Assembly (NCBI GenBank): GCA_029782355.1
Contig: JAKOUY010000016.1
Location: forward strand, 186,001-250,000
Length of the DNA stretch: 64,000 nt
Reading direction: 5' to 3'
Source of the DNA: Actinomycetes bacterium
Lineage (GTDB): Bacteria > Actinomycetota > Acidimicrobiia > Acidimicrobiales > Ilumatobacteraceae
Shown: piece after piece, positions 1 through 64,000 of the stretch
Layout of the letters: every line of letters starts with the position of its first letter
How positions within the stretch are numbered: the first letter of the stretch is position 1
Notes under the pieces: model-generated
Databases searched by the model: none
What the model saw: only the letters and a program-made list of their open reading frames with translations
What the model was told of the DNA's origin: nothing
Translations under genes and position numbers: made by a program

Positions 1-529
1 AGATCGCGAGCGGACCGTCACGGTCGGAGCTGTAGGCGATGTGGCTGCCGTCCGGTGACCAAGCAGGTCCCCAGTCGGCATGGTCGGGGTCGTTGACCAG
101 GTCGACGGTCGTGCCGTCATCGACGTCGACGGTCCAGATCTCGCCGTCGTCGGCGCCGGTCAGCCGCCGGTATGCGATCACTTTGCCATCGGCGGACCAC
201 GTCGGATCGAAGCCACCGTCGCGAGTGAGTTGACGCGCGTGGCTTCCGTCAGCGGCGCTGACCCAGATCCCGTCGTCCTTCGAGAAGGCCAGGCAGCCAT
301 GCAGCGCGGAGGTGTTGACCGGTTCGTTCGTCGGAGCGCTGAGGGAGGTGGCGACGATCGTCGTGCTCGGTGATGCCGAAGGCGGCGTTCGTGCTGAGGC
401 GCTGGCGGCAAGACACCCGATGGGCACCACCATGGACATGGTCGTTCCTGCCCGGCGACGCCACGCCAGGGCCCGGTTGCGACGATGGCGCCGCACTGCA
501 TGGAACGTCTGATTGGTCGGACCTGTCAC
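1..529 (-). CDS. TolB-like WD40/PD40 beta-propeller protein, secreted or membrane-anchored (partial)
   Basis: The reading frame is open to the left window edge, so only the N-terminal part (about 176 residues) is seen. I place the start at GTG 529 because GGAGGAGG lies just upstream. An arginine-rich segment followed by a hydrophobic, small-residue stretch (about residues 31-47) looks like a signal peptide or anchor. After a Ser/Thr/Pro linker come two PD40-type repeats: the first has GSHARQLTRDGGFDPTWS and SADGKVIAYR, the second WGPAWSPDGSHIAYSSD. Such propellers occur in TolB-like proteins and S9 peptidases; without the C-terminus these cannot be told apart. The function is unknown. The next gene upstream, the MarR gene, ends 97 bp away on the same strand. 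Confidence 0.7.
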   Translation of the reverse strand, partial: MTGPTNQTFHAVRRHRRNRALAWRRRAGTTMSMVVPIGCLAASASARTPPSASPSTTIVATSLSAPTNEPVNTSALHGCLAFSKDDGIWVSAADGSHARQLTRDGGFDPTWSADGKVIAYRRLTGADDGEIWTVDVDDGTTVDLVNDPDHADWGPAWSPDGSHIAYSSDRDGPLAI

Positions 530-625
530 GGTGCTGCCTCCTCCGATCGTGTCACTCTCGCAGGGGTCGGTCCGCTGACGTTTGGACATTCGTGCGGTCT
601 TGCCGGTCGGGCGGAACTCGTGCGA

Positions 626-1084
626 TCAGTGTCGAGGCGGATCCAGGAGCTCGCAGGCGCGCGTCACGGTTCGTAGCTCGGTGGGGCTCAGCGTCGTCAG
701 CATGGGGATGAGGTTCCGGAGCCGCTGCCGCCGGCCGCGGTCGAGGAGCTGTCGCCCCTTGGTGGTGGCGGCCACGGCGACCACTCGAGCGTCGCTCGTG
801 CTGCGAACCTTGGTGACCAGGGCGAGGCGCTCGAGGGCAGTCACCGATCGACTGACGGCGGCCGCGCTGATCCCTTCGATCTCGGCAATCTGTCCCACCG
901 GCAGCGGGCCGGCGTAGACGACCACCGACAGCAGGGACAGCCGCTCAGGGGTCAGCCCGAGGCGGCGATCATCGACCGCAGCGGTGCGCAGCGTGTGGAT
1001 CGCCATGCTGTGCACACGGTTCGCCGCCTCACTGACTGGTGAGCGGGCAACACCGGCGGGCAGCGTCGGTAGGTGTCCGGTCAT
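626..1084 (-). CDS. MarR-family transcriptional regulator
   Basis: This 152-residue protein has the winged-helix layout of MarR repressors. A helix-turn-helix lies around residues 55-80 (GQIAEIEGISAAAVSRSV) and is followed by a wing containing TKVRSTSDARVVAVAAT and KGRQLL. I choose ATG 1084, which overlaps the stop codon of the upstream VOC gene as ATGA, so the two are translationally coupled; a longer frame to 1147 would run into that gene. MarR proteins usually repress their own operon in response to small phenolic or antibiotic ligands. A probable operator is the AT-rich palindrome upstream of the VOC gene. The ligand is unknown. Confidence 0.85.
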   Translation of the reverse strand: MTGHLPTLPAGVARSPVSEAANRVHSMAIHTLRTAAVDDRRLGLTPERLSLLSVVVYAGPLPVGQIAEIEGISAAAVSRSVTALERLALVTKVRSTSDARVVAVAATTKGRQLLDRGRRQRLRNLIPMLTTLSPTELRTVTRACELLDPPRH

Positions 1085-1464
1085 CCCGCGACATCGGCCA
1101 TGATCGCCACGTGGTTGCCGTCGGGATCGCGGGTGAACGCCATCCACAGTTCACCGTCGGCCGTGGCGTGCACGCGGTGCGGCTCGTCGATGAACTCGAC
1201 GCCGCGACGGCACATCTCGGCGTAGGACGCCTGGATGTCGTCGACGGTGAGGTACAGCACCGGGCGTGATCGGAACTCGTCGCTCTCTGGTCTTCCGAGG
1301 TACAGCCGAGTGGCCCCGCACTGGAGGAACGCCATGTGCTGGCCCGGTACCTCGAACAGCAATGGCAGGCCGATGAGGTCTCGGTAGAAGCGGACGGAGG
1401 CATCGAGGTCGGTGACGGAGATGTGGATCTGGCCAAGCCCGGTCGGGTTCGCAGTTGGTTGCAT
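1081..1464 (-). CDS. VOC (glyoxalase/bleomycin resistance/dioxygenase) superfamily protein
   Basis: A single-domain VOC protein of about 127 residues with two beta-alpha-beta-beta-beta modules: GLGQIHISVTDLDASVRFY in the first half, and PVLYLTVDDIQASYAEM with FTRDPDGNHVAIMADV in the second. The DPDGN(H) turn near the C-terminus is typical of glyoxalase-like metal-binding folds. I choose ATG 1464 rather than the ATG at 1491, because TACTAT (1471-1476 on the opposite strand) sits 6 nt before it, as in a leaderless promoter, and the extra residues match no family. It is the first gene of a two-gene unit with the MarR regulator. The substrate is unknown; detoxification or thiol transfer are possible. 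Confidence 0.8.
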   Translation of the reverse strand: MQPTANPTGLGQIHISVTDLDASVRFYRDLIGLPLLFEVPGQHMAFLQCGATRLYLGRPESDEFRSRPVLYLTVDDIQASYAEMCRRGVEFIDEPHRVHATADGELWMAFTRDPDGNHVAIMADVAG

Positions 1465-1466
1465 AC

Positions 1467-1491
1467 ATGAATAGTAAACACTGTTATGCAT
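1467..1491. promoter_or_regulatory. AT-rich imperfect palindrome, candidate MarR operator and leaderless promoter
   Basis: This 25-bp segment has outer arms ATGnATA/TATnCAT around a centre at about 1479. It is strikingly AT-rich in a GC-rich region. It covers the TACTAT -10-like hexamer of the VOC-MarR unit, so a bound dimer would block transcription. The operator role is inferred from position; the symmetry is visible but imperfect. Confidence 0.45.
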
Positions 1492-1532
1492 ATCCGCACG
1501 ATGTTGGACGGTATTCGGCGGCTGCTCTCGCT

Positions 1533-2417
1533 TCAGGACGGGCGGCTGGTGGCTGCCGACGCGGCCTTCGGGATGGCACTCGTTCGTGAACGCCGCCGGG
1601 GTGTTCCGCCGAGCAGGTTGCGAAGGCTGGAAGGAGTCCTGCCCAGGTGCTGGGTGACGGTCCGTGTCATGTGGCCATGGTCGGCGAATCCGTGCTCTGC
1701 GGCCACTGCGGAGAGGTCATCCGTGCCGCCCTCCAGCTCATCGAGGACGCGCATGACACGCAGATGCTGCCGGAACTCCTTGAGGCCCATTCCCGTGGCC
1801 TCCTTGAACACCCGGCTGAGGTGGAACGGTGAGTATCCGACGCGTCGGGCGATCTCGGCGAGGTTGGGGTCGGTGCTGCGTTGCCGGAGGAGCTCGACCA
1901 CCTGGTCGATGAGTTCGCGGCGCCGCCGCTCGGTTCTGGACCCGGGTGTGTTGTGCAGCGCGGGCATGCAGATCGCGAGCACCTGAGCGACGCGCATGCC
2001 GATCTCCCATGCTTCGCGTTCCTGCTCCAGATCCTTGTGGAGGAGTCGATGGTGCAGGTCGAGATCGGCCGTGACGAGCAGTGGGACTGTCCGAGACCGC
2101 AGTTCGTCGGGCGTGCCCGACGGCGGGCTGGCGATGAAGGTCAGACGGGAACATGCACCAACCGCGTGCCGGCTCTGGACCTCGGACGTCGCATCGAAGG
2201 AGAAGCCGACGGCGCGGTTCACGGCGTACGTCGATCCGTTCACCCGTCGCTGGTATCCACCGGCCCGCACCAGTGCAACCCCGTTGGTCCCATTGATCCG
2301 GGTCTCCGACCAGGCGTCGCAGTGGGCCGCGGAGTTCTCGATGTCGAGCACGTTCCAGCAAGCTCCCGACCACAGGATCCGGAGATCCTGGACTTGCTCG
2401 ACGATCGGCGTCGCCAC
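1533..2417 (-). CDS. AraC-family transcriptional regulator
   Basis: A 294-residue protein. The N-terminal part (about 1-165) is a sensor-type domain without a recognisable cupin motif. The C-terminal part (about 170-265) is a classical AraC double helix-turn-helix, with LAEIARRVGYSPFHLSRVFK as the first and LSAVAAEHGFADHGHMTRTV as the second recognition unit, ending in LGRTPSSLR. The start appears to be GTG 2417. A basic Ala/Ser-rich tail of about 25 residues follows the domain. Neighbouring genes give no clear target; its own gene is flanked by the VOC-MarR pair and NhaA. Ligand and regulon are unknown. Confidence 0.85.
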   Translation of the reverse strand: MATPIVEQVQDLRILWSGACWNVLDIENSAAHCDAWSETRINGTNGVALVRAGGYQRRVNGSTYAVNRAVGFSFDATSEVQSRHAVGACSRLTFIASPPSGTPDELRSRTVPLLVTADLDLHHRLLHKDLEQEREAWEIGMRVAQVLAICMPALHNTPGSRTERRRRELIDQVVELLRQRSTDPNLAEIARRVGYSPFHLSRVFKEATGMGLKEFRQHLRVMRVLDELEGGTDDLSAVAAEHGFADHGHMTRTVTQHLGRTPSSLRNLLGGTPRRRSRTSAIPKAASAATSRPS

Positions 2418-2570
2418 GGCTCATACCTAACAGAACGACCTGCCGGGCACAACGCGACCGCACGTTCGTCCGAGCGCGCCGCACGGCTCATCGGGTCCAT
2501 CTCCAGCTGGCGGTTGGCAGGTGAGCGCGGCCTGGCCAGCAGCGGTCCTCCGTTGCCGACCGGGAGTGGT

Positions 2571-3854
2571 TCATCCGCCGTCGGGGTTCCGGCGTAGGAC
2601 CCCGACGGCCAGCGCAGCGGCAACCAGTGATGCGGCGACGATGCCGAGCTTGGCGTCGGTTCGCTGGGCTTCGCCGGGCAGGGCCAGCTCGGTGATGAAC
2701 AGGGCGACGGTGAACCCGATGCCCGCCGCCGCCCCGGCGCCAAGCAGGTGGGAGCGGCGCATGCCGTCGGGACGGTCGGCAACGCCACTGCGCACGGCCA
2801 GTGCCGTGGCGGCGACGACGCCGAGCGGTTTGCCCACCACGAGCCCGGCGACGATGGCCCAGGTGATGGGCGAGCGGACCGCCTCGCCCAGGCCGGCGGC
2901 GGAGATCTCCACGCCGATGTTGGCCAGGGCGAACAACGGCACGATGACGAAGCTGGTCCACGGGTGGAGCACGTGCTGCAGCCACTCGACCACCGACACC
3001 GAGCCGCGGGCCAGGGCGGTGGTCTGGCGGGCTGCCTCCACGTCGGACACATCGGCCAGCTCCTCGCCGTCCACCAGGTCGGGGGCCCAGCGGGGCACGG
3101 CCGGCGCCAGCAGGCCCATGACCACGCCGGCCAGCGTGGCGTGCACGCCCGCTTCGTGCAGACCCAACCAGCACACCGCACCCACCACGACGTAGATCCC
3201 GGTGGCGTGGACTTCGAGACGGCGGGCGAGGAGCACGGCGCCCACCGAGCCGGCGGCGACCGCCAGCCACCCGGCGGCGATGCCGTCCGAGTAGGCGACG
3301 GCGATGACCACGATCGCGCCGATGTCGTCGACGATCGCCAGGCCCAACAGGAACGCGCGCAACGACGTCGGAACCCTGCTCCCCACCACGGCCAGCACGC
3401 CGACGGCCAGGGCGATGTCCGTCGCCATCGGGATCGCCCACCCGTGCGGCGCCGTCCGGCCGGCGATCGCCAGATAGCACAGCGCCGGCACCGCCATCCC
3501 GCCCACCGCGGCGACGATGGGAAGCAGCGCCGCCCGAGCCCTGGCCAGGTGGCCGTCGGTCAGCTCGCGCTTGATCTCCAGGCCGACGACGAAGAAAAAC
3601 ACGGTCATCAGCCCGTCGTTGATCCAGTGGCGCAGATCGAGAGCCAGGGTGTGGTCGCCGATGCCGACGCGCACGACCGTTGCCCACATTCGCTCGTAGC
3701 CGCCCGCCCACGGCGAGTTGGCCCACACCAGCGCAGCCACAGCGGCGACGGCCAGCACCGCGGCCCCCGCCACTTCGGCGGCCAGGAAGTCGCGCAACGG
3801 CGACAGCACCCGCACGGCTGGCGGTGGGCGGCGTGGTTGGGCGCGTCGCTCCAT
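2571..3854 (-). CDS. nhaA: Na+/H+ antiporter NhaA
   Basis: NhaA exchanges external protons for cytoplasmic Na+ across the inner membrane for pH and sodium homeostasis. The 427-residue product shows the family signatures: RHWINDGLMTVFFFVVGLE near residue 80, DIALAVGVLAVVG, and the ion-binding aspartate pair in LAIVDDIGAIVVIAV. About 11-12 hydrophobic segments are visible, and the C-terminal motif AGIGFTVALFITELA is present. I choose ATG 3854, preceded by GGAGAC; the frame runs much further upstream (to 4766), but that part is antisense to the P450 gene and not protein-like. It is divergent from the P450 gene across 132 bp with no obvious shared operator. Confidence 0.93.
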   Translation of the reverse strand: MERRAQPRRPPPAVRVLSPLRDFLAAEVAGAAVLAVAAVAALVWANSPWAGGYERMWATVVRVGIGDHTLALDLRHWINDGLMTVFFFVVGLEIKRELTDGHLARARAALLPIVAAVGGMAVPALCYLAIAGRTAPHGWAIPMATDIALAVGVLAVVGSRVPTSLRAFLLGLAIVDDIGAIVVIAVAYSDGIAAGWLAVAAGSVGAVLLARRLEVHATGIYVVVGAVCWLGLHEAGVHATLAGVVMGLLAPAVPRWAPDLVDGEELADVSDVEAARQTTALARGSVSVVEWLQHVLHPWTSFVIVPLFALANIGVEISAAGLGEAVRSPITWAIVAGLVVGKPLGVVAATALAVRSGVADRPDGMRRSHLLGAGAAAGIGFTVALFITELALPGEAQRTDAKLGIVAASLVAAALAVGVLRRNPDGG

Positions 3855-3986
3855 GTCTCCTCGACGCCGACCAGCCTTCCCGGCACCCCTCCGTTGCGCC
3901 CCGAACTGTAACCGCCATGCCGTGGCGTTCGGCTGGCCTCGCGGCAGCGTGGTGACGATGGCCAGGGTTGGCGCGAGACTCCCCGG

Positions 3987-5279
3987 ATGGCTGGTGCAGC
4001 GTCGCCCGATCTCGCCGCGGCGTTCTTCGCCGAGGCGTTCGATCCGGCGAACCGTGACAATCCGTACGCGGTGTACCGGAGGTTCCGCGAAACCACCCCG
4101 GTGATCTCCACCGAGATCGGCTTGCACCTGGCACTCAGCCACGGCGCGTGCGCCAAGGTGCTCCGCCATCCGAGCGCGAGCAGCGACGAACGCCGCGGCA
4201 CGTACTTCCAGATGATGGCGGCCTCCAATCCACGCCTCGCCGCCGTCGCCGAGCGGCGCCCATCGCTGTTGTTCATGGACCCGCCCGAACACACGCGGCT
4301 GCGCGGACTGGTCGCCCCGGCCTTCGGACCCCGACGTGTCGATCAACTGCGCGGTCTGATCCGCCGGACCGCCGACGAACTCGTCACCGCGATGGCCGAG
4401 CGTGGCGACACCACCGTCGACATCATCGAGCAGTTCGCCTACCCCTTGCCCATCCGGGTGATCTGCACCCTGCTCGGTGTGCCCGCCGCTGATCACGAGC
4501 AGTTCCGCCACTGGTCCGCCACGCTCACCCGCGCGGTCGACCCACGGATGCTGCGTTCCGACGATGACAACGCCGAGATCGAGGAAGCCGGCGATCAGCT
4601 CCGCCGCTACACCGAAGCGATGATCGACGAGCGCCGCCGGCATCCGGGCGACGACCTGCTGTCCGACCTCCTCCGCCCGTCGACCGAACCGACCACGCGT
4701 CCGGACGAACTGCTCGACGACGGCGAGCTCAACGAGCTCGTCACGCTGATCCTGGTGGCCGGCCACGAAACCACCGTGAACCTAATCGGCAATGGGCTGG
4801 CCGCCCTGCTCGATCATCCCGATCAGCTGGCCGAGTGGACAGCCCAACCAACCCTCGCCGACTCGTCCGTCGACGAACTGCTCCGCTTCGACTCACCGGT
4901 GCAACTCGCCCAACGGATCGCCACCGAGCCGCTTGAGTTGGACGGCACCACCATTCCGCCGGGCGACCAGGTCATCGTGATCCTGGCGTCAGCGAACCGC
5001 GACCCGACGGTGTTCGATGATCCCGATCGGCTCGACATTCGCCGGTCCAACGCCAACCGGCACATCGCCTTCGGCGGCGGCATCCATCACTGTCTGGGCG
5101 CGGCCCTCGCTCGGGCCGAGGGCGCCATCGCGCTGTCGACGCTGCTCCGGGCGTTCCCGGGGATCCAAGCGGCCGGGCCGAGTCCGGTCCGTCCCACCTT
5201 CACGCTTCGCGGCCGATCCGAGCTTCCCGTCCACCTCGGCCGCCGGCGCTCCGGCGGCCCGTTTCCCCGCGGAGGCTGA
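3987..5279 (+). CDS. Cytochrome P450 (CYP)
   Basis: A soluble bacterial class I type P450 of 430 residues. The I-helix oxygen-activation motif AGHETT begins at residue 258, the K-helix ExxR lies in DELLRF, and the haem-binding loop FGGGIHHCLGAALAR places the thiolate cysteine at residue 369. The PPEHTRLRGLVAPAF segment near residue 97 is the usual C-helix haem propionate contact. No redox partner is encoded next to it, so ferredoxin and reductase must come from elsewhere; the dmpQ ferredoxin 5 kb away is a possible but unsupported donor. It converges with the secreted hydrolase gene, 35 bp apart. The substrate is unknown. Confidence 0.93.
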   Translation: MAGAASPDLAAAFFAEAFDPANRDNPYAVYRRFRETTPVISTEIGLHLALSHGACAKVLRHPSASSDERRGTYFQMMAASNPRLAAVAERRPSLLFMDPPEHTRLRGLVAPAFGPRRVDQLRGLIRRTADELVTAMAERGDTTVDIIEQFAYPLPIRVICTLLGVPAADHEQFRHWSATLTRAVDPRMLRSDDDNAEIEEAGDQLRRYTEAMIDERRRHPGDDLLSDLLRPSTEPTTRPDELLDDGELNELVTLILVAGHETTVNLIGNGLAALLDHPDQLAEWTAQPTLADSSVDELLRFDSPVQLAQRIATEPLELDGTTIPPGDQVIVILASANRDPTVFDDPDRLDIRRSNANRHIAFGGGIHHCLGAALARAEGAIALSTLLRAFPGIQAAGPSPVRPTFTLRGRSELPVHLGRRRSGGPFPRGG

Positions 5280-5314
5280 TCGGCCGGGCTCGGCAGGCGC
5301 CGGGCACTACGGAC

Positions 5315-6610
5315 TTACGCACGGCTCTGGATGGTGAACCCGGCGTCGGCGGGGACGTCGGTGGGGACCGCCGACGTTTCGGCACCGAACAACCAGCGCA
5401 GCCAGCGGGTGACGATGCCCGTGATCATCGACTCGCTGCGTGCTGGCGCGACGTTTGGCGGTCCGCACCCGTCGGTGCCCAGCGTGCGCAACTCCGGCCG
5501 GGCATCGAGCAGCGGCCCCAGGCCCGAGGCCTCGGCCAGCCCGATCAAGCCGCGTCCGTTGCCGATGGTGCAGAAGTCGTCGAACCCGTTGTGGCCGACG
5601 TCGGTCAACTCGACCAGCCAGGTGGGAGACGCCGCCGACTCGAAGGCCGACTCGGAGACGCTGGCCGGTACGACCCGGTCGTTCGTCCCCGCCACGAACA
5701 GCGACGGGCGCGGCGGCGACACTTGGCCGTCGGTGCGACCCGAGGCCAGCGAGACGAACCCGTCCACCCGGGGATCGGCGGCCATCGACAGGGCGGTGAA
5801 CCCACCCGCCGAATGACCCAGCGTGGCGACGTGCTCGAGATCGACGTGCCCGGCCAGCGGGTCGGTGGGTGCGGTGGCGGCGGCGGACACCACGTCGAGC
5901 GTGGCCCGCAGATCCTCGACCGCGGCCTCAGGGTCGGCCGTCGGGCTGCCGGCGAGCACGTGGAACATGTCCCGGCTGGCGTGGTCCGGGGCGGCCACGA
6001 TCATCCCCCACGACGCCAGGTGGGCGGTGAGGAACGTCGACTGCAAGCGCATGCCGGTGAACCCGTGGCTGAACAGCACCACCGGGAACCGTCCGTCGGC
6101 GACGGCCGCGTCACGCCCCGCGGTGTAGGTCACCGTGGCCGGCAGGTCGGTCTTCAGCAGTGCGGTGATGGCCGGGGGTAGGAAGGCGCGCACGTCGTAG
6201 GTCTCGGTTTGCGCCGGGCCGGGAGCCGCCGGGTACCAGATCTCCGCCCGTCGACCACCCGGCACGTCCACGGTCCGCACACCAACCCGGTATGGCCCGG
6301 GGGCGGCATCGTCCAGCGGGCTCGTCGCGCCGGCGCCGGCGGTGCCGGCGGGTTGCGTCCCGGTGGGAGCCGACCCGGGAGGGGTGGTGTTCGGGCGGTT
6401 GGCGACGACGGCGCTGGCCGACGCGCCGACCGCACCCAGCGAGACGGTGACGACCGCGATCAGGCGTGCCGCAGCCGGCGACCACCGACCGCTCACGACG
6501 CCGTGCGGCCGACGGCCCTCGCCGCGGCGGTCGGGACGGCACCCCAGGTCATGTCGACGGCGGCCACCAGGCCACCCTAACGGGGTCGCCGGGATCCCTC
6601 GACCGTTCAC
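5315..6610 (-). CDS. Secreted alpha/beta hydrolase (PAF-acetylhydrolase/dienelactone hydrolase-like)
   Basis: The core (about residues 105-420) is an alpha/beta hydrolase. VVLFSHGFTG carries the oxyanion loop, TLGHSAGG the nucleophile serine elbow, and GTNDRVVP with DVGHNGFDDF supplies the acidic and histidine positions. This resembles extracellular lipase/PAF-acetylhydrolase-type enzymes that cleave short acyl esters. Before it come a hydrophobic signal segment (AARLIAVVTVSLGAVGASAS) and a Thr/Pro/Gly-rich linker, which indicate export. The long frame starts at GTG 6610; a GTG at 6496 just before the signal segment is the likelier true start, since the first 38 residues are low-complexity and basic. 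The substrate is unknown. Confidence 0.8.
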   Translation of the reverse strand: MNGRGIPATPLGWPGGRRRHDLGCRPDRRGEGRRPHGVVSGRWSPAAARLIAVVTVSLGAVGASASAVVANRPNTTPPGSAPTGTQPAGTAGAGATSPLDDAAPGPYRVGVRTVDVPGGRRAEIWYPAAPGPAQTETYDVRAFLPPAITALLKTDLPATVTYTAGRDAAVADGRFPVVLFSHGFTGMRLQSTFLTAHLASWGMIVAAPDHASRDMFHVLAGSPTADPEAAVEDLRATLDVVSAAATAPTDPLAGHVDLEHVATLGHSAGGFTALSMAADPRVDGFVSLASGRTDGQVSPPRPSLFVAGTNDRVVPASVSESAFESAASPTWLVELTDVGHNGFDDFCTIGNGRGLIGLAEASGLGPLLDARPELRTLGTDGCGPPNVAPARSESMITGIVTRWLRWLFGAETSAVPTDVPADAGFTIQSRA

Positions 6611-6620
6611 CCCCGCCGCA

Positions 6621-6665
6621 GGTGATCAGCACATGTCGGCATGACATCGACATTCGCTGATCACC
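6621..6665. terminator. Nested inverted repeat between glcG-like and hydrolase genes (terminator or operator)
   Basis: A perfect 10-bp stem, GGTGATCAGC at 6621-6630 pairing with GCTGATCACC at 6656-6665, encloses a second small stem ATGTC/GACAT at 6633-6647. There is no T-run. It lies downstream of the minus-strand phenol operon and upstream of the hydrolase gene on the same strand, so it could end the operon or regulate the hydrolase. Confidence 0.5.
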
Positions 6666-6749
6666 CCGTGGAGGTCCGGGGGGATCCCGGGGGTCCGGCG
6701 GGATCCCGGGGGTCCGGGCGGGGGCCCGGGGTCCCGGGGGTCGGGGGGA
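6666..6749. repeat. G-rich low-complexity tract after the glcG-like stop codon
   Basis: Short units of the type GGGGGTCC/GGGATCCC recur, giving long G-runs on the plus strand and a C-rich transcript tail on the minus strand directly after the TGA of the last gene of the phenol operon. It could form a G-quadruplex or serve as a C-rich Rho loading tract; both are inference. Confidence 0.6.
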
Positions 6750-7178
6750 TCAGGGGACGTGGACGCCAGCGGCGCCGGCTTCGGCGATGGCCTGGTCCTG
6801 GTCGGCCGAGCCGCCGGACACCCCGACCGAACCGACCAGCGAGCCGTCGACCAGCACGGGTGCACCGCCGCCGAAGATGGTCAAGCGTGGCGTGTGGGTG
6901 ATGCCGTGGACCAGGGCCGGGTCGTCCTTGATCAAGTCCCACCATCGGTCCGTGGGTAGGCCGTTGAACGCCGCGACCGTGTAGGCCTTGTCGGCAGCGA
7001 TGCGCGCCGACAGGCGGGGCGCGCCGTCCATCCGAGCGGCCACGACGGGCTCGCCGGCTTCGTCGGCCACGGTCACGCACACCGCCACGCCCAACTCGGT
7101 GGCGTGGGCCATCGCCGCGTCCAGCGCCATCCGGGCGCCCGCCAGCGACAGCGTGTGCGCCGGGATCACCGTGTTCAT
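6750..7178 (-). CDS. GlcG/HbpS-like (DUF336) heme-binding-type protein
   Basis: A small protein of 142 residues with the DUF336/GlcG-HbpS fold. The signature runs from LAGARMALDAAMAHATELG through VTVADEAGEPVVAARMDGAP and ADKAYTVAAF to the C-terminal IFGGGAPVLVDGSLVGSVGV. Family members bind haem or corrinoid-like ligands or are of unknown role, and genes of this type are found beside aromatic meta-cleavage genes. ATG 7178 overlaps the TGA of the upstream aldehyde dehydrogenase gene (ATGA), so it is the last gene of the phenol hydroxylase operon and translationally coupled. No signal peptide is seen, so a cytoplasmic role in the pathway is likely but undefined. Confidence 0.85.
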   Translation of the reverse strand: MNTVIPAHTLSLAGARMALDAAMAHATELGVAVCVTVADEAGEPVVAARMDGAPRLSARIAADKAYTVAAFNGLPTDRWWDLIKDDPALVHGITHTPRLTIFGGGAPVLVDGSLVGSVGVSGGSADQDQAIAEAGAAGVHVP

Positions 7179-8677
7179 CGGGGCGTGGTGGGAAAGGCCA
7201 CGAAGCGGGTCTCGGTGAAGAACTCGCGGCTGTGCCCTCCACCTTCGCGCCCCATGCCGCTCTGCTTGACGCCGCCGAACGGCTGGCGCAGGTCCCGCTC
7301 GAAGAAGCAATTGGCCCAGATCATGCCGGTGTGCAGGCGGGCGGCCACGTCGTGGACGGTGCGCTGGCTCTCGCTCCAGATGTAGCCGGCCAGGCCGTAG
7401 TCGGTGCCGTTGGCGATGGCCAGTGCCTCCTCGGCGGTGTCGAACGGCATGACCACCGCGACCGGGCCGAAGATCTCCTCCTGGCAGACCCGGGCCGTGG
7501 GCTCGACGTCGACGATGATCGTCGGCTCGACGAAGTAGCCGGTGTCCCGCCCGGCCGGCCGGCCGCCGCCGTGCAGCACCCGGCCCTCGCTGCGAGCCAC
7601 GTCGATGTAGCCGGTGACCTTGTCGTACTGGGCCTTGTTGACGATCGGCCCGAGCCGGGTCGCCGGGTCGTTCGGATCGCCGGGCACCCAGCCGGCGGCC
7701 TCGGCGGCGAAGGCCTCGATGAACTGGTCGTAGATCGGGCGCTGGACGAGGATGCGCGAGCCGGCGATGCACAGCTGCCCGGTGTTGGAGAAGATGCCTG
7801 CTGCCACCGTGGGCACGCAGCGGGACAGGTCGGCGTCGGCGAAGACCAGGACCGCGGACTTGCCACCGAGCTCGAACGAGGTCCGCTTGAGCTGCGGCGC
7901 CACCCGGGTGGCGATGTCGCGGGCCGTGCCCGGCGAGCCGGTGAAGGTCACCCCGACCACGTCGTGGTGCTCCACCAGCGGGGCGCCGGCCTCCTTGCCG
8001 AAACCGAGCACCGTGTTGTAGGCGCCGGCCGGCAACCCGGCCTCCTGGAAGATCTCGCCGAGCACGCCGATGCTCAGCGGGGACAGCTCGCTGGGCTTGT
8101 GGACCACCGAGTTGCCGTAGGCCAGCGCCGGCGCCAGCTTCCACGTGCTGAGCATGAACGGCGCGTTCCACGGGCTGATCACGGCGAAGACCCCGACCGG
8201 GTCGCTCATCGTGTAGGTCCGCAGGTTGTCGTCGCGGTTGAAGGCGTGATCGCCGGCGAGCTCCTGCTCCATGGCGAAGAAGCGCAGGTTCCAGGCCGAG
8301 CGGCTGGGCCCCTGCACCGGGTTGCCGATCGGATGGCCCATCTCCAGTGCCTCGCGCCGCAGGATCTCCGGGTAGCGGGCGTCGATCAGATCGGCGGCCT
8401 TCATCAACACCTGGCGGCGGAACGACGGCTTGGCCCGCGACCACTCGCCGGACTCGAACGCCTGCTGCGCCGCGCCGACCGCCGCGCCGACATCGTCGAC
8501 GTCGCCACGCGCCGCGGTGGTGACCACCTGCTCGGTCACCGGGTTGACCACGTCGAAGGTCTGCCCGGAGATCGAGTCGACGAACTCGTTGGCGATGAAG
8601 TGGCGGGCGGGAGCGATGGCGGACGTGTCGGTGCTCACGTGGATCTCGTTTCGTGCATCAGGTGTCGACGCGGCCAT
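7175..8677 (-). CDS. dmpC: 2-Hydroxymuconic semialdehyde dehydrogenase
   Basis: It oxidises the ring-fission product 2-hydroxymuconic semialdehyde with NAD+ to 2-hydroxymuconate (4-oxalocrotonate enol). The 500-residue protein is a complete ALDH: SPWNAPF with Asn171, FTGS, FELGGKS with the general base Glu269, NTGQLC with the catalytic Cys303, and EEIFGPV. The identity within ALDHs rests on context: it follows catechol 2,3-dioxygenase in the order of dmpB-dmpC and shares an operon with the phenol hydroxylase. The start may be ATG 8677 or the GTG 13 codons later, since the first residues are not conserved in ALDHs. Its stop overlaps the glcG-like start. Confidence 0.9.
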   Translation of the reverse strand: MAASTPDARNEIHVSTDTSAIAPARHFIANEFVDSISGQTFDVVNPVTEQVVTTAARGDVDDVGAAVGAAQQAFESGEWSRAKPSFRRQVLMKAADLIDARYPEILRREALEMGHPIGNPVQGPSRSAWNLRFFAMEQELAGDHAFNRDDNLRTYTMSDPVGVFAVISPWNAPFMLSTWKLAPALAYGNSVVHKPSELSPLSIGVLGEIFQEAGLPAGAYNTVLGFGKEAGAPLVEHHDVVGVTFTGSPGTARDIATRVAPQLKRTSFELGGKSAVLVFADADLSRCVPTVAAGIFSNTGQLCIAGSRILVQRPIYDQFIEAFAAEAAGWVPGDPNDPATRLGPIVNKAQYDKVTGYIDVARSEGRVLHGGGRPAGRDTGYFVEPTIIVDVEPTARVCQEEIFGPVAVVMPFDTAEEALAIANGTDYGLAGYIWSESQRTVHDVAARLHTGMIWANCFFERDLRQPFGGVKQSGMGREGGGHSREFFTETRFVAFPTTPR

Positions 8678-8734
8678 GAGCCCCCGGCCACCCGGGCCGG
8701 AGGCTCACGACCGCCATGGGATGGATCTGGTGGA

Positions 8735-9661
8735 TCAGGTGTAGACGGAGAGGAAGGCCTCGTTGAGCTTACGGTCGTGGTAGAAGACGGCCGGGCCGAC
8801 CTCCTCCCAGGTCCAGGTGATCGGCTTCCAGTCCGGGTAGCTCTGGTAGCCGCCGCAGAACGTCTCGAAGCGGTTGCCGGAGTTGTCGAAGGCGTAGATG
8901 GTCGTGCCCCGCGTCACCCCGTGGCGTGTCGGGCCCATGTCGATCGACACCTTGTTCATCGACATCAGGTCGGCGGCGCGCAGCACCTTCTCCCAGCTCT
9001 CCAGCAGGAAGGCGGTGTGGTGCAGCTTGCCGGGCTCCTCGTTGCGCACGAAGGCCACGTCGTGGGCCTTGGTGCTGCACGACAGCCAGATGGCCAGGTC
9101 GGTCTCGCCGTCCGGCAGGACGATGTGCTCGACGAGGTAGAACCCGAGGACGTCGCAGAACAGCGCCTGGACCTTCTCGATGTCCGGCCCGTACAGCAGG
9201 GCGTGGTCCATGCGGATCGGGGCGATGCCGCGCTCGGCAGCCTCGCTCCACGGCGGTGGGTTGGTGTAGCCCATGCCGTTGCCGACGTCCTTCTTCTCGG
9301 CGTACAGCTCGATCTGGTGGCCCGAAGGGATCTCGAAGCGGACCCGCTCGCCGGTCTCCAGCAGATCGCCGGCCGGGATCCGTTCGGTGGTCACGCCGTA
9401 GTTGTTGAGGTCCTTCTCCAGCCGATCGAGATCGGCCTTCGACGCCACCTTGAAGCCGTAGAAGTCCATGCCGGCCTCACCGGCGTCGCGCAGGATCACG
9501 CTGTGATGGTCGCGCTCGTCCCAGCCCTTGAAGTAGGCCCGGTGGGCGTCACGGCCGGTCTGCACCAGGCCGACGACGTTGGAGTAGAACTCCACCGCCT
9601 CGTCCAGGTCGAGGACCTTGAGCTGCATGTGCCCCGGTCGGAGCACTCCGGTCATTCCCAT
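8735..9661 (-). CDS. dmpB: Catechol 2,3-dioxygenase (extradiol, XylE/DmpB type)
   Basis: This Fe(II) enzyme cleaves catechol next to the hydroxyls to give 2-hydroxymuconic semialdehyde. The 308-residue length and two-domain VOC architecture match the XylE/DmpB subfamily. The 2-His-1-carboxylate iron ligands are visible: His153 in MDHALLYGPD, His214 in KLHHTAFLLES and Glu266 in SGNRFETF, at nearly the same numbering as XylE. ATG 9661 is preceded by a good GGAG. It lies directly downstream of the ferredoxin, the arrangement in which XylT/DmpQ-type ferredoxins reactivate oxidised enzyme. Confidence 0.95.
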   Translation of the reverse strand: MGMTGVLRPGHMQLKVLDLDEAVEFYSNVVGLVQTGRDAHRAYFKGWDERDHHSVILRDAGEAGMDFYGFKVASKADLDRLEKDLNNYGVTTERIPAGDLLETGERVRFEIPSGHQIELYAEKKDVGNGMGYTNPPPWSEAAERGIAPIRMDHALLYGPDIEKVQALFCDVLGFYLVEHIVLPDGETDLAIWLSCSTKAHDVAFVRNEEPGKLHHTAFLLESWEKVLRAADLMSMNKVSIDMGPTRHGVTRGTTIYAFDNSGNRFETFCGGYQSYPDWKPITWTWEEVGPAVFYHDRKLNEAFLSVYT

Positions 9662-9697
9662 GGTTTTCTCCTTTGTTGATTCCTGTCTCGATGGGTG

Positions 9698-10033
9698 TCA
9701 GTCGGGTCGTGGCGTCTCGGCCGAGGCAAGCGGTGCGGTCGCCGCCGGCTTGGGTGCGCACTGCACGGTCAGATCGCTGGTCGGGTAGGTCCGGCAGGAC
9801 AGCACCACGCCCGCCCTCAGGTCGTCCTCGGTGACGAACGCCTTGCTCATCCGCTTGGTCGTGTACGTGCCGGACAGCACGGTGATCCGGCACACCCCGC
9901 ATCCGCCGCTGCGGCAGCCGACCTGGATGCCTCGCCCGCAGCTCTGCTCCATGCCGTGCAGCACGCTGCGATCGGCGGCGCTGGCGAAGGCAGTTCCCTC
10001 GGGCAGCACGGTCACGGTGTAGGCGGTGGTCAT
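9698..10033 (-). CDS. dmpQ: [2Fe-2S] ferredoxin of XylT/DmpQ type
   Basis: A plant-type [2Fe-2S] ferredoxin of 111 residues. The cluster cysteines lie in CGRGIQVGCRSGGCGVC and in VLSCRTYP further on. In the xyl and dmp pathways this ferredoxin reduces the inactive ferric form of catechol 2,3-dioxygenase; the same position between the hydroxylase reductase and the dioxygenase supports that role. ATG 10033 lies 2 nt after the TAG of the reductase gene, so it is co-translated. The C-terminal Ala/Pro-rich tail is longer than usual. Confidence 0.88.
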   Translation of the reverse strand: MTTAYTVTVLPEGTAFASAADRSVLHGMEQSCGRGIQVGCRSGGCGVCRITVLSGTYTTKRMSKAFVTEDDLRAGVVLSCRTYPTSDLTVQCAPKPAATAPLASAETPRPD

Positions 10034-10035
10034 GG

Positions 10036-11097
10036 CTAGATCCGCTTGAACAGCGGGCTGCGCACCCGCGAGGCGTCGGCGGCGGAGATGAACTGCTCCT
10101 GGTAGATGTCCCGCTCGAACAGCCGGCCCTGCATGAGCGTGGTAATGCAGGCGTCGATCATCGCAGGCGGTCCGCACAGGTAGGCCTTGTGACCGCGGAA
10201 GTCGTTGGCGAAGTGGGCCTTGGCGGCCTCATGGACGAATCCTCGCGCCCCCGCCCAACCGCTGCCATCCGGCTCGTGGGACAGCGTCGGCAGGTAGGTG
10301 AACGTGGGCGTGCGGTCGGCGAGGGACGTGAGCTCGTCCACGTGGTACAGCTCGTCGGCCGTGCGCGCGCCGTGGATCAGCGTGATCGGCAGCGTGCACC
10401 CGCGCTCCAGCAGGTCGAGGATCATCGAGCGCGGGCTGGACAGGCCCGACCCGCCGGCCATGAAGATCATCGGTACGTTGGCCGACTGGCGGACGTGGAA
10501 CATGCCGTAGGGCCCGGCGAGGTGCAGGGTGTCACCGACCTGCAGCCGCTCGTGGATCCAGGTGGTGGCCGCCCCACCCGGCACCAGACGGACGTCGAGC
10601 TCGATCTGGTGCGGGTCAGACGGTGAGTTGGCGAAGCTGAACGGGCGGTGTTCGTCGCGATCGGGGAGCTGGACGTTGACGTACTGCCCGGCCTGGAAGG
10701 GCAGCCCGTCGGGATCGTCGACCCGGGCCACGACGCCCTTGATCGTGGGGGTCAAGGCATCGATCCGGGTGACCGTGGCGGTGACGTTGCGCACCGGCAG
10801 CCTGAGCGCATCGGGCTCGTCCTCGATGTCCGCCTCGATGGTGACGTCGCTCTCGGCCCGGGCGCAGCACGCCAGGCACAGGCCCTCTTCACGCTCGAAG
10901 TCCATCAGGGCGAAGCTGGATGCCTCGCCGTGGTCGATCTCACCATCGACCACCTGCACCTTGCAGGTGCCGCACAGGCCGTGACCGCAGGCGTGCGGGA
11001 GGTACACGCCGGCGCGCAGGGCAGCGTCGAGGAGGGTCTGGCCCTCGGCCACGCCGACCGTCTGGCCGAGCGGCTCGATGGTGAGATCGAAGCTCAC
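10036..11097 (-). CDS. dmpP: Phenol hydroxylase reductase component P5
   Basis: It transfers electrons from NAD(P)H through FAD and a [2Fe-2S] cluster to the diiron oxygenase. The 353 residues divide into an N-terminal ferredoxin domain (Cys37, 42, 45 in ACGHGLCGTC and Cys77 in LACC), an FAD domain (AGQYVNVQLPD and RPFSFAN near residue 150), and an NAD-binding domain (IFMAGGSGLSSPRSMI and YLCGPPAMIDA). This is the exact domain order of DmpP/TomA5-like reductases. It follows the P4 gene by 7 bp. Confidence 0.95.
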   Translation of the reverse strand: MSFDLTIEPLGQTVGVAEGQTLLDAALRAGVYLPHACGHGLCGTCKVQVVDGEIDHGEASSFALMDFEREEGLCLACCARAESDVTIEADIEDEPDALRLPVRNVTATVTRIDALTPTIKGVVARVDDPDGLPFQAGQYVNVQLPDRDEHRPFSFANSPSDPHQIELDVRLVPGGAATTWIHERLQVGDTLHLAGPYGMFHVRQSANVPMIFMAGGSGLSSPRSMILDLLERGCTLPITLIHGARTADELYHVDELTSLADRTPTFTYLPTLSHEPDGSGWAGARGFVHEAAKAHFANDFRGHKAYLCGPPAMIDACITTLMQGRLFERDIYQEQFISAADASRVRSPLFKRI

Positions 11098-11104
11098 GGC
11101 CCGC

Positions 11105-11464
11105 TCAGGTGCTGGAGCCCTTGACCCCGGTGAGCCCCGGGGTGCGGAAGGTCAGGCTGTCCTTGTGGCGCATCCCGTTGTCGGCCAGCGAGGCGGACAG
11201 ATCGGGCGTGAACGGCTCGCCGTTCTTCGTCCACTCGACGCTCGACCAGTCGATCGAGGCGAAGTCCGGGTGCGTGCCCACCGCTCCGGGCAGGACCGCT
11301 TCGACGATGGCGCCGAAGGGCATGTCCGGTGGCAGGGGGAAGGCGAACGGGGCGCAGAACATCAGGTGGTCGATCCAGCCGATGTAGGTGAGTTGGGCAC
11401 CGTGGAACTGGTCCTGGGTGTCCTTCGGGGTACCGCGGTACTCCGTGACGGCGGCAACAGACAT
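11105..11464 (-). CDS. dmpO: Phenol hydroxylase component P4
   Basis: A 119-residue protein matching the DmpO/P4 subunit of multicomponent phenol hydroxylases, with hydroxylase-gamma-like features: QFHGAQLTYIGWDHLMF-type region near residue 20 (here with an Ile after Trp), FAFPLPPDMPF, and the acidic segment that follows. With P1 and P3 it forms the (alpha-beta-gamma)2 oxygenase in which phenol is hydroxylated to catechol. Position between P3 and the reductase is as in dmpKLMNOP. GGAG precedes ATG 11464. Confidence 0.9.
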   Translation of the reverse strand: MSVAAVTEYRGTPKDTQDQFHGAQLTYIGWIDHLMFCAPFAFPLPPDMPFGAIVEAVLPGAVGTHPDFASIDWSSVEWTKNGEPFTPDLSASLADNGMRHKDSLTFRTPGLTGVKGSST

Positions 11465-11489
11465 GTCGGTCTCCTCTCGTGCGGGCGGG

Positions 11490-13043
11490 TCAGGCGTTGC
11501 TGGTGGTCATCTGGCGCCAGGCACGGAAGTGGCGCTGGTCCTCGGAGCCCTCGTAGGGGGCGTTGTCGACGCCGACGTTCATCTGGTACCAGGTGATGAC
11601 CTCGAGCAGTGGGTTGAAGTCGGCGGCGGTGGGATCGGCCTCCGGGCGGAAGCAGTTCCCCTGATAGATCTGGTGCACCGGCAGCCAGGCCTGCACGTAC
11701 TTCTCCGGCTCGTGGTCGAAGATGTTCTTGCAGCCGTCGGAGCAGAAGTGGTAGCGCTCGCCGTCGTAGACGCTGTCCCGGTAGCAGATCCGTGTCGGGT
11801 CACCGGGCTCGGTGAACAGCATCGGGATCTGGCACACCTGGCACAGCATCGGCAGCGTGCCGTTGTTGTACCGGTCGCCGGCAGCCTCCCGCTCGGCCCA
11901 GTGCTCGAAGCGTGGCCGGTAGTACTGGTCGAAGGTGCCCGGGTACTTCTGGGCCATCCAGTCCATGTCCTCCGGCGACGGAACCCAGGTGTGGAACGGG
12001 GCGGCGGCCTGGTACTGGTAGAAGGTGCTCCACGCCTGCGAGCTGAGGTGGACCTTGTCGTCGCAGGCCTGCTGCCAGCCGAGTGGTGGGCGCACGCCGT
12101 AGCGGGCCAGGTCGTTGAACAGCGCCCCGCCGTTCTCCTCGGCGTAGATCTCCCACGCCTCCTTCCAGCTCATCACCTTCTTCGGCAGCATGAAGTCGAG
12201 CATCATCGCCACCAGCGTCAGCACCCGGTAGCCGCGCCAGAACCACTTGTCGATCCAGTGCTGGACGATCGGCAGGTTGTCCGGGTCCTGCTCGAGCATG
12301 AACTTAATGGCCTCCAGGCCGAGGGTCATGTGCCGGCTCTCGTCGCTCTGGGCGGAGAAGCCGAACGCCATCGCCCCCATGTCGCCGTTGTACGCCGCGC
12401 CCGAGATGAACGGCACGAACAGCAGGTTGGTGAGCACGTATTCGAAGGAGAAGCCGATGGCGATCATGAACTCGAACGGGCCGGCGGTGATGGCGTCGTC
12501 GAAGAACGACTTCGGCACGGAGAGGTACCAGACCCGGTCGTGCATGTGCCGCCAGGCGTGGAACCCGTCGTACAGCTTGTTGTAGTTGGACATCGAGTGG
12601 ATCTGCGTCTGCACGTGACGCAGCTCGTCGAGCGACTGCATCTGGCAGGCCACCCGGGCACCGACGCCCGGCAGCGAGCGGCCGACGTGGGCGAAACCAC
12701 GGTGGGCCATGTACTCGAGCGGGGAGACGCCGGTGAGGAACAGCTTCAACGAGTTGATGTAGCGGGCATCGGTGAGCCCGAGGTGCCCGTTGTTCTGGGC
12801 GAAGGCGTCCATGATCGCGTAGAGCTTCTGCTCCTTCTCCGCCTGGTACTTCCAGTAGGCGTCCATGGTCAGGCGGAACGGGTCCTCCCACGCGTTCCAG
12901 TCGTGGACCTTGATGCCCTCGTAGGTGGCATAGGGGAAGACCTTCTCCATCGGCTGATAGGTGGTCTGCCAGTCCAGGCCCCGGGTCATCAGCGCGTAGC
13001 GCTCCTTGAGACCGAGCTTCTTCGGTGCGGCGGTGGTGGTCAT
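11490..13043 (-). CDS. dmpN: Phenol hydroxylase large (alpha) subunit P3, diiron oxygenase
   Basis: The catalytic subunit of the soluble diiron phenol monooxygenase (phenol to catechol). The full ligand set is visible: Glu110 (SPLEYM), Glu140 and His143 (DELRHVQ), Glu201 (SFEYVL), Glu235 and His238 (DESRHM). Near the C-terminus two cysteine pairs, LCQVCQ and HFCSDGC, form the zinc-like site typical of DmpN and toluene monooxygenase alpha subunits. Length 517 is usual for the family. It is the fourth gene in the P0-P5 order, between the coupling protein P2 and P4. In actinobacteria phenol hydroxylases are more often single-component or two-component flavoenzymes, so this type is noteworthy. 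Confidence 0.97.
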   Translation of the reverse strand: MTTTAAPKKLGLKERYALMTRGLDWQTTYQPMEKVFPYATYEGIKVHDWNAWEDPFRLTMDAYWKYQAEKEQKLYAIMDAFAQNNGHLGLTDARYINSLKLFLTGVSPLEYMAHRGFAHVGRSLPGVGARVACQMQSLDELRHVQTQIHSMSNYNKLYDGFHAWRHMHDRVWYLSVPKSFFDDAITAGPFEFMIAIGFSFEYVLTNLLFVPFISGAAYNGDMGAMAFGFSAQSDESRHMTLGLEAIKFMLEQDPDNLPIVQHWIDKWFWRGYRVLTLVAMMLDFMLPKKVMSWKEAWEIYAEENGGALFNDLARYGVRPPLGWQQACDDKVHLSSQAWSTFYQYQAAAPFHTWVPSPEDMDWMAQKYPGTFDQYYRPRFEHWAEREAAGDRYNNGTLPMLCQVCQIPMLFTEPGDPTRICYRDSVYDGERYHFCSDGCKNIFDHEPEKYVQAWLPVHQIYQGNCFRPEADPTAADFNPLLEVITWYQMNVGVDNAPYEGSEDQRHFRAWRQMTTSNA

Positions 13044-13053
13044 CGGGGTGCTC

Positions 13054-13320
13054 CTAGTTCCAGCTCAGGGTGAACTCGTCGTCGGACTCGTCGATGTGGC
13101 CCGACAGGGTGATCAGGTGGACGTGCAGCTCCTGCAGGTCGAACGAGCGGCCGAGCTTCTCCTCGACCGTCTCGCGCTTGATGGTCATCGAGCCGGGCAC
13201 GTCGACGCGGACCATGGCCGGCTGCTCGTTGATGGAGGCCGTCGGGTTGTCCTCGACGATGGCGTCGACGATGCCGCGGCTGGCCTCGTTGGTCTGGAAG
13301 GCGATGAAGACATTGGACAT
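13054..13320 (-). CDS. dmpM: Phenol hydroxylase regulatory/coupling component P2
   Basis: A cofactor-less effector protein of 88 residues (MmoB/DmpM family) that docks on the oxygenase and is needed for efficient turnover. It shows NVFIAFQTNEASRGIVDAI at the N-terminus and a C-terminal LHVHLITLSGHIDESDDEF like other P2 proteins. I choose ATG 13320 because AGAGG lies about 8 nt upstream; a GTG at 13329 in the same frame is less well placed. It sits between P1 and P3 as in the dmp operon. Confidence 0.92.
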   Translation of the reverse strand: MSNVFIAFQTNEASRGIVDAIVEDNPTASINEQPAMVRVDVPGSMTIKRETVEEKLGRSFDLQELHVHLITLSGHIDESDDEFTLSWN

Positions 13321-13339
13321 CGGGGTCACCTCTCGTGGA

Positions 13340-14332
13340 TCACAGGGTCAGGCCGCACTTGGCGGCGCGGGCGTCGAACGCCGTCACGGCGTCGGTCATC
13401 GCGGCGGGAGCGTCGCCACCGAGGGCTGCGTCCATCAGCGGGGCGATGGCGGCAACGGCGCGGTCGCGCCACGTGGTCGCCCATCCGCTGACCAGCTCGG
13501 CGTTGGCCGAGGACTCGGCCGCAGCGGTCTTGATGGTGGCGTCGACCCACTTGGAGGTCTCGGCGAACCAGTCGTTCTGGAAGCGCACCAGCATCGACAC
13601 GGTCGGTCCCGCCTGGACCGTGAGTGCCGTGTCGAACGTGCCGTAGACCAGCGGGAACAGCAGACCGTCGAGGGCGAAGTTCTGGGCCACGTACAGCTCG
13701 AACGGGTCGCCGATCACCAGCAGGTCTTCGACCAGGTGGCGAAGCCCTTGCCACTGCGGGGCGTCCATCCACGCCGCCTTGGCCTCGTCGAGGGCCTCGA
13801 CGTCGCCGAGCAGCAGACCAAGACGAGTGAGGTACTGGGCGATGCCCAGCTGGTCCATCGCCTGGAAGATGCACGGGGCGGTGAAGCTGGTGCCGTAGCC
13901 GTAGGCGCAGATCGAGGAGTTGTTCATGTTCGCCCCCCAAGCCACGTGGCGCAGCGGGACGAGCAGGTCGAGGGCTCGGCGCTTGGCGTCGGCGGCGAAG
14001 GTGTCGGCCAGGCCGCGCTTCTCGACGAACTCGAAGTCGGCCTCGGCCGTCTCCTGCATGCGCGCCCGGGCGATGGTGTAGGTGGCGTAGTACATCTGCC
14101 GCGGGTCACGGAAGGCGTACCAGTCGGCCATCACCAGCTTGGTGCGAGAGGCGTCGAAGATCTCGTGGCCGGGATCCCATGTCGGCCGGTAGTGGAAGTT
14201 GGCGTTGGCCTGGACGTCGAGCACGCCCTCCTGGTAGCGGCTGGCGGTCTTGTTCGGACCGATGCGCCGGGCGACGTGGTCGAACGTCTGGCGCACCGGG
14301 GTGATGCTCACCGTGCGGAGGTCGATCTGCAT
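13340..14332 (-). CDS. dmpL: Phenol hydroxylase beta subunit P1
   Basis: A 330-residue ferritin-like non-catalytic subunit (DmpL/P1) of the diiron oxygenase. It lacks the iron ligands but keeps the helical scaffold, with recognisable stretches such as TFDHVARRIGPNKTASRYQE near the N-terminus, MYYATYTIARARMQE and VAWGANMNNSSICAYGYG. It pairs with P3 and P4. It lies 36 bp after P0 and 19 bp before P2. Confidence 0.92.
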   Translation of the reverse strand: MQIDLRTVSITPVRQTFDHVARRIGPNKTASRYQEGVLDVQANANFHYRPTWDPGHEIFDASRTKLVMADWYAFRDPRQMYYATYTIARARMQETAEADFEFVEKRGLADTFAADAKRRALDLLVPLRHVAWGANMNNSSICAYGYGTSFTAPCIFQAMDQLGIAQYLTRLGLLLGDVEALDEAKAAWMDAPQWQGLRHLVEDLLVIGDPFELYVAQNFALDGLLFPLVYGTFDTALTVQAGPTVSMLVRFQNDWFAETSKWVDATIKTAAAESSANAELVSGWATTWRDRAVAAIAPLMDAALGGDAPAAMTDAVTAFDARAAKCGLTL

Positions 14333-14368
14333 CAGCTGTCTCCTTGTGGTCGTGGCCCCGCGGGGCGC

Positions 14369-14650
14369 CTACTTGAACCGTTGGTGGGTGGCGTCGTGCA
14401 GGGTCCAGCCCCACTCGTCACCGGCGTCGCCCGTCTCGTCCGAACCCGGCGCGCCGACGTCGGCCAGCACCTCGGCGTGCTGGGTGGCGCAGAACTCGGC
14501 GAAGGCCGGCCCGTCGAGGAACATCTCGACGAACAGGTCGGGGTCACCGATCGAGAAGCGGAACTCGACAAAGCCGTCGGCGCGGCGCTCGACGACCCGC
14601 ACGAACCGGCGGTCCGTGTCGATGATCGGTGGCGTTGTGGCGTCGTCCAC
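14369..14650 (-). CDS. dmpK: Phenol hydroxylase component P0
   Basis: A 93-residue protein of the DmpK/P0 family, which is thought to help load or activate the diiron centre of the oxygenase. RRFVRVVERRADGFVEFRFS and LFVEMFLDGPAFAEFC match the small P0 domain. It is the first gene of the hydroxylase operon; the start is GTG 14650. The GTTCCG-N5-CGGAAC palindrome begins 44 nt upstream of this start, so its promoter carries the presumed IclR operator. Confidence 0.85.
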   Translation of the reverse strand: MDDATTPPIIDTDRRFVRVVERRADGFVEFRFSIGDPDLFVEMFLDGPAFAEFCATQHAEVLADVGAPGSDETGDAGDEWGWTLHDATHQRFK

Positions 14651-14692
14651 GTCGGCAGCGTGCGCCTCGCTACGCCATGCCGTACAGCCTCA

Positions 14693-14711
14693 CGTTCCGC
14701 AAATCGGAACG
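14693..14711. promoter_or_regulatory. IclR-type operator site 1, upstream of dmpK
   Basis: The 19-bp palindrome CGTTCCG-CAAAT-CGGAACG is perfect in both arms and followed by C, as at the three other sites. Its edge is 44 nt from the dmpK start. A second, overlapping symmetry exists: CGGAACGCCG (14705-14714) mirrored by CGGCGTTCCG (14731-14740). Regulation by one of the two IclR proteins encoded nearby is inferred. Confidence 0.75.
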
Positions 14712-14767
14712 CCGTTTCGTGGCGTACCGGCGGCGTTCCGCCCGACCCCCGGACGACTCCTCCCGCG

Positions 14768-15130
14768 CCCATGGGCGCGGCCATGCGCACCACCGCACGT
14801 TCCCGCGCCCATGGGTTCGTGGCGGTGGTGGGAGGGCATGCCGGTCCCGTTGTGGCGTCCCCTGGTCCCATGGGCGCGGACAGGTGCGGACGTGCAAGGT
14901 TCCGCGCCCATGGGTTCGTGGCGGGTCGGGCGGTGGTGGGAGGGCTTGCCCGTCCCGTTCTGGCGTCCCCCGGTCCCATGGGCGCGGGAAGGTGCGGATG
15001 TGCAAGGTTCCGCGCCCATGGGTTCGTGGCGGGTCGGGCGGTGGTGGGAGGGCGTGCCGGTCCCGTTCTGCCGTCCCCTGGTCCCATGGGCGCGGCAAGG
15101 TGCGGACGTGCAAGGTTCCGCGCCCATGGG
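14768..15130. repeat. Array of four 48-bp palindromic modules separated by three similar spacers
   Basis: Eight copies of CCCATGGG occur, alternately 40 and 59-68 bp apart. Each module starts CCCATGGGCGCGG and ends CCGCGCCCATGGG (14768-14815, 14867-14914, 14975-15022, 15083-15130), so it can fold as a hairpin with 12-13-bp arms. The spacers are 51, 60 and 60 bp and nearly identical; the first lacks 9 bp. The array fills most of the 505-bp gap between dmpI and the dmpK operator. No credible gene is seen there. Origin (REP/MITE-like) and function are unknown. Confidence 0.85.
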
Positions 15131-15155
15131 TCTGAGAGGGGTCAGGGGTCAGGGG

Positions 15156-15359
15156 TCAGGGGGTGGGGTGGGCGTTGCGCTCGGCGAGGGTGTGGCCGGC
15201 GGCCATGAAGTCGGTGGGCTCGAACTCGGTGATCCACACCCGGATCGAGGCCAGCGGGGCGCCGAGGGTGTCCTGGGCGGCCTGGGTGATGGCCGCCAGC
15301 AGGGCCCGCTTCTGCTCCGGGGTCCGCCCGGCGGCCATGCTGACGTGGACCAGCGGCAT
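15156..15359 (-). CDS. dmpI: 4-Oxalocrotonate tautomerase
   Basis: It converts 2-hydroxymuconate to 2-oxo-3-hexenedioate (4-oxalocrotonate keto form). The 67-residue protein has the catalytic amino-terminal proline (Pro2, exposed after Met removal), the conserved GRTPEQK arginine at position 12, and Phe51 of the EFEPTDF segment. It is slightly longer than the usual 62-63 residues. ATG 15359 overlaps the TGA of the decarboxylase gene (TGATG), so it is the end of the dmpFGHI unit. The stop codon is followed by three TCAGGGG-type repeats on the plus strand. Confidence 0.92.
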   Translation of the reverse strand: MPLVHVSMAAGRTPEQKRALLAAITQAAQDTLGAPLASIRVWITEFEPTDFMAAGHTLAERNAHPTP

Positions 15360-16135
15360 CACACGCCTCGCACCGTGACCGAGCCGAGGTGCCCGAAGGT
15401 CGCCGTCACGTGGTGGCCGGCCGCCAGTGGAACCGCTGCGGTGAGCCCACCGGTGAACACCATCCACCCAGGCTCGATGGCCTCGCCGCGGGCGCCGAGG
15501 AAGTTGGCCAACATCGCCGTGGCCTCGGCCGGATGACCCATGGTGGCCGCTCCGGTGGCCGTGGCCACCTGGACACCGTCGACCTCCAGCAGCAGACCGA
15601 TCAGCGAGAGGTCGAGGCCGTCCGGGCGGTGCATGGCCGGGCCGACAACCACCTTGGCCTCGCTGGTGTTGTCGGCGACGACGTCGGCGGCCGTGAACGA
15701 GAAGTCGGCGTAGCGCGAGTCGATGACCTCGAGCCCGCAGCACACCCAGTCGGTGGCGGCCAGAACATCGGCGGCGCTCACTCCTGGGCCCGCCAGACGC
15801 TGGCCGATGATCAGCACGATCTCCGGCTCGACGCGCGGGTGGATCAGGGTGTCGACCCGCACCGGTTCGTTCGCCGGGTGCAGGCCCCCGCTGAACAGCC
15901 GGCCGTACACCGGCTCGGCCACCTGCATCTGCTGCTGCTTGGCGGGCGAGGTCAGGCCGAGCTTGGCGCCGACGACGCGTTCGCCCCGCGCCAGACGCCG
16001 CCGGGCCACCTCGTCCTGCACGGCGTACCCGTCGTCCAACGTGAGCGCATGCTGCTCGGTCAGCCGCCCCATGGCGGTGCGGTGAGCGACGGCTGACTCC
16101 ACCAGGTCGGCGCAGGCGGTGATCGCCGCGCTCAC
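15359..16135 (-). CDS. dmpH: 4-Oxalocrotonate decarboxylase (hydratase/decarboxylase family)
   Basis: It decarboxylates 4-oxalocrotonate to 2-hydroxypenta-2,4-dienoate. The 258-residue protein belongs to the FAH-like hydratase/decarboxylase family: [15 protein letters not shown] near residue 57, the metal-binding PEIVLIIG (PxxExExx-type acidic cluster), and a conserved [11 protein letters not shown]. It resembles dmpE in the same locus; I assign H to this copy because it lies between the aldolase and the tautomerase, as in the dmp operon. GTG 16135 overlaps the aldolase stop (GTGA). Confidence 0.85.
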
Positions 16136-17163
16136 GCCGCGGCCCCGTGCTTGGCCAGGGTGGCGGCGATCTGGATGATCTGGTCCTCCTGCCCGCCCAC
16201 CAGCCCCTGGCGGCCGCACTCCAGCAGGATCTCGGCACCGGACACGCCGTAGCGCTCGGCGGCGCGGTAGGCGTGCTTCAGGTAGCTGCTGTACACGCCG
16301 GCATAGCCCATGATGATGGCCAGGCGATCCTTGACGCACTCGCCGTCCATCACCGGGCGAACCACGTCCTCGGCGACGTCGATCATCCGCAGCACGTCGA
16401 GTCCGGTGCGGATGCCCTGGCGCTCGGCGACGGCGGCGAACACCTCCAGCGGGGTGTTGCCCGCACCGGCACCGAAGGCCCGGGTCGAGCCGTCGACCTG
16501 CACCGCCCCGGCGCGCACGGCCATGACACTGTTGGCCACCGACAACCCGAGATTCTCGTGGCCGTGGAAGCCGACGGTGGCATCTCCACCCAGTTCGGCG
16601 ACGACGGCCTCCACCCGGACCGTGACGTCCTCCAGGATCATCGCCCCGGCCGAGTCGACCACATAGACGCACTGGCATCCGGCGTCGGCCATGATCCGTG
16701 CCTGGGCTGCCAGCACGTCGGGCTGCTGGGAGTGGGCCATCATCAAGAACCCCACGGTCTCCAGGCCGAGCTCGCGGGACATCCCGAAGTGCTGGATCGA
16801 GATGTCCGCCTCGGTGCAGTGGGTGGCGATGCGGATCACCCCGACACCGAGGTCGGCGGCGGCCTTGATGTCGTCCTTGGTGCCCAGCCCCGGGAGCATC
16901 AGCGCGGCGATCTTGGCCTGCCGGGCCGTCTCCGCCGCGGCCTTCATGAGCACCCGTTCGTCGGTACGGGAGAAGCCGTAGTTGAACGACGACCCGCCGA
17001 GTCCGTCGCCGTGGGTCACTTCGATCACGGGCATTCCCGCAGCGTCGAGCGCCGCCACCACGGCGCGCACGTCGGCCTCGCTGAACTGGTGGCGCTTGGC
17101 GTGCGAGCCGTCGCGCAGGCTGGTGTCGGTGATGCGGATGTCGAGGTCGGCCGAGTACGGCAT
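16132..17163 (-). CDS. dmpG: 4-Hydroxy-2-oxovalerate aldolase
   Basis: A class II aldolase splitting 4-hydroxy-2-oxovalerate into pyruvate and acetaldehyde. The 343-residue protein shows [16 protein letters not shown] at the N-terminus (Arg17, metal ligand Asp18, catalytic His21), [12 protein letters not shown] with the two metal-binding histidines, and a C-terminal domain that contacts the dehydrogenase. DmpG forms a channelling complex with DmpF so acetaldehyde does not escape. The start is 1 nt after the dmpF stop, which fits equal synthesis of the two partners. Confidence 0.96.
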
Positions 17164-17164
17164 G

Positions 17165-18058
17165 TCAGTGCTCCTTGCTCAGCAGGTGGCGGGCGATCTC
17201 GTCGCCCACCTTGGCGGCGGCGGCGGTCATGATGTCGAGGTTGCCGGCATACGGCGGCAAGAAGTCGCCGGCCCCACGCACCTCGACGAAGGTGGCCACC
17301 CGGCCCGTGCCGTCGGGCATGGTGTCGAACTGCGGCTCGCTGCGCAGGTGATAGCCGGGCACGTAGGTCTGCACTTCGGCGACCATGTCGTGGATGCTCG
17401 TGGCGATCTTGTCGTGGTCGGCGTCCGCCGGCAGCGAGCAGAAGATCGTGTCACGCATCATCAGCGGTGGCTCGGCCGGGTTGAGGATGATGATCGCCTT
17501 GCCGCGCTGCGCCCCGCCGAGGACCTCCACGGCCTTCGAGGTGGTCCGGGTGAACTCGTCGATGTTGTTGCGCGTGCCCGGCCCGGCCGAAGCCGACGAG
17601 ACCGTGGCGACGATCTCGGCGTAGTCGACGGGGACGACACGGGAGACCGCATAGACCATGGGAATCGTCGCCTGCCCGCCGCACGTGACCATGTTGACGT
17701 TCATCTCGTTGATGTGCTCGGTGAGGTTCACCGGTGGCACGACGTACGGCCCGCGGGCGGCCGGCGTCAGGTCGACGGCGTGGATGCCAGCGGCGCGATA
17801 GCGGGGCGCGTTGCGGACGTGGACGTAGGCACTGGTGGCCTCGAACACGAGGGCCGGCAACTCGGGTCGATCGAGCAGCCAGTCGACGCCTTCCGGTGAG
17901 GCCTCCAGCCCGAGCTCGCCGGCCAGACGCAGGCCGGCCGAGTCGGGGTCGACGCCCACCATGTAGCGGGGCTCGACGACGTCGCTGCGCAGCAGCTTGT
18001 ACATCAGGTCGGTGCCAATGTTGCCGGGACCGACGATGGCGGCGGTGATCTTCTGCAT
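17165..18058 (-). CDS. dmpF: Acetaldehyde dehydrogenase (acylating)
   Basis: It turns acetaldehyde, NAD+ and CoA into acetyl-CoA, in complex with the aldolase. The 297-residue protein has an N-terminal Rossmann motif [13 protein letters not shown], the catalytic cysteine Cys126 in MVTCGGQAT, and a C-terminal [19 protein letters not shown] choose ATG 18058, which has GGAAG 5 nt upstream; the longer frame to 18094 adds 12 unrelated residues and approaches the operator. Operator site 2 begins 44 nt upstream, so this is the first gene of a dmpFGHI unit. Confidence 0.95.
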
Positions 18059-18100
18059 CGCTTCCTTACAACTCGATCGGGCGGGAACAGGCAAGGCCCG

Positions 18101-18120
18101 TGTTCCGTGGAGCGGAACGC
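18101..18120. promoter_or_regulatory. IclR-type operator site 2, upstream of dmpF
   Basis: TGTTCCG-TGGAG-CGGAACGC: arms GTTCCG (18102-18107) and CGGAAC (18113-18118) are perfect, 44 nt from the dmpF start. A further half site GGGAACA lies at 18083-18089, giving a wider imperfect symmetry. Role inferred from the shared palindrome. Confidence 0.75.
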
Positions 18121-18130
18121 CGTGTGCGGA

Positions 18131-18916
18131 TCACGTGAAGCTCACGGCCACGGCCCCGAGCACGTCGAAGTCGGCGCGGATGTGGTCGCCGGCTGCCACC
18201 GGCACCATCCGGGTGCACGATCCGGGCATGATCACGTGGCCGGGCTCGAGGGCCACGCCGAACTGGGCGACCTTGTTGGCCAGCCAGGCGACGGCGATGG
18301 CCGGGTTGCCGAGCACCGCCCCGCTGCACCCGGTCTCGACGATCTCGCCGTTCTTGCGCAGGTTGGCGCCGATCAGCGCCGGGTCGATGTCGTGCAACCG
18401 AGTGGGCCGCCCGCCGAGCACCAGCGCCGCCGAGGAGGCGTTGTCGGCGATGGTGTCCTGGATCTTGATCTTCCAGTCGGCCAGACGGCTGTCGACGATC
18501 TCGATCGACGGCAGCACGTAGTCGGTCGCCCTGACCACGTCGGCCATGGTCACACCGGGGCCCTGGAGCGGCCGCCCGAGCACGAAGGCGACCTCGATCT
18601 CGGCCCGCGGTTGGCAGAACCGGCCGGCCTCGATGGCCGCCCCCTCGTCGACGAACATGTGGTCCAGCAGGTGGCCGTAGTCCGGCTCGTGGACCCCGAG
18701 CATCTGTTGCATGGCCTTGGCCGACAGCCCGACCTTGTGCCCGCGGATCAGGCTGCCCTCCTCCAACCGGCGGCGGATGTTCACCAGTTGGATCTCGTAG
18801 GCGTCGACGACGTCGATGTCGGCGTAGGTCTCGGTGAGCGCGGCGATGGGCGCCCGGGCGTCCTCGGCGGCTCGGAGGGACTGCGCCGCGGCGCGCTGTT
18901 GCTCGGCAGTCAGCAT
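18131..18916 (-). CDS. dmpE: 2-Oxopent-4-enoate (2-hydroxypentadienoate) hydratase
   Basis: It adds water to 2-hydroxypenta-2,4-dienoate to give 4-hydroxy-2-oxovalerate. The 261-residue protein has the FAH-like fold of DmpE/XylJ, with RGHKVGLSAKAMQQML, PRAEIEVAFVLG carrying the acidic metal ligands, LPSIEIVDSRLADW and a C-terminal PVAAGDHIRADFDVLG. It is upstream of dmpF with operator site 2 in between, so it may be a separate transcript or read through. Upstream of ATG 18916, TACTGT lies 6 nt away (leaderless), and operator site 3 is 43 nt away, shared with the divergent iclR gene. Confidence 0.9.
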   Translation of the reverse strand: MLTAEQQRAAAQSLRAAEDARAPIAALTETYADIDVVDAYEIQLVNIRRRLEEGSLIRGHKVGLSAKAMQQMLGVHEPDYGHLLDHMFVDEGAAIEAGRFCQPRAEIEVAFVLGRPLQGPGVTMADVVRATDYVLPSIEIVDSRLADWKIKIQDTIADNASSAALVLGGRPTRLHDIDPALIGANLRKNGEIVETGCSGAVLGNPAIAVAWLANKVAQFGVALEPGHVIMPGSCTRMVPVAAGDHIRADFDVLGAVAVSFT

Positions 18917-18957
18917 GGGCCGACAGTACGAATCGGTCGTGCCGCCGGCAAGGGTGG

Positions 18958-18977
18958 TGTTCCGCGTGGCGGAACGC
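18958..18977. promoter_or_regulatory. IclR-type operator site 3 in the dmpE/iclR divergent promoter
   Basis: TGTTCCG-CGTGG-CGGAACGC, with arms at 18959-18964 and 18970-18975. It lies almost exactly midway between the starts of dmpE (18916) and iclR (19019), 43 and 44 nt from each. Both genes have TACTGT 6-7 nt before the ATG, so the site lies just upstream of both -35 regions. This suggests autoregulation and co-control. Confidence 0.78.
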
Positions 18978-19018
18978 GGCGCTGGCCGACGTCGGCCGTG
19001 ATCAGTACTGTCCGAACG

Positions 19019-19834
19019 ATGGCCCGGCCTGATCAGGACGCCGGCGGGCAGGAGCGTGCCCAGCCCGGCATCGGCGTGCTGACTCGTGCCGTCGACGTGC
19101 TGCAGTCCTTCACCAGCGGTCCGGGTACCACGCTGTCGCTGGCGGAGCTGGCCCGGCGCACCGAGTTGCCCAAGCCGACGCTCCATCGCCTGCTGTCTGC
19201 ACTCCACGGGCTGGGGCTGATCGACAAGCGCCCCGGGGGCTACCAGCTCGGGATCAAGCTGTTCGAGCTGGGCGAGCACGTGCCGCGCAAGCACAAGCTG
19301 CGCGAGGCCGCCCTGCCCTTCCTCCAGGACCTCTACGAGGTCAATCACGACACCGTGCACCTCGCCGTGCTCGACGGCACCGACGTGGTGTACCTGGAGC
19401 GGATCCGTGGCCACCACGCCCTGAACGTCGCCTCGCGCGTCGGTGGTCGGCTCCCCGCCTACTGCACCGGGGTGGGCAAGGCGCTGCTGGCGTTCAACCC
19501 CGACGCGGCGATGAAGGTCCTGGCGATGCCGCTGGTGCCGCGCACCGCGTACACGATCACCGACCATCGCCTGCTGGCGGCCGAGCTGGAGCGGATCCGG
19601 GAGGCGGGCATCTCCCTCGACCGGGAGGAGAACGCCCTCGGCGTCTCCTGCGCCGCGGCGCCCATCCTGATCGGCGAACGGGCCATCGGCGCGGTCTCGG
19701 TGACCTGCTCGCCGGTGCGCGCCGACGTCGAGCGATATGCGCCGGCGGTGAAGGCCGCGGCGAACGGCATCCGCCGGACCATCGTCAACACGCCCGGGCT
19801 CCGTCCCGACCTCCCCCAGGAGCGACACCCATGA
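19019..19834 (+). CDS. IclR-family regulator of the phenol/meta-cleavage locus
   Basis: A 271-residue IclR protein. The N-terminal winged helix-turn-helix (about residues 18-80) contains LSLAELARRTELPKPTLHRL, and the C-terminal effector domain (about 95-260) contains YCTGVGKALLAF and LDREENALGVSCAAAPI. IclR proteins can repress or activate aromatic catabolism genes (PobR, PcaU, PcaR). I choose ATG 19019, since TACTGT lies 7 nt upstream and residues before it are not homologous. The operator site 3 is in its promoter. The stop overlaps dmpD (ATGA), so regulator and hydrolase are co-expressed. It likely senses a pathway compound; this is inference. Confidence 0.9.
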   Translation: MARPDQDAGGQERAQPGIGVLTRAVDVLQSFTSGPGTTLSLAELARRTELPKPTLHRLLSALHGLGLIDKRPGGYQLGIKLFELGEHVPRKHKLREAALPFLQDLYEVNHDTVHLAVLDGTDVVYLERIRGHHALNVASRVGGRLPAYCTGVGKALLAFNPDAAMKVLAMPLVPRTAYTITDHRLLAAELERIREAGISLDREENALGVSCAAAPILIGERAIGAVSVTCSPVRADVERYAPAVKAAANGIRRTIVNTPGLRPDLPQERHP

Positions 19835-20688
19835 GCGCCGTGCCCGACCCGACCGCCGACTCGTCGACCGCCGAACCGACAAGCCGCCCGGAGATCGGCC
19901 GACGGGTGACCGCCGGCGGGGTCGGAACGAACTACCTGGAATCCGGTGACGGATCGCCGGTGGTGCTGGTCCACGGCTCGGGCCCGGGTGTGTCGGCCTA
20001 CGCCAACTGGCGACTGACCATCCCATCGCTGTCGGCCGAGCACCGGGTCCTGGCGCCGGACATGGCCGGGTTCGGGTTCAGCGACAAGCCGGGCGGCTAC
20101 TCGATGCACGGATGGGTGGCCCAGCTCGACGGGTTCCTCGACGCGCTCGGCCTGGACCGGGTCTCGCTCGTGGGCAACAGCTTCGGCGGCGGGCTGGCGA
20201 TCGCCTTCGCCGCCCGGTGGCCCGAGCGAGTCGACCGCCTGGTGCTGATGGGGTCGATGGGCGTCGAGTTCCCGATCACCGACGGTCTCGACCGGGTGTG
20301 GGGCTACGCGCCATCGATCGGGAACATGCGCTCGATCCTCGACCTGTTCGCCTTCGACCGCCAGCTGGTCAACGACGAGTTGGCCGAGCTGCGATACCGG
20401 GCCAGCACCGAACCCGGCGTGCAGGAGGCCTTTGCGGCGATGTTCCCGGCGCCACGCCAGCGCTGGGTGGCGTCGATGGCCACTCCGGAGGCCACGATCG
20501 CCGCACTGCCCCACCAGACCCTGATCGTCCACGGGCGCGACGACCGGGTCATTCCCCTGGACAACGCCATCCGCCTGGCGCAGCTGATCGACCGATCCCA
20601 GCTTCACGTCTTCGGCCGATGCGGGCACTGGACCCAGATCGAGCACGCCGCCGACTTCAACGCCCTGCTGCGCCACTTCCTGCGCTGA
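19831..20688 (+). CDS. dmpD: 2-Hydroxymuconic semialdehyde hydrolase (alpha/beta hydrolase)
   Basis: A C-C bond hydrolase that releases formate from 2-hydroxymuconic semialdehyde, the hydrolytic branch parallel to dmpC-I-H. The 285-residue protein has VVLVHGSGPGVSAYANW (oxyanion loop as in XylF/DmpD/BphD), the nucleophile elbow VGNSFGG, Asp in HGRDDRVIP and the histidine of FGRCGHWTQIEH. The first 20 residues are Ser/Thr-rich and unconserved. It is coupled to iclR by ATGA and converges with the second iclR gene; the two overlap by 32 bp at their 3' ends. In Pseudomonas dmpD sits inside the operon, here it is on the other strand. Confidence 0.88.
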   Translation: MSAVPDPTADSSTAEPTSRPEIGRRVTAGGVGTNYLESGDGSPVVLVHGSGPGVSAYANWRLTIPSLSAEHRVLAPDMAGFGFSDKPGGYSMHGWVAQLDGFLDALGLDRVSLVGNSFGGGLAIAFAARWPERVDRLVLMGSMGVEFPITDGLDRVWGYAPSIGNMRSILDLFAFDRQLVNDELAELRYRASTEPGVQEAFAAMFPAPRQRWVASMATPEATIAALPHQTLIVHGRDDRVIPLDNAIRLAQLIDRSQLHVFGRCGHWTQIEHAADFNALLRHFLR

Positions 20689-21472
20689 GCGGGCGGACCG
20701 CACGCGCCTCACCGCGGCGGTCGAGGAAGCCCATGCCGATGCTGATGTCCAGGGCGCAGCGGCGCACCATGCGGGTGAACCGGGGCACGAGGTCGGTGGT
20801 CATCCGCAGCGTCGGGCCGGCCATCGACACCGCGGCGATGCACGCCCCGTCGTGGCCGAACACGGGTGCCCCGATGCTGACGACACCACGCTCGTTCTCC
20901 TCCACGCTGATCACGTAGCCGTCGGCGCGCACCTTGGCCAGCGCGTCGCGCAACGCCCGCTCGGTCGTGATCGATCGCGGGCCGATGCGGCGCAGCCCGG
21001 CCGCCACCACGGCGTCGACGTCGGCCGGGTCGCCGTGGGCCAGCAGGCACTTGCCCGACGAGGTGGTGTACGCCGGCACACGCCGACCGACCCGCGAGAA
21101 CGTCCGCAGCGTGCTCGGCGATTCGAAGCGGTAGACGAAGACGACGTCGGTTCCTTCCAGCACGGCGATGTGCACGGTTTCCCCACACTCGTTGCGCAAC
21201 CGTTCCAGCGGAGCGTGGGCCACCTGGCGCAGCTCGAGCGAGCTGACCACCAGTTGGCCGAGCTCGTGGAGCTTCAGCCCCAGCCGGTAGCGGTCGTCGT
21301 CGGTCCGGGCGATGAACCCTTCGGCCACCAGCGTGGTCAGGATCCGGTGGACGGTGGACTTGCCGAGGCCGAGGCGTCGGGCCAGCTCGCTGACGCCCAT
21401 GACCGGGCGTTCATAGCTGAACGCCTGGAGCACCTGCAGCGCCCGGGACACGGTGGACAGCGACTGGTCCAT
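20657..21472 (-). CDS. Second IclR-family regulator
   Basis: A 271-residue IclR protein with HTH segment VSELARRLGLGKSTVHRILT near residue 28 and an effector domain containing YTTSSGKCLLAH and VISVEENERGVVSIGAPVFG. The start ATG 21472 overlaps the stop of the PEP-synthase-like gene (TGATG), so it is the second gene of that unit and should be expressed together with it from operator site 4. It differs from the other IclR in the recognition helix (GKSTVHRIL versus PKPTLHRLL), but the two could still share the palindrome. Which of the two binds it is open. Confidence 0.88.
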   Translation of the reverse strand: MDQSLSTVSRALQVLQAFSYERPVMGVSELARRLGLGKSTVHRILTTLVAEGFIARTDDDRYRLGLKLHELGQLVVSSLELRQVAHAPLERLRNECGETVHIAVLEGTDVVFVYRFESPSTLRTFSRVGRRVPAYTTSSGKCLLAHGDPADVDAVVAAGLRRIGPRSITTERALRDALAKVRADGYVISVEENERGVVSIGAPVFGHDGACIAAVSMAGPTLRMTTDLVPRFTRMVRRCALDISIGMGFLDRRGEARAVRPLSAGSGAAGR

Positions 21473-23280
21473 CAGCCGTCCAACACGGTCACGGTCCCGG
21501 CGGTGCCGTCGACGCGCAGCAGCTGGCCGGTGCGCACGGCGTGGGTCACGCCGGGCACTCCCGTGACCGCCGGCAGGCCGTACTCCCGGCAGACGATGGC
21601 GACGTGGCTCATCAGCCCGCCCACCTCGGTCACCGTGCCGGCCAGCCGGGAGAACACCGGCGCCCAGCTCGGGCTGGTGCACTCGGTCACCAGGATGTCG
21701 CCGTCCTCGATGTCGTCGAGCCCGTCCGGGCCGGCGACCACCCGGGCTCGACCGACGACGGTGCCGCTCGAGGCGCCGAACCCGTGCAGCTCGCGGGGCG
21801 CGGACTGGTCGAGCCACGCGGCCACCGCATCGTCCGTGATCCCCCAGAGCATCACGGCGAACGGCTCGTCGACGTGATCGGGCACCAGGCCGAGGGCGGG
21901 TGGTGGGACGGCCCGGCTGCAGGCGGCGAGGATGTCCCGGCGACGGGCGATCTCGGTCGGCCAGAGCTGCGGGCCGCAGGCCGGGACCCCGCTGGCCCAG
22001 GCCATGACGAGGTCGTCGAGCGCCGCGGCCAGCTCGTCGACGCGCAGGTGGAAGAGGTCGTCCGGGGCGTTCCAGAACCCTTCCTTGACGAACACCACCG
22101 ACAACTCGCGCAGCTTGCGCCAGACCACGGCCATGCCCCAGTGCTCGACGTAGAAGTTGTGGTTCTCGACGTAGTGGGACACGTGGCGGGCCAGGCCGAG
22201 GGCGGCGTCGAACTCGGCGCGGCGCTCGGCGGCCACGGCGGTGCGGATGTCCGTGGTCAGCCGGTCGCGGGTCGCCGCCAACTCCTCGGCCGAGGTGTCG
22301 ATCGGGTGCCCGGCGAGCAGCTGATCGACGTAGTGGCGGATGAAGCCGAGCGGGATCTCCAGGTGGTCGGCCCAGACCGGATCGTCGAAGTAGAACCCGG
22401 TGCCACTGGTGTACTGGAACCACGGGTGCTGCACCCGTTCGAACTCGGCCAACCACGCCGCTCCCCCCGGGCGCTCGGCCAGTGCGTCGATGCAGCTGCG
22501 GCCGGGCTCGGCGCACAGCGTGCTGGCCAGCCCGAGCTCGACGGCGCGGTGGGCCAGGCGCCGCAGCTCGCGGTCGGGGCGGAACAGGTCGACGTCCAGC
22601 CCGGCCACCGTGCGGGCCACGGTGAGGTCGGTGACGCCAGGCGCATGCTGGCGGCAGAAGCGGAAGTAGTCGAGGTAGGCGGAATAGCCGAGGGTGAGGA
22701 ACTCGAAGTGGTATTGCCAGAGCTCGGCGGCGAGGTCGAGGAGCGTGCGGAGCGCCCGGGGCAGGTCGTAGGACGGGCCCAGGCCCCGGCCGGCCAGGAC
22801 CTCGTGACGCGGGGCGATGTCGGGCAGGACCGTGAAGCTCAGTCCTTCGAGCTGGTGCAGCAGGCGGCGGATCCGCGCCATCCAGGCCGCGTACAGCTCG
22901 TCCCAGTGTTCGTAGTAGTGGCCGGCGCGGTCGTCGAACAGCGCCTGGCGCTCGGCCACGGTGTCGGGATCGGTCACCGCCAGTGGGCTGAGGTAGCAGT
23001 AGCCGTGGAGGATGCGCACGTCGATGCCGGCGGCAGTGGGCAGCACGAATTGGCGATGGTTGGCCTGACCAAGAGCCAGCATCGCCTGCTGCAGGATCGT
23101 CGCCTCCAGCGGCCGCAGGGGGCGCGGCCAGTGCACCGACTCACGGAACCAGAAGGCACCGTCCTCGTGCGCCCGGCGGTGCGGCCCGAACACCAGGTAG
23201 TACGGGTAGAGCTGCTCCCAGCCCTCGGCGCCGGCCGGCACCGGCACCTCCGAGGGCCGGGCGAAGCGGGCACGGGGCAT
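21472..23280 (-). CDS. PEP-synthase-like protein with histidine swivelling domain; phenylphosphate synthase alpha-subunit-like
   Basis: A 602-residue protein. The C-terminal part has the phosphohistidine domain of PEP-utilising enzymes: GFGASSGTVVGRARVV, VTECTSPSWAPVFSRLAGTV, then GGLMSHVAIVCREYGLPAV with the presumed phospho-acceptor His559. It lacks the ATP-grasp nucleotide-binding domain and the PEP/pyruvate barrel. From memory of the family, its length (about 67 kDa), the start segment GAEGWEQLYPYYLVF and the WQYHFEFLTLGYSAYLDYF region resemble the 70-kDa subunit of Thauera phenylphosphate synthase, which phosphorylates phenol; this needs a database check. No ATP-binding partner subunit is found in this window. 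Operator site 4 is 44 nt upstream, linking it to the phenol regulon. Confidence 0.72.
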   Translation of the reverse strand: MPRARFARPSEVPVPAGAEGWEQLYPYYLVFGPHRRAHEDGAFWFRESVHWPRPLRPLEATILQQAMLALGQANHRQFVLPTAAGIDVRILHGYCYLSPLAVTDPDTVAERQALFDDRAGHYYEHWDELYAAWMARIRRLLHQLEGLSFTVLPDIAPRHEVLAGRGLGPSYDLPRALRTLLDLAAELWQYHFEFLTLGYSAYLDYFRFCRQHAPGVTDLTVARTVAGLDVDLFRPDRELRRLAHRAVELGLASTLCAEPGRSCIDALAERPGGAAWLAEFERVQHPWFQYTSGTGFYFDDPVWADHLEIPLGFIRHYVDQLLAGHPIDTSAEELAATRDRLTTDIRTAVAAERRAEFDAALGLARHVSHYVENHNFYVEHWGMAVVWRKLRELSVVFVKEGFWNAPDDLFHLRVDELAAALDDLVMAWASGVPACGPQLWPTEIARRRDILAACSRAVPPPALGLVPDHVDEPFAVMLWGITDDAVAAWLDQSAPRELHGFGASSGTVVGRARVVAGPDGLDDIEDGDILVTECTSPSWAPVFSRLAGTVTEVGGLMSHVAIVCREYGLPAVTGVPGVTHAVRTGQLLRVDGTAGTVTVLDG

Positions 23281-23321
23281 CCGCACACCCTCACACGCCA
23301 GGACCAACCCGGCCCAGCACA

Positions 23322-23342
23322 CCGTTCCGTGTGGCGGAACGC
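23322..23342. promoter_or_regulatory. IclR-type operator site 4, upstream of the PEP-synthase-like gene
   Basis: CGTTCCG-TGTGG-CGGAACGC, arms at 23324-23329 and 23335-23340, 44 nt from ATG 23280. A further GTTCCG half site follows at 23344. Same arm sequence, spacer length and distance as the dmp sites. Confidence 0.75.
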
Positions 23343-23452
23343 TGTTCCGTCCACCCCCCCCGCCGCGCCACGCCCCACCACATCCCGCCCGCATCCCCGC
23401 CACATCCCGACCGCATCCCCGCCCCCGCTGCGGCCCCGCCCCCGCTGCATGC

Positions 23453-23537
23453 GTGCGCAACCCTTCGCATCCGACGGTTTGCGCACACATGCACGACGCT
23501 CGCGTGCGCAACCCGTCGCGTGCGTCGGTTGGCGCAC
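23453..23537. repeat. Two tandem hairpins with GTGCGCAACC arms
   Basis: Two similar imperfect palindromes at 23453-23486 and 23504-23537 each run GTGCGCAACC-loop-GGTT-(G/T)GCGCAC. They lie in the 405-bp gene-free stretch between two divergent genes, after a C-rich segment (23341-23450) in which GCCCCCGCTGC recurs. They may be REP-like elements or a bidirectional structure; no T-run is present. Confidence 0.55.
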
Positions 23538-23538
23538 G

Positions 23539-23665
23539 CGACCTTGATGCGGGGGTGGGGGGTGACCTTGATGCGCGGGTGGGGGTGACGGGGGTGGGGG
23601 TGACCTCGATGCGGGTGGGGGTGACGGGGGTGGGTGACGTGGGTGGGTGGTGTGGGTGGGCGGAT
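23539..23665. repeat. G-rich tandem repeat upstream of the SHMT-like gene
   Basis: Degenerate units GACCTTGATGCGGGTGGGGGT and GTGACGGGGGTGGG recur about six times, ending in GTGGGTGGGTGG near the SHMT-like start. G4-forming potential is obvious; no gene is seen. The promoter of the SHMT-like gene must lie in or next to it. Confidence 0.6.
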
Positions 23666-23685
23666 GTCTGGCACCATCGTCGACC

Positions 23686-25023
23686 ATGAGTGCCCAGCCC
23701 ATCGGCCGTGACGCCGTCCGCCCGTGGTTGACCGAGGTCGAGGCCCGCCGGGAGGCCGAGATCCTCGGGGCGCTCGGCGCGGCGAGCACCGCTGCGCTCG
23801 ACGCCCGAGTGAACGAGCTGGTCGCCCGCAACCGCGAGATCCACGACCGGGAGTGCATCAACCTCAACCCGGCATCCAACGTGATGAACCCGCGGGCCGA
23901 GGCGCTGCTGGCCGAGGGGCTCACCACCCGGGCGTCGCTCGGCCATCCGGGCGACAAGTATGAGATGGGCCTCGAAGCCATCGAGGAGATCGAGGTGATC
24001 GCCGCCGACACGGCCCGGCGGGTGTTCGGTGCGGCCTTCGTGGAGCACCGCGTCGGATCCGGGGCGCTGGCCAACCTGTACGCCTTCATGGCCACCTGCC
24101 GGCCCGGGGACCGAGTCATCGTCCCGCCTGCCTCGATCGGCGGTCACGTGACCCACCGCGCCGCCGGCGCTGCCGGGCTCTACGGGCTGGACATCCACGA
24201 GTGCCCGGCCGACCCGGACCGGTTCACCGTCGACCTCGACGCGCTCGCCGAGCTGGCCGAGGCGGTTCGCCCGGCGCTCATCACCATCGGCACCAGCCTC
24301 AACCTGCTCCCGCATCCGGTGGCCGAGATCCGCCGCATCGCCGACGGTGTCGGCGCCCGGGTGCTGTTCGACGCCGCTCATGCCTGCGGGATGATCGCCG
24401 GGCGCGCATGGCCCAACCCGTTGCACGAGGGTGCCCATGTGATGACGATGAGCACCTACAAGAGCCTCGGCGGTCCGGCCGGCGGACTGGTGTTGACCAA
24501 CGACGCCGAGCTGGCCGGCCGCCTCGACGCCATCGCCTATCCGGGGCTGACCGCCAACTTCGACGTGGCCAAGACGGCTGCGATGGCGATCACCCTGCTC
24601 GACTGGCTGGACCACGGGTCGGCCTATGCCGCAGCCATGGTGGCCAACGCAGCCGCGCTGGCGGCCGAACTCGAGCGGCTCGGCCTGCCCGTGTTCCGCA
24701 CCCGGATGGGTCCGACCTGCTCGCATCAGCTCGCCGTGCACGCCTCGGCGTGGGGTGGCGGGCATGCCGCGTCGCAGCAGCTGCGCGCCGCCAACCTGCT
24801 GGCCTGCGCCATCGGCCTGCCCACCGCCGACGGCGGTGACGGCATCCGCTTCGGCACGCCGGAGATCACCAGGCTGGGGATGACCGTCGAGCACATGGCC
24901 GAACTGGCCGGCCTGATCGCCGACGGCTTGCATGCCTCGACCCCCGCCGAGCAGGCCGAGGTGGCCGCCCGGACCAGTGCCCTTCGCCAACGATTCCCGA
25001 CCGTCCACTTCGTCCGAGCCTGA
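23686..25023 (+). CDS. Serine hydroxymethyltransferase-like PLP enzyme
   Basis: A fold-type I PLP enzyme of 445 residues in the SHMT family. It has the phosphate-binding GSGALANLYAFMA region near residue 125, the cofactor aspartate in LFDAAHACG (Asp229), and the lysine-bearing STYKSLGGPAGG (Lys259), close to the SHMT/threonine-aldolase consensus. The usual SHMT tetrahydrofolate-site segments are not clearly conserved and the length is near normal. I choose ATG 23686; the frame runs further upstream only through the G-rich repeat. A PhyH-type dioxygenase gene follows after 9 bp, so the pair probably acts on the same small molecule rather than in housekeeping folate metabolism; this is inference. 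Confidence 0.8.
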   Translation: MSAQPIGRDAVRPWLTEVEARREAEILGALGAASTAALDARVNELVARNREIHDRECINLNPASNVMNPRAEALLAEGLTTRASLGHPGDKYEMGLEAIEEIEVIAADTARRVFGAAFVEHRVGSGALANLYAFMATCRPGDRVIVPPASIGGHVTHRAAGAAGLYGLDIHECPADPDRFTVDLDALAELAEAVRPALITIGTSLNLLPHPVAEIRRIADGVGARVLFDAAHACGMIAGRAWPNPLHEGAHVMTMSTYKSLGGPAGGLVLTNDAELAGRLDAIAYPGLTANFDVAKTAAMAITLLDWLDHGSAYAAAMVANAAALAAELERLGLPVFRTRMGPTCSHQLAVHASAWGGGHAASQQLRAANLLACAIGLPTADGGDGIRFGTPEITRLGMTVEHMAELAGLIADGLHASTPAEQAEVAARTSALRQRFPTVHFVRA

Positions 25024-25032
25024 GGTTGCGCC

Positions 25033-25806
25033 ATGCCCACGACCACCGCCGCCGATCCGACCCTGAGCGCCGATCAGCTGGCCGCCTTCCGGCGCGACGG
25101 GGTCGTCGTCCTACCCCACCGCTTCCGCGCCGACGAGGTGGCGGTGATGCACGACGCGCTCGACGAGCTGCTGGCCGAGGACGTCCCGCAGAACATCCGG
25201 GAGAAGTCGAGCGGGGTGGTCCGCACGGCCATGGGCCTGCACCTGCGCCACGAGGTCTTCGCCCGCCTGGTCCACGATCCGCGGCTGCTGGCACCGGCCC
25301 ACCAGGTGTTGGGTCCCGGACCGCTGTACGCCCAGCAGGTCAAGGTCAACGTCAAGGAGGCGTTCACCGGCGAGCAGTGGCAGTGGCACTACGACTTCGC
25401 CACCCATCACCACGAGGACGACGTGCCCGAGCCGTTGGCGCTCAACCTCCACGTGTTCCTCGACGAGGTCACCGAGTTCAACGGACCGCTGATGTTCGTG
25501 CGCGGTTCGCACCGCGACGGGCCGGTGGCGACGTCGCTCGACACCGTGACGACCAGCTACCCGCTGTGGACGGTGGGCCCGGAGGTGGTCGGCCCACTGG
25601 CCGAGCGCGGTGGGCTGATCAGCCCGAAGGGTCCGGCCGGGACGATGCTGATGTTCGGTGACACGATCGTCCACGCCTCCCCGCCGAACCTGTCGCCGTG
25701 GCCGCGGCGGATCTTCTCGCTGATCGTCAACCCGGTGGGCAACCGCCAGCGCAGCGACCGCCGAGCCGATCACTTCCACCATCGCGACCTGACCCCACTG
25801 GGGTGA
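25033..25806 (+). CDS. Phytanoyl-CoA dioxygenase (PhyH) family Fe(II)/2-oxoglutarate oxygenase
   Basis: A 257-residue non-haem iron oxygenase. The facial triad is visible as His119-Tyr-Asp121 in WQWHYDF and His214 in TIVHASPPN, with a likely 2-oxoglutarate-binding arginine at 225-226 (WPRRIFSL). This layout resembles ectoine hydroxylase and other small-molecule hydroxylases of the PhyH family more than true phytanoyl-CoA enzymes. It directly follows the SHMT-like gene (9 bp), and GAGG precedes ATG 25033. A hydroxylated amino acid or related product is a reasonable guess; there is no ectoine gene nearby. Substrate unknown. Confidence 0.85.
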   Translation: MPTTTAADPTLSADQLAAFRRDGVVVLPHRFRADEVAVMHDALDELLAEDVPQNIREKSSGVVRTAMGLHLRHEVFARLVHDPRLLAPAHQVLGPGPLYAQQVKVNVKEAFTGEQWQWHYDFATHHHEDDVPEPLALNLHVFLDEVTEFNGPLMFVRGSHRDGPVATSLDTVTTSYPLWTVGPEVVGPLAERGGLISPKGPAGTMLMFGDTIVHASPPNLSPWPRRIFSLIVNPVGNRQRSDRRADHFHHRDLTPLG

Positions 25807-25816
25807 GCCGGTCAGC

Positions 25817-26311
25817 TCAGCGGCGCTTGCCGTCCACGTAGACCAGCGTGGCGACGTCCTTCTCGGTGCCCTTGACGGCGACCACGTAGTACTGGTGGGT
25901 TCCGCTGCACTGGAACGGCAGCTGGGCCGACCCGGAGACGGGCAGGCCGGTCTCGAACGGACCGTTGGGGTTGTCCACCGCGTCGTACACGCTGTCGGCG
26001 CCCGTGGCCTTCCAGTGCAGGGTGAGCATCGGCTGCACCGGGTTGGTGCCGCCGGCGCTGGCGCAGGACTCCTCGCCCGACGTCGTCACCGAGACCACCT
26101 TCGGGCCGCTGGCCACCGTGGTGGTGGTCCGCTTGGTCGAGCCACCGGACTTGGTGCGCGGGCGGGTGGTGGGCGAGGAGACGAGCGTCGACGGGGTGGT
26201 TGGCGCAGCACCCGCCGACGCAGCGGACGGCGTGGCGGTGCGGACGGTCTCCGACGAGCACCCGCCCACCACCAGGAACCCGGCGAGCAGCGGTGGGATC
26301 CAGTGGCGCAC
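25817..26311 (-). CDS. Putative lipoprotein with Thr/Ser/Pro-rich linker
   Basis: A 164-residue protein whose N-terminus (PPLLAGFLVVGGC) is a lipoprotein signal with the modified cysteine at position 18. A low-complexity Thr/Ser/Pro/Ala segment (about 20-70) leads to a small beta-rich domain containing two cysteines (EESCASAGG and PFQCSGTHQYYVV), probably a disulfide-linked Ig-like fold. It should be anchored on the outside of the membrane. It converges with the PhyH gene and is followed in the same direction, 10 bp upstream, by the P-type ATPase gene, so the two may be an operon. No specific function recognised. Confidence 0.75.
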   Translation of the reverse strand: MRHWIPPLLAGFLVVGGCSSETVRTATPSAASAGAAPTTPSTLVSSPTTRPRTKSGGSTKRTTTTVASGPKVVSVTTSGEESCASAGGTNPVQPMLTLHWKATGADSVYDAVDNPNGPFETGLPVSGSAQLPFQCSGTHQYYVVAVKGTEKDVATLVYVDGKRR

Positions 26312-26321
26312 AACAGCGATG

Positions 26322-28892
26322 CTATTCCCCGGTGGCGGACACCACCGAGGAACGCCGACGGCGAAGCTTGTCGAACTCGAACCAGGTCACCGCCGCGCAT
26401 CCGGCCAGCAGGGAAATCACCCAGTCGACGGCGCCGATCGGGCCGAAGCGGAAGGCCCGGCGCAACGGGGCCACGTTGAGCAACATGACCAAGAGGGCAG
26501 CGCCTCCGGCCAGGATCCACTTCACCGTGACGTTGCGCCGGGTGCGCAACGCGCCCCACAGCGAGAGCCGCCACGACCGGTTGACCAGGATCAGCAGCAG
26601 GTTGGTGACCACGAGGGTGGCGAAGGTGACGGAGCGGACCGTATCGTCGGGGCGTCCGCTGTGCATCGCCCACAGGTACACGCCGAGCACGGCGACGAGC
26701 GAGGACACGCCCTGGAGCACGGCGACGAGCAGCGTGGTCCCGGCGAACATCCGCGAATCCCGGGCGCGCCGCGCCTGGTGCATGATCTGCGGATCGATCT
26801 GCTCGGACTCGAACACCACCGAGCACGCCGGATCGATGATCAGTTCGAGGAAGGCGATCTGCACGGGGAGCAGCACGAGCGGCCAGCCGCGCACGAACGC
26901 AGGGATCAAGGCCATCCCGACGATGGGTACGTGCACGGCGATCACGTAGGACATCGCCTTGCGCAGGTTGTCGAAGATCCCCCGGCCGCGGCGGATGCCC
27001 CCGACGATGGACCCGAAGTCGTCGTCGGTGATCACCAGGGCGGCGGCCTCGCGGGCCACGTCGGTCCCGCGCCGGCCCATGGCGATGCCGATGTCGGCAG
27101 CGCGCAGCGCCGGGGCGTCGTTGACGCCGTCCCCGGTCATGCCGACGATCTCGCCGTTGGCCCGCAGGGCGCGGATCAGGGCCAGCTTCTGTTCCGGCAC
27201 CATCCGGGCGAAGACGGCGACCGTGCCCGCCCGGGCGGCCAGTTCCTCGACCGGCATCGCCGCCACCTGCGACCCGGTCAGGTGGCCGCCGCCGGTGTCG
27301 AGGCCGATCTCGGCCGCCACGGCCATCGCCGTACCCGGCGCGTCACCCGTGATCATGACCACCCGGACCCCGGCCGTGGCGCACTCGGCCACGGCGCCGG
27401 CGACACCGGGCCGCACGGGATCGTGCAAGCCAACGAGTCCGAGGTACTCGAAGTCGAAGTCGTGCTGCTCGGTCGGCAGGTCACCGCTGGCGGTGAACCG
27501 GGCGCGGGCGACGGCGAGAACTCGTCGCCCGCCGGCCGTCGCCACGTCGACCTGCGCGGCGACCGCCGCGGCCTGGTCGTCCGCCAGGTGGCACAGGTCG
27601 ACGATGGCCTCCGGCGCTCCCTTGGCGGCGATCACGTAGTCGGTCAGGTCGGGCGATCGCCACACGTGGGACAGGGCCAGGAGGTGGTCCGAGAGCGGGT
27701 ACTCGCGCACCAGCGTCCAGTTCCCGTGGAGGTGCTCGGTGCCCGACAGATCCCGGGCACCCAACTCCTGGAAGGCCCGGTCCATCGGGTCGAAGGGATC
27801 GATCGGGGAGGCCAGCACCCCGAACTCGGCCAAGGAATGAACCGCCTCCGGCAGCGGAGAACCATCGACCCGCCAGTGACATGCTGGTGCGTAGAGATCG
27901 GCGATGGTCATCGCGTTCATCGTCAGGGTCCCGGTCTTGTCGACGCAGATCACCGTGGCCGAGCCGAGCGTCTCGATCACCGCCGAACGGCGGGTCAGCA
28001 CGTGGCGCTTGGACATCCGCCAGGCGCCGAGTGCCAGGAACACGGCAAGGACCACCGGGAACTCCTCGGGCAGCATGGCCATCGCCGTGCCGATGCCGGC
28101 CAGCGTGCCCTCCAGCCAGTGGTGACGGGTGAGCCCGTAGACCACCACCACGGCGGCCGCGGCGCTGACACCGATGCCGGCGAGCACCACGACCAGGCGG
28201 TTGACCTCACGCCGCAGCGGGGTGTCCTCCTGCTCGATCGATCGCAGGGCCGTGCCGATCCGGCCGAACTCGGTCCGCCCGCCCGTGGCCAGGGTCACGG
28301 CCACGCCGTGTCCCTTGACCACCAGCGTGCCGGAGAACACCCAGGGTGTTCCCTCCCCGCCGGGCGGGCCCATCGTGTGCGGCTCGCCGGCCCGCACGGC
28401 ACGCTTTCGAACGGGAACCGACTCGCCCGTGAGCGTCGATTCGTCGACGGTCAGGTTGACGCTGTCGACCAGCACCGCGTCGGCCGGGACGCGGTCGCCC
28501 TCCGCCAACCAGATGACGTCGCCGCGCACGACGTCACGCCCGGGGATGCGCACCCGCGTCCCGTCGCGGATCACCTGGGCGCGTGGCGCCGACAGGTCGC
28601 GCAGCGCGCCGAGGGCGTTCTCCGTGCGGTGCCCCTGGTAGATCGAGATCCCGATCACCACGACCACGAAGGACATCAACACCGCACCCTCGAGCACATC
28701 GGCGAGCAGGAAGTTGACCGTCCCGGCGCCGAGCAGGAGCAGCAGCATCGGCTCGCGCAGCACGTCCCACGCCTGGCGAGCGAGGCTGCGCGGCGCTGCC
28801 GAGGGCAGCTCGTTCGGCCCGTCGGCGGCCAGCCGGGCAGCCGCTTGGTCCTCGGTCAGGCCCGCCGGGATGGCGACGTCGGCACCGACCAT
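26322..28892 (-). CDS. Cation-transporting P-type ATPase (P2-like)
   Basis: An 856-residue ion pump with about ten transmembrane segments. Motifs in order: actuator LTGES at 154-158, TM4 ion-site PEEFP at 275-279, phosphorylation site DKTGTLT with Asp318, MITGDAPGTA, and hinge MTGDGVNDAPALRAADIGIAMG. An N-terminal cation ATPase domain (GLTEDQAAARLAADGPNELP) precedes TM1. The PEEFP motif in place of PEGLP leaves ion specificity (Ca2+, Mn2+, other) open. I choose ATG 28892, which has a GTGAGG just upstream; the longer frame to 29036 adds a non-conserved stretch overlapping the divergent gene's promoter. Confidence 0.92.
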   Translation of the reverse strand: MVGADVAIPAGLTEDQAAARLAADGPNELPSAAPRSLARQAWDVLREPMLLLLLGAGTVNFLLADVLEGAVLMSFVVVVIGISIYQGHRTENALGALRDLSAPRAQVIRDGTRVRIPGRDVVRGDVIWLAEGDRVPADAVLVDSVNLTVDESTLTGESVPVRKRAVRAGEPHTMGPPGGEGTPWVFSGTLVVKGHGVAVTLATGGRTEFGRIGTALRSIEQEDTPLRREVNRLVVVLAGIGVSAAAAVVVVYGLTRHHWLEGTLAGIGTAMAMLPEEFPVVLAVFLALGAWRMSKRHVLTRRSAVIETLGSATVICVDKTGTLTMNAMTIADLYAPACHWRVDGSPLPEAVHSLAEFGVLASPIDPFDPMDRAFQELGARDLSGTEHLHGNWTLVREYPLSDHLLALSHVWRSPDLTDYVIAAKGAPEAIVDLCHLADDQAAAVAAQVDVATAGGRRVLAVARARFTASGDLPTEQHDFDFEYLGLVGLHDPVRPGVAGAVAECATAGVRVVMITGDAPGTAMAVAAEIGLDTGGGHLTGSQVAAMPVEELAARAGTVAVFARMVPEQKLALIRALRANGEIVGMTGDGVNDAPALRAADIGIAMGRRGTDVAREAAALVITDDDFGSIVGGIRRGRGIFDNLRKAMSYVIAVHVPIVGMALIPAFVRGWPLVLLPVQIAFLELIIDPACSVVFESEQIDPQIMHQARRARDSRMFAGTTLLVAVLQGVSSLVAVLGVYLWAMHSGRPDDTVRSVTFATLVVTNLLLILVNRSWRLSLWGALRTRRNVTVKWILAGGAALLVMLLNVAPLRRAFRFGPIGAVDWVISLLAGCAAVTWFEFDKLRRRRSSVVSATGE

Positions 28893-29004
28893 GCCCTCAC
28901 CCTGGTCCCCGGCATGCCGTCGGGCAAGGGCCGGTCGGACCGGCACGGGCGGGCCAAGAGCCACATCCCGCTCCCATCCCGGCCCCTCGGTACGATCGGC
29001 GCCG

Positions 29005-30402
29005 ATGGGCCACCCGGCGATGCGGCTGCACGGCATGGATCAGGCGAGCGAGCGCATGGCCGGGGAGGTGTTCGAGTACGTCCGCCAGCGGATGGCCATG
29101 GATCCGGCGCCGCTCGACGGTCCGCGCTCGCCCGACGAGTTGCGCGCCGCCACCGGTCCGATGATCACCCCCGAGGGGTTGGGCTCCGAGCGGGCCCTGG
29201 CCATGTTCACCGACGTCCTCGCCCCGGCGTGCATCTCCAGCGATCACCCCCGCTACCTGGCCTTCGTCCCGACGGCCCCGTCGGAGGCCGCCACGCTGTT
29301 CGACCTGGTGGTCTCGGCCTCGTCGATCTACGGCGACTGGTGGATCGAGGGGGCCGGGGCGATCTTCGCCGAGAACGAGACCCTGCGCTGGCTGGCCCGC
29401 TCTGCCGGGCTGCCCGACGATGCCGGCGGCGTGTTCGTCAGTGGAGGCACGTCGGGCAACCTTGCCGCGTTGACCACGGCCCGCCAGGCCTGGCGGCGCC
29501 GCCACGGCCGGGCTCGACCGGCGGCGATCGCCTGTGCCCCGAGCGCCCATTCGTCGATCCGCCTGGCGGCGATGGTGATCGACACCCCGGTGGTGACGGT
29601 CGATCCCGACGAGCGCGGACGGCTGACGGCCGGGCACCTCCGCCGGGCCATCGAGACCGCCGCCGCGCAGGGTGTCGACATCTACGCCGTGGTGGCCACG
29701 GGCGGGGCGACCAACACCGGCGTGGTCGATGACCTCGCGGGTGTCGCCGAGGTGGCCGAGGCCTGCGGGGCGTGGCTGCACGTCGATGCGGCCTACGGCG
29801 GGGCGGCGCTGGTCTCCACCGTCGGACGACCGTTGTTCGCCGGGATCGAGCGAGCCGACTCGTTCGTGGTCGATCCGCACAAGTGGCTGTTCGCCCCGTT
29901 CGACTGCTGCGCCCTGCTGTATCGCAACCCGGCGTTGGCCCGTGCCGCGCTGACCCAACACGCCGAGTACTTGGAGACGCTGGACGCGACGGGCGAGTGG
30001 AACCCGGCCGACTTCGCCGTGCACATGACCCGGCGGGTCCGTGGTCTCCCGCTGTGGTTCAGCGTCGTCGCCCACGGGACCGATGCCTACGACCGGGCGG
30101 TGAGCCGTGGTCTGGAGCTGGCCCGCCTGGCCGCCCAGCGGATCAGCGCCCATCCGGAGCTCGAGCTGGTCATGGAGCCGGAGCTCTCGGTGGTGCTGTT
30201 CCGCCGGGCCGGCTGGACCGCCGAGAGCTATCAGGCGTGGTCGGACCGGGCACTGGCCGACGGGTTGGCCTTCGTCGTTCCCACCGTGTACGGCGGCGAG
30301 ACCTTGTTCCGCTTCTGCTTCGTCAACCCGCAGACCACGGTGGCCGACATCGACGCGGTGCTCGACTCGATGACCGGTCCCACCGACCCTGCCAGCCGGT
30401 GA
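29005..30402 (+). CDS. Group II PLP-dependent amino acid decarboxylase-like protein
   Basis: A 465-residue protein of the glutamate/tyrosine/aromatic-L-amino-acid decarboxylase family. The PLP lysine is in VVDPHKWLFAPFDCC, the cofactor aspartate in WLHVDAAYGG, and the N-terminal HPRYLAFVPTAPS and GVFVSGGTSGNLAAL are well conserved. A TACGAT hexamer ends 8 nt before ATG 29005, so the mRNA is probably leaderless. It is divergent from the P-type ATPase gene. The following gene starts 61 bp downstream. Substrate unknown; some family members act as aldehyde synthases or desulfinases rather than decarboxylases. Confidence 0.85.
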   Translation: MGHPAMRLHGMDQASERMAGEVFEYVRQRMAMDPAPLDGPRSPDELRAATGPMITPEGLGSERALAMFTDVLAPACISSDHPRYLAFVPTAPSEAATLFDLVVSASSIYGDWWIEGAGAIFAENETLRWLARSAGLPDDAGGVFVSGGTSGNLAALTTARQAWRRRHGRARPAAIACAPSAHSSIRLAAMVIDTPVVTVDPDERGRLTAGHLRRAIETAAAQGVDIYAVVATGGATNTGVVDDLAGVAEVAEACGAWLHVDAAYGGAALVSTVGRPLFAGIERADSFVVDPHKWLFAPFDCCALLYRNPALARAALTQHAEYLETLDATGEWNPADFAVHMTRRVRGLPLWFSVVAHGTDAYDRAVSRGLELARLAAQRISAHPELELVMEPELSVVLFRRAGWTAESYQAWSDRALADGLAFVVPTVYGGETLFRFCFVNPQTTVADIDAVLDSMTGPTDPASR

Positions 30403-30463
30403 CCTCCGGCCGATGCGCCCGATCCGTCGGCGAGCGCACACTGGCGGGTGACCGGAGGAGACC

Positions 30464-31789
30464 ATGCGCACGATCGTCATCGTCGGCGCCGGAGGGCGCG
30501 ACTTCCACAACTTCAACGTCGTCTACCGGGACGACCCGGACACCCGCGTCGTGGCGTTCACCGCCGCACAGATCCCGGGCATCGACGACCGCACCTACCC
30601 AGCCGAGCTGGCCGGGCCGAACTACCCGGCCGGGATCCCCATCCGTCCGGAAGCGGAGCTGGACGAGCTGGTGCGCACCGAGCAGGTCGACGAGGTGGTC
30701 TTCGCCTACAGCGACGTGACCTACCACCAGGTGATGGAACGGGCTGCGGTGGCCTTGGCGGCCGGCGCCTCGTTCACGATCCTCGGTCCGCAGGCGACCA
30801 TGCTCCCCTCGTCCAAGCCGGTGGTTGCGGTGTGTGCTACCCGCACCGGATGCGGCAAGAGCCAGACCAGCCGGGCGATCGCCCGCCTGTTCAGCCGGCG
30901 CGGCCTGCGGGTGGTGCTGGTCCGCCACCCGATGCCCTACGGCGACCTGGCGGGCATGCGCGTCCAGCGCTTCGCCAGCCAGGCCGACATCGACGCCTCG
31001 CACCCCACCATCGAAGAGCGTGAGGAGTACGAGTTGCCGGTCGCCGAGGGCCTGGTCATGTACGCCGGGGTCGACTACGCGGCGATCCTCCGCCAGGCCG
31101 AGCAGGAGGCCGACGTGATCGTCTGGGACGGCGGCAACAACGACATGCCCTTCTTCCGGGCCGATCTGACGATCACCGTCGCCGACGCCCTGCGCCCCGG
31201 CCACGAGCTCGACTACCACCCCGGCGAGGTCAACCTGCGCCGCGCCGACATCGTGGTGGTCAACAAGGTCGACTCGGCCACCCCGGACGCCGTCGCCCAG
31301 GTGGTGGCCAACGTGCACCGGTTGAATCCCGGCGCCACGATCGTCCGCTGCGCCTCCCCGGTCAGCCTCGGCGGCGGCGGAACCCTGGTCGGTCGTCGGG
31401 TGCTGGTCATCGAGGACGGGCCGACCATCACCCACGGTGGCATGCCGTTCGGCGCTGGGACGGTGGCCGCCCGCCATGCCGGGGTCACCGATCTGGTCGA
31501 CCCGCGGCCGCTGGCCGTCGGGAGCATCGCCGACACCTACGCCCGCTACCCGCACATCGGCCCGGTGCTGCCGGCGATGGGCTACGGCGACGCCCAGATG
31601 GCCGACCTGCGAGCCACGATCCGGGCGACCGGCTGCGAGGTCGTCGTCAACGGCAGCCCGTTCCGGCTGAGCAGCGTGCTCGATGTCGGCGTGCCGGTGC
31701 GGGACGTCAGCTACGAGCTGGCCGACGTGGGCAGCCCGACCCTGGCCGCGGTGCTCGACCCGTGGGTCGATCGCTGGCAACCGTCGTGA
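30464..31789 (+). CDS. Cyclic 2,3-diphosphoglycerate synthase-like P-loop protein
   Basis: A 441-residue protein with an N-terminal Rossmann-like domain (TIVIVGAGGRDFHNFN, residues 3-18) and a P-loop NTPase domain (CATRTGCGKSQTSR, about 124-137), followed by ADIVVVNKVDSA as an NKxD-like guanine-recognition motif. This matches the family named after archaeal cyclic 2,3-diphosphoglycerate synthetase; bacterial members have no proven reaction. GGAGGAG precedes ATG 30464. The stop overlaps the GTG of carbamate kinase (GTGA), so the two proteins are made together, suggesting linked phosphoryl-transfer or carbamoyl-phosphate chemistry. Confidence 0.8.
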   Translation: MRTIVIVGAGGRDFHNFNVVYRDDPDTRVVAFTAAQIPGIDDRTYPAELAGPNYPAGIPIRPEAELDELVRTEQVDEVVFAYSDVTYHQVMERAAVALAAGASFTILGPQATMLPSSKPVVAVCATRTGCGKSQTSRAIARLFSRRGLRVVLVRHPMPYGDLAGMRVQRFASQADIDASHPTIEEREEYELPVAEGLVMYAGVDYAAILRQAEQEADVIVWDGGNNDMPFFRADLTITVADALRPGHELDYHPGEVNLRRADIVVVNKVDSATPDAVAQVVANVHRLNPGATIVRCASPVSLGGGGTLVGRRVLVIEDGPTITHGGMPFGAGTVAARHAGVTDLVDPRPLAVGSIADTYARYPHIGPVLPAMGYGDAQMADLRATIRATGCEVVVNGSPFRLSSVLDVGVPVRDVSYELADVGSPTLAAVLDPWVDRWQPS

Positions 31790-32670
31790 CCGGCGCCCGC
31801 CCGCTGATGGTGGCGGCCATCGGCGGCAATGCCCTGCTGCGCCGCGGCCAGCAGCCCACCATCGCCGTGCAGCGCGACAACCTCCGGCGGGCCGGCGCCG
31901 AGCTGGCGGCGATGGCTGAGCGGTGTCGGCTGGTGGTGACCCACGGCAATGGGCCGCAGGTCGGACTGCTGGCCCGTCAGGCCGAAGCGGTGGCCGATGG
32001 TGGTGGTGAGCCGGCCGTGCCGTTCGACGTCCTGACCGCCGAGAGCGAGGGCTTGATCGGCTACCTGCTCGGCGAGGAGCTGAGCCGTCACCTCGGTGCC
32101 GACCGGGTGGTGGTCGTGCTGACCCGGGTGACGGTCGATCCGGCGGACCCGGCGTTCGCCGCGCCCACCAAGCCGGTGGGCACCACGCTGACCGAGGCCG
32201 CCGCTCGCCGAGCGGCCGCCGACCGTGGCTGGAGCGTCGCCGCCGACGGCGACGGCTGGCGGCGGGTGGTGGCCTCGCCGGAACCGTTGGCCGTCGTCGA
32301 GGCGGGGGCGATCGGCGTGCTGCTGGACGCCGGGCTGGTGGTGGTGTGTGCCGGGGGCGGCGGGATCCCCGTGGTGGTGGGCCGGGAGGCCGAGGGTCCG
32401 GTGGACGCGGTGGTCGACAAGGATCTGACCAGCTCGCTGCTGGCGGTCCAGCTCGGCGCCGACGAGCTGGTGATCCTCACCGACGTCGACGGCGTGTTCC
32501 GCGACTGGGGCACGCCGCGCTCGGCGCTGCTCGGCGAGGCCACGGTGGCCGAGCTGCGCCGGACGCGGTGGTCGATCGGCTCGATGGCGCCGAAGGTCGA
32601 GGCGGCGTGCCGCTTCGTCGAGGCCACGGGACGTCCGGCGCGCATCGGCAGCACCGTCGTGCACCGGTGA
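31786..32670 (+). CDS. arcC: Carbamate kinase
   Basis: It transfers phosphate between carbamoyl phosphate and ADP, usually making ATP in arginine, agmatine or purine breakdown. The 294-residue protein has the amino-acid-kinase signatures VAAIGGNALLRRG, VVTHGNGPQVGLLARQ, VVCAGGGGIPVV, DKDLTSSLLA and ILTDVDGVF. I choose GTG 31786 because it overlaps the preceding stop; an in-frame ATG at 31762 and one at 31807 are alternatives. No arginine deiminase or ornithine carbamoyltransferase is nearby, so the source of carbamoyl phosphate is not evident here. Confidence 0.9.
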   Translation: MTGARPLMVAAIGGNALLRRGQQPTIAVQRDNLRRAGAELAAMAERCRLVVTHGNGPQVGLLARQAEAVADGGGEPAVPFDVLTAESEGLIGYLLGEELSRHLGADRVVVVLTRVTVDPADPAFAAPTKPVGTTLTEAAARRAAADRGWSVAADGDGWRRVVASPEPLAVVEAGAIGVLLDAGLVVVCAGGGGIPVVVGREAEGPVDAVVDKDLTSSLLAVQLGADELVILTDVDGVFRDWGTPRSALLGEATVAELRRTRWSIGSMAPKVEAACRFVEATGRPARIGSTVVHR

Positions 32671-32707
32671 CGGGCGGTGGGTCGGACCGGCCGAACCCGG
32701 GCGGCGC

Positions 32708-33571
32708 TCAGGCGCGGATGCCGGGGGAGAGGTGATCGGCTCGGAACCGGCGTGGCGTGGTGGCGAACGTCCGCCTGAACACCCGATAGAAGTGGCTGAC
32801 GTTGGGCAGGCCGACCTCGGCGGCGATCAACCCGATCGGCCGGGTGGTCATCTGCAGGCGGTCGGCGGCCACCTCCATGCGCACCTCGTTGAGCACGTCG
32901 ACGGCGCGCTTGCCGGTCGACTGGCGGATCACCCTGCTGACGTGCTCGCGGCTCCGGCAGGCCAGGCGAGCCAGGGCGCCGACCCCGCCGGCCATGGCGG
33001 CTGGGGAATCCCGCCAGCGGGTCAAGCTCTCGGTCAGCCACGGGGGGAACGGCGAGGTGCGCACCGCCCGGGGATGCACGGTGGCGACCACGTCGATGAG
33101 GAACCGGTCGATCTCCAGTTGCGTCGCCGCGCCGGTGCACAGGTTGCGAGCCACCACCAGCAGCACCGCAGCCTGATGGGCGCTGAGGTGGTAGGACCGC
33201 GATGGCGTGTCCATCCACCCGGCCGCGTGTTCGGGCACGTAGCGCTGGTGCAGCAGGCTCATCGTGCCGACCGGCATCGACAGGTTGATCAGGGCGAAGT
33301 CCTCCGACGGAGAGCGGAAGCGGTGCACGTCGGTGTGGTGGATGAAGACCAGGTCGCCGGCCACCAGCGGGTAGTCGCGGCCGTTCAGCTCGTGGACGGC
33401 GGTGCCGCCGTCGACCAGGAAGACCTCCTCGAACCCGCCGTGGGTGTGCAGCGAGCGGCCCATCAGCCGATCGCGGTGGATCCGGTAGCCGGCGTTCCAG
33501 CCGATCGTGTCGTCGAACACCGACCAGTCGATGACGTAGTCGGCGACGGGCGCTGCGCTGGCACCAGCCAC
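32708..33571 (-). CDS. AraC-family regulator with cupin sensor, likely controls the adjacent sugar ABC operon
   Basis: About 287 residues: an N-terminal cupin-like ligand domain (SLHTHGGFEEVFLVDGG, LVAGDLVFIHHTDVHRF) and a C-terminal AraC double HTH ending in GLPNVSHFYRVFRRTF and TPRRFR. The start is uncertain: GTG 33571 is used, but in-frame TTG codons at 33622-33625 would add about 17 plausible residues; there is no ATG in the credible range. It is divergent from the carbohydrate-binding-protein gene, the classic arrangement for a regulator of sugar uptake, so a sugar effector is inferred. The 171-bp gap holds no clear palindrome. Confidence 0.82.
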   Translation of the reverse strand: MAGASAAPVADYVIDWSVFDDTIGWNAGYRIHRDRLMGRSLHTHGGFEEVFLVDGGTAVHELNGRDYPLVAGDLVFIHHTDVHRFRSPSEDFALINLSMPVGTMSLLHQRYVPEHAAGWMDTPSRSYHLSAHQAAVLLVVARNLCTGAATQLEIDRFLIDVVATVHPRAVRTSPFPPWLTESLTRWRDSPAAMAGGVGALARLACRSREHVSRVIRQSTGKRAVDVLNEVRMEVAADRLQMTTRPIGLIAAEVGLPNVSHFYRVFRRTFATTPRRFRADHLSPGIRA

Positions 33572-33742
33572 GGCGCCACCGTAGTGCTCGATGAACGAGC
33601 GGTGAAGATCACGCCAGCACAACAATGTGCCGCGCTCGGTACAGCATCGGCCCCCGCCGAGCGTCAACGTGGGGATCGACGGCTGCGCTGTCGGGCGACG
33701 GCCGACGGGCTCCACGAGACCCGTCAACAGAAAGGGGAGAGC

Positions 33743-35191
33743 GTGCGCAGGACATCCAAGCATCGGGTGGCAGGGGTGCTCACCGCGACGGCCGCACTGG
33801 TTGCGGTCGCCGCCGGATCGGCCTCGGCCACCACACCGGGGACCAGTGCCGGCACCGCGGCCGGTGGTACCGCCGCCGCGCCGAGCGGTGAGGCGATCAC
33901 GATCTCGGTGACCACCAACGCCATCAGCGGCGGGAAGAACTCCGCCGAGGCCGACTTCTTCCAGAACTACGTGATCCCCGAGTTCCAGAAGGCCGAAGCT
34001 GCGAAGGGCAAGAACGTCACCCTCCAGTACCAGCCCAACGGTGTCGACGACGAGAACTACAAGACCAAGCAGGCCCTCGATCTGAAGAGCGGCGCCGGGG
34101 CCGACCTGATCGGCATCGACGGCATCTGGTACGGCGAGTTCGCCGATGCCGGCTACATCAAGCCGCTCGATGACATCGTCGGGGCCGACACGGTCAAGGC
34201 CTGGAGCGGGTGGGCGCAGATCCAGCCCGCCGTCCAGGCGCTGACCAGTTACAACGGCAAGCTGTACGGCATCCCCGCGGGCACCGACGGCCGGGTCATC
34301 TACTTCAACAAGGACATCTTCGCCAAGGCCGGCCTGCCAGCCGACTGGCAGCCGAAGAGCTGGGATGAGATCCTCGCCGCGGCCAAGACCATCAAGGAGA
34401 AGGTCTCCGACGTCATCCCGCTGCAGTGGAACGCTGGCTCGTCGATGGGCGAAGCCACGACCATGCAGGGCGTGCTGCCGTTGCTGGCCGGCGCCGGCGG
34501 CCAGGTGTTCGCCGATGGCAAGTGGCTCGGTGCCTCGCAGGCGCTGAAGGACGTCCTCGGCTTCTACGCCACGGTGTACGGCTCGGACAAGCTGGGCGAC
34601 CCGATCCTCCAGCAGGAGGCCCAGGGCCGCGACCAGTCCTTCGAGCAGTTCTCCAAGGGCCAGATCGCCATGCTGGCCGAGGGCGACTACTTCTGGCGAT
34701 CGGTGATCGAGCCCAAGGCCGGCGACTTCCCGATGGCCAACCGCGACACCGTCGTGGGTTGGGCGAAGATCCCGGCGATGAAGCCCGGTTCCGGCATCAA
34801 GGGCCAGGATTTCGTGTCGATGTCCGGCGGTGGCGGATACGTCATCAACCCGAACTCCAAGCACGCCCAGGAAGCCTGGGACCTGATGACGTTCCTGGCC
34901 GAGCCGGACACGATCAAGGCCCTGCTCAACGGCGCGGCCCGGATCACGGCTCGTGACGACGTCAACTCCGAGGTGCTCAGCAAGGATCCGTTCCTGTCCT
35001 TCGTGGCCAAGGACGTCCTGCCGATCACGGCGTACCGGCCGGCGTTCGCCATCTATCCGCAGGTCTCGGTGGCCCTGCAGGAGGCGACCGACGACATCCT
35101 CACCGGCAAGTCGGTGGACGACGCGGCCAAGGCCTACCAGGACAAGGTGGTGCAGCTGGCCGGCGCAGACAAGGTCGCCACGAGCGGCTGA
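33743..35191 (+). CDS. ABC transporter extracellular solute-binding protein (carbohydrate, family 1)
   Basis: A 482-residue secreted substrate-binding protein. GTG 33743 has an excellent AAAGGGGAGA. A Sec signal (VLTATAALVAVAAGSASA) is followed by a Thr/Gly/Ala linker without a lipobox cysteine, unusual for actinobacterial binding proteins, which are mostly lipoproteins. The domain shows the type-1 sugar-binder layout: DLIGIDGIWYGEFADAGYI, YGIPAGTDGRVIYFNKDIF, KSWDEILAAAKTIKE and KGQIAMLAEGDYFW. Two permeases, an ATPase, a PHP protein and an alpha-mannosidase follow in tight succession, so a mannose-containing glycoside is a likely cargo. Confidence 0.92.
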   Translation: MRRTSKHRVAGVLTATAALVAVAAGSASATTPGTSAGTAAGGTAAAPSGEAITISVTTNAISGGKNSAEADFFQNYVIPEFQKAEAAKGKNVTLQYQPNGVDDENYKTKQALDLKSGAGADLIGIDGIWYGEFADAGYIKPLDDIVGADTVKAWSGWAQIQPAVQALTSYNGKLYGIPAGTDGRVIYFNKDIFAKAGLPADWQPKSWDEILAAAKTIKEKVSDVIPLQWNAGSSMGEATTMQGVLPLLAGAGGQVFADGKWLGASQALKDVLGFYATVYGSDKLGDPILQQEAQGRDQSFEQFSKGQIAMLAEGDYFWRSVIEPKAGDFPMANRDTVVGWAKIPAMKPGSGIKGQDFVSMSGGGGYVINPNSKHAQEAWDLMTFLAEPDTIKALLNGAARITARDDVNSEVLSKDPFLSFVAKDVLPITAYRPAFAIYPQVSVALQEATDDILTGKSVDDAAKAYQDKVVQLAGADKVATSG

Positions 35192-35197
35192 CATCGG

Positions 35198-36079
35198 GTG
35201 AAGCACGACGATGGCGACGTCGCGGGGCTCGGGCGGCCCCGCGCCGTCGCCTTCGCGCTTCCGGCCCTGGCGATCATCGGGGTCTTCCTGTTCCTCCCGG
35301 CCCTGTGGACGCTGTGGCTCGGCCTGACCAACTACCGGCTGACGGGGACCGCTGCGGCGCATCCGAAGGTGGTGTGGTTCGACAACTACCGAACGGCGCT
35401 GACCGACCACGAGTTCCGTGGGGCACTGTGGCGGACGACGCTGTTCGTCATCGGCTCGGCGCTCATCGGGCAGTCCCTCTTCGGCTTCAGCCTGGCGTGG
35501 GTCCTGCAGCGGGTCCGCAAACCGATCCGCTCAGTGGTCGAGTTCTTCGTCCTGCTGGCCTGGATCGTGCCGTCCTCGGTGTCCTCGTTCCTGTGGTTCG
35601 CCCTCTACGACCGGCGCAACGGCACGCTGAACGCCCTGCTCGGCACCAAGGGCACGGCCTGGCTGATCCAGTACCCGATGTGGAGCATCGTCGTGTTCAA
35701 CACCTGGGTCGGCACGGCGTTCTCCATGCTCCTCTACCGCTCGGCGTTGGGATCGGTGCCGCCCTCGCAGCTGGAGAGCGCCCGCCTGGCAGGAGCCGGC
35801 CCCGGCGCCCAGCTGCGTGACGTGATCTTCCCGCACATCCGCAGCCACATCCTGACCAACACCCTGCTGATCACGCTGTGGACGTTCAACGTCTTCACCC
35901 CGTACCTGTTGACCGGGCCGGCCAACCGCAAGGCGGAGATCATGGCCGGCTACATCTATCGGACCTCGCTGCGGGTCGGCGAGCTGGGCCAGGGGGCGGC
36001 GATCTCGCTGATCATGATCGTCATCAACCTGATCATCGCCCTGGTGTACCTGCGCGTCCTGCGGGAGCGGACGCCGTGA
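35198..36079 (+). CDS. ABC sugar permease, MalF/UgpA-like
   Basis: A 293-residue inner-membrane permease with six hydrophobic segments. The EAA-type coupling loop is ESARLAGAGPGAQLRDVIFP near residue 198, which contacts the ATPase. The start is GTG 35198, 7 bp after the binding protein stop. Its stop overlaps the next permease start (GTGA). Confidence 0.93.
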   Translation: MKHDDGDVAGLGRPRAVAFALPALAIIGVFLFLPALWTLWLGLTNYRLTGTAAAHPKVVWFDNYRTALTDHEFRGALWRTTLFVIGSALIGQSLFGFSLAWVLQRVRKPIRSVVEFFVLLAWIVPSSVSSFLWFALYDRRNGTLNALLGTKGTAWLIQYPMWSIVVFNTWVGTAFSMLLYRSALGSVPPSQLESARLAGAGPGAQLRDVIFPHIRSHILTNTLLITLWTFNVFTPYLLTGPANRKAEIMAGYIYRTSLRVGELGQGAAISLIMIVINLIIALVYLRVLRERTP

Positions 36080-36951
36080 GCGCCTCGCCGGTCGCCGAGC
36101 GTTCGACAGCGATGTCGCGCTTCGACGCCCAGCCGATCCGGCACTTCCTCGGCGTCATCGGGCGGACGGTGTTCGTCGCGTTCATGCTCGCCTTCTTCAC
36201 CCTCCCGGTGCTGTGGCTGGTGTTCGCCCCGTTCGACAAGACCCCCGGCCTGGGCGTGAGCCTGCCGGAGTTCACCATCGCCAACTTCCGCACGCTGTTC
36301 AAGAGCTCCTCGGCGCTGTCGGCCCTGCGAAACTCGCTGATCCTCGCCGGGGGAACCGCCGCGCTGGTGCTGGTAGCCGGTTCGCTGGCGTCCTACGCCC
36401 TGTCGCGGGTGCGCATCCCCGGTCGCGACATGCTGCTGTACGTGCTGCTGCTGATGTCGTCGATCGTCACCGGCACGGCCGCCATGGTGCCCACCTTCCA
36501 GCTGGTCAACGAGCTGCACCTGATCGACAAGATGCTGGGCGTGGTGCTGGTCATCGGCGCCGGCACCCTTCCGACGGTGATCTTCATCCTCAAGGACTTC
36601 ATGGACAACATCCCCAAGTCCTACGAGGAGTCGGCTCGGCTGTTCGGGGCCCGGCCGCTGCGGATCCTGTGGGACGTGGTCGTCCCGACTGCCCGCTCCG
36701 GCCTGGCGGCCATCGCCGTGTGGGCCGTGGTGCAGGTGTGGGGCAACTTCCTGGTGCCGTACATCCTGCTGCGCTCGCCGGACAAGTCGCCGGCGGCGGT
36801 GGTGATGTACACCTTCTACACCGAGGGCGGCCAGCCCAACCTCCGGCTGATCGCCGCCTTCGCGCTCGTCTACTCGCTGCCCGTCGTGCTCGTGTACTTC
36901 TTCGTCAGCCGGCGCTACGGGTTCCGCTTCTACGGAGGGATCAAGCGCTGA
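36076..36951 (+). CDS. ABC sugar permease, MalG/UgpE-like
   Basis: A 291-residue second permease subunit with six membrane segments and the EAA loop ESARLFGARPLRILWDVVVP. GTG 36076 overlaps the previous stop. An alternative start at the ATG of MSRFDAQ 12 codons later would still keep all membrane segments. The gene ends in TGATG with the ATPase gene. Confidence 0.92.
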   Translation: MSASPVAERSTAMSRFDAQPIRHFLGVIGRTVFVAFMLAFFTLPVLWLVFAPFDKTPGLGVSLPEFTIANFRTLFKSSSALSALRNSLILAGGTAALVLVAGSLASYALSRVRIPGRDMLLYVLLLMSSIVTGTAAMVPTFQLVNELHLIDKMLGVVLVIGAGTLPTVIFILKDFMDNIPKSYEESARLFGARPLRILWDVVVPTARSGLAAIAVWAVVQVWGNFLVPYILLRSPDKSPAAVVMYTFYTEGGQPNLRLIAAFALVYSLPVVLVYFFVSRRYGFRFYGGIKR

Positions 36952-38057
36952 TGGCCTCGATCAGGACGGTCAAGCTGACCAAGGAGTACCCCGGCGGTGT
37001 CAAGGGTGTCGACGACCTCACCCTGGACATCGTCGACGGCGAGTTCTTCGCCCTGCTCGGCCCGTCCGGCAGCGGCAAGACCACGCTGCTGCGGACCATC
37101 GCCGGGCTGGAGTCGGTGACTGCCGGGCAGCTGTTCATCGGGTCGCGCGACGTCACCCAGCTCGACCCCGGGCGGCGCAACGTCGCCATGGTGTTCCAGG
37201 ACTACGCCCTGTTCCCGCACATGTCCACGGCGGACAACATCGCCTACCCGTTGAAGGTCAAGAAGGTCCACAAGGCGCAGCGCTACGCCACGGCCGAGGA
37301 AACCGCCGACGCCCTGTCGCTGCAAGGCCTCCTCGGCCGGCGGCCGAGCCAGCTCTCCGGCGGACAGCAGCAGCGCGTTGCCCTGGCCCGGGCCGTGGCC
37401 TCGAACCCCGACGTGTTCCTGTTCGACGAGCCGCTCTCCAACCTCGACGCCCGCCTGCGCCTCGAGGCCCGCACCTTCCTCAAACAACTGCAGCGCAGAC
37501 TCGGCGTGACCACCGTGTTCGTCACCCACGACCAGGCCGAGGCCCTGGCCCTGGCCGACCGCATCGCCATCATGGACAAGGGTCGGATCCAGCAGCTGGG
37601 GACGCCTCGTGACGTGTTCCGTGCCCCGGCCAACACCTTCGTCGCCGCGTTCATCGGCTCGGTGCCGATGACCTTGATCCCCGGGACGTTGGCGGGTGGC
37701 CGGTTCGCGTTCGGCGAGGAGCGCCTGGAGCTGCCCGACGAGGCCGCAACCACGGCCGCGGCGATGCCCGACGGCACGGCGGTCACGTACGGAGCCCGGC
37801 CGGAGTACATCTCGATGAGCTCGGACTCCCGCCCGGGGGCGATCGCCGGACCGGTCCAGGTGGTCGAGCACCTCGGCGCCTCGCTGCTGGTCAGCGTGGC
37901 CTTCGGCGACCAGCTCGTCCAGGCGGTCGTCGACGAGGACCACGAGCCGGAGATCGGCGCCACGGTCTACCTGCTGCCCAACCCTCGCCGGGCCTTGCTG
38001 TTCGACGCCGAGGGCACCCGGATGGCGGACGACGCCCCCGCCGAGGCCGGCGGGTGA
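36951..38057 (+). CDS. ABC sugar transporter ATPase (MsmK/UgpC-like)
   Basis: A 368-residue nucleotide-binding subunit. Walker A GPSGSGKTT (about 38-46), Q-loop FQDYALFPH, signature LSGGQQQR, Walker B VFLFDEPLSNLD, H-loop VTHDQAEA, followed by a C-terminal OB-type regulatory domain (about 240-360) typical of MalK-like proteins. Having its own ATPase shows the operon is self-sufficient; many actinobacterial sugar importers share one MsiK. Its GTGA overlap couples it to the PHP gene. Confidence 0.95.
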   Translation: MASIRTVKLTKEYPGGVKGVDDLTLDIVDGEFFALLGPSGSGKTTLLRTIAGLESVTAGQLFIGSRDVTQLDPGRRNVAMVFQDYALFPHMSTADNIAYPLKVKKVHKAQRYATAEETADALSLQGLLGRRPSQLSGGQQQRVALARAVASNPDVFLFDEPLSNLDARLRLEARTFLKQLQRRLGVTTVFVTHDQAEALALADRIAIMDKGRIQQLGTPRDVFRAPANTFVAAFIGSVPMTLIPGTLAGGRFAFGEERLELPDEAATTAAAMPDGTAVTYGARPEYISMSSDSRPGAIAGPVQVVEHLGASLLVSVAFGDQLVQAVVDEDHEPEIGATVYLLPNPRRALLFDAEGTRMADDAPAEAGG

Positions 38058-39280
38058 CCCAGCGGTTCAGCGCCCGGTTGACGCCCGAGGACCGGGCGGC
38101 GACGCCCTATCTCGCCGTTCCCGTCGACGTGCCCGCCGGGGCCGGCTCGATCGAGGTCGAGTTGACCTTCGACCACCAGGCCGGGGTGATCGATCTCGGT
38201 TGTGAGGGGCCCGGTGGGTGGCGCGGGTGGTCAGGTGGGGCCCGGCAGCGCTTCGTGATCACCGACGACGCGGCGACCTGGGGCTACCTTCCTGGCCCGC
38301 TGGAGCCCGGTGTTTGGCACGTCGTGCTCGGGCTGTACCGGGTGTCGGCGGGCGGCGTGGCCGTCAGCGTGCGCATCGACGTGCCGGCCACCGGCGTGGT
38401 CGAACCCGATCCCCCCGCTCCACCGGCCGCCGCGCCGGTCAGCGCCGGCCGCCGCCGGGCGTTGCCCGGCGCTGCCGGGCTGACCTGGTGGGCGTGCGAC
38501 TTCCACGCCCACACCCTGCACTCCGACGGGGCGCTGAGCGTCGCCCAGCTCGCCGCCAGGGCCGCCGGGCAGGGTCTCGACGCCCTGGCGATCACCGACC
38601 ACAACACGGTCAGCGGCCACCGCCTGCTCCCCGACGCCGCCCAGCGATACGGCCTGACCCTGATCCCCGGGCAGGAGATGACCACCGATCGGGGTCACGC
38701 CAACGCCTTCGGGGCGATGCCGTTCGTCGACTTCCGGCGCCATCCCGACCAGTGGGCGGCCGACGTCCGGGCACACGGCGGGCTGCTCTCGGTGAACCAC
38801 CCGGTGGCCTTCGACTGCTCATGGCAGTGGACGATGCACGACCGCCCCGGCCTGGTCGAGGCGATGCACAGCAGCTGGTCGTACGCCCCGACGGACACCT
38901 CGATCTGGTCGTGGCTAGCGGCCAGGGGTGCCGACGGGCTGGGCGTGGTGGGCGGCAGCGACTTCCACACGCCCGGCGAGGGCATCGAGGTCGGTTCCCC
39001 CACCACCTGGGTGGCGGCACCCGACCCGTCGAGCGACTCGCTGCTCGACGCCGTTGCCGCCGGGCGAACCGCGCTGTCGATGGGTCCACCGCTCGATGGT
39101 CCGGTGTTGGTGCGCGACGGCGACGACCTGCTGGCCGTCGGCGCCGACGGGGCGTTGCACACCGACTGGGAGGGTCGCCAGCGGATGGTGCACGGCGATC
39201 GGGTGCGACTGGCCGGTGACACTCCCGGGCTGCACCGGCTGGTGGCGGCGGACGGGCGGATCCTGGCGATCTCGCCATGA
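38054..39280 (+). CDS. PHP-domain phosphoesterase-like protein (CehA/McbA type)
   Basis: A 408-residue protein with an N-terminal beta-rich module (about 1-130, Pro/Ala linker after it) and a PHP metal-dependent phosphoesterase domain. Visible metal motifs are DFHAHTLHSDG, ITDHNT, GQEMTT, LSVNHP and GGSDFH. It has no signal peptide, so it acts in the cytoplasm. Lying between the importer ATPase and the alpha-mannosidase, it may hydrolyse a phosphoester linkage in the imported glycan or glycoside. GTG 38054 overlaps the ATPase stop and the stop overlaps the mannosidase start. Confidence 0.85.
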   Translation: MTQRFSARLTPEDRAATPYLAVPVDVPAGAGSIEVELTFDHQAGVIDLGCEGPGGWRGWSGGARQRFVITDDAATWGYLPGPLEPGVWHVVLGLYRVSAGGVAVSVRIDVPATGVVEPDPPAPPAAAPVSAGRRRALPGAAGLTWWACDFHAHTLHSDGALSVAQLAARAAGQGLDALAITDHNTVSGHRLLPDAAQRYGLTLIPGQEMTTDRGHANAFGAMPFVDFRRHPDQWAADVRAHGGLLSVNHPVAFDCSWQWTMHDRPGLVEAMHSSWSYAPTDTSIWSWLAARGADGLGVVGGSDFHTPGEGIEVGSPTTWVAAPDPSSDSLLDAVAAGRTALSMGPPLDGPVLVRDGDDLLAVGADGALHTDWEGRQRMVHGDRVRLAGDTPGLHRLVAADGRILAISP

Positions 39281-42027
39281 GCGATCTCGTGCTGGTCCCG
39301 CACAGCCACTGGGACCGCGAGTGGTACGAACCCTTCCAGCGCTTCCGCTTTCGCCTGGTGGACATGTTCGACGAGGTCCTCGACCGGTTGGAGGCCGACG
39401 GCGAGTTCCGCTTCACGCTCGACGGCCAGACCGCGGCGATCGAGGACTACCTGGAGATCCGCCCCCAGCACCGCGACCGGGTGACCGAGCGAGTACGTGC
39501 CGGGCAGCTGGCCATCGGTCCGTTCCACATCCTGCTCGACGAGTTCCTGTGCGCCGGCGAGACCATCGTGCGCAACCTCCAGCTCGGCATCGCCGGAGCC
39601 GACGCGCTGGGCGGGGCGATGCCGGTGGGCTACCTGCCGGACATGTTCGGGCACATCGCCCAGATGCCCCAGTTGTTGCGCCAGGCCGGGATCGCCGACG
39701 CCGTCCTGTGGCGTGGCGTGCCGGCCGTGGTGACCGGTCATGCCTTCCGCTGGGTGGCGCCGTCCGGTGACGAGGTGCGCGTCGAGTACCTGTTCGACAG
39801 CTATGGCAACGGGTTGGGCCTGACCACGCCGCCCGGACGGCTGGGCGAGTTGGGCGCCGAGTACCAGGCGCGCACCGCCGGCCGCTTCGCCGGGGATCCC
39901 GCGTTGGGGATGGTGGGCGGTGACCACACCAGCCCCGACCCGCACCTGATGGACGCCGTGCGCCAGGCCCGTACCGACGGGTTGGCGGTCGAGGTGGCCA
40001 CCCTCGCCCAGTACGTGCCGGGCCGGAGTCGCCACGGGCACGTGGTCCGTGGCGAACTTCGCAGCCATGCCGTTGGCAACGTGCTGCCCGGCGTGATCTC
40101 CGTGCGCCGGTCCTTGAAGGTGGCGATGGCCGCGGCCGAAGGCGCCGTGCTGTCGGCCGAGCGGCTGATGGCCCGCTGGTCGTCGGTGGACCACGGCCCG
40201 TTCCTGCGCCTGGCCTGGCGCAAGATCGTCGAGTCCAGCGCGCACGACTCCGTGGTCGGTTCGGGAGTCGACGCCACGGTCCGCCAGGTCCACACCCGGC
40301 TGGAGGAGGCCGAGCAGCTCGGTCGGGCGGTGGCCGACGCAGTGCTCGGCGCCGTCGCCAGCGATGTCCCGGCCGACGGGTTCGTGGTCGTCAACACCCT
40401 CGCCCAGCCGGTCGAGGCGTTGGTCGACGTGGTCCTCGACGCCGACGGCGGGGAGCTCCCGACGGTGGTCGACGGTGCCGGGCGGGTACGGCGCACGCAG
40501 GTCGTGGGCGGGGAACTCGGTGACCTGGGCGATGAGAAGCTGGACGCCGGGCAGCTGCTCCGGCTTCTGCAGCGAATCCACGGGCGCGAGCTGTACGGGC
40601 AGTTGATCGAGCGAGTCGAGTTCGGCGACCACGAACTGACCCTGTTCGTGGCCCGCACGCCGGCGACCGAGTCGTTCGACGGCGCCGCGTTCCGGCGGCG
40701 GTTGGCCCAGGAGGCGGCCGACCAGCCGGGCCCGTGGCGGATCCGCACCGTCGCCCGCCGCCGGCTGCGCGCCCTGGTCGAGGTGCCCGTGGGGCCGATG
40801 GGCCGGATCTCCCTGCGGCCGCACCCGCCGGCGCCGGTCGCCGAGCCGCCCACCCGGGGTGACGTCGTGGTCGTCTCGGGCGGGGTGGACCGTGGCGATG
40901 GGGTCGTGCTGGCCAACGGCTCGGTCACGGTGCAGGTCGGCAGCGACGGGTTGGTCGCCATCACCGGTCCGCGGGGAGAGCGGCTGGAGGGAGTCGGGCG
41001 GATCGTCGACGGTGGGGACCGCGGCGACGCCTACAACTTTGGTCCGCCGGCCGACGACGAGGTGATCGATCGGCCGACCGCCGTCGAGGTGGTGGTTGAG
41101 CACGCCGGGCCGCTGCTCGGGTCGGTCGCGGTGTACCGCTGGTACCAATGGCCGGTGGGCCTGGGCGACAGCGCCGACAAGCGCAGCGGGGCCACCGCGC
41201 CAGTCGAGGTGGTCACCCGCTATCAGCTGCGTGCCGGCGAACCGCTGGTGCGGGTCACCGTCGACTTCGTCAACCAGATGCGCAATCATCGGACCCGCCT
41301 GCACATCCCGCTGCCCGAGCGCGTCGGCGGATCGGCATCGATGGGGCAGTTCGCCGTGACCGAGCGCGGCCTGACGGCCGAGGGCGGTGGTGGTGAGTAC
41401 CCGCTCCCCACCTTTCCGGCGTACGAGTTCGTCAGCGCCGGCGGGCTCACCGTGCTCGTCGGTCACGCCACGGAGTACGAGGTGGTCGACGGGGGTGGCG
41501 AGCTGGCATTGACGTTGCTGCGGGCCGTGGGGATGATCAGCGTCAACGTCCACCCGCTGCGTGACGAGCCGGCTGCCGCGGAGATCGCGATCCCCGGTGG
41601 CCAGGAGATCGGCACGCCGTTGCACGCCTCCTTCGCCCTGCTGGTCGACCGGCGCGGATGGCGAGCTGCGGACGCCGTCGGATGGCAGGCCCGCTGGGTG
41701 GCACCGCCGGTCGTGGCCGCCGGGCGGGCCGCTCGCCACGCCGATCTCCCCGTTGCGCAGTCCGGACTGTCGGTCGGCGGTGACTCGATCGCCCTCAGCG
41801 CGTGGCGCCGGCAGAGCACGGAGGTGGACGAGCTGCGCCTGGTGAACTACTCGCCCGAGCTCGGGACGGCGACGATCACGGCCGACTACGCCTCGATCGA
41901 GACCACCGACCTGCTCGACCGCCGCCTCGGCCTCCCCGCCCCCCGGCGGGCCGACGGCGGCGGTTGGCAGGTCGACCTGCCGCCGTGGGCGGTCGTCACC
42001 CTGGCCGCCCATCGCTCCGTACGCTGA
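39277..42027 (+). CDS. Alpha-mannosidase, glycoside hydrolase family 38
   Basis: A 916-residue cytoplasmic GH38 enzyme. The zinc-binding HSHWDREW is at residues 9-16, the catalytic nucleophile Asp122 is in GYLPDMFGHIAQMPQLL, and a further zinc histidine lies in SSAHDSVVGSGVD. C-terminal beta-domains follow. GH38 enzymes remove alpha-mannosyl residues with retention. It is the last gene of the importer operon (ATGA overlap), consistent with breakdown of an imported mannoside. Confidence 0.93.
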   Translation: MSDLVLVPHSHWDREWYEPFQRFRFRLVDMFDEVLDRLEADGEFRFTLDGQTAAIEDYLEIRPQHRDRVTERVRAGQLAIGPFHILLDEFLCAGETIVRNLQLGIAGADALGGAMPVGYLPDMFGHIAQMPQLLRQAGIADAVLWRGVPAVVTGHAFRWVAPSGDEVRVEYLFDSYGNGLGLTTPPGRLGELGAEYQARTAGRFAGDPALGMVGGDHTSPDPHLMDAVRQARTDGLAVEVATLAQYVPGRSRHGHVVRGELRSHAVGNVLPGVISVRRSLKVAMAAAEGAVLSAERLMARWSSVDHGPFLRLAWRKIVESSAHDSVVGSGVDATVRQVHTRLEEAEQLGRAVADAVLGAVASDVPADGFVVVNTLAQPVEALVDVVLDADGGELPTVVDGAGRVRRTQVVGGELGDLGDEKLDAGQLLRLLQRIHGRELYGQLIERVEFGDHELTLFVARTPATESFDGAAFRRRLAQEAADQPGPWRIRTVARRRLRALVEVPVGPMGRISLRPHPPAPVAEPPTRGDVVVVSGGVDRGDGVVLANGSVTVQVGSDGLVAITGPRGERLEGVGRIVDGGDRGDAYNFGPPADDEVIDRPTAVEVVVEHAGPLLGSVAVYRWYQWPVGLGDSADKRSGATAPVEVVTRYQLRAGEPLVRVTVDFVNQMRNHRTRLHIPLPERVGGSASMGQFAVTERGLTAEGGGGEYPLPTFPAYEFVSAGGLTVLVGHATEYEVVDGGGELALTLLRAVGMISVNVHPLRDEPAAAEIAIPGGQEIGTPLHASFALLVDRRGWRAADAVGWQARWVAPPVVAAGRAARHADLPVAQSGLSVGGDSIALSAWRRQSTEVDELRLVNYSPELGTATITADYASIETTDLLDRRLGLPAPRRADGGGWQVDLPPWAVVTLAAHRSVR

Positions 42028-42032
42028 CATCG

Positions 42033-42743
42033 ATGGCCGACACCGCCTGGATCGATCGGCTCGTCGCCGCGCTCGGTGCGGCGGGTGACCCGCAGCGAGC
42101 CGTCGAGCAGCAGCGGTACATGAAGTCGGCGCTGCCGTATCACGGCATCACCACACCGGAGCTGCAGCGGCTGCTGCGGCCGTTCCTCACCGACGCGGCC
42201 ACCCGGTTGACGAGCCGCGCCACGTGGGAGGAGACCGTCCGGGCGCTGTGGGACGGCGCGACCCACCGCGAGCAGCGCTACGCAGCGCTCGCCCTGACCG
42301 GTCATCGGCTGGCTCGCAGCTGGCAGGACCCCTCGGCGCTGACCCTGTACCGCCATCTCGTGGTCACCGGCGCCTGGTGGGACGTCGTCGACACGATCGC
42401 TGCCCGCCGAGTCGGCCCGATCGTGGCCGCCCATCCCGCCGTCGGTCGGCCGCTGATGCGCGCCTGGGCGGACGACGACGACCTGTGGATCCGCAGAACG
42501 GCGATCCTCCACCAGCTCGGCGCCAAGGCGGACACCGACGCCGGGCTGCTGGCCGAGATCGTCGAAGCCAACCTGGCCGGGTCACCGTTCGCCGGCGAGT
42601 TCTTCGTTCGCAAGGCCATCGGCTGGGCGCTGCGCCAGTACGCCTACACCGATCCGGCCTGGGTTCGCCGGTTCCTGCGGACCCACGCCGACCGGCTTGC
42701 TGCCCTCTCGGTACGCGAGGCCGCCAAGCACCTCGCCGACTGA
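42033..42743 (+). CDS. DNA alkylation repair protein, AlkD-like DNA glycosylase
   Basis: A 236-residue all-helical protein with HEAT-like repeats as in AlkD/AlkC. Characteristic are KSALPYHGITTPELQRLLR near residue 30, HREQRYAALAL, WWDVVDTIAA, DDDLWIRRTAILHQL and FFVRKAIGWALRQYAYTDP. AlkD removes positively charged 3-methyladenine and 7-methylguanine lesions. The start is ATG 42033; TACGCT 7 nt upstream suggests a leaderless mRNA separate from the mannosidase operon that ends 5 bp earlier. Confidence 0.92.
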   Translation: MADTAWIDRLVAALGAAGDPQRAVEQQRYMKSALPYHGITTPELQRLLRPFLTDAATRLTSRATWEETVRALWDGATHREQRYAALALTGHRLARSWQDPSALTLYRHLVVTGAWWDVVDTIAARRVGPIVAAHPAVGRPLMRAWADDDDLWIRRTAILHQLGAKADTDAGLLAEIVEANLAGSPFAGEFFVRKAIGWALRQYAYTDPAWVRRFLRTHADRLAALSVREAAKHLAD

Positions 42744-42791
42744 CGGGCAGCGGGCGGCCACCCGGGCTCGCGCCCGTACGCTGGGCCCACC

Positions 42792-43580
42792 GTGAGCTCC
42801 TCGCCCGACCGCCGTCCCCGGCATCACGTCGAGCTCGTCATGGGCATGGCCGTGTCGATCGATGTGCGCGACGACGTCCCATCGGAGGCGATCGACGAGG
42901 TCGTCGCCTGGCTGCACCACGTCGACGACACCTTCAGCACGTACCGGCCGGACAGCCCGATCAGCCGGTTGGGGACCGGCCAGGCCACCCGGGCGGAGAT
43001 GAGTGCCGAGGTGGTCGAGGTGCTCGACCTGTGCGACGCTCTGCGAGCCGACACCGACGGTGCGTTCGACGCCCACGCCGTTCCGGCGCCCAACGGGTCA
43101 CGGTTCGATCCGTCCGGCCTGGTCAAGGGGTGGTCGATCGAGCGAGCCGCCGGGATCCTCGAGCGGCATCGGGCGACGAACTTCTGCATCAACGCCGGCG
43201 GGGACATCGCCCTGCGCGGCGAGGCCGAGCCCGGCCTTCCGTGGCGTGTCGGCATTCGCCATCCCGACCAGCCGATGATGAGTGCCGCGGTGCTGGCGGT
43301 GAGTGGGCGGGTGGCGGTGGCCACCTCGGCCACCTACGAGCGCGGCGCGCACATCATCGACCCGGCCACCGGGGAGCCGACGACTCCGGTGGCCAGCGTG
43401 ACCATCGTCGGATCCGATCTGACCGTTGTCGACGCCGTCGCCACCGCCGTGTTCGTCATGGGTCTGGACGGCTTGGCCTGGCTGATCCAGCGGCACCCCG
43501 ATCTCGCCGGCTTCGCCATCACCCGCGACGAGCTGACCTACCGCACCGAGAACTTCGCCCGGTACCTGGCTCCCGGCTGA
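42792..43580 (+). CDS. apbE: FAD:protein FMN transferase (ApbE family)
   Basis: A 262-residue ApbE-family protein: MGMAVSIDVRD near the N-terminus, FSTYRPDSPISRL, FDPSGLVKGWSIERAA, INAGGDIALRG, and the C-terminal metal/FAD segment SVTIVGSDLTVVDAVATAVFVMG. ApbE attaches FMN to Thr in flavoproteins such as NqrC/RnfG or FMN-binding domain proteins. No such target is in this window and there is no signal peptide. The start is GTG 42792 with TACGCT 9 nt upstream. It converges with the VOC gene. Confidence 0.9.
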   Translation: MSSSPDRRPRHHVELVMGMAVSIDVRDDVPSEAIDEVVAWLHHVDDTFSTYRPDSPISRLGTGQATRAEMSAEVVEVLDLCDALRADTDGAFDAHAVPAPNGSRFDPSGLVKGWSIERAAGILERHRATNFCINAGGDIALRGEAEPGLPWRVGIRHPDQPMMSAAVLAVSGRVAVATSATYERGAHIIDPATGEPTTPVASVTIVGSDLTVVDAVATAVFVMGLDGLAWLIQRHPDLAGFAITRDELTYRTENFARYLAPG

Positions 43581-43608
43581 CGGTCGAGCGGAGCCGGCTG
43601 GCCTGCGC

Positions 43609-44388
43609 TCAGCCGGCGCGAGATCCGACGAAGGCGACAGGAGCGCCCTGCGGATCCGTGGCGACGACGATCCAGGCCCCACCCGGTACCTGCCCGGGGC
43701 CGTGGACCACGGTGCCACCGGCCGACTGGATGTCGGCGACGGTCCGGTCGATGTCGCCGGTGCCGAAGTAGGGCAACCATGCCGAGACCGGGGACTCACC
43801 CAGGCCCATCATCCCGCCGATGTCCGCGCCCTGGTGGGCGAACAGCTGGTAGGTACCCATGTCGCCCATGTCCATGGCGTCACTCGCCGTCCAGCCGAAC
43901 AGGCCCTGATAGAAGTCGAAGCCGGCCTGCGGGTCCGAGCTGGCCAGCTCCAGCCAGTTGCCGTGCCCGGCGCGGGCCTGATCGAACGCGGCAACCTCGG
44001 GCGGCCCGTCCATCGGCTGGGGTTGGAGCAGGCCGAACCCGGCGCCCTGCGGGTCGGCGACCACGGCGAATCGACCAGTGCCCGGGATGTCGGTCGGCTC
44101 GACGATGACCGACCCACCCCGAGCGCGCACATCCGCCGCAGCCTGGTCGGCGCCGTCCACGGCGAAGTAGACCAGCCAGAACGGAGGGGCGCCCGCCATG
44201 TGCTCGTTGCTCATCATCCCGGCCACGCCGTGGCCTTCGGCGGTGGACGCCAGGTGATAGGTGAAGCCCTCCATGCCGGAGTCGACGACGGTCCAGCCGA
44301 GCACGGTGCCGTAGAACCGCGCCGCACCGTCGAGATCGCTGGTGGCCAGCTCGTACCAGCAGGGGGTTCCCAGTGCGGAGGTGCTCAT
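43609..44388 (-). CDS. Two-domain VOC family protein
   Basis: A 259-residue protein made of two similar VOC modules: CWYELATSDLDGAARFYGTV (about 10-29) and NWLELASSDPQAGFDFYQGL (about 144-163), each ending in a (V)ADPQGA-type beta-turn (VVADPQGAGFGLLQ and VVATDPQGAPVAFVG). Such proteins resemble glyoxalase/CFP32-like and antibiotic resistance folds; the function is unknown. GGACC lies upstream of ATG 44388. It is divergent from an HxlR regulator 93 bp away, which probably controls it. Confidence 0.88.
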   Translation of the reverse strand: MSTSALGTPCWYELATSDLDGAARFYGTVLGWTVVDSGMEGFTYHLASTAEGHGVAGMMSNEHMAGAPPFWLVYFAVDGADQAAADVRARGGSVIVEPTDIPGTGRFAVVADPQGAGFGLLQPQPMDGPPEVAAFDQARAGHGNWLELASSDPQAGFDFYQGLFGWTASDAMDMGDMGTYQLFAHQGADIGGMMGLGESPVSAWLPYFGTGDIDRTVADIQSAGGTVVHGPGQVPGGAWIVVATDPQGAPVAFVGSRAG

Positions 44389-44436
44389 GAGCTCGGTCCT
44401 TTCGTGACGGAGACGGCGAGTGTCGCACAGGTGGTA

Positions 44437-44470
44437 GCAAAAGACAACCAGCCGTCGTTGGGCGGCTGGT
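44437..44470. promoter_or_regulatory. Divergent VOC/hxlR promoter with GCAAAAGACA motif and inverted repeat
   Basis: The AT-rich decamer GCAAAAGACA (44437-44446) is followed by a perfect 8-bp inverted repeat ACCAGCCG (44447-44454) / CGGCTGGT (44463-44470). The hxlR -10-like TAGGGT starts at 44470, 6 nt before its ATG. The same decamer recurs in front of the small gene at 47.9 kb. Candidate HxlR operator. Confidence 0.5.
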
Positions 44471-44481
44471 AGGGTGCGGTC

Positions 44482-45162
44482 ATGTCCGGTCGGGACCGTG
44501 CGGTGCGGTACGACGAAGGATGCCTGGCGGCCAATGCCCTGAACGTGGTGGGCGACCGGTGGGCGTTGCTGGTGGTGCGGGAGCTGCTGCTCACCTCGAA
44601 GCGGTTCCGGCAGATCCGCGCCGGGCTGCCCGGGGTGACGGCCAGCGTGCTCAGCACCCGCTTGGCGCAGCTCGGCGAGCAGGGCATCGTCACCCACGAC
44701 CCGGCCACCGGCGGGTACGCCCTGACCGCGCTCGGTCGGACGTTGCGCCCGGTCATCCTCGCCCTGGCCCGCTTCGGCGCCGGCCACCCGGACCACGACC
44801 CGCGACGGTTCATCAGCCCGACGTCGCTGATGCTCTCGATGACGATCATGGTCGACCCTCCGGCCCGTCGCCGTCCGCGCCTGGTCGGCGGGTTCGATCT
44901 CGGCACCGAGCGGTTCCTGCAGCGCCTCGGCGGGAGTCGGGCGTCCGACCCGCTCACCGTCGAGGTCGTCGCCGATCCAGCCGAGCTGGACGCCGCCGAG
45001 TTCGTCCTGGTGGGAACGGGCAACAGCCTGGCCGTGGCCGTGTACGGTCCGCTGCCGCTGGCCGATCTGATGGAGACGGGAGCACTGGTGGTGCGCGGTG
45101 ACGTGGTCGCGGCACAGTCCTATGTCGACCGGTTCCGGCTCCCCGGACCGGTCAGCGGGTGA
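44482..45162 (+). CDS. HxlR-family transcriptional regulator with C-terminal extension
   Basis: A 226-residue protein. The N-terminal winged helix (about 10-105) is HxlR-type: CLAANALNVVGDRWALLVVR, FRQIRAGLPGVTASVLSTRL and ALTALGRTLRPVI. The C-terminal half (about 110-226) is an extra domain resembling SCP2-like sterol-carrier modules seen in some actinobacterial HxlR proteins, perhaps a lipid or ligand sensor; the assignment is tentative. The start is ATG 44482, leaderless by the TAGGGT element. Its 3' end overlaps the convergent DUF1003 gene by 11 bp. Confidence 0.85.
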   Translation: MSGRDRAVRYDEGCLAANALNVVGDRWALLVVRELLLTSKRFRQIRAGLPGVTASVLSTRLAQLGEQGIVTHDPATGGYALTALGRTLRPVILALARFGAGHPDHDPRRFISPTSLMLSMTIMVDPPARRRPRLVGGFDLGTERFLQRLGGSRASDPLTVEVVADPAELDAAEFVLVGTGNSLAVAVYGPLPLADLMETGALVVRGDVVAAQSYVDRFRLPGPVSG

Positions 45163-45727
45163 GGTGCTGGGTGGCCCGCTCGGCACCGGCGATGGCCTCG
45201 CGGACCACCGCCTCGACGTGGTCGATGTCCAGGCCCAGTGCCTGGCCGATGTGCACCGACCAGACCTCGGCCCGGATGTTGTTCTCGAAGTCCAGTTGGC
45301 TGCGCAGATCGGTCCGTTGCGCCTGACGGTTCTGGCTGATCATCACGAACGTCGACAGGAAGATCGCCTCCAGCGACACGATCATCGTCAGCAGACCGAA
45401 GGGGAACTTGTCGAACTCGTGGCCGACGAAGAACAGCCCGACGTTGACGGCGATCCACACGCCGAACCAGATCACGTGGATCCACACGAAGCGCATCGAC
45501 CCGGCGAAGTCGGTGACCTTGTCGGCGGTGCTGTCCTGGATCCGCCCGATCAGCCGGAACAGCGAGCGCCGTGAGGCGCTGGCGAAGTGGCTCGGGTTCC
45601 ACACGTGCCCGTCCTCGACCCCGTCGGCTCGGTCGATGACCCGGCAGGCCGGGCAGTCGAGCGGCTGGAACGGCATGGGCGCGGCGGTCGGCTCGGCCGG
45701 GGTCGAGTCGCTGGGTTCGGTGGTCAT
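45152..45727 (-). CDS. DUF1003 membrane protein
   Basis: A 191-residue protein of the DUF1003 family. An N-terminal soluble part has a Cys-x2-Cys motif ([12 protein letters not shown]). Two transmembrane segments lie around residues 80-100 ([20 protein letters not shown]) and 110-132 ([20 protein letters not shown]), followed by a basic [20 protein letters not shown] loop typical of the family. The function is not established. It is convergent with hxlR and transcribed away from the acyl-CoA synthetase, whose start is 65 bp from its own. Confidence 0.88.
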
Positions 45728-45792
45728 CGCCGAACGTTACGGCGTGGCCGGCAGCGCTCGTGGCGGCTCGGCGGATGTGCTGGACTGAGCCG

Positions 45793-47466
45793 ATGACGAC
45801 TGCACCGGGGTCGCCCTCGCTCCCCTCGTACGCCTCGGGCACTGCCGCGGTGGCGCTGCTCGGGGAAACGATCGGCGCCAACCTGGAACGTACGGTGTCG
45901 CGGTTCCCGGACCGCCCGGCGCTGGTCAGCTGCCACCAGGACCTGCGCTTCACGTACGCCGAGTTCGACGAGCAGGTCGATCTCGTCGCCCGTGGCTTGC
46001 TGGCGCTCGGCGCCGAGACCGGCGACCGGCTGGGGATCTGGGCTCCGAACTGTGCCGAGTGGGCGCTGGTCCAGTACGCCACCGCCAAGCTCGGCGTGAT
46101 CCTGGTGAACATCAACCCGGCCTACCGGCTGCACGAGCTGTCGTTCGCCCTGGCCCAGTCCGGCTGCCGGTTCCTGGTGGCGGCACCGGCGTTCAAGACC
46201 AGTGACTACCGAGACATGGTCGCCCAGGTGTCCCCGCAACTGCCCCGCTTGGAGCGGACCGTGTTCCTGTGGTCGGCGGACTGGGACGACCTGCTGACCG
46301 CCGGGCAGGCGGTGGCCCGTGACGCGGTGCGCCAGCGTGGCGCCATGCTGCAGTTCGACGACCCGATCAACATCCAGTACACCAGCGGCACGACCGGGTT
46401 CCCGAAGGGAGCGACGCTCTCGCATCACAACATCCTGAACAACGGCTTCTTCACCGGCGAGGGGTGCAACTACACCGAGCACGACCGGATCTGCATCCCG
46501 GTGCCCCTGTACCACTGCTTCGGCATGGTCATGGGCAACCTCGGTGCCACGACCCACGGCGCCTGCATGGTCTATCCGGAGGCGGCGTTCGATCCGGCGG
46601 CAACCCTCCGGGCCGTGGCCGCCGAGCAGTGCACCAGCCTGTACGGGGTGCCGACGATGTTCATCGCCGAGTTGCAGCACCCCGACCTCGCCGGCACCGA
46701 CGTCTCCAGCCTGCGCACCGGGATCATGGCCGGATCCCCGTGCCCGATCGAGGTCATGAAGCAGGTGACCACCCGCTTGCACATGCCCGAGGTGGGGATC
46801 TGCTACGGGATGACCGAAACCTCGCCCGTCAGCACGCAGACCGCCGCTGACGACAGCTTGGAGCATCGCACCGGAACCGTCGGTCGGGTCCACCCGCACG
46901 TCGAGGTCAAGGTCGTCGACCCGGAGAGCGGGCGGGTGGTCGAGCGCGGCCAGCCGGGGGAGCTGTGCACCCGCGGCTACTCGGTCATGCTGGGGTATTG
47001 GGACGAGCCGGACAAGACGGCAGCAGCCGTCGACGCCGCCGGCTGGATGCACACCGGCGACCTGGCGGTGATGGCCGAGGACTCCTACGTCAACATCGTC
47101 GGGCGGATCAAGGACATGGTGATCCGCGGCGGGGAGAACGTCTACCCGCGCGAGATCGAGGAGTACCTCTACACCCATCCCGCCGTCGCCGACGTGCAGG
47201 TCATCGGGGTCCCCGATGCCCGCTACGGCGAGGAGATCATGGCCTGGGTGCGCCTGGCAGACGGGGTCGACCCGGCCACGGTCACCGCCGACGACCTGCG
47301 CGACTTCTGCCGCGGCCAGATCGCCCACTTCAAGATCCCCCGCTACATCCGCTTCACCCATTCCTTCCCGATGACGATCACCGGGAAGATCCGCAAGGTG
47401 GAGATGCGTGACGTCTCGATCGCCGAGCTCGGGTTGGGCGCGGTGGCGGCGATCCGCAACGCCTGA
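45793..47466 (+). CDS. AMP-binding acyl-CoA synthetase (FadD-like)
   Basis: A 557-residue adenylate-forming enzyme that activates a carboxylic acid with ATP and CoA. Motifs: P-loop [16 protein letters not shown] near residue 196, [50 protein letters not shown] and the catalytic lysine in [11 protein letters not shown]. The motif pattern matches medium/long-chain fatty-acyl-CoA synthetases, but aryl acids are not excluded. ATG 45793 is used; no clear Shine-Dalgarno. It stands alone between divergent DUF1003 and the convergent small gene. Confidence 0.92.
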
Positions 47467-47567
47467 ACCGCCCCACCCGGCCCGGGACGCGTGACAGCGG
47501 CGACGCCGGCCCACGGGGGGCAGTGGGGGCGCCGCCGCTGTCGGGGGGAGGAACGATCAGGTCGCGA

Positions 47568-47876
47568 TCAGGCGGCCTTGCGCACCTTGGCGGCCACCGG
47601 CTGGTGGTCGAACTTGGCGACGACCGGGTCCATGGCCTTCATCATCTTGCGGGCGAAGGCGGCCTGCTCGTCGATGACCCGCTTGCGCAGCTTCAGCCCG
47701 TGATCGAGCCAGTCGTGGGCCGTCGGCATCTCGGTCATGAAGCCGGGACGCTGGCGGACGTACGTCGACAGCCGCTCGGCGATCTTGCCGACGACATCGA
47801 GCATGGGGGTCTCGACCTTCTTGAGCATCTCGAAGTACTTGTCTTCCCAGGTGCTGATGGTGGTCATGGCGGACAT
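47568..47876 (-). CDS. Small helical protein of unknown function
   Basis: A 102-residue protein, basic and mostly helical, with no signal peptide or membrane segment. It starts MSAMTTISTWEDKYFEML and contains LRKRVIDEQAAFARKMMKA, a pattern reminiscent of phasin-like or DNA/granule-associated helical proteins; I do not recognise a family with certainty. ATG 47876 has a strong AAGGAG 7 nt upstream, so the longer frame to 47942 is unlikely. The promoter region carries the GCAAAAGACA motif shared with the hxlR promoter. Confidence 0.7.
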   Translation of the reverse strand: MSAMTTISTWEDKYFEMLKKVETPMLDVVGKIAERLSTYVRQRPGFMTEMPTAHDWLDHGLKLRKRVIDEQAAFARKMMKAMDPVVAKFDHQPVAAKVRKAA

Positions 47877-47925
47877 GGTTGCGCTCCTTCGGGGCGTCGG
47901 TGAACTGCATACAAGTGTCGCAGGG

Positions 47926-47947
47926 AGTGCTGTCTTTTGCAAGCACT
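47926..47947. promoter_or_regulatory. Inverted repeat with GCAAAAGACA core upstream of the small gene
   Basis: AGTGCT (47926-47931) and AGCACT (47942-47947) flank TGTCTTTTGC (47931-47940), which is the exact reverse complement of the decamer in the hxlR promoter. It lies 50-70 bp before the start of the small gene on the minus strand. Candidate regulator site. Confidence 0.45.
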
Positions 47948-48022
47948 GCGCCTGTGACGTCGGTCTCCGCGTTGGCCGGCCCCAGGAGGCTGCCCGCCCG
48001 GCGGCGTGGATAGGGTGCGCCG

Positions 48023-48919
48023 ATGCGGTTCTCCTATGCCGAGGCGCTGACCCACCCCGACTACTACGTCCCGCTGGCCCAGGCCGCCGAGGCAGCCGGG
48101 TATCACTCGATGACCATCCCGGACTCGTTGATCTACCCCCGTGACTCGGACACGCGATACCCGTACACAGCGGACGGCGACCGCTCGTTCCTCGACGACA
48201 AGGAGATGCTGGAGACGTTGATCCTGGTCACCCACCTGGCGGCGGTGACCACGACCTTGCGCTTCACCCCGTTCGTGCTCAAGCTGCCGATCCGCCCGCC
48301 CGTCCTGACCGCCAAGCAGGCCGCCTCCGTTGCCGTGCTGTCCGGCAACCGCCTCGGGCTCGGCGTCGGCCTGTCGCCGTGGCCGGAGGACTTCGCCGCC
48401 CTCGGCGTTCCGTGGGCCGAGCGCGGCCGGCGGACCGACGAGTGCATCGACATCATCCGCGGCCTGACGGCTGGCGGCTACTTCGCCTACGACGGCGAGT
48501 TCTACCAGCTGGCGCCGATCAAGCAGACACCGGTGCCCACCACGCCCATCCCCATCCTGGTGGGTGGGCACGCCGACGGGGCCCTGCGGCGCGCCGTGGT
48601 GCGTGGCGACGGGTGGATGCATGCCGGCGGCGATCCGGCCGAACTGGATCGGATGCTGGAGCGTCTGGCACAGATCCGCACGGAGCACGAGGACCACCGC
48701 GCCGACTTCGAGATCCATGTCATCTCGGTCGACGCCTACTCGCCTGACGGGGTCCGCCGCCTCGAAGACCGCGGCGTGACCGACTGCATCGTCGGCTTCC
48801 GCGACCCGTATCACGCCGGGCCGGACACCCAGCCGCTGTCGGCCAAGATCGCCGCCCTGGAGCAGTTCGCCGAGCAGGTGATCCACCGCGTCGAGGGCCG
48901 CCGCGGTGCGGGACCGTAG
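48023..48919 (+). CDS. LLM-class (luciferase-like, possibly F420-dependent) oxidoreductase
   Basis: A 298-residue TIM-barrel flavin/F420 oxidoreductase. It shows YVPLAQAAEAAGYHSMTIPD, LETLILVTHLAAVTTTLRF, a GNRLGLGVGLSPWPEDF segment and PTTPIPILVGGHADGALRRA, typical of the actinobacterial TIGR03619-like group. F420 versus FMN cannot be decided. ATG 48023 follows TAGGGT by 6 nt (leaderless). Substrate unknown; it stands alone. Confidence 0.85.
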   Translation: MRFSYAEALTHPDYYVPLAQAAEAAGYHSMTIPDSLIYPRDSDTRYPYTADGDRSFLDDKEMLETLILVTHLAAVTTTLRFTPFVLKLPIRPPVLTAKQAASVAVLSGNRLGLGVGLSPWPEDFAALGVPWAERGRRTDECIDIIRGLTAGGYFAYDGEFYQLAPIKQTPVPTTPIPILVGGHADGALRRAVVRGDGWMHAGGDPAELDRMLERLAQIRTEHEDHRADFEIHVISVDAYSPDGVRRLEDRGVTDCIVGFRDPYHAGPDTQPLSAKIAALEQFAEQVIHRVEGRRGAGP

Positions 48920-48980
48920 GGGCACGTTCCGTGAGGGATGACTTCGAGCCGGCGAGACGCCGTTGCTACCGTCGGTGGTC

Positions 48981-51900
48981 ATGGACTCCCCTCGGCCCGC
49001 CTGGACGGTTTCCGTCCTCGGGCCGAGTTCGGTGCGTGGCCCGAGCGGTGAGGTGACCGTCGCCCGACAGGATCTGCGCGTCCTCACATCGTTGGCCGTC
49101 CTGGCTCACGACGGTCAACTGGTCGACTCGGCGACCATCGAAGAGCACTCGTGGACCTCGCCACCGTCTCCCCGTTCGTTGCAGTCAGCCGTCTACCGCC
49201 TCCGTGAACTGCTGGGTGAGGACGCCATCGTCACCGGACGTCGCACGCTGTTCCTGTCCGGACGCGTCGGCGTGGATCTCGACGAGTTCGTCGACCTGGC
49301 AGCAGCGCCCGAGGGCCGAGCCGCGGCCCTCGCGCTGGTGCGCGGCACGCCGTTCAAGACGATGGACGATCACCCAGGGTGGCGGGCGATGCGCGCCGCC
49401 TGGAAGCAGCGGATCGAGGCGGTCCGCGACGGCGTGGTCGCCTCGCTGCTCGAGAGCGGACGGTTGCACGAGGCCACCGAGGTGCTGGTCGCTCAGCTCT
49501 CCGAGACCCCGACCATCACCCTTCGGTGGGTGCGCCTGGTCGATGCACTGAGCGCGCTCGGTCGGCGGGTCGAGGCGTTGCGCGTCGTCGAGTACGCCCG
49601 GCGGGCGATGGCCCGCGCCGGATTGGAGGTCGACCAGACCCTGCGAGATCGCGAGTCGGTCCTGCTGGCCGGCGAGCAGAACGGTCCGGCCACGCCGCCC
49701 ACTCGTCGCAGTCGTGCCGCACGGGCAACGTCGCCCGAACGAGCGCCGGGCCCCGTGGCCACCGAGCTCGTCGGGCGAGGTGCGGACATCGAGCGGGTCG
49801 TGGAGGCGCTGCGCGGGCCTCGCCCTGGGGTCGTGGTCCATGGCCGGCCGGGCTTCGGCGCCCGCTCGGTGGCCGCCGCGGCGGCGGCGACGGTGACAGC
49901 CGACGGGGCCGTGTCGATCCTGCTCGGTCCCGCCGAGGCGGGCGACGCGGCGTGCACCGACGCCCTCCGGTCGGTGCTGGTGGGGTGCGGGCACGACGCC
50001 CCGCCTGCGGAACCCACCGAGTTCGACGTCGCCACCGCCGCCCTGACGCTGGGCCGGCCCGTGGTGGTCGAGTATGGCGACGTCGTCGGCCGCCCGGCCG
50101 CCGTGTGGCGCTCGCTGATCCGCGTTGCCGGCCTGACTCGCGGGCGGATGCGAGTCCTCGGCTGGCTGGCCGCCCGGCCCACCGAGCACTCGGGCGACCC
50201 GAACGTCACCGCCATCGGCCTCGAGCCGGTGGACGACGAAGCGTTGTGTTCGATCGCCGGCGAGGCGGCCGCCGCCGAGTTCGGCGTCGATCGCCTGCGC
50301 CTGCTGACCGGCGGGGCGCCGGCCGACGCCCGGGCGATCGCCCGGATGTTCGGCGACGGGCGGCGGGCCCACTCGGTCGGCCGCCGGGTCGTGCACCGCC
50401 GTCTGGCCGGTCTCGACACCGAGTCCGGTCTCGTGTGGGCGGCAGCCGCCATGCTGGGTGGCCGGGCGACCCGTCACCAGGTGGCCGCGACCATCAACGA
50501 CGGCGGCAGCCGCCTCGACGAGGCGCTGTCCCGTCTGGTCGACGAGGGCCTGGTGTCCGAGGGCCCGGACCAGAGCGTCGTCGTCGACCCGTGGTTGGCG
50601 GGGCTCCTCGTCGATGTGCTCAACCTGGAGACCCGGACGATGATCGCGGCCGCGCTCCACCGGGTCCTCGACGGGGACACCGATGCCACCTGGGCCCGGG
50701 CCGCCCTGGCCATGTCGTCGGACCGCGACGAGGGCTGGCGGGGCGCCCTGCACCTGGTGCTCGGTGCCACCGCCGCCGAGGTGGAGGCCGATCCGGATGC
50801 GGCGGCCGAGTTGATCAGCTCGCTGATCGTCGCCCTCGAGCGCGATCGAGTGCACAACCGCGACGCGCTGACCCGGCTGCGTTCGCGGCGGGCGATGGTC
50901 AACCGCGTCCGCGGTCGGACCGAGGAGTGGACGACGGAGATGACCCAGGTGATCGCCACGGCGCTGCGTCCACCGGACCCCTCGATCCTGCTGGCGACCC
51001 TGATCGACGCCAGCTATCCGGCCGTGGTGACGGCGACCGACGACGGCGAGGCGTGCCGCCGATTCGCCGACTCGATCCTGCGTCTCGACGGCATCGACGA
51101 GCACCTCCGACTGACCGCACGCGCCGTGCAGGCCAACCAGGAACTGGCCAGGGGATCGCTGACCGAAGGCCGGTCGATGGCCGCCGGCCTGCTCGAGGAG
51201 GCCCTGCCGATTCAATGCCCGGTCCTGCGGCGTCGGAACGTGGGACACGGCCCAGCGCATCGCCTCGGTCGGAGCCAGGTCCAGCGCCGACCAGGCTCTG
51301 GTGAGCCCCGTCGCCAGCACGCACTCGGCATCCCATCGCCGGGCCAGCAACCGAGCCGGCGCCACGCACTCCGGTCGGGCCAGCACCAGCACGGCGAGGT
51401 CGCGCCAGGTCCGCAGCGCCGGCGCCGCACCGCAGACCGCGTGGTACGCGGCGTGGAGCAGTCGTCCCGGGGCCGCCAGGGCGGTGACCATCGCGCCGCC
51501 GAGGACGAACGATTCACCACCCATGGCCATCAGCTCGCGCCCGTCGAGCCGGGCTCCGAACGGCCCGCCAGCCAGGCTGAGGTGCAGGTCGAGGTCGGCA
51601 CCGTCCGGGCTGATCAGCGTGGCGGCCTTCCCGAAGCGTCGCTCCCACCAGCCGCGCAGTGGTTCGTCCCAGCGAACCAGGCCGGTGGCGCGCAGGGCGC
51701 CCAGCGCCACCGGCAGGTCGTCGCGACGGATCAGCAGGTCGGCGTCGGTGAACGTCCGCATGGCCGGGTCGGGCTCGTCGAGATGGGCGTGGGCCAGCCC
51801 CTTGAGCACCCGGACCTCGACGCCCCGATCGCCGAGCAACCCGGTGACGCGCACGGCCAGGGCCTCGCTGCGCAAGCTGTCGTCCAGGGCGGCGAGGTGG

Positions 51901-52334
51901 TGGTGGTGAATCTGATCGACCAGCGTCGTGCTGGCCACGAGCGCCCCGGCGCGCAGCGCAGCCGCGGCCAGGCCGGTGATCCGATCGGCCAGGAGTCCGG
52001 CCAGGAACGCCTCGCCGTCCGCATCATCCAGCACCACTGCGTCACGCTGCTCGATGCCGGGCAACCCGATCGTGGCCACCCGTCGCAGGGCGACCGTTCG
52101 GTTCACCGGTGCACGAGCGCGGCGCGTTCCAGCGAGCGGAGAGCCGGGCCCAGCTCGCCGGTGTCGACACCGGCCTCGGACAGCCGCCGGGACAACTCGG
52201 GCACGTCCGCCGGGGCGTCGAGCGCCGCCCACACCAGCGCCGCACCGCCGGTCAGCTCGACCGATCGGCCGGCGATCGTCCGGACCAGCACCCGGTCGTG
52301 GGCCACCCGGAACACGGCGGGCATCCGCCGATAG
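48981..52334 (+). CDS. AfsR/BTAD-type transcriptional regulator; credible only to about 51215, then reads antisense through another gene
   Basis: The N-terminus (about 1-95) is an OmpR-like winged helix (SARP type), then a BTAD helical domain (about 95-235, EAVRDGVVASLLESGRLHEA), a linker, and an NTPase-like region in which Walker A is degraded (HGRPGFGARS near residue 288, no GKS/T). Helical repeats follow to about residue 745 (LLEEAL). Beyond about 51215 the frame stays open to 52334 only because it is antisense to a nucleotidyltransferase gene; that part is low-complexity Arg/Gln-rich and not protein-like. The regulator therefore lacks its normal C-terminal repeats. ATG 48981 is chosen. 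Confidence 0.7.
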   Translation: MDSPRPAWTVSVLGPSSVRGPSGEVTVARQDLRVLTSLAVLAHDGQLVDSATIEEHSWTSPPSPRSLQSAVYRLRELLGEDAIVTGRRTLFLSGRVGVDLDEFVDLAAAPEGRAAALALVRGTPFKTMDDHPGWRAMRAAWKQRIEAVRDGVVASLLESGRLHEATEVLVAQLSETPTITLRWVRLVDALSALGRRVEALRVVEYARRAMARAGLEVDQTLRDRESVLLAGEQNGPATPPTRRSRAARATSPERAPGPVATELVGRGADIERVVEALRGPRPGVVVHGRPGFGARSVAAAAAATVTADGAVSILLGPAEAGDAACTDALRSVLVGCGHDAPPAEPTEFDVATAALTLGRPVVVEYGDVVGRPAAVWRSLIRVAGLTRGRMRVLGWLAARPTEHSGDPNVTAIGLEPVDDEALCSIAGEAAAAEFGVDRLRLLTGGAPADARAIARMFGDGRRAHSVGRRVVHRRLAGLDTESGLVWAAAAMLGGRATRHQVAATINDGGSRLDEALSRLVDEGLVSEGPDQSVVVDPWLAGLLVDVLNLETRTMIAAALHRVLDGDTDATWARAALAMSSDRDEGWRGALHLVLGATAAEVEADPDAAAELISSLIVALERDRVHNRDALTRLRSRRAMVNRVRGRTEEWTTEMTQVIATALRPPDPSILLATLIDASYPAVVTATDDGEACRRFADSILRLDGIDEHLRLTARAVQANQELARGSLTEGRSMAAGLLEEALPIQCPVLRRRNVGHGPAHRLGRSQVQRRPGSGEPRRQHALGIPSPGQQPSRRHALRSGQHQHGEVAPGPQRRRRTADRVVRGVEQSSRGRQGGDHRAAEDERFTTHGHQLAPVEPGSERPASQAEVQVEVGTVRADQRGGLPEASLPPAAQWFVPANQAGGAQGAQRHRQVVATDQQVGVGERPHGRVGLVEMGVGQPLEHPDLDAPIAEQPGDAHGQGLAAQAVVQGGEVVVVNLIDQRRAGHERPGAQRSRGQAGDPIGQESGQERLAVRIIQHHCVTLLDAGQPDRGHPSQGDRSVHRCTSAARSSERRAGPSSPVSTPASDSRRDNSGTSAGASSAAHTSAAPPVSSTDRPAIVRTSTRSWATRNTAGIRR
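51200..51235. other. Apparent junction where two opposing truncated genes meet
   Basis: Left of this point the plus-strand BTAD protein is convincing, right of it the minus-strand nucleotidyltransferase is. Neither has a stop codon here; both frames run on antisense through the other gene for about 1-2 kb. This looks like an inversion or deletion breakpoint, or an assembly misjoin. No repeat is evident at the junction. Confidence 0.6.
51216..52106 (-). pseudogene. Nucleotidyltransferase family protein (NTP_transf_5-like), C-terminally truncated
   Basis: About 297 credible residues from GTG 52106: RVLKGLAHAHLDEPDPAMRT followed by FTDADLLIRRDDLPVAL gives the nucleotidyltransferase D-x-D motif, and LDLHLSLAGGPFG and LLHAAYHAVCG continue the family pattern. 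Such proteins normally go on for roughly 60 more residues, but homology stops at PTPQDRAL near 51220. The open frame continues to 49185 antisense to the BTAD gene. GTG 52106 overlaps the stop of the PqqD-like gene (GTGA), so it is the third gene of the dcd-pqqD unit. Members occur with PqqD-like proteins in peptide-modifying or polysaccharide clusters; the substrate is unknown. Confidence 0.72.
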
Positions 52335-52342
52335 GCGCTCAC
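52103..52342 (-). CDS. PqqD-like peptide-binding (RRE-type) protein
   Basis: A 79-residue protein with the PqqD winged-helix layout: [20 protein letters not shown] followed by [18 protein letters not shown] and a final [10 protein letters not shown]. PqqD domains act as RiPP recognition elements that bind precursor peptides, or accompany HprK-like kinases and nucleotidyltransferases. GTG 52342 overlaps the dcd stop (GTGA), and its own stop overlaps the nucleotidyltransferase start. No precursor peptide, radical SAM enzyme or kinase is seen in the neighbourhood. Confidence 0.8.
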
Positions 52343-52905
52343 GTGCGGAAGTTCTCGAAGTAGCGGCTCGGCGTCGGACCGCGCTGGCCGTGATACTTCG
52401 ACCCCAAGGCGCCGGATCCGTACGGATGGTCGGCGGCCGTCGTCATCCGCATGAAGCTGACCTGGCCGACCTTCATGTTCGGGTACAGCGTGATGGGCAG
52501 GGTGGCGATGTTGGTCAGCTCCAGGGTGATGTGCCCGTCGAACCCCGGGTCGATGAACCCGGCGGTGGAGTGGATGATCAGACCGAGCCGCCCGAGGCTG
52601 CTCTTGCCGTCGATGCGCGCCACCATGTCGTCCGGCACGGACACTCGCTCGGCGGTGCTCCCGAGGACGAACTCACCCGGGTGGAGGATGAACACCCCGT
52701 CGTCGCCGATCTCGACCAACTCGGTCAGGCCGGTCATGTCCTCCTTGACGTCGATCAGCTTGGCCGTGTGGTTGCGGAACACGCGGAACAGACCGCTGAT
52801 CTTGACGTCGATCGACGACGGCTGCACGCACCCCGGGTCGAACGGATCGATGACGATGCGTCCGGCGGCGATCTGCTCGCGCAGCGTTCGGTCGGAGAGG
52901 ATCAC
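52339..52905 (-). CDS. dcd: dCTP deaminase
   Basis: A 188-residue trimeric dUTPase-fold enzyme that deaminates dCTP to dUTP, in some actinobacteria directly to dUMP. Clear signatures: [71 protein letters not shown] and [17 protein letters not shown]. The start is GTG 52905, giving the normal length; a longer frame is antisense to the alcohol dehydrogenase gene. It is the first gene of a unit with pqqD and the nucleotidyltransferase and is divergent from the dehydrogenase gene 66 bp away. Confidence 0.96.
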
Positions 52906-52971
52906 TGCGCCGACGCTAGTGGGTCGCCGGCACGGCGGCGCGGCCGCGGACACCCGTGGTAGGAACGGCGG

Positions 52972-53940
52972 ATGAACGCCGAGACGATCCGTGCCGTCCG
53001 CTACACCACCGAGGGCATCCAGGTCGTCGATCTGCCGGCGGCCGACCCGTCGATGGGTGTCCGCGTCAACGTGCGGGCCTGCGGCATCTGCGGCACGGAC
53101 CTGCACATGCTCGACTGGGGGCCGCGCCCGATCACGTTCGGGCACGAGATCGCCGGCCACCTCGACGACGGCACCCCGGTGGCCGTGGAGCCGGTGCGTC
53201 CGTGCGAGACCTGCGACCAGTGCCGCACCGGCAACTACCACCGCTGCCGGTCGGGACTGGCCACCTGCATCGGCACCGGCATCGACGGCGGCATGGCCAC
53301 CTCGATCCGTGTGCCGGAGCGATCGCTCGTCGCCCTGCCGCCCGGCCTCGGCGTGGGCCAGGCGTCGCTGGTCGAACCGCTCGCCGTGGCGCTGCACGGC
53401 CTGCGCCTGGCCGGCGTCGGCCGAGGCACCTCGGTCGGCGTGGTCGGCGGGGGATCGGTGGGGCTGGCCGCCGTGGCCGGTGCCCGGGCGATGGGTGCCG
53501 CCGTGACCCTGGTGGCTCGCCATCCACACCAACTCGACGCCGGCCGGGCGTTGGGAGCCGCCGTCACCGACGACCCGGCCGTTGTCGGCGGTGTCGAGGT
53601 GGCCGTCGAAGCTGCCGGAAGCGCCTCGGCCATGCGCCAGGCGGCCGACGTGGCCGAACCCGGGGCGATCCTGCTGGTGCTCGGCGTGCACCTCTCCGAC
53701 CTGCCCGTGCCCGGCATCACCGCGCTGATGAAGGAGCTCAGCGTGCGCTCGTCGATCATGTACAACCGTGACGGGAACGGCCGCCGCGACGTCGATGACG
53801 CGGCCACCATGCTGGCCGCCGACCCGGCCATCGCGGCGACGATGATCACCCACCGGGTCCCCCTGGAGCGGGCCGCCGACGCCTTCCGCATCGCCGCAGA
53901 CCGCGCCGCCGGGGCGATCAAGGTGGTCGTCGAGCCGTGA
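52972..53940 (+). CDS. Zinc-dependent medium-chain alcohol dehydrogenase
   Basis: A 322-residue MDR enzyme. The catalytic zinc region [12 protein letters not shown] with GHEIAG, the structural zinc site [15 protein letters not shown], and the NAD(P)-binding [14 protein letters not shown] are all visible. It resembles sorbitol/threonine dehydrogenase-like enzymes; the substrate is unknown. ATG 52972 is used. It is followed by a strong hairpin terminator. Confidence 0.9.
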
Positions 53941-54017
53941 TCCGCGCCCGCTGATCGGGTTCCGTGAGCCAGCCAGCCACCGACCGCCAACCGTCCAGCG
54001 ACGCCCCCGAGCCAACT

Positions 54018-54056
54018 GGTCAGCGAATCCGGGCGAATTGCCCGGATTCGCTGACC
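54018..54056. terminator. Strong bidirectional hairpin terminator
   Basis: A perfect 17-bp inverted repeat (54018-54034 with 54040-54056) around a 5-nt loop GAATT. The arm begins GGTCAGCGAATCCGGGC. It lies between the convergent dehydrogenase and SDR genes and can serve both directions. No T-run follows, as is common in actinobacteria. Confidence 0.85.
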
Positions 54057-54062
54057 ACCTCG

Positions 54063-54177
54063 GTCCGAAGCCGGGCGGAAGGGGCGGGCGGAAGGGGCGG
54101 CGGGGGTCAGGGGCGGCGGGGCGGAAGGGGCGGCGGGGGTCAGGGGGCGGCCCTGGGGGCGGCGGGGGCGTGGGGGG
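54063..54177. repeat. G-rich repeat tract (GGCGGAAGGGGC / GGGGGTCAGGGG units)
   Basis: Units GGGCGGAAGGGGC and GGCGGGGGTCAGGGG recur several times directly behind the SDR stop codon; the stop itself lies inside a GGGGTCAGG unit. Transcribed from the minus strand this gives a C-rich tail. Similar tracts follow the stops of the glcG-like and dmpI genes. Confidence 0.65.
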
Positions 54178-54891
54178 TCAGGTCCAGAGGGTGCCGTGGT
54201 CGATCACCAGGTCGGCGCCGGTGATGCCCCGGGCATCGTCCGAGGCCAGATAGGCAATGGCCCCGGCGATCTCGCTCGGATCCATCGCCCCGGGCATGAC
54301 ACCCATCATCCGGGTCATCAATCCCCAATCGGCATCGGCCGGGATCGAACCGGCGGCGTTCTGGGTGATCGGGGTATCGACCATGCCCGGGCACACGCAG
54401 TTGACGCGGATGCCGTCGGCGGCCAGCTCGACCGCCAGCGACTTCATCAACAGGCGCACCGCGCCCTTCGAGGCGCAGTAGGCGGCGTTGTACGGCTGGC
54501 CCTGCAAGCCGGAGATCGACGCCACGGTGACCACGTTGCCGCGCCGCGCCCGCAGGTGCGGGAGCGCCGCCTGGACCACCAGCGCCGGGCCCACCGCGTT
54601 CACCGCCAGGTGGCGGTTCAGCATGGCCGGGGTCAGCTCGGCGAAGCGGCTGAAGGTCTGGATGCCGGCCACGTTGGCCACGACGTCGATCCCGCCCATG
54701 GCGCCGGCGGCCTCGGCCACGGCGGCTCGCACCGCTTCGGGGTCGGTGACGTCGCAGCGATGGATGCCCTCCGCCTCGGTGACATCGACCCCGAACACCT
54801 GCGCCCCCTCGGAGGCGAACAGCGCCTTGGTGGCGGCCCCGATCCCCGATGCCGCTCCGGTCACGAACACGCACTTGCCGTCGAATCGCAT
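54178..54891 (-). CDS. Short-chain dehydrogenase/reductase (SDR)
   Basis: A classical SDR of 237 residues: cofactor motif TGAASGIG (about 11-18), NVAG, catalytic Ser in VASISG and YCASKG with Tyr and Lys. The residue at the end of beta-2 is Asp (VFGVDVTEAEG), favouring NAD(H). CPGMVDTPIT follows. It is transcribed in the same direction as the SnoaL-like gene 34 bp upstream, so they may be co-expressed. Confidence 0.9.
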   Translation of the reverse strand: MRFDGKCVFVTGAASGIGAATKALFASEGAQVFGVDVTEAEGIHRCDVTDPEAVRAAVAEAAGAMGGIDVVANVAGIQTFSRFAELTPAMLNRHLAVNAVGPALVVQAALPHLRARRGNVVTVASISGLQGQPYNAAYCASKGAVRLLMKSLAVELAADGIRVNCVCPGMVDTPITQNAAGSIPADADWGLMTRMMGVMPGAMDPSEIAGAIAYLASDDARGITGADLVIDHGTLWT

Positions 54892-54925
54892 GGTGCGAAC
54901 GTAGACCTCGCTGCCGGCCGGCGAG

Positions 54926-55387
54926 CTAGTCCTGGGTCGCCGGGCGTTGGTCGAAGGGCATCGACGACTCGCTGTCCAGCACCACGTGCAACTCGCTGAG
55001 GCGGACCTGGCCGTCCTCGACCCGGACCGAGCCGCGAACGACGGCGCTGGACAGCGGCGCCACCCGTCCCTCGACGATCTGGGTGACGAACAGGTACGAG
55101 GCGAAGGCCAGCTCGCCGCTGGATCGGGCCACGGCGTGGACGTTGCTGGCCTGATGGCGCAGCGGGTACGGGCTGGCCCGGCGGTGGGCGGTCTGCCAGG
55201 CCAGCACGGCGTCCCGCCCGGACAGGTCGGCGCGCACGAAGTCCTCGTACGCGGTCCGTCCGGTGTCGGTGCGGCAGGTGAAGTGGACGTCGGCGGTCAC
55301 CAGGTCCGGCCAGCGATCGAACTCGGCTGCGTCGTACTGGCACCACCAGCGGCCCAGGGCCTCGGCGGCATCGGCTGTCGTGATCAT
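54926..55387 (-). CDS. SnoaL-like/NTF2-fold protein
   Basis: A 153-residue alpha+beta cone protein: ALGRWWCQYDAAEFDRWPDL, then VHFTCRTDTGRTAYEDF and a C-terminal beta-rich part GSVRVEDGQVRLSELHVVLD. SnoaL/NTF2-like proteins include cyclases, isomerases and small dioxygenase subunits; catalytic identity is not visible. TAACCT lies 7 nt before ATG 55387, suggesting a leaderless mRNA, and the palindrome at 55388-55403 touches its start codon. It is divergent from the putative oxygenase gene. Confidence 0.75.
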   Translation of the reverse strand: MITTADAAEALGRWWCQYDAAEFDRWPDLVTADVHFTCRTDTGRTAYEDFVRADLSGRDAVLAWQTAHRRASPYPLRHQASNVHAVARSSGELAFASYLFVTQIVEGRVAPLSSAVVRGSVRVEDGQVRLSELHVVLDSESSMPFDQRPATQD

Positions 55388-55403
55388 CAGTAATAGGTTA
55401 CTG
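55388..55403. promoter_or_regulatory. Palindromic operator in an ultra-short divergent promoter
   Basis: CAGTAATAGGTTACTG, two perfect 6-bp arms around TAGG, fills the 23-bp gap between two divergent start codons (55387 and 55411). It overlaps -10-like hexamers in both directions (TACTGT at 55399-55404 on the plus strand and TAACCT on the minus strand). A bound dimer would repress both genes; the nearby TetR protein is a candidate. Confidence 0.6.
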
Positions 55404-55410
55404 TACGGCG

Positions 55411-56427
55411 ATGATCCCTGTGGCGCCGCCCGTCCTGATCGACGACGTGTACACCGACGATCAACACCGCCGGCTGTTCGACGTGGTCAAGCGCCATGGT
55501 CCGTGGCCCACCATCACCGCGCATCACTTCGACACCGTCGAGGAGCTGATCGCCACCTCGTCGGGCATCGTGCCGGCGAACCACGGCATGACCCTGGACG
55601 ACATCGCCACGGCGCACTTCCGCGGCATCTACGGCGAGCACTCGACCTGCCTGTACGACGAGATCGCCGACTGCTACTACAACCCGGCGTTCCTGGAGAT
55701 GGTCAAGCGCTACTGGGGAGCGGCCTATGCCCGACCGACGCTGATGTTGTTCAACCTGTGCGGGCCGCACCACAGCGGGCTGAACCCGCACCTCGATGCC
55801 ACCACCTTCCGCGGCATCCGCATCGAGAACTCACCCGTGTGGCTGCAGAACATCATGGCCAAGTCCGGGCTGTTCGACGCCTACCTGGAGAAGATGGCCC
55901 AGGTGATCACCTGGTGGTATCTCGGCCCGCGGGGGACCTTCACCTACTGGCCGGACGGTCCCGATCGACCGCCGCAGCACCTCGACACCCCCATCTGGAA
56001 CCGCGGGGTGGTGGTCCAGAACGAGCAGATGTTCCACCGTGGGGACCCGGTGGGTGATCCGGCCGAGCGGGACATCCCCGGCCTGAAGCACCGCTCGCGG
56101 ATCGAGTACCGCCCGGATGCCGGCGACTGGGCGATCACCACGGACGGCGCGGTGATCCGCGCCTACCGGCCCGAGCAGATGCGCCTGCTGGTCCACTGGA
56201 GCGCCCAGGTGTACGCCGACCGGGCCGAGCTGCGCGCCTCGACGGACCACTCCGACGACCTGACCCACGAGCAGGTGTTCACCGCGCTGCTCGCCGACCT
56301 GCGCCGGCGCGGCGTGGCCGTGACCGAACCGTCCGACCCGTTGCACGACCAGGACTTCATCCGTGCGCTGCTCACCACCTACCAGGTCCGCCCGACGACG
56401 GACTGGCTGACCGCCGACGCCGCCTGA
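55411..56427 (+). CDS. Putative Fe(II)/2-oxoglutarate-type oxygenase of unknown family
   Basis: A 338-residue protein I cannot assign with certainty. A beta-strand-rich stretch TLMLFNLCGPHHSG is followed by NPHLDATTFRG, giving a possible His127-x-Asp129 pair; His209 in EQMFHRGDP and arginines in HRSRIEYR (230, 234) could complete a facial triad and cosubstrate site. The N- and C-terminal parts are helical. ATG 55411 is 6 nt after TACTGT, so leaderless. It is divergent from the SnoaL-like gene with a shared palindrome, and convergent with the LLM gene. Confidence 0.65.
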   Translation: MIPVAPPVLIDDVYTDDQHRRLFDVVKRHGPWPTITAHHFDTVEELIATSSGIVPANHGMTLDDIATAHFRGIYGEHSTCLYDEIADCYYNPAFLEMVKRYWGAAYARPTLMLFNLCGPHHSGLNPHLDATTFRGIRIENSPVWLQNIMAKSGLFDAYLEKMAQVITWWYLGPRGTFTYWPDGPDRPPQHLDTPIWNRGVVVQNEQMFHRGDPVGDPAERDIPGLKHRSRIEYRPDAGDWAITTDGAVIRAYRPEQMRLLVHWSAQVYADRAELRASTDHSDDLTHEQVFTALLADLRRRGVAVTEPSDPLHDQDFIRALLTTYQVRPTTDWLTADAA

Positions 56428-56481
56428 GCCGACCGGGGCCCGACGTCCCGCCCGGCTCCTCGCCGAGCCCCACGCCGTGCC

Positions 56482-57705
56482 TCAGGGCCAGCGTTGGTCG
56501 ACGGCGGTGGTGGGCAGCACGGTCGGCCACTCGATCTCGGGCAGCGGGCGACTGAACGCCGGGTACTTCGGCACCGCGGTGGCCCGGTAGCGGTCGGTCG
56601 AGTGCGTCCGGTCGGGGTCGTGCTCGGGGATCACCTGGTCGCCGAACAGCTCGATCATCTCCATCAACTCGTCCGGGTACAGGTCCTGGGGAATCCCGAA
56701 GACCAACTGGTCGCAGCCGACGGTGGCGTAGGCGGTGAGCTGTTCGGACACCTCCTCCGGGTTGCCCACCATCATGTAGCCGCCGGCGATCAGCTGGTCG
56801 AGGAAGGCGTCGGGGTCCGAGCCGGCGATGTCGCGCAGGCGGACCGGCGCGGCGGGCCAGGTGATCGCGTCGGGCGACTTGGGCATCGTGTCGTGATACA
56901 GGTTGACCATCGTGACCAGGTAGCCGTTGAGCCGGTCGAGGGCGATCTGGCGAGCCCGGTCGCGATCCTCCAGGCAGATCACCCCGTTGGTCATCATCAC
57001 GTTGTCGTTGACGTACTGGCCGAGCGGTTCGGTGCACTGGGCGATGGCCTCCTTGTAGGCCTCGATCCGGCCGCGCAGGGCGTAGATCGGCTCGAAGTTG
57101 AAGGCGATCGCCCCGATGCCGAGCGCCCCGGCCTTGGCGAACGTCGGCGGGTTGCCGCACGCCACCCAGATCGGCGGATGACCGGGCGCATACGGCTTGG
57201 GCAGGATGTTGTGCGGGGTCGGCACCGTGAAGCTGCCCGAATGCGTGTAGTCGACCTGCTCCCACATCCGCGGGATCTCGGCCACGACCTCGTCCCACTC
57301 GGCCTTGGTCGAGTTGGTGTCCATGATGTTGAACGAGGCCACCTCGTGGCTGCCCGCGCCGCGGCCGGTGCCCCACTCGAACCGCCGGTTGGTGACGTGG
57401 TCGAGCATCGCCGCCCGCTCGGCGTAGCGCACCGGGTGCTCCTTGCGCGGGGAGAGGCTGTTGATGGCGGTGCCGAGGTGGATGTACGACGTGCGCGCCG
57501 CGACGTACCCCATCATCACCTCCGGGGCCGAGAGGTGGCTGTACTCGGTGAGGGCGTGGTGCTCGCCGAACCACAGGTACTTCCAGTGGTGCTGATCGGC
57601 GTGGATGCCGTACGCCATCTCGCGCATCAGCTGGGTGTGCTCCCACTCCGGGTCGTGGGCACCGGGCCCGGGGATGTAGCCGTTGAGGAAGACGCCGAAT
57701 TCCAT
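56482..57705 (-). CDS. LLM-class flavin-dependent oxidoreductase (bacterial luciferase-like)
   Basis: A 407-residue luciferase-like monooxygenase: FGVFLNGYIPGPG at the N-terminus, WFGEHHALTEYSHLSAPEVM, TAINSLSPRKEHPVRYAERA, FEWGTGRGAGSHEVASFNI, and IWVACGNPPTFAKAGALG. The EHH motif and the GTGRG loop are typical of FMNH2-dependent members. AAGGAG, overlapping the TetR stop, precedes ATG 57705, so it is the second gene of a TetR-LLM unit. A flavin reductase is not encoded nearby. Substrate unknown. Confidence 0.88.
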   Translation of the reverse strand: MEFGVFLNGYIPGPGAHDPEWEHTQLMREMAYGIHADQHHWKYLWFGEHHALTEYSHLSAPEVMMGYVAARTSYIHLGTAINSLSPRKEHPVRYAERAAMLDHVTNRRFEWGTGRGAGSHEVASFNIMDTNSTKAEWDEVVAEIPRMWEQVDYTHSGSFTVPTPHNILPKPYAPGHPPIWVACGNPPTFAKAGALGIGAIAFNFEPIYALRGRIEAYKEAIAQCTEPLGQYVNDNVMMTNGVICLEDRDRARQIALDRLNGYLVTMVNLYHDTMPKSPDAITWPAAPVRLRDIAGSDPDAFLDQLIAGGYMMVGNPEEVSEQLTAYATVGCDQLVFGIPQDLYPDELMEMIELFGDQVIPEHDPDRTHSTDRYRATAVPKYPAFSRPLPEIEWPTVLPTTAVDQRWP

Positions 57706-57715
57706 GTGTTGCTCC

Positions 57716-58306
57716 TTACTGAGCGGGGTGGACGGACAACGAGTCGAACAGCGCGGCGACGTCGCGCTGCAGCGTGGCCCGGGCCTCGGCGGCCGTGATC
57801 GAGCCGGCCACCCACGAGTAGGTGACGCTGTTCAGGAGGTGGCCGACGATGTCGACCACCTGGGACCGGTGGGCCACGGCGTCGTCACCGATGGCGGTCT
57901 CCATGATCGTGCGATGGGTGGCCCCGGTCTGGGCGCGGACCCGGCGCACGCCGGGATCGAGGGCATAGACGGCGCGCATCAGCGTGGCGGCGACCTCGGC
58001 CTCGTCGATCCACCAGGCGGTGAGCCGGCGGAGCACGGCGAGCACCCGGGCCTTGGCGGTGCGACCACGCGGCGGCCGCGCCGCGAGGTCCTCGGCGAAC
58101 TGCTCCATCCACTCCAGATGGGCCTCGGCGATCAGGTGATCCTTCGACCCGCAGTACTGGTAGATGGTGGTCATCGACATCCGTGCCTGGCGGGCGATGT
58201 CGCGCATCGACACGTGCTCGTAGCCGTGACGGGCGGCGACCCGGGTGACCTCCATCAGCCGCTGGTATCGCGAATCTCCCCGCCGGGCGGCGAGCTCGGG
58301 TGTCAC
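57716..58306 (-). CDS. TetR-family transcriptional regulator
   Basis: A 196-residue repressor. The N-terminal HTH (about 12-60) contains GYEHVSMRDIARQARMSMTT followed by IYQYCGSKDHLIAEA; the helical C-terminal domain binds an unknown ligand. The start is GTG 58306. It is co-transcribed with the LLM oxidoreductase gene, and its operator may be in the 50-bp gap to the aminotransferase gene or the palindrome at 55388-55403. Confidence 0.9.
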   Translation of the reverse strand: MTPELAARRGDSRYQRLMEVTRVAARHGYEHVSMRDIARQARMSMTTIYQYCGSKDHLIAEAHLEWMEQFAEDLAARPPRGRTAKARVLAVLRRLTAWWIDEAEVAATLMRAVYALDPGVRRVRAQTGATHRTIMETAIGDDAVAHRSQVVDIVGHLLNSVTYSWVAGSITAAEARATLQRDVAALFDSLSVHPAQ

Positions 58307-58356
58307 CGGGCGAACCGTAGTGGTCGGGAATCCGCCGGGTCCGTACGCTGCCAGCC

Positions 58357-59229
58357 ATGGCCGACACCAACCCGCTGCCCGACTGGCCGTGCCACCTCGC
58401 CGGGCGGCTCGTGCCCCTCGGCCAGGCGACCGTGTCGGTGCTGGATCGCGGCTTCCTCTTCGGGGACGGGATCTACGAGGTCGTCCCCGTGTACGGACGG
58501 CGGCCGTTCCGCCTCGCCGCCCACCTGGCCCGGCTGCAACGCAGCCTCGACGCCATCCGGATCCCCAACCCGCATGACGTGCCGGCGTGGCGGGCGCTGA
58601 TCGCCGAGCTGATCGCCGCCCAGGAACCCGCCGACCAACTGGTCTACCTGCAGGTCACCCGCGGGGTCGCCCTGCGTGATCACGCCATGCTCCCCGGGCT
58701 GACGCCGACCGTGTTCGCCATGTCGACGCCGATGCGCCAACCCACCGCCGCCCTGCGCGCCACGGGCGTGGCCTGCGTGACGGCCGTGGACGTCCGCTGG
58801 CAGCACGCCGACATCAAGTGCACCTCGCTGCTCGGCAACGTCCTGGCCCGGCAGGTCTCCATCGACGCCGGCGCCGTGGAGACCGTGCTGTTCCGCGACG
58901 GCTGGCTCACCGAAGCCTCGTCCAGCAACGTCTGGACGGTGCTCGACGGCACGGTGGTCGGCCCGCCGGCCGGCCCGCACCTGCTCGATGGCATCCGCGT
59001 CGGTCTGGTCGAGGAGCTGTGCGCCGAGGAGGCGATCCCCTTCGCCCGCCGGCCGGTGAGCGAGGACGAGGTGCGCCTCGCCGGGGAGGTCCTGCTGACC
59101 TCGGCGACCAAGGAGGTCCTGGCCGTCACCACGCTGGACGGCCGACCGGTCGGTGGCGGCACCCCGGGCCCGGTGGGCGCCGTCCTGTACGACGCCTACC
59201 AGCGAGCCAAGGCGACCGACCGCAGCTGA
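58357..59229 (+). CDS. Class IV aminotransferase (D-amino acid transaminase-like)
   Basis: A 290-residue fold-type IV PLP enzyme: VLDRGFLFGDGIYEVVPVYG near residue 28, the PLP lysine in DVRWQHADIKCTSLLGNVLA, the Glu of TEASSSNVW, and GPHLLDGIRVGLV with LLTSATKEVLAV. The pattern GxYEVxxxYxG and WQHADIKS-like motif match D-alanine aminotransferases more than branched-chain ones. TACGCT ends 7 nt before ATG 58357 (leaderless). Confidence 0.88.
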   Translation: MADTNPLPDWPCHLAGRLVPLGQATVSVLDRGFLFGDGIYEVVPVYGRRPFRLAAHLARLQRSLDAIRIPNPHDVPAWRALIAELIAAQEPADQLVYLQVTRGVALRDHAMLPGLTPTVFAMSTPMRQPTAALRATGVACVTAVDVRWQHADIKCTSLLGNVLARQVSIDAGAVETVLFRDGWLTEASSSNVWTVLDGTVVGPPAGPHLLDGIRVGLVEELCAEEAIPFARRPVSEDEVRLAGEVLLTSATKEVLAVTTLDGRPVGGGTPGPVGAVLYDAYQRAKATDRS

Positions 59230-59234
59230 GCGAC

Positions 59235-60512
59235 TCAGCCGCCGCCACGGCAGTGGAACACCCCGGTGTTCGGATCGGTGAACCGGGTGCTGGCGGCGAA
59301 GCCGTGGCTGGTGGCCTGCACGGCCACGAAGCAGTCGCCGTTGGCGTCGAGGGTGTTCGACGGCACCGCCGGAGCGTGCAGCCCGCCGCCCGTCCACTGG
59401 CCCACCGCCTTGGCCTGGCGCATCACGCAGGAGCGGGTCAGCTGGGATCCGCATGCGGCGGCCGCCGTGGCGAACAGGGACCAAGCGCTCCAGGCGGTGA
59501 CCCCGAGGGCACGCGGCGGCGCCCCGGGCACGTAGCGACCGAGGATCTCGACGTACTGCTGGGTCGCCGATCCGGGCGTGGCCGACTCGAACGGCACCAG
59601 CGACTCGTCGATCAGCACCGTCGTCCGATCGAGCAGCTCGCCGGCCTCGGCGACCACGGCCGGGTCGTACATGTTGCCCTGCAGCGTGATGTAGCGCGGG
59701 AAGTAGCCGACGTCGTTCATCGTCCGGAGCAGCGGTGCGAGCAGTCCGGGCGTGCCCATGAAGTGGAGCACCGCGACACCGGCGTGCTTGATGCCCTCCA
59801 CGTACGGGCGCCAGTTGTCCATCGACACCACCGGGAACTCGGCCGTGTACACGGTGTGGAACCCGGCCTGCTCGGCGGCGGTCCGATCGCGCTCACCGAT
59901 CACCCGCGTCGAGGGCAGCTCGTGGTTGAGCACCCCGAAGTGGGAGATCGCCGCGGCGTCCTCGGCGGCGATCCGCCGGAAGATGCCGGCCATCGCGCTG
60001 CCCGTGGCCGGGTTGGCCGCCGGCTCGAGCGAGGTGGCCGACGCTCCGGATCGCTCCGATGCGGTGAACGCGGCGATCTGCGGCAGCCCGCAGCCCTCGC
60101 GCAGGTCGACGCCGGCATCGTCGAGTCCGAAGCCGTTGCCGACGAGCAGGAAGTCGGTCTGGCAGGCCCGGAGCATGACCGCACCGACCTCGAACAGGGC
60201 CGCGTCGTAGGTGTGCAGCACCAGCCGGCGGCCGAGGATCCCGCCGGCGTCGTTGCACCAGCCGACGAACGCCACCGCCGTGTCGATCAACTCCTGATCC
60301 AGCCCGGGCACGATGGTGTTTCCCGGGTCCGCTCCCGTGCCGACCACGATCTGCTCGGCGGTGACGCCCTGATCGGTTGCGCCGGTGGCGTTGCCCGGCC
60401 CGCACACGGCGCGCCGATCACCGAAGTCGCCCGGACCCCGATCGCTCGGCGGGGTGGTCGAGCCGGATGCGGTGGCCGCGACGAGCAGCGCCCCGACGGC
60501 CAGCAGCCTCAC
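59235..60512 (-). CDS. Type-1 periplasmic binding protein (Leu/Ile/Val-binding-like), secreted
   Basis: A 425-residue secreted protein with a signal segment (LLAVGALLVAATASG) and a type-1 periplasmic-binding fold: VTAEQIVVGTGADPGN, VGWCNDAGGILGRRLVLHTY, a central hinge, and YFPRYITLQGNMYDP. There are several cysteines (VCGPGN, WCNDAG, LRACQTDF), which may form disulfides. I choose GTG 60512, directly before the signal sequence with AGGA upstream. It is convergent with the aminotransferase. No permease or ATPase is adjacent, so it may be an orphan sensor or binding protein. Confidence 0.8.
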   Translation of the reverse strand: MRLLAVGALLVAATASGSTTPPSDRGPGDFGDRRAVCGPGNATGATDQGVTAEQIVVGTGADPGNTIVPGLDQELIDTAVAFVGWCNDAGGILGRRLVLHTYDAALFEVGAVMLRACQTDFLLVGNGFGLDDAGVDLREGCGLPQIAAFTASERSGASATSLEPAANPATGSAMAGIFRRIAAEDAAAISHFGVLNHELPSTRVIGERDRTAAEQAGFHTVYTAEFPVVSMDNWRPYVEGIKHAGVAVLHFMGTPGLLAPLLRTMNDVGYFPRYITLQGNMYDPAVVAEAGELLDRTTVLIDESLVPFESATPGSATQQYVEILGRYVPGAPPRALGVTAWSAWSLFATAAAACGSQLTRSCVMRQAKAVGQWTGGGLHAPAVPSNTLDANGDCFVAVQATSHGFAASTRFTDPNTGVFHCRGGG

Positions 60513-60575
60513 GGTCCTACCCTGCCACGCCCCGACCCCGGGCCACGCCACCGGCCGGGCTCCGCCGCCGGACCA

Positions 60576-61376
60576 TCAGCACGATCGGCGGACGTACCCG
60601 GGCTGGCCGGTGGCCACGAGGTCACGGTCGCGCAGCACGATGGACACGTTCGCAAACCGCGCGCAGCCACGGCGGAACGCCGTCGCCCGGTACTCCACCA
60701 TGTACACCTGCTGCCCGTACCCGGCGGTGTAGGCGGCGCACTCGCCGTACTGGCTGCACTGCTCGGCGATGGCGAAGTCGTATCCGGTGCGGGCCCGGGC
60801 GCCGACCAGCTCGACGGTGTTCTTCTGGGCGATGGCCAGCCGGTCGAGGTGGGCCCGGTCGGTCAGCCGGCGGGCGTAGTCGATCGCCTGCTCGCTGGTG
60901 AGGAGACCGGGGAACCGGGTGAAGGTGTCCAGGTTGTCGATCTCCACGCCCTGGTACCCGCTCCGTGCGCAGCCGTCGATCCAGCTGCCGACGACCTCGG
61001 CCAGTTGGGTTCGTTTGGTCGGGGTGGAGATGTCGAGGATGTACTCGCCCGGCCAGTCCGGATCGCGCACCGGGGTTCCCGTGGCGGTGCGCAGGAGCAG
61101 GTCGGGATGGTGCGCCAGCCACCAGGCGGACTCGCCGGGCTGGGTCTGGAACCCGTTGACGTAGCAGATGCTGTAGGCCGTGCTGAGGGGTGGATCGAAG
61201 CGATCGCGAACCACCACGCGCACCGCGGCCGGTGGCGGGTAGGCGCCGCCGAGCTGGTAGTCGAAGTCGGCGTTGGCCGGTGGCAGCGGCACCGTACCGG
61301 CGGCGCCGGTCTGGGCGGCGACTCCGCATCCGAGGGTCAGCGCGGCGACGCCCGTGATGATCTTCTTCGGCAGCAT
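60576..61376 (-). CDS. Secreted glycoside hydrolase family 114 (endo-alpha-1,4-polygalactosaminidase-like)
   Basis: A 266-residue TIM-barrel protein with a signal peptide (ITGVAALTLGCGVAAQTGA). The family features are DFDYQLGGAYPPPAAVRVVV, ICYVNGFQTQPGE, WPGEYILDIS, YQGVEIDNLDTF with the catalytic acidic residues, and LAIAQKNTVEL. GH114 enzymes cut polygalactosamine exopolysaccharides; some relatives have other or no proven activity. ATG 61376 has a perfect GGAGG. The binding-protein gene follows downstream after 63 bp. Confidence 0.88.
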   Translation of the reverse strand: MLPKKIITGVAALTLGCGVAAQTGAAGTVPLPPANADFDYQLGGAYPPPAAVRVVVRDRFDPPLSTAYSICYVNGFQTQPGESAWWLAHHPDLLLRTATGTPVRDPDWPGEYILDISTPTKRTQLAEVVGSWIDGCARSGYQGVEIDNLDTFTRFPGLLTSEQAIDYARRLTDRAHLDRLAIAQKNTVELVGARARTGYDFAIAEQCSQYGECAAYTAGYGQQVYMVEYRATAFRRGCARFANVSIVLRDRDLVATGQPGYVRRSC

Positions 61377-61463
61377 GTCGGACCTCCTGTGTCGACGATG
61401 CCGGTCATGGTGCACGAGCCAAGATGACCGGACGATGACGCGCCGCGTCATCCCGAGCGCCGA

Positions 61464-62726
61464 TCACTCGGTGTTGGAGTCGCCGGGCAGCTCGATCTCG
61501 AAGATCGCCCCGGGGCGGGATCCGACCAGGCGAGCCGTGCCGCCGTGCGCCTGCGCCACCCAGCGCACCAGCCACAGGCCGACGCCGGTCCCCCGTCCAC
61601 CGTCGGTTCGGAATCGCTCGAACACGTCCTCGCGGCGGGCCTCGGCCACGCCGGGGCCGGAGTCCTGGACGGTGACGACCACGCCGGTGCCGCGCCGCCG
61701 GACGGTCACCTCGATCCGCGGATCCTCCGATGCGCCGGCCCCGTGGCGCTCGGCGTTGATCACCAGGTTCTCCACGGCCACGGCCAGCAGCTCACGATCC
61801 ACCGCGCCGGGGGCCGGCTCGGTGTCGACGACGACGTCGGGGTGGGCACGGAGCACCGAGCGGACCACGTCGGCCACGTCGACGCGCTGGCGGAACACCG
61901 CGGCCCGCCCAGCATCGACCTGGGCCACCAGCAGCAGGCGTCGGACCACATGACCGGCATCCTCGGTCAGCCGGACCAGGCGGGCGGCACGGGCGCGGGC
62001 CTCGTCCAATGCGTCGGGCGTGGTCGGCCGGGCGCCGACCAGGGTGGCCACGTCCTCGGCCACCGCCTGGACCCGGGCCAGCGGGGTGCGCAGCTCGTGG
62101 GCCGCGGCGGTCAGGAACTCGTCGCGCTGGCGCAGCGATGCGGCCGCCGGCCGGATCGAGCGTCCGGCCAACCACCACCCGCACACACCCACGGCCCCCA
62201 CCAGCAGGACGGCCGCGATCCACGTCCAGCGGGCCACCACGTTGCCGGGGGTCGGGCGGCGAGCAGCCACCACCACCGCCCCGCCGATGGTGTCGTCGAC
62301 GAACAGCGGCATCGCCGCCGCCCGGCGGACCTGGCCCCCGATGCGGACCTCGCCGGGCGTGCCGCGCTCGGCGGCGTCGGCCGTGGCCCGCCGAGCCAGC
62401 TCGAGCGCTCCGGACAGGTCGGCTCGCCCACCGAGCAGCACCAGTCGCCCGTCGTCCCCCGGAGCGAACGCCGCCCACCACACCCGCTCGGCCACCACGT
62501 CGTCGGCAATGGCGTGCGGGTCGAGGCGCCGACCGCTGTCGTCGACGAGAGAGGCGGCCCGACCGGCCCAGCCGACCAGCTCGTCGACCTCGCGCTGGTC
62601 GCGCAGGTGCCGCTCGACGACGGTCACCACGAGGGCGAGCAGGACGACGGCCAGGGCGCTGGTGAGCGAGTACCACAGCGTCAGCCGCCGGCGCAGCCGG
62701 CGCAGGTCACCCGTCGGGTCGCTCAC
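61464..62726 (-). CDS. Two-component sensor histidine kinase
   Basis: A 420-residue membrane kinase. TM1 spans about 16-38, an extracellular loop of some 120 residues follows, and TM2 spans about 163-188. The dimerisation/phosphoacceptor box FLTAAAHELRTPLARVQA carries the histidine, the N-box is VENLVINAERHG, and DSGPGV and GTGVGLWLVRWVAQAHGG complete the ATP domain. The start is GTG 62726, overlapping the regulator stop (GTGA). It should phosphorylate the adjacent OmpR-type regulator; the signal is unknown. Confidence 0.93.
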   Translation of the reverse strand: MSDPTGDLRRLRRRLTLWYSLTSALAVVLLALVVTVVERHLRDQREVDELVGWAGRAASLVDDSGRRLDPHAIADDVVAERVWWAAFAPGDDGRLVLLGGRADLSGALELARRATADAAERGTPGEVRIGGQVRRAAAMPLFVDDTIGGAVVVAARRPTPGNVVARWTWIAAVLLVGAVGVCGWWLAGRSIRPAAASLRQRDEFLTAAAHELRTPLARVQAVAEDVATLVGARPTTPDALDEARARAARLVRLTEDAGHVVRRLLLVAQVDAGRAAVFRQRVDVADVVRSVLRAHPDVVVDTEPAPGAVDRELLAVAVENLVINAERHGAGASEDPRIEVTVRRRGTGVVVTVQDSGPGVAEARREDVFERFRTDGGRGTGVGLWLVRWVAQAHGGTARLVGSRPGAIFEIELPGDSNTE

Positions 62727-63391
62727 TCCCCGACGACCAGTGCGTAGCCCAGCCCGCGGGTCGTCACGATCAACGGCGGGTCACCGAGCTTGCGTCGCAG
62801 CGCGGCGATGCGCACGTCGACCACGTTGGAGCGGGGGTCGAGGTGTTCGTCCCAGCAGTGCTCGATCAGATCGCGGCGCGACACCACCTGGCCGGCGCGG
62901 CGCATCAGCTCGTGCAGCAGTATGAACTCCTTGCGGGTCAGCTCGATCTCGGCGCCGGCGCGGGTGACCCGGGCGCGCTGCGGTTCGAGCACCACGTCGG
63001 CGACGCGCAACTCGGTCTCGACCGGCGTGAGGGTCGCCCGCCGGGTCAGGGCGTGCACCCGGGCGACCAGCTCGTCCAGGGCGAACGGCTTGACGAGGTA
63101 GTCGTCGGCACCGGCGGCCAACCCCGCTACCCGCTCGGGCACGGCATCGGCGGCGGTGACGAACAGCACCAGGCAACCCCCACCGCGATCGCGCAGGCCG
63201 CGGACCAGCTCGAGGGCGTCGCCGTCGGGGAGGCCGCGGTCGAGCACCGCGATGTCGTAGTCGGTGACGTACAGCTTGAGGTCGGCATCGGCCAGGGTGG
63301 ACGACCGATCGACGGCGAACCCGGCGCGCTCCAGAGCCCTGCTCATCGCTCCGGCGATGTCGTCGTCGTCTTCGAGGAGGAGGACGCGAAT
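62723..63391 (-). CDS. OmpR-family response regulator, apparent ATT start codon
   Basis: The receiver domain (about 1-120) has the acidic pocket LLLEDDDDIAGA, phosphoacceptor aspartate in AVLDRGLPDGD, the switch FVTAADAVP and lysine in DDYLVKPFAL; the C-terminal winged helix (about 130-222) has LTRKEFILLHELMRRAGQVV and VVDVRIAALRRKLGD. The first ATG (63346) would remove beta-1 and the acidic pocket. In frame upstream the only sensible start is ATT 63391, giving the normal RVLLLEDD opening, and TAGAGT sits 7 nt before it like the other leaderless promoters here. No ATG, GTG or TTG is available in between. It is coupled to the kinase gene. Confidence 0.88.
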   Translation of the reverse strand: MRVLLLEDDDDIAGAMSRALERAGFAVDRSSTLADADLKLYVTDYDIAVLDRGLPDGDALELVRGLRDRGGGCLVLFVTAADAVPERVAGLAAGADDYLVKPFALDELVARVHALTRRATLTPVETELRVADVVLEPQRARVTRAGAEIELTRKEFILLHELMRRAGQVVSRRDLIEHCWDEHLDPRSNVVDVRIAALRRKLGDPPLIVTTRGLGYALVVGE

Positions 63392-63465
63392 GGTCCCGAC
63401 TCTAGGCCGAGACCCGTCGAGCCGGGCCGCTGCCGACCGGTTGCCCGCTAGTCTCTAGGCGTTCT

Positions 63466-63536
63466 GCGGGTGTAGTTCAGAGGCAGAACATCAGCTTCCC
63501 AAGCTGAGAACGCGGGTTCGATTCCCGTCACCCGCT
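63466..63536 (+). tRNA. tRNA-Gly (anticodon CCC)
   Basis: A full cloverleaf can be folded: acceptor GCGGGTG pairs with CACCCGC, D-arm GTTC/GAAC, anticodon stem TCAGC/GCTGA with loop TTCCCAA (anticodon CCC), and a T-arm GCGGG-TTCGATT-CCCGT. The discriminator is T and the CCA end is not encoded. It lies in the gap between the response regulator and a TetR gene. Confidence 0.95.
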
Positions 63537-63554
63537 CCCAGCCGGCATCGCCGG

Positions 63555-64000
63555 TCACACGGCCAGGCCGCGGCGGGTCGCCTCGCTGCGGATGGTGGCG
63601 GCCACTCCGGCCACCAGCAGGTGGCGCAGCTCCGGGTTCGGGCGGGTGCCGGCGACCGTGGTGCCGATCAGCTCGCCCGCCAGGTAGCCGCGCAGCGTCA
63701 GGAACGCGTAGCGCACCAGGTCGGCCTCGGTGGCGGCGGCGCCGAGGGTGCGGTCGAACAGCGGCTGCCAGGCGCGCACCAGGCGCTGGCCGTGGACGCG
63801 AGCCGCGGCACGGACCTCCGCCGTACGGTCCGGATTGCCGCCCAGATCGAGCAGGATCTGCAGCTGGACCAGGTGCAGCGGGCTGCCGTAGTGCTCGGCG
63901 AGGACCGCCAGCAGGCAGGCCAGCCGCTGCTCGAGGGTCGCGCCGGTGATCTCGGCCGAGGCCATCGACTGCTGGACGGCGTCCCAGCGGGCGTTGAGCA
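63555..64000 (-). CDS. TetR-like regulator, C-terminal part (partial at window edge)
   Basis: About 147 residues are visible and the frame continues beyond the right edge. The all-helical content (LNARWDAVQQSMASAEITG, LVQLQILLDLGGNPDRTAEV, LVRYAFLTLRGYLAGELIG) matches the ligand-binding domain of TetR-type repressors; the DNA-binding part must be to the right of the window. Stop at 63555. The function is unknown. Confidence 0.65.
   Translation of the reverse strand, partial: LNARWDAVQQSMASAEITGATLEQRLACLLAVLAEHYGSPLHLVQLQILLDLGGNPDRTAEVRAAARVHGQRLVRAWQPLFDRTLGAAATEADLVRYAFLTLRGYLAGELIGTTVAGTRPNPELRHLLVAGVAATIRSEATRRGLAV

Follow-up and report, generated by a model that had tools for sequence, protein, structure and literature searches.

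The hairpin array between the dmpI-like and dmpK-like genes of the 64,000-nt stretch analysed here (the window) is best read as a dispersed 40-bp palindrome of REP/BIME type, tandemly amplified at this place, with a cognate gene whose product joins an AbiEi part to a nuclease part of the Vsr/homing-endonuclease fold. We give this reading a probability of roughly 0.58. It amounts to a REP/RAYT-like system with an unrelated enzyme, and the data suggest a repeat family with a dedicated enzyme. The gene and the units are associated, and we infer that the gene mobilises them. The observations are the dispersal of the unit, its grammar, local tandem copies, a gene architecture found in five copies and in one independent case, and the matching of unit classes to gene copies in one relative (G014).

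The array and its dispersal in the genome

The eight CCCATGGG cores that an earlier note had described in four modules were recovered at window positions 14768, 14808, 14867, 14907, 14975, 15015, 15083 and 15123, with spacings of 40, 59, 40, 68, 40, 68 and 40. All eight occurrences in the window fall inside the array, against 2.19 expected, and 0 of 100 shuffles reached eight. The natural unit is 40 nt within each 48-nt module (Table 1). Direct copies of 108 nt (period 108, 2.9 copies) stand at 94% and 90% relative to the reference copy. The spacers, which had been called near-identical, are indeed 51, 60 and 60 nt long, the 51-nt spacer being a shortened form of the 60-nt one. Pfam matches bear out the location between dmpI and dmpK homologues, with the array at the 3' end of the dmpI-like gene. 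The window has other repeats as well. Between array and dmpI-like gene, AGGGGTC stands in 3.7 copies (15137-15162). A gap between divergent genes contains several overlapping tandem repeats of low complexity at 23373-23660 (a 22-mer, a 36-mer and shorter ones), and G-rich tandem repeats (a 33-mer twice, with shorter periods) lie at 54086-54170.

Table 1. Coordinates of the window array, its neighbours and the gene copies bordered by units
Feature	Position	Strand	Basis or detail
Whole array, four 48-nt modules	14768..15130	.	Core positions, repeat finding, shuffle test
Unit 1, 40 nt, TGGGCGCG-N24-CGCGCCCA	14772..14811	.	Inner part most divergent
Unit 2, 40 nt	14871..14910	.	
Unit 3, 40 nt	14979..15018	.	
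Unit 4, 40 nt	15087..15126	.	
Three 108-nt direct repeats (unit and locus-specific spacer)	14821..15144	.	Local tandem amplification
Spacer 1, 51 nt	14816..14866	.	
Spacer 2, 60 nt	14915..14974	.	
Spacer 3, 60 nt	15023..15082	.	
Tautomerase gene, dmpI-like, PF01361	15156..15362	-	Pfam; stop 25 nt from array
Phenol hydroxylase subunit gene, dmpK-like, PF06099	14369..14650	-	Pfam; start 117 nt from array
Bordered gene, own copy (G000)	C1:115998-116900		Nearest unit 140 bp 5', 15 bp 3'
Bordered gene, G032 copy			Nearest unit 111 bp 5', 35 bp 3'
Bordered gene, G009 copy			Nearest unit 93 bp 5', 27 bp 3'
Bordered gene, G014-C306 copy			Nearest unit 143 bp 5', 40 bp 3'
Bordered gene, G014-C205 copy			Nearest unit 141 bp 5', 34 bp 3'

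Searched with the array, the own genome (3.79 Mb, 40 contigs) returned 74 matches. The sequence CCCATGGGCGCGG occurred exactly 98 times (2 for the reversed control), exact 40-nt units numbered 51, and modules of the form CCCATGGG-N31..33-CCCATGGG numbered 68 (0 for the reversed control), with N32 spacing in 64 of the 68. The earlier note had proposed such a genome-wide search and held that absence of the module elsewhere would count against its account; the outcome is the opposite, as the module is widely present. The 40-nt form TGGGCGCG-N24-CGCGCCCA was recognised as the shared unit by reading divergent versions in genomes of the same family, which a sequence model built from 55 modules had found. 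Within this grammar CCCATGGG is a joint, made of the end of one unit and the next half-unit, and elsewhere the joint reads CCCACGGG or CCCGTGGG.

We fetched 35 loci of the own genome, and 34 were intergenic by codon-based gene calls; the exception (L214) lies inside a gene and was dropped from the array count, which leaves 34. Every array has a private spacer that is tandemly repeated. Inner sequences had a median identity of 0.88 within arrays (n=51 pairs) and 0.54 between loci (n=1965), which indicates that the arrays grew locally from single copies and, given how much the inner sequences differ between loci, that the spread through the genome is not recent. An assembly artefact is the least credible explanation: tandem repeats are prone to misassembly and the exact copy number of the window array is provisional, but the element is found at dozens of loci whose spacers differ, and in other genomes as well.

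Additionally, the arrays may be unevenly spread along the chromosome. By 13-mer listing, array loci number one on contig C35 (520 kb) and about twelve on C7 (851 kb). Outside arrays, CCCATGGG was found at 1 site in 343.5 kb, against 7.6 expected under a Markov model of order 2 and 2.2 under the highest order; we did not use this apparent avoidance as evidence, since its significance depends on the background model. A uniform strand polarity of the modules was likewise set aside (flip test p 0.015 with flanks, 0.19 for inner positions alone).

Related genomes, gene placement and the arms of the unit

Exact units were found in 10 of 121 genomes of the family, with 51 in the own genome, 103 in G014 and 1-6 in each of eight others. 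The reversed control gave none anywhere except one in G004, and none in G014. Exact CCCATGGG pairs were absent from 80 relatives and from 396 other genomes of the order; this search missed junction variants, so the 40-nt unit and a CM search were used. At E <= 0.01 the CM search gave matches in 13 of the 48 relatives from the same family and in 1 of the 32 from other families, several of them at chance level. In a broad scan of genome contigs, the matches listed were mostly chance matches. Five loci of the gammaproteobacterium Luteimonas mephitis (L133, L145, L148, L149 and L157) carry recurring CCCATGGGCGCGA-...-TCGCGCCCATGGG or similar pairs, which are probably a separate REP-like family.

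The units of G014 belong either to class 1 (n=20) or to class 2 (n=27), and no unit combines the two, in an analysis of 47 distinct sequences with 50 of the 103 units listed. Both arms switch together between the classes, as would be expected of either a stem or a dimer site. Neighbouring units lie 51 bp apart in class 1 (3 of 3) and 61-63 bp apart in class 2 (13 of 15), that is, 40 bp plus about one or two helical turns.

Two genomes, G536 and G558, allow a comparison of loci. Two loci of G536 whose flanking genes differ share a 138-nt array block at 94.9% identity, and a third locus shares 177 nt at 83.6%. Between G536 and G558, 100 array columns are identical at an orthologous locus, and identities in the adjoining windows are 0.36-0.80 on the left and 0.92, 0.90 and then 0.24 on the right, with coding sequence mostly at 0.82-1.0. 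A second shared locus has an identical first unit and a later unit with a matching change on both sides of the core. Since array columns are identical while the flanks diverge, these arrays are conserved beyond their surroundings, by selection or by homogenisation. Full conservation of the array at one orthologous locus also fits a host function.

Gene orientation around the arrays was taken from a simple codon-based gene caller. The 35 own loci comprised 15 convergent, 15 codirectional (including L214), 4 divergent and 1 undecided. For comparison, the window and 280 kb of control stretches supplied 30 gaps of 150 bp or more without an array, of which 4 were convergent and 11 divergent (Fisher p 0.013 for convergent, 0.020 for divergent). 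The median distance of arrays was 99 bp from gene ends (n=45), against 184 bp from gene starts (n=24). None of 49 convergent gene pairs in 344 kb contained an array.

To characterise the arms we compared 57 distinct own modules, in which the search pattern itself fixes the outer 8 bp. C21 and G28 were kept in 56 of the 57. Other inner pairs were retained less often (13/36 in 24, 18/31 in 16 and 20/29 in 29 of the 57), and the alternative motifs TGCA or [TCG]CCG varied arm by arm. Together these patterns favour half-site recognition of double-stranded DNA, with inner arms that appear to vary as half-sites and not as a covarying RNA stem. Dependence within a half, between positions 20 and 22, was 0.34 bits, with 0.08 and 0.05 for the hairpin partners there; at positions 18 and 24 hairpin-partner dependence was not small (0.26 and 0.28 bits), and modules of one array are not independent. 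A protein-binding array, one of the roles that the earlier note had proposed, appears compatible with the half-site pattern and an AbiEi-type partner protein.

We also considered that the units act as RNA hairpins at 3' ends, as terminators or mRNA stabilisers between operons, which here would damp read-through from dmpI into dmpK; attenuation of read-through was another of the roles in the earlier note. The excess of convergent loci (15/35 versus 4/30) points this way, as do the predicted folds of all eight 40-nt sequences (z -2.9 to -5.0) and the array columns that G536 and G558 share next to divergent left windows. Against this, no T run of the kind that marks an intrinsic terminator follows any of the four window units within 15 nt, on either strand, own inner pairs are often broken, and only a small share of convergent gaps has an array. 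Rfam gave no match above gathering score, only mir-1304, whose 23.1 bits fall short of the threshold of 90. We regard an RNA hairpin role as improbable, and as the main constraint in the own genome we reject it, since many modules have broken inner pairs.

A gene bordered by units

One own array adjoins a 300-aa gene that has a unit on its other side too. Array loci in G032, G009 and, twice, G014 contain relatives of this gene with 50-52% identity, and all five copies met in the four genomes have units on both sides, in loci that were fetched because of their units and are thus a biased sample. The bordering units are degenerate in G009 (1-3 mismatches in 16), partly so in G032 (0-2) and exact in the others. 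Random 900-bp intervals in 280 kb of own control DNA had units within 200 bp on both sides in 0 of 28,000 cases at up to 2 mismatches and in 16 of 28,000 at up to 3, figures that are a lower bound for the genome because the control stretches are nearly array-free. In G014 each gene copy is matched to a class: class 1 alone borders the C306 copy (3 of 3 units), and class 2 alone borders the C205 copy (5 of 5 units), which is broken into two frames. The units bordering the C205 copy all face one way, so an inverted orientation is not universal. The array loci of G536 are without a gene copy, which counts against the preferred reading. At one array of G536, a DUF6036-type nucleotidyltransferase gene (L263 373-843, E 1.6e-5) lies close by; AbiEii toxins are nucleotidyltransferases.

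Residues 1-170 of the four intact proteins match AbiEi profiles (PADLOC AbiEi 3.6e-17, 1.8e-22, 5.2e-18 and 1.3e-20), and Pfam AbiEi_4 was above its cut-off in two of the four. The C-terminal rest has a weak match to MTES_1575 REase/DUF559, below the Pfam cut-off in 4/4, a family described in PMC3710099 as a Vsr-type REase. The last 121 residues, modelled with a pLDDT of 85, aligned with the catalytic domain of I-Bth0305I (3r3p_A; Z 12.8, rmsd 2.3, 96 aligned) and with Vsr (1cw0_A; Z 10.9). The whole-protein AlphaFold model had a mean pLDDT of 47 and was relied on for the C-terminal part only. No Foldseek match reached E 0.001 (best E 0.0018), and a sequence search of the PDB found nothing. 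E198, D230, E241, D243, H248 and D257 are invariant in the four intact proteins and have counterparts in all five C-terminal parts; from this conservation we regard them as putative catalytic residues. Binding of the palindrome by the AbiEi part is likely by analogy, since AbiEi antitoxins are described in PMC7319586 as binding inverted repeats and autoregulating through them. A literature search, with subscription papers and preprints largely outside its reach, found no paper linking AbiEi or DUF559 proteins to palindromic repeats.

An independent case comes from Tsukamurella. A protein search of a plasmid collection found one relative (27.2% identity over 90%, NZ_LR134454.1), by protein search alone and with no selection for repeats. 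Palindromes of 41 nt lie 62 bp before the annotated start of this gene and 22 bp behind its end; the two are 38/41 identical and inverted, and their sequence is unrelated to the 40-nt unit of the family. In shuffles of the two flanks, palindromes with 11-bp arms arose in 15 and 7 of 400. The palindrome occurs at five places in three records of the strain, none under an annotated feature, and the copies in the two other records lie one between a convergent and one between a divergent gene pair. A protein search of a phage collection gave no match, and viral contigs gave no relative.

Under the preferred reading of a mobilised palindrome with a cognate nuclease, the AbiEi part would, as a dimer, contact both half-sites of a unit, the nuclease part would cut at or near units, and repair of the break would copy units to new intergenic sites and expand them in tandem. 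The array between dmpI and dmpK would then be a bystander located 3' of a gene, and it might secondarily affect dmpI/dmpK read-through.

The same protein, or another dimeric regulator, might instead use the units as operators of a regulon with no mobility. The half-site pattern of own units would suit such a regulator, as would a unit on the 5' side of the gene, at 93-143 bp, in 5/5 copies and the autoregulation through inverted repeats described for AbiEi antitoxins in PMC7319586. We consider an operator role unlikely, if the strongest of the rival explanations, because units also lie 15-40 bp behind the gene in 5/5 copies, arrays are nearer to 3' ends than to starts with only 4/35 loci divergent, and near-identical blocks occur at unlinked loci of G536. 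Sites by which a nucleoid protein structures the chromosome, without any tie to the bordered gene, are less plausible still: the exact 40-bp core spacing (64/68 modules) and the near-invariant C21/G28 contacts would be expected of them, but they leave both the bordered gene and the patchy occurrence of units across the family unexplained.

Taken more broadly, we see about even odds for a RAYT-independent mobile-palindrome system in Actinomycetota, in which each AbiEi-Vsr fusion has a cognate 40-nt palindrome that flanks its gene and is scattered through the genome, and in which palindrome and enzyme switch together (G014 having two classes and Tsukamurella a different sequence). We know of no means of spread for most REP-like repeats that are without a RAYT. 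If the preferred reading holds, palindrome dispersal would be a convergent invention by a cognate nuclease of another fold, a supposed type of toxin-antitoxin protein would be tied to repeat maintenance, and the products of many genes now labelled 'AbiEi antitoxin' or 'DUF559' might be enzymes that mobilise repeats. The cognate nuclease would also give a concrete protein for binding and cutting tests.

Comparison with known systems

REPs are extragenic palindromes of 20-40 nt, usually in more than 100 copies. The unit described here is 40 nt long and intergenic at nearly all fetched own loci, and copy numbers are 103 (exact) in G014, 51 exact or 68 modules in the own genome, and far lower in the eight other genomes with units. 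The unpaired end tags of REPs, looked for within 8 nt of units, are rare or absent (own genome, 0 GTAG and 1 CGTC of 46; G014, 0 GTAG and 2 CGTC of 36). Palindromes in BIMEs alternate in orientation; 40-nt units stand back to back in G536/G558 and at L090, and own arrays are direct tandem repeats with spacers. The earlier suggestion of a REP/MITE-like element thus holds in that the repeat is dispersed, palindromic, extragenic and locally amplified, but neither tag nor transposase makes it a known REP. CGTC-type REPs, described in PMC3733652, are similarly palindromes without a known dedicated transposase, but CGTC is rare by the units here.

MIRU-VNTR of mycobacteria are intergenic tandem arrays at about forty actinobacterial loci, like the present arrays; to our knowledge they are not palindromic and have no partner nuclease, unlike the present repeat. 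With AbiE type IV toxin-antitoxin systems the bordered gene shares the AbiEi profile match over residues 1-170, but here this part is fused to a Vsr-type nuclease and accompanied by genome-wide palindromes. With I-Bth0305I, an EDxHD homing endonuclease, and with Vsr, it shares the modelled fold of the nuclease domain, but its DNA-binding part is different, it has no intron or intein context, and it is bordered by repeats.

The RAYT (Y1 transposase, PF01797) was found neither in the own genome nor in 12 others, one of which (G036) gave doubtful matches only, and 5 of 14 control genomes were positive. A RAYT/IS200-type transposase was therefore rejected as the partner, PF01797 being absent from 13/13 genomes searched. 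Compared with REP/BIME systems that have a RAYT, the gene bordered by the repeats here codes for a protein with an AbiEi part and a Vsr-like fold, unrelated to the Y1/HUH transposases.
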